From NCBI RefSeq assembly GCF_048128805.1, contig NC_136016.1, positions 19,204,676 to 19,268,675 of the forward strand: a stretch of 64,000 bases of DNA, read 5' to 3'. Of this stretch, positions 1 through 64,000 are shown one piece after another. Numbering within the stretch: position 1 is the first letter of the stretch; the number at the start of each line of letters is the position of its first letter. The translations under genes and the position numbers were made by a program. This DNA is from Centroberyx gerrardi (taxonomy: Eukaryota; Chordata; Actinopteri; Beryciformes; Berycidae). The notes under the pieces are model-generated. The model was not told the DNA's origin. It saw only the letters and a program-made list of their open reading frames with translations, and searched no databases.

Positions 1-2030
1 TATACCAAAGGAAACCAAAGAGACAAGAGAGGAAAAAGATCTAACGTTGGTGAGTCCAGCTTTCTCTGGACGGAGCGCTGCTGTGTAGTAGATTTGGGTT
101 TCACTCTTAAATTTGAATTTGTCACTTCATGTGGGTGGAGAAGTGTCCAGGCGAAACAGTAAAAAAAGAAAGGCGTAAGCTGAAACATGTTGGAATCAAC
201 CCATAGTCTTTTTGTATAGAGAGACGAGTGCATCCATTTTTTTTTACTATTTTGCCTTGTCATTATTCCAATAGTCGGCACCTTGTTTGGGTGTGAGTTC
301 TTTTCTTGTCTTTTTTACAGAGAAGTAACCATACTGACACCAGAATTTTATTTGGGCAAATATGGTGAATCTATATGGTCTCAATTAGTGGGTCTCTTCT
401 CTGTTGCTGCCCCACTTTGTGATTTAGGCTGATAGGACAGGTGTATTTGTACATTACAATCTTGCTTAATGTGTTCTTGTGTGTATTTTACTCCAGTTGT
501 AATAAAACAACAGGTGCACCTCACACATTACCACCCAACCACCATCGCTGGAGAAAACCAAGAGAGAACATCATAAAATCGCTGCAGTTATGTGATTCCC
601 TCTCTTCTTTTCCTATCGCTTAGTTTCCCTTCCTTTATACCTTTATATATCCTTTGTACCTATCAGCAGACAACAGAAATTCAGTTGCTGACATCGGTGC
701 ACTTTGCCACAGCGTTGTGGGAATTATATATGATCCTAGATAAACACAGGCACAGGAAAGAGGAGTTTCCTGTCAGTTAAGCAGAGATAGTAAAATAAGC
801 ACTAAGTCAACTAATCTCAGCAGTATGCAAAACAGGCAGACCTGGTTCGTTGGAAACCGACCTGCACATTACAGAGAACAGCATGTTTGTGTAGGGAGAG
901 CAGCCTCTGCATGATTGAACGCATGTCAGCTCTCCTCACACATTGTCTTTTGAAGAAGATCTGTATCTGTCAATACATAGTTTGGCACCACTTCTGTTGT
1001 CTTGTGATGTGCGATCCTCCTCTGCTACTGGGCCGGGTCATCAGGAGGGAGAGTCAGGTCGTCAAACAGTATTTACTTAATAAAGTTATTGTGACGCCAA
1101 CTATGAATCTCCACATCTTAGCTGCGAATTTTCACCTCCCACAGTCCAGTGCCAACCTGGAAACAAAAGGGATGGAAGGGGCATTTTAGTTGTTAAACTG
1201 CTAATCCACCTGATTCTTGTTTTATTTTTTCATTTTGTTGACATCTTTGTTGCTAAGAATTTCTCTCATTTCTGTGGTGTTTCTGCACTGCACTTCCCAG
1301 AGATCACCCGTCAATCAAACAGTGGACTGTTTAGTCCAAACAAACCGCTGTTGCTGTTTGCCTGAGGATTTTTCCTGGGAAAGAGCTAACTGACACCGGG
1401 TGTGTAGAACGGCAAATGTAAAAACTTTCATGAACTGGATATAGGTTGAATAGATAGAGAGTAGCTAAATGGAAATTTATTGATATGAAAATGTAACAAG
1501 CTATTACTTTAAGACAAGTGGATTTCAGTGGTCATACATTTGTTTGTGACAGAGAACAAGACAAATTCATCAAATTAATTGTGAGAATACAAAACTTTTG
1601 ACAGCTTCAGTGGGAGACAGAAAGCACTGGTTTTAAAGGAGAGTCTCCTTATATGGTGTCTGCCTTCCCTATCTTTCCGGTCGCACCCTTCCCCTTCATT
1701 TCTATCTATGTTATCTGAACTTGTTTTCAATCACACCCTTGTGATGCAGCATTTAACATTTGCAAACCCTGCAACAACACAACCATGTTGTTTTCACCTG
1801 TTCATCTGGTGGCATTAAATACACCCAGTCAAGGTTATAGGACGCTGGTATACACAGCTAGTAAAATTTCACAGCACACAGGAATTAACCTTGAATATCC
1901 AACCATAATCCTTACAGTAGGTAGTTAAACAGAGAGATCATCGGTGTGTGTGTGTGACAGAAGGTAAATGATGATAAGGAAACTCCTGCAGTTCAGTGGC
2001 AAGACTGGCAGCGCGGAGGGTGAAGGATGA
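1..2030. other. Intergenic sequence without recognised gene
   Basis: No open frame here has family resemblance or a coherent set of splice sites. The sequence is AT-rich and looks unique, without long simple repeats. A pyrimidine-rich tract ending in an acceptor-like AG lies near 320, but the sequence after it does not read as a recognisable exon. An unrecognised exon of a gene off the left edge cannot be excluded. Confidence 0.5.
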
Positions 2031-2041
2031 CTGAGGTGAGG

Positions 2042-2267
2042 ACAGACACACACACACACACACACATATATACACACACACATCTATACACTGTTGCACG
2101 CAAGCAACGATAAAAGCCCACTGTTCACATTTTCTCTCTCTCTGTCTATCTCTCCTGCACACAAACCTCTGATCTGGTTGAGTGGGCTGCGTTCAGCACG
2201 TAATGACTGTGCTATGTGGTTTTTATTTTTCTTACTCCCGTAAAGTTGTCTCATGCTCTGCTGCCTG

Positions 2268-2318
<51 letters not shown>
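2042..2318. repeat. CA and GT dinucleotide arrays
   Basis: A (CA)n array with a short TA interruption occupies about 2042-2084, and a nearly pure (GT)n array about 2272-2316. They are of opposite sense and about 190 bp apart, so they could pair within one strand. Apparent frames through them consist of Thr-His or Cys-Val repeats and are not genes. Confidence 0.9.
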
Positions 2319-2497
2319 AGATGTTGAAACGTTGACAGACAGAGTTCACTGTTCTCATATTCACAATAACTGATGATGTGGTGTGATCGGTGACTGTAGC
2401 CAAAACTATTGCAGACATGTTTCAAAATGAGAGTTTGTGGAGGTGTTGTTCAATTTTTCAACTGACTTCCCGTTGAAAGCCCAGGCAGCTTGTATAA

Positions 2498-2651
2498 ACA
2501 CACACACACACACACACACACACACGATCAGACACACACATTCACGCATACTCTCACACACACACACACACACACACACATGCGAATATGTAGGCTCAAA
2601 CATACAGATATGGACACACAAACTCACACACACTCATATACAGACACACAG

Positions 2652-2686
<35 letters not shown>

Positions 2687-2690
2687 TGCA
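2498..2690. repeat. Interrupted CA microsatellite cluster
   Basis: Three (CA)n runs (about 2498-2525, 2555-2580 and 2660-2685) are joined by CA-rich degenerate sequence. A further short run lies at about 2833-2852. Both strands show long low-complexity frames here, none of which is a credible protein. Confidence 0.85.
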
Positions 2691-3049
2691 ACCTTGTAGC
2701 GAAATAAGCTACCGCTAAAATAAATAGAAGCATAAATGAATGAATCACACCACTCCATCCTCCATCTTTGTTTAGATGAACAAAGTTATTGTATATCTGT
2801 TCACACACACATACATTACATTGGCATGGAAACACACACACACACACACACAGAGGGATATCATGCATTCTAGGCCTACAGTGCCGAGGCGTTCAGTAAT
2901 TGAAAACAGGGCTGAATAATCTGAGAGAATGACAGCGCTGAAAGATTATGTGAACTCAAACATTAACACAATTAAGTGTGTGAGCACTGGAGTATGTCGC
3001 AGCATTAGACACTGTCTTAATAGTCCCTCAGCACAAAGACAGAGGAATG

Positions 3050-3087
3050 TGTATGTGTGTGTATGTGAGAGAGAGAAAGAGCGAGAG

Positions 3088-3133
<46 letters not shown>
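3050..3133. repeat. GT followed by GA microsatellite
   Basis: A short GT run grades into (GA)n, nearly pure from about 3093 to 3133. The pattern of GT or CA joined to GA recurs at 4.9, 14.4, 17.6 and 19.4 kb. Confidence 0.85.
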
Positions 3134-3135
<2 letters not shown>

Positions 3136-3578
3136 CATGCGTGTGTGTGATTATAACCCATATCGCCATGGTGCAATGAAGAAAGCCCAGAAGCAATGCA
3201 TCGGTTGCATTTGAGGCACCAAACGTTGCAAAACAAAGAAATATGGTTCTGTTTTAATATCAGTTTGATTACAAAACCAGAAATCCATCCAAAACACAAC
3301 TCGACCCTGTGCAGAGAAAAATACGCTGATAACAAATAGTCTTATTTTTTATAGCAGTGATCCGGTTGTTAAAGACAGACGCTTTATCAGACAGTGAGCA
3401 AATGATTCAATTGTCTCCTGGTGATTCCACGCCTTAGCAACAGCCGCCGGGTCGGCGTGGCGACGGCCGACTTCTGATTTATCTCGCGGGCTGCACTCAG
3501 GTGCTGTTTTGTTAACAGGATTGCAGCCATTTATAACTGTGTTTCATTACTGTACTAAGAGCCGATAAGATGATCACT

Positions 3579-3632
3579 CACACACACACAGAGAGACACA
3601 CACACGCTCGCGCGCACACACGCGCACGCACA
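3579..3632. repeat. CA/CG-rich alternating purine-pyrimidine tract
   Basis: CA dinucleotides interrupted by CGCG steps form a strictly alternating purine-pyrimidine run of the kind able to adopt Z-DNA. The 180 bp before it (about 3390-3560) is unusually GC- and CpG-rich for this region and free of repeats. Confidence 0.6.
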
Positions 3633-4249
3633 GGCGCTAATTCAATCTGCTGACAGGGAAACACGGCAAACAACATCCATTATGGCCACAGAGCTAATTG
3701 GTAATAGGGGGTGGGGGGGTGGGGGGGCAGAGGAAAGAGGGGAAGATGGGAGGCGGGGGCGGAGGAAAGGGGAAAGGGAGCTGGAGAAAGATTTCTTCAC
3801 TGAGGGGTACAGGACCTCCAGAGAATATTTCCCCTGTTTTTCACCGCCCAGTTTTGTAATTATTCATCACATCCACCTCTCCCACTCTCCCTCCATACCT
3901 AAAAAAAAAAAAAGGCCTCCTGAATCCAAGAGGACCATACCTTCTTTCCTCCCTCTTCCCGAAAACAAACCCTGACACTTGCAGTGATAACTCACGGTAA
4001 CTGTAATCTGTGGGAGGAGGGAAACTGGCGGAGGGGAGAAAACCTGCCAATAAAGTAAATAAACGCATCCGTCTAGACTGGCAGGGGACATTAAGGCCGA
4101 GCCCAAAATAAAGATGGCGTCTCGGCCCGGGTGGCATTAAACTGGTAGTGACATTTAATAACTCCCTCTCTCCCACTAGCATCCCCTTCCCACCCCCCCT
4201 TCGCTCATCTGACTCTCTATTACAATTAGAGATAAATCTTCTACTGTGG

Positions 4250-4347
4250 AGAGAAGGAGAGGAGAGGAGAGGAGAGGAGAGGAGGGAAGAGGAGAGGAGA
4301 GGAGAGGAGAGGAGAGGAGAGGAGAGGAGAGGAGAGGAGAGGAGAGA
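4250..4347. repeat. GGAGA pentanucleotide array
   Basis: About 95 bp of nearly perfect tandem GGAGA units with one or two single-base variants. All purines lie on the plus strand. More purine-rich sequence with GA runs follows to about 4760, ending in a run of G. Frames through it encode Glu/Arg or Ser/Leu repeats and are artefacts. Confidence 0.9.
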
Positions 4348-4879
4348 CAAGGTGGTGATGAATTACCTTCATTCATGCAAAGACAAAAATCTTTTAGGAT
4401 TCCTGGCTTTGGCTCTATTTATTTACTTCCTCCATCGCACCACATCAGCAACGGAGTGATGGTGGATGAGCGGCTGGAGAGGCAGACAGACCACCAGACA
4501 GATGGGAGTTGCCGAGAGAAATAAATAACGCCAGTGGAGATGTTGAATCCAGAGAAGGAAGAGAGAGGAAGAATAAAACAAAAAGAGAGAGAGAGAGAGA
4601 GAAAGAGAGACAGAGCAGGAATCAGCCTGAGGAAGAGAGAGATAAACAGAGGGAGATAGAAGAGGGAGGGAGCGATGGATGAGCAGATTTAGAGGGCAGG
4701 AGATAAGAGGAGAGATAAAAGCAGGGGGGAACAGAAGGAGGGAGGGAGGGAGGGGGGGGGGGATGCAGCGTACAATGTTTACATGCACAAATACGCTGTT
4801 GAACATGTCTGCTTACTTATGTCATTAGCTCAAGCTACTGAGCACGCACACAGCGGATGGCACATGCAGGTACCCAGGC

Positions 4880-4955
4880 GCGCACACACACACACACACA
4901 CACACATACACACACACACGAGAAAGAGAGAGAGACAGAGAGAGAGAGAGAGAGT
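4880..4955. repeat. CA plus GA compound microsatellite
   Basis: (CA)n at about 4880-4918 runs into (GA)n at about 4923-4954. A CT run and a (GT)n run follow at about 5046-5091. Confidence 0.85.
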
Positions 4956-5120
4956 GATGACATGTAGGTAAAAACAAAAGCCGCTGTGTTTCAGCAGTGA
5001 GAAACACCCTCTTCATTTTGGCAGATATCCTAATCCTGTTCAAAGCTCTCTCTCTCTCTCTCTTTGCGTGTGTGTGTGTGTGTGTGTGTGTATCTGTGTG
5101 TTGCCTATGAGCCTAATAAA

Positions 5121-6048
5121 CAAGCGTTTATTCTCATAAAAGAACATTTGCGTATGAGCTTGATAGAATATATGACACTTACATTCATATTTGTTCATAC
5201 AGACTGAGCAATTTTACATTGATTAGCCATTTAAAAGACGTCTAAACCGATATAGAAGTCTGGGCTAAAATTAGGCTACATAGGGTTTAAAAGTGAAAGT
5301 TTAGTAGACATCTACATCTTAGACTACATCTTCTGAGGTATATGACAAAAATAAAGCATTATCTTGTATATATGGACTTCTCTGGTGCATATGTTTGATA
5401 TTTACAGTTATTTACAGTTTATTTAAGTGTTTATGTATTATTTAAATATGTAACAATGTATTTACTGCTTTGTCTAAAACTGAACTATACATAGTTAAAA
5501 AGATCCTGGGCTATTTAAGAGCTAAAGAATAGATGCAACATTGAAATGACGTCTAGTGCTCAGTGGGTATTCTGCCTCTTGTCAAGGCATTGTGGACCCA
5601 TGCAGCACAGACTCCCAAAGTTTTGTGAATTGAGCACCAAATCTGAAAGGCCAAAGGATTATGTGACAATTGCAAAAACTGCACACGCCATTTTGACCTG
5701 ATCGTCACGGTTAAGTTTTCATTTTGATTTAGGTTAGGGTTAGGGTTAGGTTTAGGCGACTGAAACTTTGGTTAAGGTTTGGCCACTAAAACAATTTTGT
5801 CAACATTAGATAAATGATTAAAAATGATTAAATAAGAAAATGAAAACTTCACTCACAGTAGAAAATGTCTTGCACGAGTTGGGAATTGAACCTGAGTTAT
5901 CAGAGGCAAATGTCTAACCGTAACCCTAATCCAACCTCCACATCTTTACTTTGTATTCCTCTCACTTTTCACGTACGGAGCACATTATTTGCATTTTAAG
6001 ACATCGTGCTCATTTAAGACACATGATCATGAGGCCAAATTCAACTTT
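5121..6048. repeat. Repeat-like AT-rich segment with telomere-like hexamers
   Basis: The segment holds three consecutive GGTTAG-type units near 5733-5757, the reverse form CCCTAA near 5920, and on the minus strand near 5876-5925 a stretch ending in a GGTTCAATTCCC-like sequence that resembles a tRNA B box. This may be an old tRNA-derived SINE or a common fish repeat. A TTTATT at 5418-5423 could be the minus-strand poly(A) signal of the Siglec-like gene. Confidence 0.35.
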
Positions 6049-7915
6049 TCATGGGACCGCAGGCTGGTAGACATGTAAGTTTTCATAAATAGTACAGTCT
6101 TCATCACCAGCAGAGCAGCCCCTCACTTTGTCCAGTGTTTCGTATTCAGGAGACACGGACTGGATATCCAGAGCTGCGTAGGGGTCAGCGTTGGGGTCGG
6201 GAGGCTCTGGGACCAAACTGCTACACCTCTTCTTCATTTTGAGGACCAGAAAAGCCCCCGCCACCGTTATCGCAACAACCAACCCGACGCCAGCACTGGC
6301 CGCAAATATTTTAGAAAACATGCTTTTGTCTGCGGGTTTCAGGTATTTGCTGAGGTTCTGGGCCGTGGAGTTCTGAGCTGTGATGCGGTTCGCAGCCTCG
6401 CAGAGATACAGGTCATCGTCCTGGAAACCGGCAGCGACGATGAAGTCCTTTCTCCCTCCTCTCTGCAGCACCTCCTCTCCCTCTCTGCTCCTCCTGTACC
6501 AGGTGTATCCGTGCGCAGGAGGGTTGGCGTCGCTGCTGCAGGTCAGCGTCATTACACCGCCCTTTGTTGTTCCGTCACCTGGGATTTCAACCGACACCGT
6601 GGTGTTTCTGGGACCGTATCGGACGCCGAGATTGACAGCCGACGACGGGTGGTCTTCGTAGCCAGTCATAGCGCAGGAGTAGCTGCCTGCGTCCTCATTA
6701 CTGATCGGGTCCAAAGGCAGCAAGCTCGCGATTGCCCTGCTGCCACTTAGCAGCAGTCTGTTCTTGTACCAGATGTAGGCTGGGTCGGGGTTTGCAGCAC
6801 AGCCGGGGACACAAGTCAGTATTATCCTCTGACCCTCTGTCACTTCCTGCTCAGCAACAAGCGCTCTCCGGCCCTTAACAATCTCCTCCACCAGGACAGA
6901 CACAGCAGAAACACGGATATGGAGCCACACACCAGGAGAACCCATACAGGTCCTGTTGACTGAGAAATACCTGAAATAGTAGAGAAAAGAGGGTAACGCT
7001 TTATTTTCCGGGTCCGCTCTTTCCTAATAATTTCCTAGAAAGGAACTGTCCTGGAAAGAAACATGAAATTATGTTCTAATTATAGGGAAAATAGAGAAAG
7101 AGTTCAATGGTAGTTGGGAAGTACCTCCAATTTCTTCGGCTGTTTCCAAGACAGAACCATGAAATGATGTAGTAGTTTAGAAATTAACTAAAATTAATTC
7201 AACAAATAACTATATTATATAATGACCTCTGATAATTGACCTCTGCTTATTATTTTTCCAATAGTTTATAGTTTTGCAGTTCTTTCCAGAAAATTCTTTT
7301 AGAAATGTTCAGTATCTTATCAACTCCACCAGACTGCTTACATTTTCTGCATAGCTACTAGATCATTTCATGGTTCTTTCCAAGAAACTTCCTAAGAAAT
7401 TAACAGTTCCTTTCTAGGGAAATTATTCGGAAATTGTGGACTCTGAAAATAAGGCGTTACCTAAAAGAGTAATAGGACGTGTCGCTCTCTTTTAAGTCTG
7501 TGATTCTCAGGGTGCAGTCGTTCCCTCCACCTCTGGCGTACTGCATTCGACCTGAAAATGCCGTGACCTGGTTCAGGTTTTCAGGTTTCATTTTAGGGTC
7601 CAATCGTTTGGACCAGAACATGTCGGAGACCTGTGTGTTACTGGAAAAGGAGCAGGGAATCTCCACCGACGAGCCCTCGAAGCCGCAGATTTTGCTCTGC
7701 TTGTAGGTCACACACCGGATCGTAGCTAGTCTCCCTGAAGTACAAAACACAAAGTATACAGGCATTAGGAAGATGTTGAAGAAGAAGTTGAGAAGTTGAG
7801 ACCAAGAGGCCAAAAGTTGAAACTAGAGTAATAGCGATGGTGTGATGAAATCTTTACCTGCCACAGGAAATAACACTAAGAGAGAGGACAAAAATACACA
7901 TCCTGCTGCCTCCAT
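6049..7915 (-). CDS. Siglec/CD22-like inhibitory immunoglobulin receptor, transposon-split V-set exon
   Basis: Predicted type I membrane receptor of the sialic-acid-binding Ig lectin family, the group often labelled CD22-like in fish, acting at the leukocyte surface. Exons on the minus strand are 7915-7858 (start ATG and signal peptide), 7734-7461 (most of the V-set domain) and 6970-6049 (rest of V-set, two C2 domains, membrane segment, tail). Phases join to 417 aa. Family marks are the V-set Cys before Ser-Phe, Asp-Cys-Thr-Leu-Arg-Ile, and an F-strand Tyr-x-Phe-Arg. C2 cysteines lie near residues 164/210 and 255/301. The membrane helix is about 330-354. The tail has tyrosines near 375, 387, 406 and 412 in Tyr-x-x-Leu contexts, with Thr-Ile-Tyr-Glu-Asn-Leu resembling an ITSM. 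Intron 2 is almost entirely a 470-bp transposon. The third exon carries domains normally encoded by separate exons. The family call is firm. Whether the locus makes a functional protein is unproven. Confidence 0.72.
6992..7461. mobile_element. 470-bp hAT-like inverted-repeat element inside the Siglec-like V-set exon
   Basis: The ends are GGTAACGC at 6992-6999 and GCGTTACC at 7454-7461. The terminal inverted repeats extend for about 57 nt with roughly 85% identity by eye, both running to a shared TAGAAAGGAACTG block. Flanks are gAAAAGAG (6984-6991) and tAAAAGAG (7462-7469), an 8-bp target duplication matching at 7 of 8 positions, as expected for hAT-type transposition. The interior repeats an AACCATGAAATGAT motif on both sides and has no transposase frame, so this is a non-autonomous element. 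In gene orientation the terminal repeat begins one base before the predicted splice donor. Confidence 0.75.
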
Positions 7916-8867
7916 CGGTTCTTCAAAGGTGCTGTGGCAAGAAAATGGACATAAACGGCAATGAGAGAAGATATACGCAGATACAGGACATGAAAAGTTG
8001 TGTATTCTCTCTTATCTACACACTTTTGCGACCCCATCTTATATATTTCAAAGTTATTTACTGATTATGTCTGTAATACTGCCCAATATAATAATTTCTA
8101 AACATTTGATCATTTGTTTATCGTCACTTGATGATTTACTGTTGGTTCATGACTGCAAAATAACCTGCCGCAGGAACAACAGGGTCCAATTCAGCTGTCG
8201 TTGAATCAGTTTTGTTATTTATGAGTCTTGTTTGTGATGGGAAACGCAGCAGCTATATCATATTTAATCTGTCAGGCAAAAGCGTTGTGCCTCTGAAGAG
8301 TCAACCACAGGAACTGAGAGAGCATACTTATTTTCAGATCGACAGCCATGTATTTTTGACGAGACACGGCATATTTTGAACATATTTAATGGGTGCAAGG
8401 TTGTACGGCTTACCCAGCGCGTAAACTTTCAACTCAAGCAGGAAAGTGAAAACCTCCGGTCCATAAGTGGAGTTGCAAAGCCTTTGATGAGCGATGCCAC
8501 GTTGCAACCGTCACAATTAGAAATAAATGATCCTACTTACGATCGGACGGCGGTGCAGTCTGGTCAGTGATCATGGAAACAGCACAACATATTTGTGGTT
8601 GTGGTCGGCTAAAACAGGCTGCTGATGCTGCGGGCGTAGCAGACCTAGCTCCCTCCCTTCCTCTTCAATAAGCATGACTCACTGAACTTCATCTGTGCAC
8701 TGGTGACAATTGTGTCACTGTCACAGGTTAAATAAACAAGTACAGTATATTGGAAATGAAATCATAAGCAAAACAAATTTTTCAGTTTCATTACAAAATG
8801 CTACTCATTCATTTTGAGAAACAAATAGCTCAAAATTCTTTACTTCATATTCCAAAAAGACAGAATA
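7916..8867. other. Intergenic sequence upstream of the Siglec-like gene
   Basis: This interval should contain the promoter of the minus-strand receptor gene and any 5' untranslated exon. I could not fix a TATA box or transcription start. No further coding exon was recognised. Confidence 0.4.
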
Positions 8868-9166
8868 CACTGCAAAAACTGACAAATTTGACATTTTTTT
8901 CAGGATAATGTAACTTGTTGAAGGACATTTACTTGGTAAAAGTGAAATTGTCTTGGAGAAAGTTTCTTGTTTCAAGGTTTTCTTCATTGTTTTCATGATG
9001 ATTTCGTGAAAGAAGTCATTTTGGCATGAAAGAAGTGAAATTTATTGAAACCAGCAAGATTATCTGCCAGTGCAGTGAGATAATTTGACTAAAAATATCA
9101 TAAAATAAGCTTGATAGGTCTGGAAACGAGTTAAAATCACTGGACAGCTTGTCATTTTTGCAGAGC
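8868..9166. mobile_element. MITE-like element with CACTGCAAAAA ends
   Basis: CACTGCAAAAACTGACAAAT at 8868 is matched by the inverted sequence TTGTCATTTTTGCAGAG ending near 9165. Subterminal sequences are rich in tandem CTTG and AAAGTG motifs. There is no coding capacity. Short elements with this end sequence are common in fish genomes. No clean target duplication could be read, so the boundaries are approximate. Confidence 0.55.
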
Positions 9167-9626
9167 ACAATGAATAAATTCAAACCGGTAACATTTGGAA
9201 AGCAATGGACATATAAGCTAGCAAAACTTTAAACTAAAACGACAGTCTTATGTGATATTCCACAAGTTCCAAGTTTGCTCTCATGACAGCAATCTACTCT
9301 CATTATTTCTTATTGAACCAAAACTTTCCAAATACAAAACTGAGTATATCAAGAATACAACAACCCATTAGAAATTGTCACTTCTCCACTTGAGGCTGTG
9401 TAGATGTCAGCATCAGATGTCACCAAAATAAAAAATAACGAGGATTTTGCAGATTATTATAAGAGAGGAATTCCAATGACCAAGATAGCCAAACTAACAC
9501 TTTTTTAAAAGGGTTGAAGGAAGCAGGTATTTTCTTTAGGTGATTGTGGAATGTCCAGCACTGATCTCATTCCCTGCACCATAATAATACTGAATTATTT
9601 CCACAGCAGTGATAGTAATGCTAATT

Positions 9627-9800
9627 TCACTGCCCTCTCCCTGTCTGAAATATCATCTCTTCCTCTCTGCTCGTCTTCCACCAGATGTATTCATGCACAT
9701 GTGGGGTGGAAACACTGCCGCAGGTCAGAGTCTCTGCAGCGCCTCCTGAAGACACTTTGACTGACACTGTGGTGTGTCTGGGCCGCCTGTATCCTCGCTG
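9627..9800 (-). pseudogene. Ig C2-domain fragment, decayed paralogue of the Siglec-like gene
   Basis: Read on the minus strand, this encodes Arg-His-Thr-Thr-Val-Ser-Val followed by Leu-Thr-Cys-Gly-Ser and Glu-Tyr-Ile-Trp-Trp, collinear with the second C2 domain of the gene at 6.0-7.9 kb (Arg-Asn-Thr-Thr-Val-Ser-Val, Leu-Thr-Cys-Ser-Ser, Gly-Tyr-Thr-Trp-Tyr). It stops at 9627 just after the C strand, before the second cysteine, and its upstream sequence is not Ig-like. The same strand and close position suggest a local tandem duplication that decayed. Confidence 0.7.
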
Positions 9801-9809
9801 CTGACTGAG

Positions 9810-11890
9810 TCCATATAAAGGAAGTTCACACGATGAGGTCACACGATCGTTTATCTGTCGGCCATTTCTGTATTCAGTGTAAGAGAGATGTTGTGGAGAT
9901 GTTATTAAAGGAAAAATCCACCCTAAAACACACAAAAAACAGCTATTGGTGCATGTACCATGCATTTCTGGGACAATTTTGTTTTTTGGCGGTATATTTT
10001 TCTTATTCTCAAAGATAAGTGGCCAAACATAGATGACATCTTCTACCAGAGGTATGTGAGGTTTAGTCAATCAAAGGTGTGAATCCCCAGACTGGCTGGG
10101 AAACGGTGGGTGGGGAAAGTGAATGAGTAATGATCTTCCCTGTCGAGGTGCCTTTGAGCAAGGCACTCAACTCCCAACTGCTCAGTTATTAACATTAATA
10201 GAAAACTGTGGTTATACTGGGCAGCTCTCAGGTGTGAATGTGAAGCAGGGTGTTGCTAAAAAAAAAAAGAAAGTGTGCCTAGTCGACATTGACTGGATAG
10301 ATAAAGGATTTTTAAAAAAAATACAGGTGGTGTTCCAGTCTGGTTTTGCAGAACCATTTGGCGATTATCATTTGAACACCTGTAGAGAAGATTTCTCTAG
10401 TTTAAGACTAGTCTAAGCCTTAGACTGGACTAGGCTTATTAAGACTGTCTGTTAGTTAAATACGACGGTCTGTTACTTAAAGTCTGAAACGGAAGTTAGA
10501 GCGTCTTTAGCTTCTGTACTGTCACGTATTTCCCAGTGAAACGGAATATTTGAGCGGTGTACAGTTACAAGAGGGATTTAAATCAAATCCTTCGCATTTG
10601 ATTGGACCGCTAAACAGTGGGCGGGGCTTAGAGTTTAGCGCGATATGGAGCTACAGAGAGAAACGGAGCTACAGAGGACTGTTGGCTCCACACCTCCCTC
10701 ACCTGTTGTTAGATCAGGAGGAGGACAAGGTAGAGATGAATGAATTAGACCTCAGCAACATTGTTTTGGAAATGAAAACAAAGTTTTTGCCCACTGATAT
10801 CCAAACACACATCTCTTCCATCTCTCTCCATATTGCTCTGTCAGCTACGACCCAGAAACGGTGAAGTGCGGTTTTATATGACCGGTGTGGCTAGCTAGAG
10901 GTTGAAGAATGAGTGATGGGTGGATGTCATGATATTATTGGTTGAAATTGGTTGGTTCATGCTTACGTAAGCACACGGCATATTTTGGATTTAAGTCCAA
11001 GACTAGGTCTATCTTTATGCAACTGGCCCCAAGTTGCCAAAAATATTTCCTTTTTCTTGTTTAGTTTGTCCAAACTGAGCGTACGATTAGCTAAGTCAGG
11101 TCATTCTCTTTATTTCCAAGATAGCCTACTCCACCCATATCTTCAGGTCCATCAGCAGGCAGCCATGTTTTGAACCTGAATACCTTGGTGACCGCTGGCC
11201 GGTGGGAAGTGTGTCAGAGCCGGGGAACTCCGGTCGAGCCGCAGGTTTCTTGTGTTTGTACATCAGACACTCTGATTCTGCATCAGAGAATGAATAGCAT
11301 AACACCAATGCATTTTTTTGTATGTATTTTGAAGGGTGTAGCCTATTGTTTATGTCTGCTTGAACCAATGTGTATCGTCATCACATGCCAAAAATATAAG
11401 GGTGAGAAGACTTTCATAATTAAACATGTGCAACGGGGAAATTAGAATGCATGAGAAAAGAAAGCCAAATGAGAACATACATGCAAAAGATCCTCTTAAT
11501 CAAATACTATGTATTTCACTGTAATTCAAATAGGACGCATTTTAATGTCTTTCAGCATATGTGTAGTGCTTCTCCACCCTAAGGATTCACACATTGAAAT
11601 TGCCTAATTTGACAGTATCTTCCTATAGTTTGATTTGATTTGCGTTCAGCTATCTGGAAATTGTAATAATATAAAAACATTTAAGCCTGTTAAAACTAGA
11701 AGAAAAGGCCAGGAATGCAATTTAGATAGATAATAAGATAAATTAAAATTTAAATTACACTCTGAACACCACGAAGTAGAACTATTAGAGTGCATTGCTT
11801 TTGATAGAAAGATGTAGTCACAGATGAGAACAATGTATTTTTGATGGTCCAATATTTATATGGTCCAAAATCCCACTGCACACAGTCCAG
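9810..11890. other. Non-coding interval with a possible MITE
   Basis: No gene was recognised. Near 10398-10440 there is a cluster of GACTAG/CTAGTC-type words (AGTTTAAGACTAGTCTAAG), and a related inverted cluster lies near 10990-11030 next to an end-like CAACTGGCCCC. Together they may bound a 600-bp inverted-repeat element. A 104-codon frame at 10550-10864 falls inside and has no recognisable domain. Confidence 0.3.
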
Positions 11891-11929
11891 GACTTGTATG
11901 ACAGCAGTCTAAAGAGGATTGAAGCTGTT

Positions 11930-12830
11930 CTGAAGAGAAACGAGGCCCTACTCCTTAGTGGGTACTTGATATTTATATATTGTTAGGTTATTTTGCCCCT
12001 ATACCATTTGCATTCACAACAGCTTCAATCACACAAGTCCTGAACTGTGCAGTGAGATATTGGACCTTTCTTCAAAAAGGAAAGCCTCCAGCTCTTTGAG
12101 GGATGAAGGAGGTGGAAATCTACTTTCCCATAAAGGTTCAGTGAAGTTTAGATCTGCTGATTGGGGCCATGGAAGGAGTTTGACTTCATCCTGGAGTTCA
12201 TGAAACCACTCTTGAATTTGTTTATCAGTGTGTATGCGGGCATTATCATCTTGGAATACGGGAACATCATGTGGGAACAGTGTTTGCACCACAGGGTGCA
12301 GCTGGTCCTGTAAAATGGCCTCATATTCCTCTGGCTTTATACGGCCATGCAGAGGAATCATCAGCCCTAATGACATTCATGACACTCCGGATATAAGAGA
12401 AACATTGAAAGACGACTCATCAGACTGTGTTACCTTCCTCCACTGCTCATGGCGTCAGGTTTTGTGCTCCTTACACCAGGTTATGCGTCTTTGTGTAGCA
12501 GCTTCTGAATGGCAGCCCTGCTTTAAATACCAGCTTTATGAAGCTCATAACGTACAGTTTTGATTGAGAGTCACAGAGGTCTTTAACTTCTGTGGTGATT
12601 TTTTTTCAGGCTGTATTTTTATGCCGTTTAGTGCGTCCGTCTGTCTCTGTTGATGAGCTTCAACTTGCAGCCGCTGTTCCTCTCTGCCTGTCTGTTTGTC
12701 TGTGTTTGACACGTCATGATTTTCCAGACTGTTCCCTTTGCCACATTAAATAATCTTGCAGTTGCACCAGCACAGACTATTTGGCCTCTTTGTTAGTTGC
12801 CTCATGTCTTCTGAAAAAACACATACTGTC
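11930..12830 (-). pseudogene. Decayed Tc1/mariner-type transposase
   Basis: The minus strand carries the C-terminal half of a Tc1-like transposase. Phe-Gln-Asp-Asp-Asn-Ala-Arg-Ile-His-Thr holds the second catalytic Asp region, and Pro-Trp-Pro-Gln-Ser-Ala-Asp-Leu-Asn-Phe-Thr-Glu-Pro-Leu-Trp-Glu corresponds to the family's Trp-Pro-x-x-Ser-Pro-Asp-Leu-Asn-Pro-x-Glu-x-Leu-Trp motif. The longest open part is 12029-12376. Upstream to about 12580, further family words (Arg-Tyr-Glu-Leu-His-Lys-Ala-Gly, Arg-Ala-Ala) appear in other frames and are broken by stops. The copy is dead. Terminal repeats could not be placed with confidence. Confidence 0.75.
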
Positions 12831-13075
12831 ACTGTCAGGTGAAAACCTTGCATCTCCAAAATGGCGTCTTTTCAGGAACTAAGAAAAACAGCCTTGTTTT
12901 TAGCTTGATGACAAGTTATTTTTGACATTATCCCGTGGGTTTTGAAAGGGTTTCATGAGCCCAAGAGGGCGGAGAATTTTTTCAACCTGTGGAGGAGCAT
13001 GTGCTCTTTCAATGGAAGTGAAAATATGAAAATCACCAACACTGGAGAAACGAGATCTTCACACGACAACAGCGA
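12830..13075 (+). repeat. Interspersed repeat, second copy inverted at 37.56-37.72 kb
   Basis: This begins near CTGTCAGGTGAAAACCTTGC, continues through ATCTCCAAAATG and TTTTCAGGAAC, a GGTTTTGAAAGG block, and ends near CCAACACTGGAG. The same ordered blocks occur in reverse complement in fscn2 intron 3. It is non-coding, and I take it as a teleost repeat family. Confidence 0.65.
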
Positions 13076-13259
13076 TATAAAAGTGGCAACTGTCAGATTG
13101 TTAAATATCTTGCTCAAGGACACTTAAACAGGTACGATCTCGCGGACGATCGAATGTTCCAGCACACTTACTACAAGGCCACCCTGCCCATTTATATATT
13201 GTATTGCAGCATTGTATATATATATAATACAGTTGGAATTATATAGGCTATACAATGCA

Positions 13260-13420
13260 ATGCTTACATGCAGCAGCGAGAACGGAAAGAAGGCCGGTCG
13301 GTCGGTTAGTTTTGGCGAGAGGCAGCGAGGTACGGCGTGATAGCGCGGGTGGCGGCTGCGGTCGGCTCGAGCCGGCTATACGATGCAGACGTGGCTTCCT
13401 CCCTCTCACATGTTCCTTCC
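13260..13420. other. CpG-rich patch
   Basis: About 150 bp with many CG dinucleotides (repeats of CGGTCGGTCGG, CGGCTCGAGCCGGC) in otherwise AT-rich sequence. It could be a small CpG island or first exon of an unrecognised transcript. No transcript can be assigned. Confidence 0.35.
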
Positions 13421-14082
13421 ACAGACAGACTTCGGCTCTAATTATTGTGTCAATGTCACACATTAGCCCACTGGGCCAGAAAAAAAATCTCCTCGGCAAA
13501 CAAACAAAACCAAGAATAAACCAATTTATCAATTTATTCTTGAGACGATGGCAGGGTAAAGCCCATGAAAACTGAACCAAACACCGAGCATTATTCACAG
13601 CAGCGGCAGTGCCATCTGGTTTGAGTTTATATCTCTATATGCGTGTAATTTGTGCTACAGTTGATCCGCGTACTGTGTAAACACATTTTAATACACTGGT
13701 GGGAACGGGGGGAAGAACGTCAAGACAGAAATGAGTGACGTGGCAGCGTACACTTGTTTCTCTTTCTCTTCTCTTTCCCTGTCTTCCTTCCTCTCTCTCT
13801 CTCTTTCACTCTATTCCTCTCTCTCTCTCTCTTTCTCTTTGGTGTGTTGATAGATATAGCACACTCAGCAACATTTCAAGGTATGATGGAGAAAAAAAAC
13901 ACACTTTCATGGTAAAACAAACATGCTTCCAGCTACATAGGCTTTTATTGACAAATGGCAGAGGCAGGAGGAGAAGGAACATTAAGTACAGTCGAAACTG
14001 GCAACCTGAATCCTCAAAAAGAATATGAAAAATTCTTGTTTTGGTTAGACCATAACTATAACCATAAGGCTAGGCATGTTTC

Positions 14083-14253
14083 AAACTGACACACACACAA
14101 ACACACACACACACACACACACACAATCCTTCGAGGAGCCCGGGGCCTAGAGGGAATAATGGTTAGCAACCTGAAAAATGCCCTCATCACAAAAGGCCTC
14201 CGACAGTAATAAATGAAATAGTTGAGCCAAACACATTAATCCATGCTGGTGCT

Positions 14254-14290
<37 letters not shown>

Positions 14291-14373
14291 CTGTGTGTGT
14301 ATTTGTCTGCATATTTGCCTGCATCTGTTGGCATTTCTGTGTGTCCACATGTTGAGTGTCTGCTGTTCATGCA

Positions 14374-14423
<50 letters not shown>

Positions 14424-14425
14424 CG
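14083..14425. repeat. CA and GT arrays
   Basis: A (CA)n run lies near 14083-14124, and two (GT)n runs lie at about 14257-14289 and 14379-14415, the last running into GA. The 14125-14250 spacer between them is free of repeats. Confidence 0.85.
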
Positions 14426-14512
14426 AGAGAGAGCTGAAAAGGCTGTGAGAGCGCTCTAGTGTAAGAAAGTGAGAGGTAGTAACCCACTGTCAAAGCAAGT
14501 AGCCTACTCTCG

Positions 14513-14772
14513 CTCTCTCTCTCTTTCACACTTTCCCCCTCTCTCTCTCTCTCTCTCTCTCTCCCACCTCCCTCTCTCCAAACTGTGTATATTTAGCCTT
14601 CCACTCCTTTCTCCCCCTTTACCTTTATCATCTTTCCAAACTGTATACCTTGGGCTGCTGTCCCTCTTTCTCTGTTTCCTATGCATTTCTCTTTTTTCTG
14701 TCTCTAAACTGTGTATTTTTAATCTCCATTTGGACTCACCTTGTTCTTTCCTTCATATTTTTTGTCTGCCTC

Positions 14773-14808
<36 letters not shown>

Positions 14809-14835
14809 CAAACTGTGTATATTTGGGTCTGTCTA
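14513..14835. repeat. CT-rich minisatellite with recurring CCAAACTGTGTATATTT unit
   Basis: Four diverged copies of CCAAACTGTGTATATTT-like sequence occur near 14577, 14636, 14704 and 14808, separated by pyrimidine-rich spacers of about 60-105 bp that include (CT)n runs. The whole looks like an old minisatellite with expanded CT spacers. Confidence 0.65.
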
Positions 14836-14903
14836 TGGGGAGCCAGGGGTCATTATTAATCTTGCTGGCTCTCTTAGCTTCAGGCATAACAGCGGGGCAG
14901 CAT

Positions 14904-14904
14904 C

Positions 14905-14944
<40 letters not shown>

Positions 14945-15050
14945 CATGCACACTAGTGTATAAGTGAGAGGGAGAAGAGTGGTTGTGAATGAGTCAGTTA
15001 CGCTGTTCGAGGAAAGGTGTGGGAGAACATGTTTATGTGAGTGCACCGTG

Positions 15051-15095
<45 letters not shown>

Positions 15096-15345
15096 AGAGG
15101 GAAAGTGCATTTTGCCATGATGGATCATGAGAGACGCACATTCTTAATGCACACTCGCACAAGACAGACACCCATGAGAAATGAAGGGGAGAGAGAAACA
15201 GAGAGCAGAGAGGGGGGTGAGGAGGGGGAGGGAGAGAGGGAAGGGGGGAGAGAGGGAGGGAGGGAGGGAGGGGGGTGAGTAGGTGATGGGGACACAGAGT
15301 GAGAGAAAGAGAGAAAGAAAGGAGAGAGAGAGAGAGAGAGCAGGG
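14904..15345. repeat. GT arrays then a 160-bp purine tract
   Basis: (GT)n runs lie at about 14904-14945 and 15045-15095. From about 15180 to 15345 the plus strand is almost only A and G (GAGA, GGGA and GGAG units). Frames here are low complexity. Confidence 0.8.
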
Positions 15346-15359
15346 AGAGTCTGTCGTTC

Positions 15360-15695
15360 CTCCTGAACTCATTAACCGTTGTCCTCTCCGCCCTCCCTCC
15401 CGCACTCCCACAATGCCGAGCAGCGGCGTGCATCAATAACGCCCGTGACAGCACGAGGGGGACGGGTCAGACAAGCAACCGCCGTCTCCCTGGCAACCAC
15501 CGCCACGGCCACCATCGCCACGACAACAATTGCCGAGCGCACGCAGGGGGTATCCCCCTTCCTCCTCGGCCCGGCTCCCCTCCTGCAGCCGTCGCACAGC
15601 GAGCTCCGCCAAACCCGCCGCTACCGGATCAGACGAGGGCTAAAGCCTCCGCACGACGCCGGCGAAGGATGCGGCGAGACTGTGGATCTTGATTC
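15360..15695. promoter_or_regulatory. CpG-rich segment, possible orphan promoter or first exon
   Basis: About 330 bp rich in CG dinucleotides directly after the purine tract. A 109-codon plus-strand frame (15379-15708) crosses it, but Ala-Thr-rich composition and lack of any domain argue against a protein. No TATA box was found. It may be an untranslated first exon. Confidence 0.35.
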
Positions 15696-15710
15696 TGTGG
15701 TGAATTGAAT

Positions 15711-15850
15711 GTAAAGGAGATTGATTTTGCACCGAGTACACAAGGACTCCAGCGTGATCCAGGATTCAAGAGGTGGTGGAGGATAGGGGGTCTGCTGAGG
15801 GAAGCTACCCCAAAAAGAGCCACTCTAGCTGGACTGTGAGGCTCAGGGAG
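15711..15850 (+). repeat. Diverged direct repeat, copy 1 (copy 2 at 17161-17281)
   Basis: Both copies start at GTAAAGGAG, contain CAAGAGGTGG(T/A)GGAGGAT, GAGGGAAGCT(A/G)CCCCAAAAA and end at CTGAGGGAG or its variant. The copies are about 1.45 kb apart in the same orientation, with the repeat family and nested element at 15.83-16.95 kb between them. Confidence 0.65.
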
Positions 15851-16950
15851 TATTGGTCGAATTTCACAAGGCCAACAGTTCCCCTCCATTCATCGTCTAT
15901 AGCCGTCTTTACACAGAGCATTTATACTGGGATATTGATGGATCTGACCTAGGTTTGGTTTCTGTGTAAAAGATTAAAATACGCCCGGCTCTGACCTACA
16001 TCACGACAAAAAAAAAGTAGAAAACCAGGAGAAAACCTGATGACCTAACCCGGTTTTTGTCTGCATAAAGTAGAGCCGGAGAAATGCGACCATCCACGCC
16101 ATCTGAGAACCGCGAAAAATCAAAGCTAGCTTAGTAGAGACTTGGTTTCAATTCAAGCAAACTAGAAATATGAACGGAAACATCTTGAATCTACCAGACG
16201 TATAAATGGCCTTGTTTCTAAACTATATAATCATCCACGAGATAAACAAAGCTTAGTCATTCCCGCGGTTCCCGTTCCCACAATGTAAAGATGATCATAG
16301 CCAACCGGGCAAAAGGTGGATAAAGACGCTTGTTGAAATTGATCATGATGACTTCTCTCCCGGCTCTGCTACGGTATTTTTATCCGGGTCCGCTGTGTAA
16401 AGACGGCTTATGAGAAGTGACTAACCGCGTGTGCACGGCATGATGGGATAGGTGGCGACGTGAACCAGGCTCATGATGCAACGATTAAAGTTGAAGAAAA
16501 CGCAACCAAGCACGACGGCCGTGGTGCGAGAACCAATGACACTGGCGCAAAAATCTGTCTCATTTCTCATTGAATTCCCATTAAATTCTCCCTTCATTCA
16601 ATTTTTTGTCTCAAATATTTTAGCTGCTAACTCTTGTAGGCTAAACAAGCAATGTTAGCTTGCGTACCTCCCATCACATCCAAATAGCTGTAGCCACTCA
16701 GCTAGCTCGCTAGAGTAAAGCATATAACTTTAAGATGACGCTTTTCTGACATAAGTAGGCTACGGATTTTATTCAGGCATAATGAACTGAATAAAATGAT
16801 AAAATATGAAATATGAAATAATCGAATAATGTTAAACAAACCTGACCCAGAACAACAGCCACAAGCGACGACTTTTGATACAGCGAAGCGATGCAAAGTA
16901 CTTGTTCTATATACTATGTGGATCAGACTAGAGTCATGTCCATTCAAAAA
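15830..16950 (+). repeat. Interspersed repeat, copy A, interrupted by a MITE
   Basis: Outside the inserted element (15901-16408), this matches 32220-32880 in order: a CCTCCATTCA(T/C)..GTCTAT block, TATGAGAAG, GCATGATGGGATA, TTTTAGCTGCTAACT, CTCAGCTAGCT, AATGATAAAATATGAAATA and GACGACTTTTGATA. The family is non-coding and of unknown class. Confidence 0.65.
15901..16408. mobile_element. 508-bp MITE with perfect 16-bp inverted ends and 3-bp target duplication
   Basis: AGCCGTCTTTACACAG at 15901-15916 is matched exactly by its reverse complement at 16393-16408. TAT flanks both sides (15898-15900 and 16409-16411). The related repeat at 32276-32290 carries a single uninterrupted TAT at the same position (32285-32287), an empty site. 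The interior has no transposase frame. A 3-bp duplication fits PIF/Harbinger-like or related superfamilies, but the class is not established. Confidence 0.85.
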
Positions 16951-17160
16951 GTCTTTCAGATATATAATGAATGGAGATTTCATTATATCATTTGTAATAT
17001 TTAGCCTAGTCACGGTGATTCTGTGTCCTTCTCATGTTTTAGCTCCTTCCATAAATAAATTGGCACCACCAGAGATAGCGGACATAGGAATAACTGTTAA
17101 TATCAATGTTATCTATTGATTTGCATTGTTTGAATGAGTGCACTATCCCTTGTTTGTACG

Positions 17161-17281
17161 GTAAAGGAGTTTTTTATTGAGTGTAGATGGATGCAAATAC
17201 CCAGAATCCAAGAGGTGGAGGAGGATCGAGGATCTTCTGAGGGAAGCTGCCCCAAAAAAAAGACTCTGAAACTGAGGGAGA
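17161..17281 (+). repeat. Diverged direct repeat, copy 2
   Basis: Partner of 15711-15850, described there. This copy is shorter by internal deletions. Confidence 0.6.
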
Positions 17282-17336
17282 TGAATGGAAAGGTGAATGA
17301 ATAGACTGACATAAGAAAGTAAAGGGATGGGAAGAA

Positions 17337-17337
17337 T

Positions 17338-17418
<81 letters not shown>

Positions 17419-17419
17419 C
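17337..17419. repeat. GATA tetranucleotide array
   Basis: About 20 uninterrupted GATA units. The lack of variant units suggests it is young or unstable and likely polymorphic. Long GATA arrays are the classic Bkm-type satellite motif. Confidence 0.95.
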
Positions 17420-17565
17420 CATACACACCAAATTTGATTAAGCTTGCTGGCCTGTTAATCTTTAGTAATCTAATTGATTCATTAAAGGTTAACAGTCCTG
17501 TAGTGGCGTCTGTCAGACCTGACACTGCAACACTGCATGTACGTAGAGAACAAGCGTAGTTCACG

Positions 17566-17584
17566 CGCGTGTGTGTGTGTGTGT

Positions 17585-17675
<91 letters not shown>

Positions 17676-17770
17676 TGTGTGTTTCTGTCCATGCTCTTCA
17701 TGCAACTGGGTTACGGTGAGAGAGCAAATAGCGGCTGGCTGCTTTATGAAGAGGAGAGAGAGAGAGAGAG

Positions 17771-17852
<82 letters not shown>
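17566..17852. repeat. Two long GA arrays
   Basis: A short GT run leads into (GA)n of about 88 bp (17586-17673). After 80 bp of spacer a second GA array with AAAG interruptions covers about 17752-17852. The paired arrays end directly at the CpG-rich promoter region. Confidence 0.95.
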
Positions 17853-17857
<5 letters not shown>

Positions 17858-17879
17858 CGTCTCAGGCAATTGGCGATAA

Positions 17880-18420
17880 AACGAAATAACGGGCAACACC
17901 GGCTGACAGACTCTGAGAGCGCGCGGCCGTTTGCAGCCCGGAGACGACGGCGGAGTTAAATATCATATCTAATAATCGTGTTTTTAAAAGAAATCATATT
18001 GCGGGTTGTTAAGAGGACCGGTGCGAAATGTCAGATCTGAGTTCGTTTCACGCGCCTCTTGATAGATGTGAAGCGACGAACCGGCCGAGCCCACGGAGCT
18101 CGCGAGAGGGATATTTCCTTTCGGACGGAAAACAAGGCAGGGAAGGCGGGAGGGGGGGGGAGGAGGAGGAGTCGAGCGCGCGGCGGTTAGGCCAATAAAA
18201 CGGCCAAAGATTCCACGGGCGGGTCTTGATTGTGCGGATTCGACCAATGGGAGCCCGAGTGGCGGTCCGCACCCCACGTGGGCGCTGAGCTCCGAACAAC
18301 ATCGACCATGCATTCAGCCCGCTCCGGCCAATCAGGGCGGCGTAAGGTGTTAATCTCGACGCTGATTGGCCTGCAGCTTCACATAGTCCCTCAGTCATCA
18401 CGTTTAGCCCATTCTAGTTA
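17880..18420. promoter_or_regulatory. CpG-island promoter with several CCAAT boxes and an E-box
   Basis: This is the most promoter-like segment outside the gene block. It is CpG-dense, with CCAAT cores near 18190, 18245 and 18330 and an inverted ATTGG near 18364, a palindromic CCACGTGG E-box near 18276, and GGGCGG-type GC boxes. Multiple spaced CCAAT boxes are typical of NF-Y-driven promoters. It could serve a gene in either direction, possibly an untranslated first exon of fscn2 8 kb away or a transcript leaving to the left. No adjacent coding exon was found. Confidence 0.55.
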
Positions 18421-18954
18421 ACTCTTTCCTACCACACAGGAAGGAACAGCCCTGCCATAAAACAAACCCGTACTGTAATAGCCAAATGTGAATTAATGAA
18501 TGATTCAGAGGCGGTTTGTTTTTAGAAACAAGATACATCAGTTAATCCGGACTGTTTCAAAGACTCGTTTTAGACACATTTAAAGAAACGTGGGGGTAAT
18601 ATACTGGAGCCCATGGGGCGACCCGCGCTGCAGCCTTTTAAGCTTTATGTTGCCCTGATCATAATCAAATCAACATGCAAGCAAGCCAATGAGATTAAAA
18701 GCACATGATAAATGAATGCTTCGCAGTGAGGTAGAACCCACATTCACACATACACACGCCCTAAATTGTGGATCTAACCTACTCTAGCTATGCCATATAT
18801 ATAGGATATATTATATGAGCTCAATAGACAAAGAACGAGATTCAGATACAAGATTGGAGACTGATTGGAAATGAGTGCAACAGCAGAAATGCTATTGGAT
18901 TTCAATGGGAAACGTCCTTCTGTGGTCCCCTTACTGTTAAGAATCACCAACATC

Positions 18955-18957
<3 letters not shown>

Positions 18958-19012
<55 letters not shown>
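18958..19012. repeat. CT dinucleotide array
   Basis: About 26 pure CT units. A run of about 29 T follows near 19210-19239. Confidence 0.95.
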
Positions 19013-19014
<2 letters not shown>

Positions 19015-19209
19015 GCTGTTTTAATTGCACTGGTGATTTAGAGTTGATAAGGCTTCACATGTTGACGTCTTTCAGTTTCTGTAAGGTCCCCCATTAAAGA
19101 AGCAGCTAGACATTAAAAGCAGCGATTTAAAATAGCTCTAAAGTCCTCCCCTCCTACGCTATGCAGTCACACAGGCACCAACACTGACAAACCAAGCATC
19201 AATCTTCTG

Positions 19210-19244
<35 letters not shown>

Positions 19245-19369
19245 CCAAAAACATATAGGCAAGGCTTCCATAAAGGAGCCATGATGGAACAGGCCGATAC
19301 CGCCTCTGAGTGGCCGGTTTGGGAATTACAACTGTGATCGGGGTCCATCTGGGCATACTAACAAAGGTC

Positions 19370-19373
<4 letters not shown>

Positions 19374-19465
<92 letters not shown>

Positions 19466-19543
19466 TGTTTGTATGTATGGAAGCGCAAGGAAGGTTAGTG
19501 TTTGTGCATGAAACACAAGAGTGTGTGTGTGTGTGTGTGTGAC

Positions 19544-19583
<40 letters not shown>

Positions 19584-19668
19584 TGTGTTTGTATGTATGG
19601 AAGTGCAAGAAAGGTTGGTATTTGTGCATTAAACACAAGGGTGTGTGTGTGTGTGTGTGTGTGTGTCC
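19374..19668. repeat. Compound minisatellite, GT-GA arrays joined by a repeated 56-bp spacer
   Basis: The order is (GT)n-(GA)n-spacer, (GT)n-(GA)n-spacer, (GT)n. The two spacers (about 19466-19521 and 19586-19641) are close copies built on TTTGTATGTATGGAAG and TTTGTGCAT, so the whole 120-bp GT-GA-spacer unit was duplicated in tandem. Confidence 0.85.
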
Positions 19669-20204
19669 AAAATCCATTATTTTCATATTTTTTAAAAAAT
19701 ATGGAAGAAATGCATGTAATATATCAAATTATTCTTATCTGCCTCACAATAAACCACTTTCATTTTATTGAAATGCAATTCATTTTTGGATTTTTTTCAA
19801 AGTCAAAAAATGTCAGGTGGTGCAGAGCAAACCTGCAGTAAAAAAAAGTACAAATCCTAATCAAATAGTTATATACATTTTAGATTTATGTTTATGGGTT
19901 TTCAGTAGTGGTATAAACAGTAAAAGTGCATTATTTTAAATATTTATACGGTTGCATTTCCTGCGTGGTAAGATCATAAATCTTATCTTATATTATGAAT
20001 ATTAAAAAATATTATTAAAAAATTAATACCATCTTAATTAAAGCTATAAAACAAATATGTATACCCAGAACACATTCTATGTTACTCCGTTTTTTTATTG
20101 TTTTGTCAGATTTCTTCTTTTTTTTTCTCTATGGAAAACCTCATTTGTCACTGATTGATGAGCATGTGTGTTTGTGTGAGTGTGTGTGCATTAAAGAGGG
20201 GGGG

Positions 20205-20208
20205 AGAC

Positions 20209-20251
<43 letters not shown>

Positions 20252-20252
20252 G
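20205..20252. repeat. GT dinucleotide array
   Basis: About 20 GT units ending in a G run. It directly precedes the 500-bp polypurine segment. Confidence 0.9.
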
Positions 20253-20344
20253 GGGGGGTATATATTGATGAGGAGGAAGACTGACAGCGGAGACCAGAGA
20301 TCGGCTTTCCTCCATCCTGTCCGTCCCAAAAGTGTGTCCCCGCA

Positions 20345-20610
20345 GGAAAAGGAGGAGTAGGGTTTAGGAGGAGAGAGAGAGGAGGGAGGGGGGTTGAGGA
20401 AGAGAAGAGGAAAGGGAAGGAGGAGAAAGGCGGATAACAATAAGAGAGAGAGGGAGAGAGAGAGAGAGAGGGTCCGAGGTGATGGGAGTCGGGGAGGAGG
20501 AGGAGGAGGAGGAGGAGGAGGTGTGGGACAGAGGGGGAAAAGGAGAGATGGAGACAGATGGACAGGGGGGAAATGGGAGAGGATGGGGGGATGGAAGGGT
20601 AGAAGAGGGG

Positions 20611-20657
<47 letters not shown>

Positions 20658-20865
20658 AAATGGGGATGTGAGGATGAGGAGGGGAGGAGGAAGAGGAGGA
20701 GGCAGGAGAAAGGTGGATATGGGCGAGGAGGAAGATCAGAGGGTGAAAGTGATGGTGGAGTTTGATGTATGAAGAAGGAGGGATGGAGGAGGAGGAGGAG
20801 GAGGAGGGAGGGGGGAGGGAGGGTGTGAATTAAGGGGAGGCACAGCCATAATAGTGGGAGGTGGG
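20345..20865. repeat. 500-bp polypurine tract
   Basis: The plus strand is overwhelmingly A and G, with GA, GGA and GGGA subrepeats ((GGA)n near 20495-20522 and 20785-20805, (GA)n near 20613-20655). Such tracts can form triplex (H-DNA) structures. Acidic/basic low-complexity frames across it are artefacts. Confidence 0.85.
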
Positions 20866-20869
20866 AGTA

Positions 20870-20950
20870 GAGGAGTGTTTCCCAACCAGTGGGTCGGGGC
20901 CCAAGAGTGGGACACGGGTCAGCTCTGATAGGTTCCCAGCAAAAACTCTT
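20870..20950. repeat. Fragment resembling a common fish interspersed repeat
   Basis: GTTTCCCAACCAGTGGGTCGG followed by a GGGACACGGGTCAG-type sequence looks to me like a widespread teleost repeat. This is recognition from memory, without a library search. Confidence 0.3.
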
Positions 20951-21289
20951 GTGACTCTGAAACTGAAAACAAGCCAGTACCTTTTTGTGTGTGTTTGGTT
21001 TTTATTTGGATGGAAAGATACACTTCTTTTCTTTCATTGAGCCTACATATCAGTCAGATAACCAGAGAAGGTCTTGTGAGTGACATCCTCCGCCTTCACC
21101 TTTTTTCACCCGTTCTCACCTGTTCTTGCTTATTCTCTCTCAAAAAAAACGTGACGGATAGAAGTGTTTAACACAAAAATTCACAATTTGACAGATTGTC
21201 ATTTTTACTTTTTTGTGATTCTGTTTTGAAATTCTCTTTTCCCTTGCCCCCGCTCCACAGAGAGGTCAGAGGTCAGAGGTCAGAGTCAG

Positions 21290-21420
21290 CTACAGGGTTG
21301 GGTAGTAACAGAATACTTGTGAAGCCGTTACATATTCAAAATGCAAAAAAAATTAACTGCATTCCCTTATCTCACCAAAAAAAGAATGCATTCTGATTAC
21401 AGATACTTTTGAAAAATTAG
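21290..21420. repeat. GTTGGGTAGTAAC-type teleost repeat
   Basis: GGGTTGGGTAGTAACAGAATACTT, CCGTTACAT and GCATTCTGATTACAGATAC are hallmarks of a repeat that recurs at 59.45-59.77 kb in this window (GAGTTGGGTTAAAAAT, GCATTCTGATTAC). It is non-coding. Confidence 0.5.
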
Positions 21421-21924
21421 AGGATTATTTCTAGGAATGCTTTTAAAGTCAAAGCAAGAAACTTCCACGTCTCTATATAAAGAGACACAGAACAAAATTT
21501 CTGTTTGTATGCAAACCTGAAATAATTGCCTGAACTCTGTAAGTTTTCACTTTTTCTCATCTATACCGATCCCTTTATACCTCAAATATGGCAAAGCAAT
21601 CTGAAAGAAATCTGAATACGTACAGGAGAGAAAGAAGGGAAAGAAACAGACAAAGAAGTGAGGTGAACAAAGCAAGACCACAACCCAAAAATGGCCAAAC
21701 CTGCTTGGTGAAATGCCAAAATGCAGTAATAGCAGCAAAATTCATAACAGCTCGTAAAAACCTAAGCTGGATCCAGTCGATGTCTCTCTTTTTTTATTCA
21801 GCTGTTAATTCAAGTTTAGTATGATTTGTTCAAATCACACAATTTTGAATTGAATTGGTGGAGGTGAGGGGAGAGAAAGACATCGCAAAGGGGAGAGAGG
21901 AAGAGTGTGTGGAAGAGAGAAAGA

Positions 21925-21970
21925 GGTGTGTGTGTGTGTGTGTGTGTGTGGGGAGGGGGGGTATCTATAA
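21925..21970. repeat. GT array with G-rich end
   Basis: A (GT)n run at about 21926-21950 leads into GGGGAGGGGGGG and further purine-rich sequence. Confidence 0.85.
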
Positions 21971-22094
21971 GGGTAGGGGGACAGTGGGGGAGCGGGGTAG
22001 GAGGGAGCACCCTGCAGTCCCAGGTAATGGCAGAATAGAACTTAATAGGGTAGAAAAGGCTGGGGGCTGTTAACTCAGAAACGGTCATTTTGAG

Positions 22095-22102
22095 TTCCAC
22101 CC

Positions 22103-22150
<48 letters not shown>

Positions 22151-22505
22151 TTCATTCATTCTCTCGTCTCTCACTCCTCCGTCCATGCGCCCGCTACATC
22201 TTTAACTCAGTTTTCCTCCCTGTCTGTCTGTGTAATTTGCCGTCTCTCCCCCCTGTCTCCCCTCCTGTCTCTCTGCACCCTCCACCCGTCTCCCACCGCT
22301 CCACCTTTTCCCCTGTCTCTCCTTCCTTCTCCCTTTCACCCTCCTCTGTCTCCTCGTTCTTTTGCTTCGTCCGCGCTTCCTCTACTTCTCTTTTCCTCCC
22401 CTCCCTGCGCCCTCACTTCCGTCCATCCCCTCCCTCCCTCCCTCCCTCCTGCCTGTGCACCCCCTCCCTCCTCCCCTCCTCTCCTCCTCCGTGTCTCCTT
22501 GGAGG
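22095..22505. repeat. 400-bp polypyrimidine tract
   Basis: The plus strand is dominated by C and T: (CT)n near 22105-22150 followed by CCTCCCT-type sequence to about 22500. It is the strand-mirror of the polypurine tract 1.3 kb to its left. Frames are Ser/Pro/Leu-rich artefacts. Confidence 0.8.
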
Positions 22506-22905
22506 AGGTGTAATGATAGCTATTTGAGTGTCATCAGAGGACCGCAGTAATGGCTTCTAAAGCACCATTCCACGGTTGCCACGGTGAACCTGGCACAGCC
22601 GCCATCCCAGAATAAGAAAAGAAAAAAAAAAAAACCCAAAACATCTGGTTGGCTATCGACAGGCGTCACCGTGCCGACGGCGGCACATCAACAGACGATG
22701 ACACGGCCCCTGGGGGCCGCAGAGAGCGAGCTAATGATGCGTGGGATAGGATCCATATGAGGGGAAGTACAGTAATAGTGATAATAGTGATAGTAATGAA
22801 AATAATAGCACTGATAACAATAACAGTATATGGCTTTTTTTGATTTGTGAACAGTGTTTCTCTCTCGCTCCTGTCTCTGTTTCTCTTCTGCTCTCTCGTG
22901 TGTTT

Positions 22906-23103
22906 TCTGTGTGTGTGTGTGTGTGTGTGTGTGCGCGTGTGTGTGTGTGTGGTTGGAAGAGAGAGAGAGAGTGTGAGAGAGAGGTTGTTTCCTTGATGAG
23001 GACTCAGGCATGCAAATGTGGGGCTCTGATTTCCAATTCATGTCTGTTATTTCAAAGATAAGGAGTGTTGAGTTCACAGAATGAAGTACATAAGCAGGCG
23101 CCT

Positions 23104-23160
<57 letters not shown>
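22906..23160. repeat. Facing GT and CA arrays
   Basis: (GT)n at about 22906-22951 and (CA)n at about 23106-23159 lie 155 bp apart and are complementary, so they could form a stem. The apparent 249-codon minus frame across them is low complexity. Confidence 0.85.
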
Positions 23161-23163
<3 letters not shown>

Positions 23164-23547
23164 CAGCTCCTCTTACCAAGGCGAGATCAGATGACTTGTC
23201 CAAGCAGAAGAGCAGAGTGAATGTACACAGTGAAGTGATTTCATCCATAACTTTAAGTGTTTTTAGGCAGACAGGTAGAGAGTCTTTTTTTTTTTTCAAA
23301 TGCCAGATGGATTTCAGGAAGTATTTGTGAAACTGTGAGCTTTTACATAGAAGCACACACTCTGAATGAACAGGTTTACATTTAATGTCTCGGTTTGAAT
23401 TTAAAGGAAAGTCACATGTCAAATTCAGCTGATGCAAGAAGAGATATTCTTGTTGAAAGAAAACCTAAAATCGTCCAAACTTGGGTTCACTTCAGACTGC
23501 GAAAGACTTCATGAAGTCCTGCTGGGTCTCCTGTCTACAGAGCAGGA

Positions 23548-23561
23548 GCGCCCTCTGTAGG
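23548..23561 (-). promoter_or_regulatory. Candidate CTCF site (minus orientation)
   Basis: The reverse complement reads CCTACAGAGGGCGC, matching the CTCF core AG(A/G)(G/T)GGC(A/G)C exactly with two mismatches at the 5' side. By-eye motif match only. Confidence 0.4.
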
Positions 23562-24287
23562 CCGAGCAGTGTAGAGCCCAATGTAAAGCTCACGTTTTTA
23601 TACCAGTGGTTTTTATAGCAGGGCGTTCTGTCATTTATTTCCTAAAAGGCACTAGTCACTAAAAATGAGCCACTGGTACTTATCTTTTAGTGACCAGTTA
23701 CTTTTCTGCCAGCTACTAGTCACTATTGTAATTTTACTAGTTGCTTTGTATGGTTCTAGGATACTTTACAGCATTTAAATGGTTCTTATTTGAATGTTGT
23801 GATGGTAAAAGTGCTCATTTTAGATGCTTAGACTTGGATAGATGACCTTTTTTACTTTTTAACTTCCCATTTTCTCCTGCAGCTGTCGTGTCATGCCTTC
23901 TTCTAGTCCGCCTGCCAGACAGCATTCAGTTCTTGCTGTGATAATTTGATAGGGCCAAGTGTAGGATAAAACTGTAAATACTGATCTGGGGTCATTTTAA
24001 CAATCCTTACAGCAGGCAAAGAGGAGGCAGGGAAACTGATCTCTAGTCAGCATCATAGAAATGTGGGATGGCAGTCTGTTTAGTGTTCACACACTCAGGA
24101 ATGGGCTCAGGGAACAATTTCACCACTCATTCTCTTCAATACATCTCATGAATGTAATTATTCAACAGATACGGTCTTCTTTATAGTGGATCAGTCAGTG
24201 GAAATCTGTGGGTATATTCAGTGGAAATAGAAAGCTTCTGTGTAGATCAACTGCTGGGTGGTGATGAATACATGCATTTTCTTTAAT

Positions 24288-24328
24288 GGTGTGTGTGTGT
24301 GGGTGGGTGTGTGTGTGTCAGTGTGTCT

Positions 24329-24371
<43 letters not shown>

Positions 24372-24486
24372 ACATGCATTGTTTATCACATTTTGCGTAA
24401 AAGCTAGCAGTTCAAGTCTGGGTCACAGGAAGAGTAAATCTCTGGGTGGGTGGAGTTTACCATGAACCCTGAGACCCTCCTCTGAC

Positions 24487-24577
<91 letters not shown>

Positions 24578-24676
24578 GTGATGACATGCGTGGTGCTATG
24601 GGTCAGTGAGTCTATGCGTATGTTTATAGTCATTGACAAGCAGATGGGGGAGTGTGCGTGTGTGTGCATGTGTGTG

Positions 24677-24712
<36 letters not shown>

Positions 24713-24715
24713 AGA
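24288..24715. repeat. Cluster of GT arrays
   Basis: Four GT-rich arrays lie at about 24290-24367, 24490-24535 (with a central TATATATA), 24538-24575 and 24660-24712. A CA array of opposite sense follows at 24848-24905. Confidence 0.85.
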
Positions 24716-24844
24716 GATGGGGAGGGGTAGCGCTAGTAGATTAGCCAGGTTGGGATGATTGGGTTGAGGATTAGATGGACTCAGGAACGGACACGTCTGT
24801 TTACTCTCCAAACAGGACTTATATCAGGCTGATTGGCACGGCTG

Positions 24845-24878
<34 letters not shown>

Positions 24879-25214
24879 CACATGCCCATGCCCATGCACA
24901 CACACATTCACTCAAGAGCCCATATGCTGATTGCCTGTTATTGTTGCATTTGCAGCACCCACCCACCCCACTCCTCCCCCCCCACCCCACCCCAACCCTC
25001 CTGTCCCAAATTCAGATAAAGTCCGACTCCCTCGGCCTCTAGCAAACATTCTCCATTCTCTCCGCCCCTCTCACTCACTCTTGTCCCATTAACACTGACC
25101 CATAGAGCTTGCAATCAGAGAAGGTGTGTAACCGAACCCCCAGCCTCGGCAGGTAAGGGGAGCCGCACTCAGGCAACTGCCCCAAAGGCACAGGGAGCGC
25201 TCTGGTTACCCGAC

Positions 25215-25215
25215 G

Positions 25216-25249
<34 letters not shown>

Positions 25250-25363
25250 ATTGTTTCTAGTTACCTTGTCTTTATGTGTGCCTCGCAGTAAGAGGCGAAC
25301 AGCAGAGCACAGAATAAAGCGCAGAGCCAGAGAAAGGCAGGATTATACACATGGCAAGTTAGA

Positions 25364-25400
<37 letters not shown>

Positions 25401-25402
25401 GA
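25215..25402. repeat. GT array and GA array
   Basis: (GT)n lies at about 25219-25249 and (GA)n at about 25361-25400. Scattered GA-rich sequence continues to 26090, including a short GGAGA array near 26052-26080 inside the presumed fscn2 5' untranslated exon. Confidence 0.85.
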
Positions 25403-26183
25403 TGGGAGTAAAAAGTGAGACAGAGAGAGGCTTAAGACTACAAAAGTGAGCAGTCTTTGTTGCTGAGTTTAGTTGCGATGGAGGGTTTATGTTTTGGAAA
25501 AAAGTGAAGGACCAGGACCTCTGAGGATGTTCTTCTTCGCTGATCAAACCTGCGTCTGACACACCGGGAAACTGGACTACAAATAAAGGAAGGAGAAGAA
25601 GAAGGTTAGAGCGCTCCATGTGATAGAAACCTGTGGAGAGTTAGGAAGCAAAGGAGTGGAAGGAGGGACAAAACCAAAAACCGGAGGGAGGATAGTCTAG
25701 AGGGAGAGAGTGATAGAGCCTTCGGGGATCTGAATAACGAGTCGAGCAAAGACAGGGAGTGTGGAAGAGAGGGGCTGGGCGAGAGAGCACTGTTTGACAG
25801 GAGAGAGAGAGAGAGAGAGGCTGAGCAGGCTGCACAAGTGGGGATAAGCAGTGTGACAGAGCGAAGTTAGACTAGAGAGAGAGAGAGAGAGAGGGTGACG
25901 TCAGACTCCGGACTGAACAGAGATCAAGGTTGATTCAAGTCCTCGCTGCTTCTAATCCTGATTAGGGAACAGAGAGGGTGGGGGGGGGGCGAACAGGGAG
26001 ACCCGAACGACAGAACGAGAGAGAGAGCAACAAGCATAGAGAGAGAGAGAGGGAGGAGAGGAGAGGAGAGGAGAGGAGAGAGAGACAGAATTGCAGGAGG
26101 ATTCTCGGTGAAAGAAACCTCTTAAATCTGGGAGCTGGAATTAGAGACGCAGAAACTCGCAGAGAGGAAGCCACAAAACCACA

Positions 26184-26189
26184 GTAAGT
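26184..26189 (+). other. fscn2: Splice donor ending a probable fscn2 untranslated exon
   Basis: GTAAGT at 26184 is a consensus donor after purine-rich sequence. The nearest good acceptor is the pyrimidine-rich tract ending in CAG at 26537-26539, six bases before the fscn2 start codon. This implies a non-coding first exon ending at 26183. Its start was not identified. Confidence 0.5.
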
Positions 26190-26545
26190 AAATTAGGAGG
26201 CTGTGGCTGGAAAAATGTAAAAGGAAGATGAGGGTGGGGGCGGGAATGTGTGGTCTCTGGAGTGCTTTATATACTGTACCTTAATGAATTGATTTCCTGT
26301 CTTTGAGCCTTTCTCATTTCATCATTCTCCATGACTTCACCTCCTTCCTCCTTCCCCTCGCCTCCCTAAAAGCCCCCTTTCTTACCCTTTCTTTTTACAC
26401 ACACTCCTCCCTTCTGCACCCCTCTTCTGGTCTTTTTACCCCTCCTGCTCCCCTCTCTCTCTCTCCTCCCCCAATCCCTAACTTGTCTCACCCCTTTATT
26501 CTCCCGCTCTCCTCACCCTCACCCTCCCGATTGCTCCAGGTCAGG

Positions 26546-29500
26546 ATGCCTGCTAACGGGAATCGTCCCTTGAAGTTGCAGTTTGGTCTGATCAACCATG
26601 AGAGCCGCTACCTCACCGCTGAGGCCTTTGGCTTCAAGGTACAGACTGCCATCTAACATAACATGAGCCACTTGATGGGCGCTTTTATCCAAAGCACCTT
26701 AAAATACCATGAGTGCGTACATTTTTGCATGGGTGGCCCCTGTGGGAATTAATAGTGTTGGTGCCTTGCCTTGCCTGTTGAGCTGTACAGGAACACATTA
26801 AGGTATGCAGACAGTAAATCATGCTCCAACCTGCCAGGTTTGTCATATAGTTACAGTATAATTCTCCTATATGCATGCAAGGCGCTGTTAACTGTTTACT
26901 TGCTCTGTGCTGGAATATTTTCTATGTATATCAGTGCAGTGAGCCATCCTTGTCTCCAGTGGTAGAAAGAATACTAAAACATCCTACTCAAGTAGTAGTA
27001 GTCTACTGTTACTTTGCTGATATTTAAGTACTGGTGTATAAAGTAGCTCATTTAAAATGTACTTAATTGTAAGTAAAAGTTACTGAGTTACTATTTAGAA
27101 AAGACAATATTGTTAGATGAGTCTTTCCTATGCAACTCTAATAGGACGAGAGGACAGAGTTCAAACTAGATTCTTTTAATTGGAAAATCACAGGCCCTCT
27201 AAACAAAAAATGGGCCGCCTGGCATTCAGATGTGAATTACAAGTGTAGTTTGTAAAGTGTCTGTACAATCTTGCAATCTCAAGCTATGTATAGTGGCCAT
27301 GTTCTGTTTTTTTGTTAATGCATAAGCACAGTTTCAATCATCAAACTGTATTTCAATATTTCATTGAACAAATGTAATTTATTAAAAATGTTATACTCGC
27401 TGTAAAGTGTAATTGTGTAAAATTAGTACTCATTCATGAAAACTGAATTGCATTCAGTCCATTTTGTGGTGTGGTTAGGTTGGGGTACAGGGGGCCCCAT
27501 AGCAATTCTGGCACCCCGGCCCCTGGTGAACCTCTTACGCCCCTGCTTCCCATCTTCTTGTCTCTCAGGTGAACGCGTCAGCGCCCAGCCTGAAGAAGAA
27601 GCAGATCTGGACGCTGGAGCAGGACTCCCAGGACACCCAGGTGGTCTACCTGCGCAGCCACCTGGGCCGCTACCTGGCCTCCGACAAGGACGGCAAGGTC
27701 ACCTGCGAGGCGGACGGGCGCAACTCCGACTCCCGCTTCCTCATCGTGGCGCAGTCGGACGGCCGCTGGGCCCTGCAGTCCGAGCAGCACCTCCGCTTCT
27801 TCGGCGGCTCCCGGGACTACCTGTCCTGCTTCGCCCAGTTCATCACGGACGCCGAGCTGTGGGCGATGCACCTGGCGCTCCACCCGCAGGCCAACCTGCT
27901 GTCCGTGGCCCGCAAGCGCTACGCCCACCTGTCCATGGAGGACGGGGAGATCGCCGTGGACCGGAACATCCCGTGGGGCGTGGCGGCGCTGCTCACCCTG
28001 GTCTACCTGGACGGGAAGTACTGCCTCAAGACCTGCGACAGCCGCTTCCTCAGCAACGACGGCAAGCTGCTGGCGCAGAGCGGCAGGGCCACGGCCTACA
28101 CACTGGAGCTGAAGTGTGGGAAGCTGGCCTTTAAAGACTGCGAGGGGAAGTACCTGTCCCCCATGGGGCCCACGGGCACCCTGAGGTCCGGACGATGCTC
28201 CAAGCCGGGCAAGGACGAGCTGTTTGATCTAGAGGAGAGCCACCCACAGGTGGTGCTGATGGCAGCCAATGGGCGATACGTCTCCATAAGACAAGGTAGG
28301 AAGACACACACACACAAAGGTGTAGATTTGGGGGGAAACAGGTGAAACATGTAGCTACCCCTCAATATTAAGAGGAACTATCCCCTTACTATTTCTGCCT
28401 CTGACACATATACTGTATTTTACTCACTTTGTGTTTTTAGAGGCACAGCTGAGATCCACCAAAACATATTTTATGATTGGCTTTGGTCACTAATGCAAAC
28501 GCTCCTTCCCTTAAAAAATGGATCCCTTCCCTTTGTTTCTTTTAAAGCCTTTAAAGGCATTTCAACAACCAATCAGACTGCCATGTTTCATATTTTGGGG
28601 TTCAGTTTTGTAATGTCTCACTGTATTTTATATTGACCAATAATATCACCCCTCTCTCTCTCTCATACATGCACACTTTTCTCATATAAAGTAGCATGTT
28701 TTGTTTAAATTCTGCTGAAAACAGAGCTGCATTTATGCTACTACCATGCCAATAGTATGTCAGTGCTCATGGTTTGAACCAGAGTGTGTCCCCACCTCCA
28801 AAAATTTAAATGAAACCTACACCCTTGCACACACACACACACACATACACACACACACACACACACGAATTGGAGGCGATACAGCCACATATCTGATGAT
28901 ACGTTGCCCTGAAGCATGGCACGCACGTACAAGCTGTACTTCTGGGATCCTGTTAGTTTCCTTATTGAGAAGGTCATGCAAAGAATCACAGGACATCATT
29001 ATGTTAAAATGGACCAAGGTGCTGCTGAGGATCAACACAGACAGCAGCCTACACACATACATAATGAAGCAGAGGGGCCGCTACAACTGCTACACCTACT
29101 ACAGTTACTACTACTAGCCTATATTCATACTGTGCACCGATACACCCGGAGAAAACTGAGCTGTCCGATGCACAGGAAGTACATTAGCTAGTGGACATGC
29201 TGAATATGCATGGTCCTGGAATAGACCACTCTCAAATGATTGACAGCTGATAGGGGGTGCACGGTAATTATGGGTAATGTAGTCTGGGGCCGTTCACGTG
29301 CCTGTCTTCTTTATCTGCACATCGACATCACATTGGATCTGGCTGGATCTTTCCAGGAAAACAAGATAGACGCGGCCGATATGGGAGACTTGAGACTCGA
29401 ACTTGAATACACTTGAATACGTCATTTGTGTTGGAGGCTTGCCCATTGATTCAGTCTGTAAGAAAGTCTTTGACAAGTGGGTGATTTGTGCAAACTGATA

Positions 29501-30665
29501 GATTTACTGTGCATTTACTGTATTTTGGATTTGAGTCTGAATGGATTTACTGTATTTTGGGGGGGAAAAACTAAAACTTTAGCTGATATTGATTGTTCAA
29601 CAAGAGGAAATAACATCGATGACTATATTCTCCAAAATGTTTCTATAACATAATATTCCATACTAAGTTTTAGTGTCGAAATTAGAAATGAATGTTGTCA
29701 GAGAAGCTGTCACATTCTTTAAATGGCGGATATAACTCTTTCTGGGATGCAGAAAAAAAAAAAAAGGGGGATGGTGGGGATGATAATGCATTGTTATCCC
29801 TTACTTTTATCTAATAATCTATCATAAACAGTGATGCTTTTCGTAATTTGCATCCCCTCTCGTTCCCTCCCAACTTGACTCCCAGGCTCTGGTAGTGTAA
29901 TGCTGTTAACGCTGTACACTTTCACCCTTCAGGCTTACTGAAAGAGCTCTTTGTAACCTATATGCTGTACAGTAATGCTCTGTTGGTACTGTATTATATA
30001 TTTACTCTTTGGTGTGTTTGAGTGGGTTATTTGATCAGCATGCAGGCATGTCAGCGCACCACTACACTGATGGATTACACCTGCTGCACGCTGGCTTCAA
30101 AGTCACTGTTTCACAAAAACAAGGCTGGATTTTTTCGGTGGATGTAAAAAAAAGTGTAATTGTGAAGTTCACGTTTCATCTAGCTATAAAGTTACTGAGG
30201 CACTTGCTCAGAGCTCGGTTGCTGATGGCGGAGAGGGCTTGCCGGCCTGATTTGAAACTGGATTTGGGATGGATTAGCATACACCAACAGTGCTTGTCAG
30301 CATACTTGGCCATGACGCCCGTCCATGGGCTGCAGATTCTTGTCTGAGGGGTCGAGTTTCTTCGGCCCTGGCTGCTGTAACCGAATCGCCGCCCGCTCAT
30401 TGTTCCTGGTCAGCAGTGGGAGCTGCAGGCAATAACCAAATGACTGGGAGCGCCGCAAACTGATTGGCCCGAGGGCAGCAGAGATAAGGCCAGAGACATG
30501 AAAACAACACACACATATACAGTACAGGCATGTGTGTTCACACACAGACACACACATATGTAAACACACAGGCATAGAAATGCACACACACACACATGAA
30601 AAAGTTATATCATGCTCACATGCAAGAACTATTTCTCTCTCTCTCTCTTTCTGTGTGTGTGTGCG

Positions 30666-30699
<34 letters not shown>

Positions 30700-31113
30700 A
30701 GGGTCTCTCTCTCTCTCTCTCTGTCTCTGTCTCTCTCTCTGTCAATTCTATTCAATGAACTTTATTGGCATGTACAATACAAGTACAATTCAGTATGTAT
30801 TGCCAAAGCTTTGGTAGTAATCAATAATGATAACATTAATAATTATGATAAAAAAATGTCCCCTAAAATTAAAAGAAACAATTAGAATAATGGTAATAAT
30901 AACAATATATGTAAAATAGAGAATAGATTGTTAATATTAAGTATAGAAGAGTATACCATAGAGAGTATAGTATAATAGAAAATACAGTAAAATATGTCAA
31001 ATAAAAGAAAATGTAGTGGAGTATGCTGATATAATATGCAAACACTCCTCTTTGGGAGGCCATGTCTTTTTGTGTCTTCCTGTTTCTACTGCCAATTGGT
31101 GTCTCTCTCCCTC

Positions 31114-31157
<44 letters not shown>

Positions 31158-33328
31158 TCTCTCTGGTCATACACTTGTTCTGCACAAACAAAAGCTTTCT
31201 CTTTCTCCGACACGCTCACCCACACACAGCCACACGGTCCTGCTGCGGCGAGTGGTGAGGTGAGGTGAGCCTGTTGAATTATTGATAGAGTCGGCCGCTG
31301 TTCATGGAAGGCAAGGTGGAGTCTGCTTTCAGAAACCCAAGCTGCCTCTCTAACCCCGGGCCAAAGCCTCCGCACCGCCAAGTCCCCGGTCTAACCAGGA
31401 CCGGGCTCACAGGGCTGCTGGAAATCAAGGGAACCGCACTGTTAAAGAGGATGGAAATATACTGTATGTTGTTGGCAAAGTAGGACGTAGTGAAAAAGTA
31501 GCACAAAGCTTATTATCATAAACAAAACTAAAACTGAGACAAAACTAGGTGTTATACAGAAATAAAAAGAAAAAACAGGACTTTGAAAAAACTATGTTGT
31601 CTATTTGTCTAGGCTATCTTGTAAAAAGAACTAAAATAAAATAAAAAATATACGTGAAATTTTTGTCTTTTTATGTGCAGTGTAAATAGATAATTACATT
31701 TTTTTTTAGGCTTATTTATAAAAAACATTTAAGATAAAACAACAGAGAATGGGTTTTGGGCAAACTAGGCCACTAGATGGCGCTGTCCTTTTGCTGCTGA
31801 GTCAAGTAGCCTAGTCCCAACTCTAAATTAGTTGAGGATGCATTCAATAAGTAATGTAAAGGAATTTTGAAAATAATTCATGATGTATGTTCTATAATAA
31901 TCCTGGTACACCATCTGAATAGAGTAGGAAGGAGGGAGGAGGCAGCTGGGGGAGAAAGGGATACTGAATGGTGGAGACATGTAGCCTGTATATGAGGGGA
32001 AAGGGGAATGAAAAGACAATATATATAAAACGAAGGGTCCAGAGACAAAACCAAGAAGGAGGTTGAAGGGGAGAGCAAGGAACAGCGAGATGAAGAGAGA
32101 ACTAGGTGAACATGGAAGTAGATGAGCACAGAAATAAATTCAGAAAGGATGCAGCGAAAAGAGGCTACACCATATCTGCTGAAAGGATGAAAGAGATAAA
32201 TTTTAAAAGACAGCAGGAACTCCTCTGACAGTTGCACACCAGACGTGATTTCAGGAGGTGAACAGTCAGCCTCCATTCACTGTCTATGAGAAGCAAATAA
32301 CCATGTGCACACAGCATGATGGGATACGTGGCAACGCTCACCAGGCCCACAACACAAGAAAAGTTGAATAAGTTGAATATTATGTAAATGAACGTGATCG
32401 GTCATAACATTCATACAAAAAGCTGGAGATTGATGGTATTCCTGGTGTGTAACGGTTACCAGAAGTAACCTAAAATACTTTAGCTGCTAACTTTAATGTT
32501 TAATGAGACAAAACAAGGGGTTGAAAACATTGTTATACTGAAATAAACAGAAAAAACAAGACTGTGAAAAAACTAGGTTATCTTGTATAACAAACTGAAA
32601 TAGAATTTTAAAAAAAAATGTGAAATGTTTTTAGTTTTTGCTTTTTTGTTTGTAACTATTCCATTACATCTAAAGAGCTGGTGCCACTCAGCTAGCTAGC
32701 TGGCTAAAGTAAAGCACAATTTCAAGATTATGTTTTCCATATTTATGCTTATGGACATTTGGCCAAAATGAAATGAAGAAAATGATAAAATATGAAATAG
32801 GTCTTCATGAACAAATTGAGACTTTTGAAACTGAAACTGACGACTTTTGATAGAGCAAAGTGGTGTGCATGTGACATGAGGGACTAAAACCCTGGCTGTT
32901 AGCTTGTCAGGGTCAATGAAAACAAAAGGGGAAGAGGGGGAAGAGGGGGAGAGGAGAGAGCAGAAGGGAAGGGAGGATCCAAGTGAAGAAGGACTCTCGG
33001 AGGACTTCAGGACAATAGCAGGAGGTGTGGAGACAGGTGGGCCGCTCTGCCTCCCTATTGTCACCTGTGTGTTCGCACATAAATCAACACGCTAGTCTGT
33101 TCTCCCAGCAGAGCAGAGGTGTCATATTGACTATCTATTTTAAAGTGAGTGCAAATGCAGCACATGGCTCAGTAATAAAGAGGTTTAGTGTTATGAGGTA
33201 GAAACTCCACTTTAATAACGTGGATGTGTAAAAGAGTCTTTGCAATAGCCACACTTAAGGCAGTAGTGCTTTGTGTATACGGCTTCCTGTGCTTTCTCTC
33301 TGCCCTGAGCCTGTCGCGTGTGTGTGTG

Positions 33329-33382
<54 letters not shown>

Positions 33383-33517
33383 AGGTAGATCTGTCATCGT
33401 GTCTCTCATCACCTCCCTGTGTTGCTCAGGTTTAAGCGGTCAACTCTGCCTGGAAAGTGAAAAAGAGCTGATACTCCAAAGACACCTACTTTCCATCAAC
33501 ACACACACGTGCATGCA

Positions 33518-33568
<51 letters not shown>

Positions 33569-33617
33569 ACAGACTCAATCGCACACATGCAGCCCACGAA
33601 CAGACAAGTGGGAAAGG

Positions 33618-33655
<38 letters not shown>

Positions 33656-33862
33656 TGCGGCTGTGTAGAATGAAGGATTGGGAGAAAGAAGAAAATAAGG
33701 GACAGAGGGGAGTGGCATCACCTTACCATTAATAATAGATGTCAGAGCCATCCATCGCTGATGGATTAGTCAGGCCTGCTCCACTTCTGCGTTCCAGGTA
33801 GGACAGCAGCAGAAAGTGGAGCTGGATCCGAGGTCTGCTCCAAAATGTGCCACTACCGAGGC

Positions 33863-33899
<37 letters not shown>

Positions 33900-35575
33900 A
33901 TGTATACAGTGCCACGCTGCATAGTTTATCCGTGCTCATGCCTATGACAACATCTTATTTAGTATGCTTGACCAACTGATGTGTCAAAGATGGTCATCAA
34001 CACAGCTATTGATATCCTCAGATTCCTGGCTTGGATTTCAACGTATCCAATCTCTCTCTCTCTCTTTCCCCCCCCGCTCTCTGTTTCTCGCTCTTCCTCC
34101 ATCCTTCTCCCCTTCCTCTGTCTCCTTTTCTCTGGTCTATCAGATAGCGGCGGTGCGGCCCCAGCTGAGCCCCGTCTGGGGATCGTCTCTGGGCTGAATT
34201 AGTGTGAAATGGTCACATTGAATTGGTAGATAAAGCATGACATTGAGTTGGGATGAAAGGGAATGAGGGGTGATGGGCCCCTATAGGCAAAGGAGCATAG
34301 GTATGGGCGTATGGGCAGAAATATATGCTTCAAATATACTTTAAAATAATGATAATTTGGCCAGTTATATGAATTTGTGATACCTATAGTAGGGCTGAAT
34401 GATCGAACAAAAAATCTAATTGCAATTATTTGACAGAATATTGCAATTTAGTTTTTCTTATCATACATTTTTTAGAACTTTAAAATTGCTTAAAGAAAAG
34501 TGATTTCAGAAAAAAAAATAGATGTCAGTGTGCAGGATTTACTGAGTTTGAGTATGATGAAAGGTTTTCACCGATACTGTACTTGATTCATGGACCAAAG
34601 ATTACCTGCAGCTCTAAAACACCTTGTTCAGAAATCCATTTTGGACGCTCCTCTCTCTCTCTCTTAAGCAATTAATGCAGCCTCTGCGATTTGGAAATTG
34701 CAGAAGTTCATATTGCGATTGCGATTTTATTTTTCATTAATTGTTCAGCTCTAACACCCAGTTTATCAGGTGTGAATAAGATGTGATCAGACTGGTTTGA
34801 AACAGCAGACTGCTCACTTGGCTGAACTTGGTGAAGCCTGATATTTGTCAGACAAAAGAGATGTAGCCTGACTTACAACTGCTCCATAAATTTCATGCTA
34901 CAAGTGGGCACACTGCCTTTCATGATGAGTCTAAGTAAACAATAATGCAGATACGTGTTTCTTTAGCATGTTCTCCATGTGTTTGAGCATTTGGCTTGTG
35001 GGTAATTATCTGTATATCCTGCTAAGCACGGACCGCACAATCCTCTGGTCTTTTCCTGTTTTTCCTCTTTTCTTTCATTGAGGGGATTGAGGGATTGGAC
35101 GGGTAGCACTCCAAAAGCTGATTATATCAGAGCCCCGCTGTGATGTGGAAGGGAGGGGGTGGGGGCGTGTGTCGGAGGGGTAAGGAGGAGGGAGCGATGG
35201 GGGAAGGAAGGGAAGGAAGGGAGGGAGGGAGGGAAGGAGGGAGAGAAGGATGGCCATGAGAAGAGAGCAGGGAGAGATAAGAGGGGGGGTAAGGTGCACG
35301 GATCAGTGTTGTTAAAGGATTAAGAAAATGAATTGGGGATATTCTGGGATGCATCTCATTTGGGATTTAGCCCTCTGCAATCTGTCTCACGGTGGTGCGA
35401 TAAACAGCCGTCGCTTTGGTACTTTGGTGCTGTAAACATTTATGATCATGTTTAGATTCGGTAGAAAATATTACAGCTGACAGTTTTAAAGCCAGCACCT
35501 GTGATGTCTCTCCACCTGTTCTGATCACAAAAGACTGATTTAGAATTTAATTAGTGTATACTCAGGTGTATGTAA

Positions 35576-35630
<55 letters not shown>

Positions 35631-38600
35631 CTCACGTTTGACACAAAATTCTTGCTTTCAAGTAGTTCACGGGCCGATAATGAGAAGCCCTCAGCAGTAA
35701 ACACTTCCTCTGTTGAACTAATTGGTTCCTAAGCAATATCCAGAAACTGTTTGTCGGTCAAAGGCCTTTTGTGCTCGGGTGTTAATTAAGTAATGTGGAT
35801 GCTATTGATGTTGAGCATCGTGGCGAGAGTGGGGAGGAGCGGTGTTACTACAGTGTGGATGGAAACGCATTTCGCTGACTTGTCTGTGTACGATTTGCTT
35901 AGCTACATGCAGTGTAGGAAAACAAAAGTGTAGCCTATATAAATCAGAGGGTCAATTCGTGAATGAACTCATCAATTCCAATTCAACTGAGGAATTAGAA
36001 TTGGAATTTAATTAGAATTTCAAAAAGTTGAATTTAATTCAATGAAATTCTGTGAAATTCCATGTTTTGTTTTTTTGTTTTTTTCTCATCACATATCTGA
36101 GATCACACGTAGTGTTATATATTATCGATACTGAATATCATAACATGTTTAAAGGTGGTATTTGATGCAGAACATGTAATCATAATACAAACATTATGAT
36201 TGAATGTATTTGATTTAAGTGTCTTTTATTTGATTCATTTGATTTATAATGTTTAGTGAGTCAATATAAAGTCTCTTAGAAGTGGAATTTCATGACTATT
36301 TCCATGCATTCTCAGTTCAATTAATGAATGGCCCAAACCCTGGTATAAATTCATCTATCCATGTGTGTATCCAGCGCCCCCCGTCAGTGAACATGTCTTT
36401 CTCACCCTCGGCCACAGGGGGGCGCAGCAGCCTGTCACATCAAGGCTGCGGTTTAGGACTGAACCACTTAAAAATAACCTAACATCCCAGGATCAGACAT
36501 GATTACCAACTCTCTCACGCTGTGCCAAGCTAAACATAACAATACAAACTGATTAGCAAGCTGTTATGTCGATGTTTTTTTTCAAACCGCTTTGCTAGGT
36601 GTTAGTCTAGCCAGGAAGACTTGAGTGGAAATCCAATGAAGGATAGCAGAGGTCAGTGGAGAAATCAGCCTGGTAACATCTGACAGGGGAGGCGTTCAGG
36701 TGCCATGGTCATTTGCAACTCTCTGTGCTGCTTAAAGCCATTGGAAACTGACTATCTCTCTTAATGCATTGTTTTCATTATTGTCTAGGCATATAAAGCA
36801 AGTCTGCATAAATATTAGAACTTTGTTACATTCTTAATTTCAGAAATATTAATGTCAAGCATTCCTCTAAATCAGTCAATGGGCTTTCAGGTGAGTGGGG
36901 TTAACAAGGAGGTAGTGATGTAATGATAATAATAATGTAATAATGTCCAACCAACCACAGTTTTTTAGTTTAATTTATTTCCTGTATGAACCACTTAAAT
37001 TAAACCCATTCAATACCCATTCAAATTTATTTGAAACCACAGTTTGATGCTACCTTCTGCTCATTATCCAGTGCTGTTAGCTCACCTCCCCTGTATCTGT
37101 GTTTAAATCCTACAAACGTAGTCAAATTAGAACCTGTTAATTCAGCAATAAAACATAAAGCACACAAAGTGAAGTGCAAGGACACAGTTGAGGCGTGAGA
37201 AAAAGTGACTTTCAAATGGCTTAGACTAAATAAAAGTTGTGAGCTGCAGTTGATGGATGTAGAAGTTGATGGATGGATTTCTCCAGGCGTTAAATGGCCC
37301 TCAAAGTATTCACGCTTTTGGCCGCCTAGAAAGTATACTGAAAGGTTGTCCTTAATATGCCCCTCCCAGGAGTGAGCCTCTCAGCCAATCAGGAGGATGA
37401 GACGGACATGGAGACGTTCCAGATGGAGATTGACAAGGAAACCAAGAAGTGTATGTTCCGCACCAGCCAAGGGAACTACTGGGCCCTGGTGGCCCACGGA
37501 GGCATCCAGAGCACCGCCACCGAAGTGTGAGTAAACACAGAATTAAAATTAATACATCATCATTTTGTTGTTGTCATGTGAAAACTTCATAACTCCAATG
37601 TTGGTGATGTTTGAAAACCTTTCAAAACTCTAAACTCTACAAAAAAACAAAAAAAAAAGTTCCTGAAAACTTTACATTTTGGAGATACAAGGTTTTCACC
37701 AGACAGCGATGATTTGCATATGTCAGCTCGACACATTTCATATTGCAGATCTGGGTATATACTGTGCCCTGTTCTGTACTACTAGGTTAAAAGTGACCTT
37801 TTTGACTCTGAACCTCTATGTTTCTCTCTAATCACATGCTGCCTTCAAGTGCGCCACATAAGCTCCTACTTCTGAGATCGAAAGTTGTGAATACGACTGG
37901 TCACGCATTCAAGTGCATTTGGTCAGAAATTACAAAATGGACCCTGTAACAAAAGTAGTTATTTTGGTGGCTGATGTTTTACTTTAGAAATCAAACAGAA
38001 CAGTGCTAGTTTGTGCAGAATGAAGAACAGAAAATCCATGTCAGGCATGTTATTGATGTCTTCATTTATTAAAAACAACTTGAAGTTACAATTTAGTAAC
38101 TTAGAAGTTACACAAAGAATGAAAATGTTGAAAAATGATTCATACAGCAATAGCAGTTACTTACATGGGATGCCAAACAGTAATGTATAGTAATGTATTG
38201 CATCATAGTTACCATCAGCTTATTGATATGGCTTACATGATCTTTGCAACTCAGGTCTTATAGAAAATTCCCTCTTTCCTAGTCATATTTACCAATTTGT
38301 TGTGCCGTTCATATCCGCTCAACATGTCATGATAGTATTTCCAACAGCATTTGAAGACAGGGAAACTCATCTTCTACCTTGTGATGCTCTGCTACAGGTC
38401 AGCAAACACCATGTTTGCAATGGAGTGGCTCGACCACAGGGTGGCGCTAAGAGCCAACAATGGCAAATACGTCTGCACCAAGAAGAATGGCCAGCTACTA
38501 GCTGTCAGTGACTCCATAGGTAAGAGTACGACTATGGACAACTGTGAGTTTGTTTCTTTTTTCTCTCTCTGTGCAGTCAAACTAAACCCTGCTTTTTTCC

Positions 38601-38837
38601 TCTCTACTCATGCTCTTACTGCCCTCACTACCTCCCTCTGCTCCCTGCTGCCCCCCTCTGGTCAGGTGAGGACGAGCAGCTGATTCTGAAGCTGATCAAC
38701 CGGCCCATGCTGATCCTGAGAGGAGCGAACGGCTTCATCTGCCACCACAGGAACTCCAACACGCTGGATGCCGGCAGATCAGTCTATGACATCTTTAACC
38801 TGCAGTTCAGTGATGGGGCTTACCACATTAAAGGTCA

Positions 38838-38871
<34 letters not shown>

Positions 38872-39716
38872 TTTTTTGCTTTCTGCTTCTCTCCTCCCAC
38901 TTGCTTTTTTTCCCTCCTTTCCATCTCTCAAAAGAGTCTGTGTTCCAGCAATGGGAAACTAATTAATTGCAACAGATTACCGAATCAAGCCACATGACTT
39001 GGACTCAAGTCAGACTTGAGTCACAATTTTAGCTGCTTGAGACTTGACTTGATGCATGAAGAGAAGACTTGAGACTTGACTAAGTGACTTAGATTGAAAG
39101 TGATGAGATTTGTTCCACCAGACGACTGAATTTAAATTCTGTTTTATGAATTTGTATGGAATGATTGAATTTATTGAAGTTGAAACTCATGATGCTCTTA
39201 CCAAGTTTTTATCCTATTAAAGCCATATTGCATTGAAAAGTCCTAGATATTTAGTTTTCTTTAAGATATTAAATTGATGCTGGACTCTTGATTTGGTCTG
39301 ACTTGACTTGGTGTTTCTACATTTACACTTGAGACTTGTGCCTCAAGACTTGAAACACACTTGGTCACACCTCTGATGCCCCACAATCACACACACATCA
39401 CACACAACCCATATTACTCCAATCATCAGACACACAGCACAACAATCCCATAATGCCGCTTGTCAGTGTGATCAGTCCTTGTCTCTCTCTTGTTCTGCTC
39501 CCCCCTGCAGGTGTGAACGGGCGTTTCTGGTACGTGAACAGCGCTGGTTTGGTGTGTGCAGACGGCGAAACCCCTGAGGATTTCACCCTGGAGTTCCCGG
39601 AGCACGGTCGCATCGCCATCCGCGGCAAGAACGGCAAATACCTGCGCGGAGACCAGGGAGGCACGCTGAAGGGAGACGGACACAGCCTGACCAGCTCCGC
39701 CATTTGGGAGTACTGA
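26546..39716 (+). CDS. fscn2: Fascin-2 (retinal-type actin-bundling protein)
   Basis: Cross-links F-actin into parallel bundles in cell protrusions. Vertebrate fascin-2 is expressed mainly in photoreceptors and hair cells. Coding exons are 26546-26638, 27569-28295, 37370-37526, 38398-38519, 38666-38833 and 39511-39716. All phases agree and give 490 aa, the normal length, ending Trp-Glu-Tyr. The four beta-trefoils lie roughly at 8-139, 140-260, 261-381 and 382-490. [11 protein letters not shown] places a serine at 38, equivalent to the PKC-regulated Ser39 of fascin-1. [13 protein letters not shown] and the Cys-His-His-Arg segment point to fascin-2, not fascin-1. Exon 2 is strikingly GC-rich. 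An intron after Lys31 splits what I recall as one large first coding exon in mammals. Teleosts can have a and b copies, and I cannot tell which this is. Confidence 0.95.
26965..27125. repeat. Teleost interspersed repeat in fscn2 intron 1
   Basis: AGTGGTAGAAAGAATACTAAAACAT, CTCAAGTAGTAGTAGTCTACTGTTAC and TAAGTAAAAGTTAC are characteristic of a widespread fish repeat built on AAGTA words. It is non-coding and was recognised from memory. Confidence 0.45.
30745..30860. repeat. Short interspersed repeat with LINE-tail signature
   Basis: TTCAATGAACTTTATTGGCATGTACAATACAAGTACAATT resembles, split here only for reading, a widespread teleost 3'-end repeat. The AT-rich sequence after it has many AATAAT steps. 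No coding content was found. Confidence 0.4.
31510..31700 (+). repeat. Partial copy C of the 32.2-32.9 kb repeat family
   Basis: TTATACAGAAATAAAAAG, AAAAAACAGGACTTTGAAAAAACTA and the GTAAAAAGAACTAAAATA run parallel the 32535-32640 part of copy B in the same order and orientation. Confidence 0.6.
31770..31783 (+). promoter_or_regulatory. Candidate CTCF site (plus orientation)
   Basis: CCACTAGATGGCGC fits the CTCF consensus CCA(C/G)(C/T)AG(A/G)(G/T)GGC(A/G)(C/G) at every position. It lies in fscn2 intron 2, just beyond repeat copy C. Confidence 0.5.
32220..32880 (+). repeat. Interspersed repeat, copy B, carrying the empty MITE site
   Basis: Collinear with 15830-16950 but without the 508-bp element. 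GTCTATGAGAAG at 32282-32293 is continuous here. The end includes CTCAGCTAGCTAGCTGGC and GACGACTTTTGATAGAGC. Confidence 0.65.
33315..33654. repeat. Facing GT and CA arrays plus GAAA array
   Basis: (GT)n at about 33315-33380 and (CA)n at about 33518-33566 are complementary and 140 bp apart. A GAAA array of about nine units follows at 33617-33654. Confidence 0.9.
34391..34757. mobile_element. MITE-like element with GGGCTGAA(T/C)-type ends
   Basis: AGGGCTGAATGATCGAAC at the left is matched by an inverted GTTCAGCTCTAAC at the right, followed inward by inverted poly-A-rich and ATTGCAAT/ATTGCGAT words. This looks like a very common fish element. The ends diverge, so the boundaries are good to about 5 bp and no target duplication could be read. 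Confidence 0.5.
35578..35629. repeat. GT dinucleotide array
   Basis: About 25 uninterrupted GT units in fscn2 intron 2, a likely polymorphic marker. Confidence 0.95.
37560..37725 (-). repeat. Inverted copy of the 12.83-13.07 kb repeat, in fscn2 intron 3
   Basis: The reverse complement reads GTCTGGTGAAAACCTTGTATC, CCAAAATG, TTTTCAGGAAC, GTTTTGAAAGG and CCAACATTGGAG in the same order as the copy at 12.8 kb. Confidence 0.65.
38985..39370. repeat. Degenerate ACTTGA-word repeat in fscn2 intron 5
   Basis: GACTTGA, GACTTGG and their variants recur at least a dozen times in two clusters (38995-39090 and 39290-39360) around unrelated sequence. The pattern is a decayed minisatellite or a known type of fish repeat. 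A short CA array lies nearby at 38838-38868. Confidence 0.6.
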
Positions 39717-41776
39717 TCCAGGACTGCGGCAGAGCTGAGGCCTCCCTCTGACTCTAGTCAAGGTAGAGGCGATGAGCTGCTAATCATTGATCGAGGGTCA
39801 GCATCAACGAATCATCCAAAGACGCACTCGACGGCTTTTTGAGGTAGAGGACGGTTCATCAGTGACTATAGGTGCAGCCTCTACCTCCCTCCCTCCTTAC
39901 TGTGGCGAAGGACCACAACAGAGGACTCAAAGAGAAAACCAAGACTTGTACCGGGTGAGAAGGTGTGAGATGGGGGATGAAGTGACCGCGCATAATCAGC
40001 CAAGAAGTGTCTCGATGAAGCCGATCACGTTTTGAGTCAGAGCTTGATTTCAAAACAGCAATATATTGGTTTGGTTGTTGTGTTTTTCCTCCCTTTTTTT
40101 CCCCAAAGAGACAGTTTTTAGATGATTCTCTGAGTAATTCATACAATTGGCTTTGATTTCCCAAGCTAAATAAAGAGATGTAGATTTCTTGACACTTCTG
40201 AGAACTTCTGAAGCCCCACTGGTGTTAAACCAAGAAGTATTTTGACATTTTTAACTATTCTCTCCCTCGATTCATCTTTCCGCTCCACCTTTTCTCTTTT
40301 GTCTGTATCTTCTCGGCCATTTTGCCAATCCTGACAGGTATTACGTGAGTGACAGCGTGGCAACGAGCTCAGTCAAAGTCTATGTATTATGACAGAGGTG
40401 TGTAATGACTTACAGGCAAAAGCTGACACTTGTCGCTCATCCAGTGAGCGCTCCAGTAAGTAAGAAATTGGGTGCCATTTGAGACGGACCTAGTCACCGT
40501 TATTGAGGTCACCTTTTAGCCAGGTCATTAGCATGGTAGCATTGTCAGAGGATGCTTATTAGCAGATGATTGGGTTTCTAGCATGTAACCAACCCTACTA
40601 TAATCACCCATAGTAACAGGAGTAGACCGTAACCAAGACCGGTGTGTACATGGTTGTAGTACTAATGGGCTCATTTACAACCTGCTGCTTAGAAGTTGGT
40701 GAATTTTTCATTTGTCCCTCATCTTTCCAACAGTATTTCTTACTTGACTCTTTTATGAACATGGAAATAAAACTCAACTGACATGGCAAGTGGTGTTCTG
40801 TCTTAGAAATGTCTCATTGCTATCAAAACACTGGGGTTTTGCATGTGATATGAAGGATATAATTGGTTGCACTATTGTAAGGATGCAATAGTGTGACCAA
40901 GATGAAAGTGTCACCTGGTGAATTCAATACCCTGCCTGATACTCTTATCCTTTGGATTACAGGTAGACAGTACAGACTCAGAAGGTTAACATGGGACTTT
41001 TAGTTTGCACACCTAGGATTATAGGATGTATTCACAGGAATTTCCTCCTGTTTTTGGTCATCCTTAATCTAACTCCTGCAATCTGTTCATATTTCAATGC
41101 AAATCTCTGCAGTCCATTGTGTGCTGTTCTGGTTGTAAAGACGGCTCTTCCTATGTAGCAGTAATACCAGCATCTTGCATTAGTAAACTCAGTGGGAAAC
41201 CAGAGTGCCTTTGCCCAGCTGTAAAGAGTGTGTTTTTTGCTATTTGGGCTATACGTTTGTATGTATTTACACCGCCTCTTTACACGCACACTGTGCTGAA
41301 TGCATTGGTTTGAATAGTGAACTTTCATTATGGAGCATGCTACTAACCAGAAAAAGGGTGAGGTGGGTGACACCAGGCATCATTAGCAGACCAGAGACAG
41401 CAGTGAGCTGCATGTGAACATGCACAACAGCAACGTCTAGTGGGTCCCATGGGGATAATCATGAGGGAGAAAATATAGAGTTCATAGAGATAGTTTAGGT
41501 TAGGTAGGAGAGTAGCACACTATGCAATACAATCAATATCTCATTTATATATCAGCAAACACACAAAGTCATACCACAAATTCTTTATTATGTGAAGTAT
41601 CAAATGACAAATCATTATTTACAGTGCTGGAAAAGTATGTTTAGGGCTGCATCCGTCGAGTCTGCATCCAAAATAAATTACTGTTGCCATGAACGGACAT
41701 TATTTTTGCAGCAAAGTTAGATTATGTAACCCCAGAGCAAGGTGAAGTCAGGCTGCAGGCTCAGTTGAGAAAGGTG
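39717..41776. other. fscn2 3' untranslated region and fscn2-faap100 interval
   Basis: AATAAA signals on the plus strand at 40169-40174 and 40767-40772 are candidate fscn2 poly(A) signals. On the opposite strand TTTATT at 41584-41589 gives an AATAAA for faap100 about 190 bp after its stop. The genes therefore converge with no more than about 0.8 kb between transcript ends. No other exon was recognised. Confidence 0.6.
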
Positions 41777-44700
41777 TTAGATAATGAGGAGAGGATTTTG
41801 TCTGAGTTGTTGGTAGACACCGAGGAGAGACTGGGTCGTCTGCCCTCTGGACAAACCCACGCCAAAGGCCTCTGGGATTCGACTTTGCTGGATCTGGTGC
41901 AACAAGAGCTGGAGAGGAGCAGGAAAAGAAAAAGGACATCCACTTAAAACCACTGAGTGCATCTGTTTTTACCGAGCTGGCTGACAGGCTGAGAAAGATA
42001 TTAACAGACTGAATAGGTCTTACCTCAGCCTGCTGTAGTGCCCGTCTTAAACCCAATCTCTCCACTCTCATTGTGCAAGCAGCTTTCTCCTTCTCAGGAA
42101 CCTTCTGCAACAGAGTCTGAGTCACGGGACAGAGCAGAAGATGAAAGGAGTTTCAAACCTTAGAAACCTCTTCAGTGTTTGTCAAAGTCATCCTCCTGTA
42201 GGTTTCTCTCTGAAAATAACGGAAAGGTTGGCTGTGAGTGTGTTTGTACCTGTACCCGGCGTAACACGGCATGGTGCAGTCCACACACAGCAGCCATGGA
42301 CGAGCTCTCCACCTGGACCTCCACTGCAGTCAGGGGAACCTCGTCCTTCCCAACGCTCTCCTCCCCTACATTCACCTGGAGAACACAGATGCAACACTGG
42401 CTTTCAACTCTCAGCTAATCTCTCTCGACAGAATGTGTGCTTTCAGTTGTTTAAAGGGGCGGGACCAGCATATCTTGACAGTCAAATGTTTTCTCGATTC
42501 ACGATTGGGTGAGGGAGGCACTTAGAAGACTAGGCGGGGATTCAACAGGGAAATGTGTCGGCTGTGTTCTGTTAACATGGCTTTTAAGAAAACATTAAAA
42601 ACATTCAAACTCTTCCCGAAACTAGTCAAAAGGCATGCAGAAGCATCACATTTCAAAAGTAAATACCTTAAACAGAGATGTTGCACCAGTTTAAACATTG
42701 AAAATTAATGTAAAGTGGAAAGTTTTGACAGAAGTTGGTTGAAAATGTCGGCCATCAAGTACATGTTTACCTTTTCTCTGTTGTTTTATGCTGGAATGAA
42801 ACACAAGACACAACGCACAGGGTACAACTTCATTAATACAATATTAACAGTGATGCTACCACATACCTCTTTTGCAGTCAGTTTGACTGTGTGTCCATCT
42901 GGACCTCGAGCATGGACCACTGAGCTGCCGTGGGCACTCTTGTCTCTTGGGGGTCCCATCTCACCTCCTGCAGGACCTTGGGACAGCAGCCAGTCCAGCA
43001 GAGAGACACACAGACTTGGAGGAGACAGCTTTGGCCCCTGGGGGTCCAAATCTGGGGCTTTCAACACCAGTGCAGCACTCAGCAGCTCTGACGACACCCT
43101 AACTCTTGCTGAGTACTGCTCTCGCTCAGGCCTTGAAGCACTCTCTCCCTCCCCGCTCCCAGTCCAGCTGACCCGACGAGTGCTTAAAAAAGCTTGGATG
43201 CCATCCATGGTGCTCCCTGTGGACTGAGAGGTGATATTTTTGTGGGAGGTTGTGGTTCTGTTCACCTGCAGGGAATCCAACCAATCAACTGTCAGTGTGT
43301 CCAAAGCCAAACTGACACAACTACCGTACAATCCCAGGAGTCTGGCCGCCTCCTCCTCTCCCAGCAGACTTTTCAACGAGAAGATGAGTGAGCAGCTCAC
43401 TGTCATGGGGAAGCATGAGTCACCTGCAGCTGCAAGGGGCAAAGATACTTCTAACTTTTCCCCTGGATGGAGATTGAGGAATGGGAATGAGAAAGTTCTG
43501 GAGGAGCTTTCCCCTCCTGCAGTGAGAGAGTAGGACAGAGGAAACACAGTGATGCTCAATGTCCAGCCTCGTTCCAGAACGTAAGGACTAGCATTATCCA
43601 GGACACAAGTCAGGTTCAACGAGTCTTTTTGAAGCAATCTGCTCCAACTGGTCACAGCATGACATCTGATTGGCTTCTCCTGGATATGAGGCTGCTCTTC
43701 ACTATTCCTACTGGCTAGCAGCAGGAAGCTGATGTTGAGCACCTGATTCAGGTTCCTGAGAATTTGGTTTTTGGATTTGATGGTGCTTTTCAATTCTGAT
43801 GCTCTGAGGGAAAGGAAGTGAAAGCACATTCAGATCAGGTCATATTAGCTATAATAACGTTTTCAGGTGTTTTGTATTTCACTCACAACCAAGAGGAAAT
43901 CAAGGTGAGTATACCTCTGACATACATCTCCGATAGCAGCCAGGAGGTCCCTGACACTCTGGCCCACCTGTGCTGAGTGGAGGCTGGGTAATCCTGCATC
44001 CTCTCTCCCCTTAGGCAGGGTAATCCTCTGGAGCCTCCCGCTGGCAGAGAGCACAAGCAGCTGAACTGCACCTGATGATGAGGCATCACAGCAATGTTTA
44101 AAGTCAGGAAAAAACACATGGTTTGGTCTGAAGTGCATATGAGAGGGTTTCCAGGGGCATGATGAGTTAGACTCAGCAAAAGAAAGGCAACACATATAGA
44201 GAGATACAAACATACAAGATAGAAATCTTAATTTAACCAAAATGCAAAGGAACCATGTCACCACTTCCACTGTGGTCCCAGTCTGGTTACCTGCAGCGTT
44301 GTGTGTAGCTCCAGCCAGGGCGACAACTCTGCAGACATTTAAACTGACGGGGCTTTGCAGGACAGCAGTAACTGTCCTGCTGGTCGTCTCCTCACCGCGG
44401 CCCGCAGCCTCACCCCGTCCTGGGCCTGCTCTCTCTGCCGGTCCCCCTGGTAGGTCCAGCACCAGCAGGTCTGAACCGGTGCTGTAGTAAAGATGGCGTT
44501 CATCCACACACCCACACACCACGGGTCCCGGCACGCACCCCTCCGTAAAACCAGCTACCTTGCCCCCTACCTCCGGCCCGCCCTCGTCGGTCCTGATCAG
44601 CACCACCCTCCCCAGTCCGCCCACTGCCACCAAACACCGAGCCTCCCCCAGGCCCGTTTCCGTGACAACAGATGCTCCGACGAACACGACTGGCTGCTCG

Positions 44701-46225
44701 AGGCTATGCAGGACTCGGACCCGCGACCCTGGGGGGAGACGCAGAGGGAGGAAGCACAGGCGACCGTCGGGCAGGCCGCAAAGGATTATGGGTGACCTGA
44801 CGAGGGCCGCGTCAACCCCAAACAGAAGCTTGAAGAGCAGTGGCTCAAGGCGAAAATGGCCGTCCCCGAGTGTTGCCTCTGATGATGACGATAACATGGA
44901 GGGAGAGGAAGATGGCGGTGGTTCGTCACTGGAGTGGACACAAATCACCACAGGCTTCCTCCCAAGTCCGCTCTTCATCTTCCTCTCTTTGTCGTCATGT
45001 AAACTAACTGAAACCACTGGGAGACTGAGCTCAGCGAGCTTCTCATAGCTGCTGGACGTCGACTGTCTGGAGGCCGGTGTTTTGTACAGAGTAAACCACC
45101 ACAGTGTGTCTCTCTGGGAAAGGGTGAGGAGAACAGAGCCGACCAGGAGCAGAGAACACACTCCTTCCTCTCCAACAGCAAGACAGTCAGAAGAGATTTT
45201 CAGCTCAGCCGGGCTGGAGGAGACGTTAGCCGGGGAGCTGGGAACCCTGGAGGGGTGAAAGGTCACATTTAAGTTAAGAGTCACTGTCTTTCTTCAGTGT
45301 TTAAATAGACTGAATGGATTTATTTGACAAATTTCAGTTAACAGCACATTGACAGAAGATATACATGAACTAGAAAAGGTTACATTTTCTAAATAAAATG
45401 TGTGCTTGCTTCAGTTTCATATAAAAAAAAAAATAGCTTGCTTCAGTTTGAAAGGTTAAAAGTTAAATTCAGAAATTCATTCATTTAGAAAGTGTAGATG
45501 TGTTTAGGATTTGATTACTCTAGAAATATTATTATTACTATTTGATTATTATTATAATTAGAATGAAATGGAATGACAGCTGACTTGTAAATACAATGAA
45601 ATTAAAGTCTCATGTTTTATTGCACCTGCAGTTGCTAGGTAATTACTAGTGCTTGCTAGGATGCTGCTAAGCGGTCGCTAGGTGATTACTAATGGTCGCT
45701 AGGGTGTTACTAGGCGGTTGCTAAGTGACTACTAATGGTTTCTAGGATGTTACTGGGTGGCTTCAAGGATGTCCCCATCTGAACTGTACATTTTGGCTCA
45801 TACCTGGACAGCAGATTTGGTAAGTTGACACAGTAAACTCCACTCTCACAGGCCACATAGAGGAGCTGCTTATCATGACTGTGAACCAGGTCAGACACAG
45901 GACCGGGGAACTGAAGAACAGCCTGCAACAAGAGGAAAAGCAAGGGAACTGTCTAACATTAGCAGCCATAGCAAATGACGAGGCAAATCTATCTTAACAA
46001 CCTGTCCACAGTCCAGCTAAATGCTTGCCTGGTAAATCTACAGTCCAACGCCCCAGATAGTAAACGTACTGTTAGTTTTCTCTGTTGAATATTGAAGACA
46101 ACGATCTCGTCGCCACCTGGATAGAGCAACACATCTGTCCCAACAGTAAACACGACTTTCGATGTGCATGCTGCTGCCGAACAGCCAAACTCTGCCCAAG
46201 TCTCAACAGCACACCGTCCTTCCAT
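41777..46225 (-). CDS. faap100: FANCA-associated protein FAAP100 (Fanconi anaemia core complex subunit)
   Basis: A nuclear scaffold that joins FANCB and FANCL in the catalytic module of the Fanconi core complex, which ubiquitinates FANCD2-FANCI during interstrand-crosslink repair. Eight coding exons on the minus strand are 46225-46070, 45922-45804, 45246-44291, 44071-43915, 43803-42867, 42375-42250, 42116-42024 and 41908-41777. All junctions are GT-AG and in phase, giving 891 aa against about 881 in human. Landmarks matching the human protein are Leu-Thr-Ala-(Val/Ala) with Phe-Pro-(Gly/Asp) at the exon 1-2 join, Leu-Cys-Gly-Leu-Pro-Asp-Gly in exon 3, Trp-Ser-Arg-Leu then Gly-Trp-Thr-Leu in exon 5, Ala-Val-Glu-(Val/Ile)-Gln-Val-Glu-Ser-Ser-Ser in exon 6, and the final Val-Tyr-x-Gln-Leu-Arg. 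The start Met is the one whose length to this core best fits human. An open frame extends further upstream but is not conserved. The gene is head to head with birc5. Confidence 0.93.
45631..45765. repeat. Minisatellite in faap100 intron 2
   Basis: About six diverged 20-22 bp units of the form GGT(T/C)GCTAGG(T/G)..TTACTA. GCTAGG or GCTAAG recurs throughout. The tract ends about 40 bp before the coding exon at 45804, close to its splice donor on the minus strand. Confidence 0.75.
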
Positions 46226-46820
46226 AGCCACGACAGCGAAGAAGAAGAAACTGACGGGTCCGCATATGTAAACACACTTTTGCTGTAAGGTCTGGGGGTC
46301 TGTGGAGCTAATTAAAGGCTCGGATAGTGTCAAAACCGTAGTGTTTGACGATCTTGAACCGGTTATTGACACAGGATGCGAAGTTCCGCGCGTCTCGTTT
46401 CGGACCAATAGCCGTTAAGAACTACATTACCCATGAAAAATAAACGGAACTTCGAGTCTGGACTCTGGAACTCAAAACGGCTGATGGGCTCAAGTGAAGG
46501 TAAACGAGAGATTAAGGATTAAAATTGAACTATTCGCGTTTCTTTCAAAAACAGGTTTGGAAATAGAAATATAGATATTTATTTTTTGTATAACGATAAT
46601 TTAGCGCTATGCCTACATATACTCCGGTACAGTAGGTGGCGGTATGTACCTTTGCGATACGCGAATAAAGAAGAAGTAGAAGAAGAAGAAGAAACAGAAG
46701 GCCGGGGTTTCGTTAGCCAATCAGAACAGTCGAGGTGAACATCCGCCGAAATTTCAAAACGCTCTTAGCTCGGTACTGGCGATTTAGTCTAGTTATACTC
46801 TTTTTTAAAACTAAAATATC
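46226..46820. promoter_or_regulatory. Shared faap100-birc5 bidirectional promoter
   Basis: The two start codons face away across 595 bp. CCAAT cores occur at 46406-46410 and 46717-46721. ACTACATTACCCATGA at 46422-46437 resembles the ZNF143-type ACTACAATTCCC element common in bidirectional promoters. TTTCAAA at 46752-46758 (TTTGAA on the other strand) matches the cell-cycle homology region used by survivin promoters, 65-70 bp before the birc5 start. A GAA-rich simple tract lies at 46668-46700. No TATA box was found. Confidence 0.6.
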
Positions 46821-49800
46821 ATGGAGCCATCAAACGAAGAGGAAACCAAAATGTATTTTTACGAAAACAGACTGAAAACTTACGTGGGTTGGCCATTCGA
46901 CGAAGACTGCAGTTGTACCCCGGAGAACGTGAGTAAACGTTTCAATCTTAACGCCAGACGTTAGCTAGCTAATGTTAGCGAGGCTTGCTGCTTGCATGTA
47001 AAACAACAAAACAAATCAGTGTTCAGTTGAGAAAAACAAATGGTATTAAGTGGGAAAACGTTACAACCATACCGAGGGTGTATCGGTTAATCAGAACTTC
47101 CCGCAGCGTTAACATTAGTTTTGCTAACTAGCTAAAGCTTTGAATGCTGTTTTGAAGTATTTAGCCACATGTAAAGTGTCTTTTGTTGATTTGATTTTGT
47201 CTGGATATGTGTCGTTTCACTGCAGATGGCCAAAGCTGGCTTCATCCACACGCCTTTAGAAAACAGTCCTGACATCGCCAAGTGTTTCTTCTGCCTCAAA
47301 GAGCTGGAGGGCTGGGAGCCGGAGGATGACCCAGAGTAAGACGACTGTTCAGTAACGTTACAGTAGGACATGGGTGTACCTTCATCTCATCTACAAATTA
47401 ACTTTAACATGTCTTGCTAATCCAATTCTAAAGATTTTCTTTCTCTGGAGCCTATACTGAAAAGTTTGGATAAGATGAAATGATTCAGTAGGGAAAACAG
47501 ACAAATAGAATATAAAATAAGTAATAAAACAATGAAACAAAGTAATAAAATAGGATGTCAACCGTAGACTATATTGGTAGGAAATATGGGGAGAACTTGC
47601 AATGAAAGCCAGTCATTAGACCGAGTATGATGTGGTCCAAAGGACCGGTCTAGCATAGATGTGATATAATGCCGCTTTTCCACCGCATGGTACCGGCTCG
47701 ACATTGAGGGGGTACTATCTGCAGTGGAAAACCAAAGTGGTACTACCAAAAGCGAGTCAAGTCAACTTTTTCAAACAGGATGCAATGATGAGTGCTATAA
47801 ACATCACCAGTAATAAACCTAAGAGCAGAATGGTAAACAGCATCCAAGGGCTTAAGAGTAGAGGCAGAGGCATGCCTATAAATTACATCACCATAATCTA
47901 TGACAGAGAGAAAAACAACTTCAACAATCCTTTTCCTACAAACCATAGGAAAGTTAGTTCTATTTCTATACAAAAAAAAACAATTTTCTGTCGTAATTTG
48001 TTGACAAGATTGTCTATATGAAATTTGAATGTGAATTTGTCATCTATCCAAATACCAAGGTATTTATATTCTGTAACTCTCTCAATAATGGATCCTTGTA
48101 CAGTGGAAATATGACAGTTTTTGCTACCATTATCACTAATTATAGAGAATAACATAAACTTAGTTTTATGTGCATTCAGTACAAGTTTAAGATCATTAAG
48201 TGCAGCTTGGAGAACGTCAAAGGAATGTAGGTTCTCCACAGCTAGCTGAGCAGAGTCTGCAATGCAATACAATATTGTATCATCCGCGTATAAATGTGCA
48301 TGGCAATTGGTTAAAGATGAAAAAATATTATTAATATAAATTGTAAAAAGAACTGGACCCAGAATTGAACCTTGTGGAACACCCTTAGTTATCGATAAAA
48401 ACTCTGAACGAATAGTTCCCAAGTTCACTGACTGCTGCCGATCAGATAGGTAATTCAGGAACCATGCATAAGCACTTGAACTAAAACCAACATTATTTAA
48501 AATATATAAAAGCAAGGAATGATCAACAGTGTCAAATGCCTTGGAGAGGTCCACAAAGATGGCCGCACAATGTTTTTTCTCATCCAAGGCATTGACAATG
48601 TCATTCACAACCAAAGTGATGGCAGAAACAGTGCTGTGCAAGGGCCTGAACCCGGATTGATGCGGACTCAGAACAGAGTATGCGGCTTAAGTTGACAATT
48701 TACCAGTGACTCTAGAATTTTAGCCAAACAAGACAATTTGGATATTGGTCTATAGTTATTTGGATCACTCCTTTCTCCACCCTTATGCAGGGGGATGACA
48801 TGAGCAGTTTTCCAGACTCTGGGAACTACACCAGTAGAAATAGAAAGGTTAAAAATGTGAGTTATTTGCTCAGCAATTAGTGGAGCAGAAAGATGAAGGA
48901 AAAAAGGATCCAAATTGTCTTCACCAGTAGATTTCTTAGGATCAATGGTTTGAAGAGCCTCAATAGCTACGCTGAGAGAGACAGGATCTAGAATAAACTG
49001 AGAGGCATAATTTGTAGTAGGTTCATAATCATGATTAATGAAAAGATGGTCAATATTAGTAGAAGGGGATTCCCTATTCTCATCCTCAAAAATGTGGCCA
49101 GCTGCTGCAAAGTGTCCATTAAAGGCAGAACAGATCTCACTATGATCATGTACTAAGCAATCATCAAACTTGACATGAGTAGGTAGAGAGGCAGCAGAAT
49201 TGCTGTTATTAGATTTTACCACTTTACAAAATTTTGCAGGGTTTGAATAAGAGCTAGAGACCAAGTTCAAATAATAATCAGATTTAGCCTTTCTCACAAG
49301 GGACGTACATTTATTTCTAATCTTTCTAAATGAAGCCCAGTGGGATTCCTCTGTAGTGCATCTTGCGAGAGACCAAGGTTTGTTTCTTGCCATGAATAAG
49401 GTTGGTAGTTCAGGGGAAAACCATGGACTAGATCAATTTTTCACTCTAATCTTTTTAAAAGGTGCATGCTTATTTACGATAGAGAGGAACGCATTTGTAA
49501 AAAAAATCTAAAGCTAATTCAACATCAGGAATTCCAGATGTAAGATTAATGTTGCTATCATACAGATCGTTTAGAAAAGCTTGTTCATTAAAATTTCTTA
49601 CATTTCTCTTAACTATAATTGGTGATGAAGTTCTCTTCAAGTGTGTGTTCCTAATACATGCAATAGGACAATGATCACTAATTCCTAAGTCGAAAACACC
49701 ACTTGCAATGATATTGTTACTCCTGTTAGAAAAAATTAAATCAATTAGTGTAGATCTTAAAGGGTTCTTCAGATTAGGCCTGGTGGGTTCATTGATCAAT

Positions 49801-52244
49801 TGAGATAAATTGAGGCTAGAAGAAACCTCCTTTAAATAATCAGAAGCAACAGTCAACCAATCAATGTTAAAATCTCCCAAGACTATCATTTCCGAGTTGT
49901 TATACCGGGAGAGTAACTCTGCCAAATAATCAATAGAGCCAGCATCAGCTGAAGGAGGTCTATAAATCCCAATTACAACAATGGAGTTATTAGACCCAAT
50001 ATTTATCTTTAAGGCAATAAATTCAAAACATTTGGGCATGGTAATGGCGTTTAAGATAGAAACAGAAAAGCAAGATTTGACATAGATGGCCACCCCACTG
50101 CCCCTTCCAATTCTGTCAATTCTAAAAAGATTATAGTCATTCAAGGCCACCTCAGAATCACTAATGCTATTTTTAAGCCATGTTTCTGAAAGGGCCAAAA
50201 TATCTGGATCAGCTTGAGAGACTAATAAATTCAAGTGATCAAGTTTCTGATGCTGGAGCAGACTTCTAATATTCCAATGAATCAATCCTAAGCCTTTTCT
50301 GATCTTAAGCTTATATGGATTATTTAGACAGAATGGAATGGACTCGGGTAGGCATGTCTGAGGAGGAGAAGAATTACATGGAATAACAGAATTAAAACTC
50401 AGAGAGGCTGCAGGCACAGCTTCAGGTATATAAGGGGGATCGGAGACAAGACAACTATTTGACAAACTATTTTCAGATGTAGGTAGTTGTCAGGCCAGCG
50501 ATGCTATAGAATTAATACAGTCTGAAGTCAGTTGCTTTACTCCCAGTCCATTTGGATGAATACCATCCTTTTTGTACAGGTCCTCCCTGGGCCAGAACGA
50601 TTCAAAATTGCTTATGAATCCATATCCAGTAGCAGTACAGAAGTTCTGTAACCAGCAATGCAGGCTAAAAAAGCGACTAAAAAAATAGAAATTATGCTAT
50701 ATAAGTATGTATAAAATATTAGCAGTATATAGTAAGGGAGATATGTGAACACTGAAGAGTTAAATGTGAATACATAGTAATATTCATGATGTGAAAATGT
50801 GCCTCATAAGTCTATAAGGAGCAGCCAAATACTTAATTCTTACTAAAAGCACAGCTATTTCTCTGGCCAGGATTCCTCTTTTGGCTGACTGGTAACTAGA
50901 TGTTCAAGTTCCCATGTGGGAGAGCCACTGATAAATAAAAAGAAATAGTTGCATCCTCTGTTGTTTGCTACTGAAGTGCAGCCTGAAGCCAGTTCATTAG
51001 TTTTTCAATTAGTATTCCAGTGCTCTCACAGTCATTCTGCTGTAGGGACATCAAGCAGAAAACCACCATAGTTCACAAAAAGAAAGAACAGTGCATACAT
51101 TTATACAGAGGTACATGACGTGCTGTTAACACCACCAGTACACATTTTCTTGTTATAAACCACATACACCAGTGGATTTGTGTGCACATGACTTTAGCTC
51201 CTACAGTTAGTCTAAATAGATGTTGAAACAGCCCATGTTCAGCTACGTTTTTAATTTCTCATTGAACTTATTCAGTCTTGTCAAGGAAATGGAAAATATA
51301 GGGAAAGTCAGGAAATTTGGTAAATTCTCTGGGGAATATCAGGGAATTTTACAAATGGATTGCATTACCAGCAATATACCAGAACGTATTTTACAACTTA
51401 GTTCACATATTTATTGCATTAGATGTTGTTTTCAGCTTTCTCCACAGCAAGCCTGCCCAACTGTAGTGAAAACCAGACTGTTTACCCCTTCAGAACCTTT
51501 CTTGGCTGAAAAACATCAACAACCCAGGAAGTAATAAAAGTTTTCTATCATGGAAACACTCCTTTTTAGTCATGGAAAAGTCATGGAATTTTACATCAGG
51601 GCCATGGTGGAAATATTCCCACACTCAGTTTCCCTTCAAACTTTGCCAGTGGATGGTGTAGAAAAGGCACAGCAGCAGTACACACATTCTCTGGTTTGCG
51701 TGGAAAGATGACTATGCCTCCTATCTGTGCATACACAATTTGCACAGCGCCCTTGGATTTGACTCTTATCTGCACAGTCAAAGTGTGGCTCCTCATCTCT
51801 TTCTCTTTCTTTGCCAGAAAGGAGCACAATTCTCACTCCTCGTCCTGCCACTTCATCGTCCTGAAGAAGAGCGTGGAGGAACTGACCGTGGAGGAATTCC
51901 TCAAACTGCAGAAGGAGAGACAGAAGTTTATCATAGTACGTGCTTCTGAGGACACCATAAAATATCAATTTGCGATTACTGGCTTACATAATACACCATT
52001 TAATCAATTGAGTTAACTAATTTAAGTCACATTAAAGAACATGACTGCCAACAGCAAAACAGACGTCTAAAAATGGCAAATTGTAACTGTCTGTGAGAAC
52101 AAGAGATGCTGACAACTTATCTGATCCAAATATATTTTCTTCCGCTCACAGAACAAAAGCTGCAATGAAGCCATCACCAAGTTTGAGGAGGCGGCCAAAC
52201 TGAGGAGAGCAGAACTAATCAAGACAGCCATGGATGAAGAGTGA
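46821..52244 (+). CDS. birc5: Survivin (baculoviral IAP repeat-containing 5)
   Basis: A chromosomal passenger complex subunit that targets Aurora B with borealin and INCENP to centromeres and the spindle midzone. It also has anti-apoptotic activity in vertebrates. Exons are 46821-46928, 47226-47335, 51818-51935 and 52152-52244. Phases agree and give 142 aa, the same length as human survivin. The single BIR domain spans about residues 14-85 with zinc ligands Cys56, Cys59, His76 and Cys83. Thr33 in Cys-Thr-Pro-Glu matches the CDK1 site Thr34. The C-terminal part is the expected long amphipathic helix. Intron 2 (4.5 kb) is expanded by an antisense LINE. An ATTAAA at 52434-52439 is a likely poly(A) signal. 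Fish may carry two copies, and which one this is cannot be told from the window. Confidence 0.97.
47650..47750. repeat. Fragment of an interspersed element next to the LINE 3' end
   Basis: GCTTTTCCACCGCATGGTACC and, 50 bp on, AGTGGAAAACC are roughly inverted and include GGTACCGGCTCGA, a word I associate with a common fish DNA element. It is short and of uncertain extent, within birc5 intron 2. Confidence 0.35.
47755..50695 (-). mobile_element. L2-like LINE, 5'-truncated and decayed, antisense in birc5 intron 2
   Basis: From 5' to 3' on the minus strand: an ORF1 remnant (about 50690-50490) with Lys-Asp-Gly-Ile-His-Pro-Asn, the Asp-His block of SGNH-type esterase ORF1 proteins; an endonuclease (50465-49470) with His-Trp-Asn-Ile-Arg, Ser-Glu-Thr-Trp-Leu, Gly-Asp-Phe-Asn-Ile and Ser-Asp-His-Cys-Pro; a linker part (49393-48668); and reverse transcriptase (48641-47743) with Asp-Leu-Ser-Lys-Ala-Phe-Asp, Gly-Val-Pro-Gln-Gly-Ser and the catalytic Tyr-Ala-Asp-Asp. 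ORF2 is broken by frame changes near 49.43, 48.65 and 47.9 kb, so the copy cannot be active. Esterase-type ORF1 and domain order fit the L2/CR1 group. Confidence 0.85.
50700..51817. other. Remainder of birc5 intron 2
   Basis: AT-rich sequence with no recognised exon. A pyrimidine-rich run ending in TTTGCCAG forms the acceptor of birc5 exon 3 at 51816-51817. A 104-codon frame at 51220-51534 has no recognisable features. Confidence 0.5.
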
Positions 52245-53318
52245 CAAGAGAGAAAAGGATGAATGAGAGATTGGGGGGGTTGAGTGAGAGATCAATTGTG
52301 AGAAGTGTCGTTTTCTCAGTGATTTAATTTCCATTTTTCTTTTCTATGTCATTGTCTCCGTTTATTATCTCTGTGATCTTTCAAGATGTATGTGTTGTAA
52401 TCTGGGAAAAAGTCTTTATATCTGTTTTTAATCATTAAACCTTTACTTTCAGATACACTGTGTTGCGTTAATTATTGTATTTGTTGTATATTTTTGCTTG
52501 GAAAGTTCCTAATATGTAACAAATAGCTAGTGGTGTATTTGGTTGTAACTGGCGCTGGAAACCTATAATGCCCCTAATAATTTTGCGTGCTTTTAAATTA
52601 TGACCATGAAACAAAAGTGGGGATGGCGATACATTTGTCTATTTTTTTTTAATGTGAAATCATGAAGAAATTTGATATTTTTGATATTTGAGATGTTTCT
52701 CTAAGTGGCAACAGGAATGAGTGGATTGCAGATCCACAGTATTGTTCCTGTACAAATTAGATAAACTAATAATCTGATATGTGAATTACAAGAGGTATGC
52801 ACTGCATTGTCTCATTTGCCCTGCTTATAAAGTGTATAAGAGAGCGCAGCTGAAGCGCAACTCAGTTTATAGTCCGCTCTCATCTTTCATCATTATTTTC
52901 TCCCACCGTGCCGTGCGTAAATTTGGCTTGTGCGTAAAACTGCGCGCCACCCGAATAAAAAGACGTCCCTCCCTGCCAGCAGCCGCTGTTGTTCAGGCAG
53001 GAGGCTGCTGTCATCCCTGTTCAGCTGTCGGAGTTTATTTATCCAGTTTAAGAGAAGTTAATTTATCTCCATCTCTCTTCTACAGGTTTCATTTTCTGCG
53101 GCGGTAAGGAAAGCTTTTGGATATCCTCGTAGCTTTTTTTTTTTTTTTTAAACAAACGAACACATCATCGCTCAATTGGTGAATTTCACCCTAAGATTAT
53201 GGTGTTTTTAAAATCTGTGCATCCCGTTGTAAGTGCGTAAAACGTTGGAGAGGCGAGTGGTCGGGTCAGCACCAGGGAATCGGCGCTACGCATGAGTCAA
53301 AGCCATCACCTGTGCAGG
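52245..53318. other. birc5 3' end and tmem235 promoter interval
   Basis: birc5 3' untranslated sequence runs to about 52460. From about 52860 the sequence becomes richer in CG and GC (52900-53050), then has a long T run (53132-53149) and ends at the tmem235 start. A transcription start for tmem235 probably lies near 52.9-53.1 kb. No TATA box could be assigned. Confidence 0.45.
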
Positions 53319-61745
<8,427 letters not shown>

Positions 61746-63180
61746 CGCAAAGCGGATTGAGCACGAGACGGGGGAAACTGGACTGTACTGAACTGTGTCT
61801 GAGCGTATGATGTGCTGTAAGGTATGTGGCTGCCGTCTGGCTCTGTGTGTGTTTAAGAACAGGAACAAGGTGGCAGATCCTGACTGGACTACTTTAGGGC
61901 TTTGACAAACCACTAAAGTTGAAATTGAGTGGGAATCTCCTTTAAAGATGTATGGGACGGTTTTAAAGGCAAGGCAAGTTTATTTATATAGCACATTTCA
62001 TACACAAAGGCAATTCAAAGTGCATGTATTTTTTAAATACGTGTCTATGGTCCTTAATGTTCTTGAAACAACTTTAAATTGGAGATTGAAAATTCTTCAG
62101 TGATGCAAGCCAAAGCTTGAATACTTGATGTGGCCGACTCATCTTCTGAAGTAAAATTGACCAATTACGCCCCCTTGTGGTGAGAAGTGGCGTTTCAAAT
62201 CCACTGTCTGCATTTTACCATACTGTTTTTCATACTAATATTCTTGTAACAGATAGTAACTTTAAATAACTTTATCTCTGTGCCAAACTAAACTGAGTGT
62301 TTACATGTTCGCATATCCCTTTATGTTAATCTTTATCTTCAATTGGATTTCCTACTATGTTTGTAACATTTGACCAATTACCTCTGTTTTGTCCCGTCAT
62401 TGTTTATTATATTTAACATAAAAATGAACTTGATGTATAGTGTATTTGTTTGGTCTGAATGTAATAATGAAAGCTGTACTACCATAAGCAATTCCTAAAA
62501 GGTATTGTATATATCCTATGAATGTTTTTCATCATGTGTTGATGTGTAATATTGTCCTTTCCATGTGACTGTAACTTATCATTATACTACTGCAGATCTT
62601 TCCCCTTTATTCTCCAAATCTTCATGACGGTTTCTCCTGTACCTTCAGTACTGTAGATGTCAGAAACTGCAGTATATGGGATGTGCAGTGCAGTAATTAC
62701 TCTCTCTGCTCTGAACCTGCAGAGAGTAAAGATACTGCATGTGGAAGCGTTCCTGTGACCGGACAGATGAAATGACAGAGAAGCTTATTAAAAGCATGTA
62801 TCAAAACTGGTCTCACCACTGCTGCTGCTGTGAAATGTCGTTTAATACCAAGTGAATAACGAACAGCTGTGGAGGAAAAGTAGCAGGAGACGAGTGAGCA
62901 GAGGGGCAGCGCTCCTTTATTACTTTTTTAATTTCGATTTTGTAGGCATCCAAAAGAAATGATCACGTAATTTGTAACAAGATACTTTTTTTTGATAGAA
63001 GAAAAAAAGCCCTTGTAGAGCTGCCTGAACCACTTGATGCTGTAAAAGAAGGCTGACAGACTGTTCAATGATGTAAAAACAGGCAGCTGATCATACTGAT
63101 CGGACACGATAAAGCCTCTGCTTGGACCAGTGGGAAACACACAAAGGATTTATTTCCAAAATGCTCTACATTCATGAGGA
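61746..63180. other. tmem235 3' untranslated region and downstream
   Basis: Near 61968-62025 a widespread fish repeat (GGCAAGGCAAGTTTATTTAT, then ATAGCACATTTCATACAC) lies just after the stop and probably within the transcript. A definite poly(A) signal could not be chosen. A TTATTAAAAG near 62786 is one candidate. No further gene was found before the window end. Confidence 0.4.
62167..62180 (-). promoter_or_regulatory. Candidate CTCF site (minus orientation)
   Basis: The reverse complement reads CCACAAGGGGGCGT, which fits the CTCF core with mismatches at the fifth and last positions. It faces the plus-oriented candidate at 31770. Confidence 0.4.
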
Positions 63181-63204
63181 AAAAATAGATCCCAGCCACT
63201 TCGA

Positions 63205-63340
63205 AAAATAGGTTAAAAAGCCTTTAATCTGTTTGGATATCCATCATGAAAAGTTCACAAACTGCACTCATTGGGCCAAAAGTTTTTTAAACTTTTCATA
63301 ATGAATAGCCAAATAGAATAAAGGCTTTTTAACCTATTTT
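63205..63340. repeat. 136-nt hairpin (palindromic MITE or foldback element)
   Basis: AAAATAGGTTAAAAAGCCTT at 63205 is matched exactly by its reverse complement ending at 63340. The arms continue inward for about 58 nt through GGATATCCATCATGAAAAG and its partner with roughly 85-90% identity, leaving a loop of about 20 nt. There is no coding potential. It may be a foldback transposon remnant or, if transcribed, a precursor-like RNA hairpin. Confidence 0.75.
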
Positions 63341-64000
63341 GGAGGGCCTCGGATGTTTCAGCTTTCTGCCATCATTAACATCAGAGGCTGAGATGTTTTC
63401 CAGCCTCCTATCTGTTTTTCATGATATATATCCATTTTGAAAAATAATTGCTTCCTGGAAACTTTTTTTTTTAATAATTCTCTTAGTTTGGCTTTTAACT
63501 TCAAAAGTATTCTACAATAAGATGCACTTTTGCAACATGTTTTTTCAGAGAAGTTGCCAGTTTTGTCACATTGGTAGATATCTCATTTTGGAATGGGATA
63601 TCAGACTTGAAGGGCAGATTATGATCTACACTGCATGTACAAAAGATTAGAGATATCTTCCTCATATTGAGTTGCAGCACATCTAAATTATCTCAAAGCT
63701 TAAAAATCCTCCTCTGATTCTCTTCATCTACATCTCCTCCTTTGTGATCGGTATAGATTTAATAAGGGAAATCAATAAGGGATATCGACCTTTACCTGGA
63801 TTAATTTCATCAGTGTACTTCATTAAAGGAGAAGTGTCCCTAAGTATTTTGTATATTCAGTGTACTTTGTACTGTGTGTGCATCCATCATGCCCTCATAT
63901 TATAAAAGGTGATCAAAATCTGGATTCAAAAGCTAAAAAATAATGTTAAAACACCCACACAAATAGAGACACAGCGCCTTATTGAGCAATAAAATAAAGT
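63341..64000. other. AT-rich sequence at the right edge
   Basis: No gene, long repeat or regulatory site was recognised. Confidence 0.5.

Follow-up and report, generated by a model that had tools for sequence, protein, structure and literature searches.

In a Siglec/CD22-like receptor gene of Centroberyx gerrardi, the insertion of a DNA transposon probably created a new spliced intron within an immunoglobulin V-set exon, at the cost of four codons; we put the probability of this reading at roughly 0.7. The gene lies on the reverse strand of the window, the 64,000-nucleotide stretch of contig NC_136016.1 that we analysed and to which all positions refer. A transposon-made intron had been proposed here in a preliminary description, and a repeat family in the same genome, 8-bp target-site duplications, an uninterrupted orthologous exon and a frame-restoring pair of splice sites all agree with it. 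According to the model we favour, a non-autonomous element with 8-bp target duplications would have entered a single V-set exon in the lineage of Centroberyx or close to it.

By its sequence matches, the gene is a Siglec/CD22-like receptor, with a CD22-related first V-set domain followed by C2 domains. Pfam detects V-set, Ig_CD22 and two more immunoglobulin stretches in its product, and its relatives by sequence in the PDB include CD22, MAG and Siglec-8, as well as other immunoglobulin proteins such as VEGFR2. Spliced-frame reconstruction places exon 1, which encodes the signal peptide (MEAAGCVFLSSLLVLFPVAG), at 7858-7915 (minus strand); splice-site scoring and the frame place intron 1, an ordinary GT-AG intron, at 7735-7857 (minus). 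Exon 2 (7461-7734, minus) holds the first part of the V-set, while exon 3 (6049-6970, minus) carries the rest of it, two C2 domains, a membrane span and a tail in one uninterrupted frame ending with a stop at 6049. Intron 1 has been kept, yet the whole of 6049-7734 (minus), from V-set to tail, is one exon if the proposed new intron is set aside; matches to relatives on C3 lie apart from one another, as though they belonged to several exons. Because the one-exon layout is shared by the window gene and its relatives P0001 and P0009, it looks like the outcome of an old cDNA-mediated loss of 3' introns or a semi-processed retrocopy.

Elsewhere in the window, 9636-9785 (minus) resembles the receptor's second C2 domain, at 46% over residues 230-283; nothing else of the gene is matched alongside it, and it is perhaps a partial copy. 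The neighbouring sequence also contains FAAP100 (42786-45293, minus), a piece of a fascin gene (27530-28345, plus; PF06268), a Tc1-like DDE transposase fragment (12029-12376, minus; PF13358, below its cut-off) and a LINE retrotransposon remnant (47898-50489, minus). The last of these has an endonuclease domain (PF03372) followed by frames that resemble reverse transcriptase by eye, one of which was run against Pfam and found no match. In three pieces, FAAP100 agrees with its C. gerrardi counterpart at 320 of 321, 54 of 60 and 305 of 314 residues, the 60-residue piece reaching into intron at its edges; the next match listed stands at 72%, which places the window in Centroberyx or a near relative within Berycidae.

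The element within the receptor exon is 470 bp long (6992-7461, minus) and has GGTAACGC...GCGTTACC ends, exactly as first described. Its imperfect inverted repeats, put at about 57 nt in the preliminary description, were recovered as 44 nt at 84% complementarity and an adjoining 19 nt at 95%. It is a member of a multi-copy non-autonomous TIR (MITE) family with 8-bp duplications in the fish's own genome, where a search with the element returned 485 candidates (40 of these scored) and the terminal pattern, allowing at most one mismatch, matched 214 times, against 0 for the reversed control. We fetched 39 copies and retained the 27 with both ends by the criterion used, dropping 12. In these 27, the match between the two flanks peaks at exactly 8 bp, with a mean of 61%, compared with 30-39% at lengths of 4-7 and 9-11 bp. 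The 8-bp duplication is perfect in three copies and matches at 7 or more of its 8 positions in nine, whereas shuffled flanks gave a mean of 0.33 such copies and a maximum of three. By these flank statistics, the 7-of-8 duplication noted earlier at the window copy is above chance; its upstream copy in gene sense, CTCTTTTA (7462-7469, minus), is still exon, and its downstream copy, CTCTTTTC (6984-6991, minus), now lies in a pyrimidine tract.

Against the family consensus, the window copy shows seven gap events and, over 465 aligned bases, 27 substitutions. Changes common to at most one other copy, which we call private, number 14 substitutions over the same 465 bases and two gap events. Its first eight bases are identical to the consensus, so the splice donor they contain arrived with the element. 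A text search of the literature for these eight bases found none among the papers listed, and a search for the KDZ superfamily gave no match, its 14 controls being equally silent. Two other members deserve mention: one (L015) sits within an apparently ordinary intron of what is presumably a gene for a myosin regulatory light chain, and another (L091, 480-1517) reaches 1038 bp, twice the usual length, with a perfect 8-bp duplication. We also looked for further copies that might act as introns, using an open-frame screen of 43 distinct two-ended copies (27 copies plus 20 pairs from a second set, with four repeats removed). It revealed no clear case, and no second copy had a clearly coding frame on either side; the longest shorter-side open frame beside a copy is 58 residues (L093) and lacks a coding look.

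The proposed new intron spans 490 nt (6971-7460, minus), is in phase 2 and splits an arginine codon as AG/G (here and below, a slash marks a splice boundary). Exon 2 ends on the opening base of the element, whose terminal repeat would thereby supply the donor G/GTAACG. An unspliced message reads AGG TAA and stops at the donor's own TAA (7457-7459, minus), in frame and part of GTAA. The acceptor, TATTTCAG/G, would be former coding sequence ending 13 nt past the duplication, with its pyrimidine tract extended by the duplicated CTCTTTT. A branch point may come from the other repeat end, where GTTAC, a plausible candidate by motif only, places its A at 6994 (minus), 23 nt ahead of the base that ends the intron. 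Splicing would then take out the element, one copy of the duplication and four former codons, all in frame, and rebuild the arginine codon at the junction.

Joining donor to acceptor does restore the frame, as had been claimed; with exon 1 included, the spliced reading stays open for 417 residues. The region offers 1335 donor-acceptor pairs, of which 111 stay in frame as far as the normal stop; 7460/6971 ranks first of these and second overall. The splice-score tables behind these ranks consist of approximate frequencies. By these scores acceptor 6971 falls in the top 0.11% of the 8779 AGs in the window, and donor 7460, weak with its C at +5, gets no further than the top 4.2% of 7509 GTs. The top pair overall starts at 7341 within the element, a cryptic donor that scores above 7460, and leaves the TAA in the message, which would make it unproductive. 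We infer that the cell splices out the element, and likewise the order of events.

A weak donor alongside a stronger, unproductive one inside the element is also what might be seen if the insertion had simply broken the gene, with splicing absent or inefficient and the frame of a recent pseudogene not yet decayed. We consider this unlikely. The frame is whole, the exon 1 and intron 1 sites are intact, and the acceptor that restores the frame outscores every other in the region by a wide margin. No C. gerrardi product of the receptor gene appears among the best 120 of 599 protein matches listed, and a junction-spanning protein search for fragments from the same species gave 17 matches, all examined, none near-identical, which fits a dead gene; C. 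gerrardi FAAP100 is present in the protein set searched. We also simulated neutral decay of the 1194-nt coding part, with 20000 runs per setting. At the private rates the frame survived in 194/20000 runs and at full divergence in 0/20000, against decay without constraint. Survival was not negligible with 2% substitutions and 0.3% indels (805/20000), at half the private rates (1930/20000) and at the private rate without indels (5997/20000), settings more lenient towards a pseudogene, and the upstream half alone stayed open in 6462/20000 runs at private rates. Taken together, the simulations favour constraint after insertion, but do not prove it.

In the closest orthologue, P0001 (60% identity, the best protein match among the best 120 of 599 listed), a single open frame on a 2337-bp contig extends out of intron-like sequence and takes in the V domain, two C2 domains, the membrane span and the tail; P0009 has a similar single frame with one C2 domain only. 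As these single frames extend from intron-like sequence, both appear to be genomic. Neither has an intron, an element or a break in its V-set at the insertion position; with the closest orthologue uninterrupted there, the insertion is derived. Own-genome paralogues were rejected as proxies for the ancestral exon, none being close (the best other by E-value is 41% identical and covers part of the V-set).

Where the element sits in the window, P0001 has DTSYYYVTYHFNYFSGVKRTC; the window without the element and one duplication (the empty site) gives DTSYYSF(I/L)YYFRYFSVNRTC, and after splicing it gives DTSYYSFRYFSVNRTC. The motif bounded by DxSxY and TC is readable in 8 of 15 relatives and spans 14 residues in all eight, compared with 13 in the empty site and 9 in the spliced product; it was not found in P0043 and six more distant proteins of the 15. 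Given 14 residues in all eight readable relatives, the 13 nt between duplication and acceptor (TCTACTATTTCAG; 6971-6983, minus) were probably exon, encoding Y, Y, F and part of R, and now serve as acceptor, so that splicing probably deletes four former codons. The preliminary description had allowed these 13 nt to be either former exon or former intron; the protein alignments make exon the probable answer. Whole-sequence alignment scores favour the empty-site form for 8 of the 15 relatives, all of them among the nine nearest, where the exception is P0020 (342 to 341 against the empty site), and the spliced form for all six more distant relatives.

The preference of these six would also be expected if the exon had once been four codons shorter, with the acceptor within the duplicated CTCTTTTAG, and 12 nt (CTCTACTATTTC) had been added to the new intron later. 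Removing the 12 nt gives an 8/8 duplication and an intron gained without loss, and canonical CD22-like paralogues do have the short strand. We nevertheless regard a later 12-nt insertion as improbable: the long form, at 14 residues, occurs in all eight orthologues with the motif, the empty-site form aligns better with eight of the nine nearest relatives, and opposite the (I/L)YYFRYFS that the 12 nt encode, P0001 reads TYHFNYFS. That the element merely lengthened a pre-existing intron is more improbable still, to the point of being negligible, for although some immunoglobulin superfamily genes carry introns within V domains, P0001 and P0009 run unbroken across the position (the comparison with fish lacking the element that had been proposed as a check, which uncovered no older intron), it is coding sequence that was duplicated, and the element begins on the last exon base.

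If, as we favour, the insertion created the intron with the loss of four codons, its effect on the protein can be read in strand F of the V domain. The spliced V domain scores 41.6 bits against the Ig_CD22 model, versus 33.5 and 33.6 for two element-free forms, and 34.2 bits against the V-set model, versus 31.5 and 31.8. The canonical strand of fish CD22-like proteins is DSAEYKFRF (for example in P0244, P0245 and P0246), and the orthologues have four residues more, such as DASRYYFVYKFR in P0004. The spliced strand, earlier called family-typical, is therefore typical of the wider CD22 family and shorter than that of its own orthologues. The extra four residues of the orthologue clade would stand before the conserved Y-x-F-R of strand F, a motif present in six of the eight orthologues with a readable stretch and absent from P0001 and P0020. 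Splicing would join the first Y-x-F to the arginine, whose codon is rebuilt at the junction, and so produce a canonical CD22/Siglec strand.

YKFRF of P0246 aligns to YNFRF of sialoadhesin (1od7), with the R at chain position 97, which we take to be the essential sialic-acid-binding arginine of strand F; with the two fish sequences side by side, the R of the spliced YSFRY falls by eye in the same place. The element falls immediately after the Phe of YYSF. When antibody light chains are aligned to it, their conserved strand-F cysteine falls opposite either the S or the F of YYSF; this places the insertion at the V/J border, where the stretch filled by V(D)J joining starts. The new intron may have returned the strand to an older length. 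A bolder version, that it undid the four-residue addition of the orthologue clade and is a natural counterpart, solved by splicing, of the insertion believed to have split the first V exon of antigen receptors, we offer only tentatively and think it more doubtful than not.

Transposon-derived introns are well documented, and recruitment of splice sites from neighbouring exons, as well as insertion or deletion of neighbouring codons, has been reported (cited passages of PMC9860276). Among animals and land plants, the same passages place introners in two animal groups and report no pattern of gain in vertebrates. Like the DNA-transposon introners described there, the window element has inverted repeats, target duplications and one splice site of its own, the other coming from neighbouring sequence; unlike those families, with several introns per genome, it has no second case among the 43 copies (PMC9860276, in part). 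A 2012 review lists transposon-insertion introns in Oryza, Drosophila, Oikopleura and Zea in the section cited (PMC3443670). A transposon-like intron has been described in a fish before: according to the excerpt of a 2025 publication (PMC12357937), intron 3 of slc26a2 in notothenioid fishes was gained via the element NTE-1. It resembles the gain proposed here in that a repeat having both inverted ends and direct repeats was inserted into a fish gene; the NTE-1 intron has its gt-ag within its repeats, 4-nt direct repeats and tgt...aca ends (same excerpt), in contrast to the 8-bp duplication, GGTAACGC ends and probable four-codon loss seen here.

As in the transposon and split-gene origin of antigen receptors, at least as outlined in the relevant part of PMC10322711, a TIR element splits a receptor exon, although any mending of the break here would take place in RNA and not in DNA. 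The case also resembles intronization as presented in part of PMC12124190, since a piece of exon, the 13 nt beside the acceptor, would have turned into intron, and differs from it in that the new intron is mostly transposon. Neither the receptor gene nor the element is named among the open-licence literature matches listed.

Vertebrates reportedly gain introns rarely, and how they do so can seldom be seen. In this case the element and its family are still legible, as are the duplication and the probable former exon, and an uninterrupted orthologue is at hand, so that every step of the proposed gain is testable. With its location at the end of strand F in an immune V-set domain, this gene would make a useful model of how an exon may survive a transposon.
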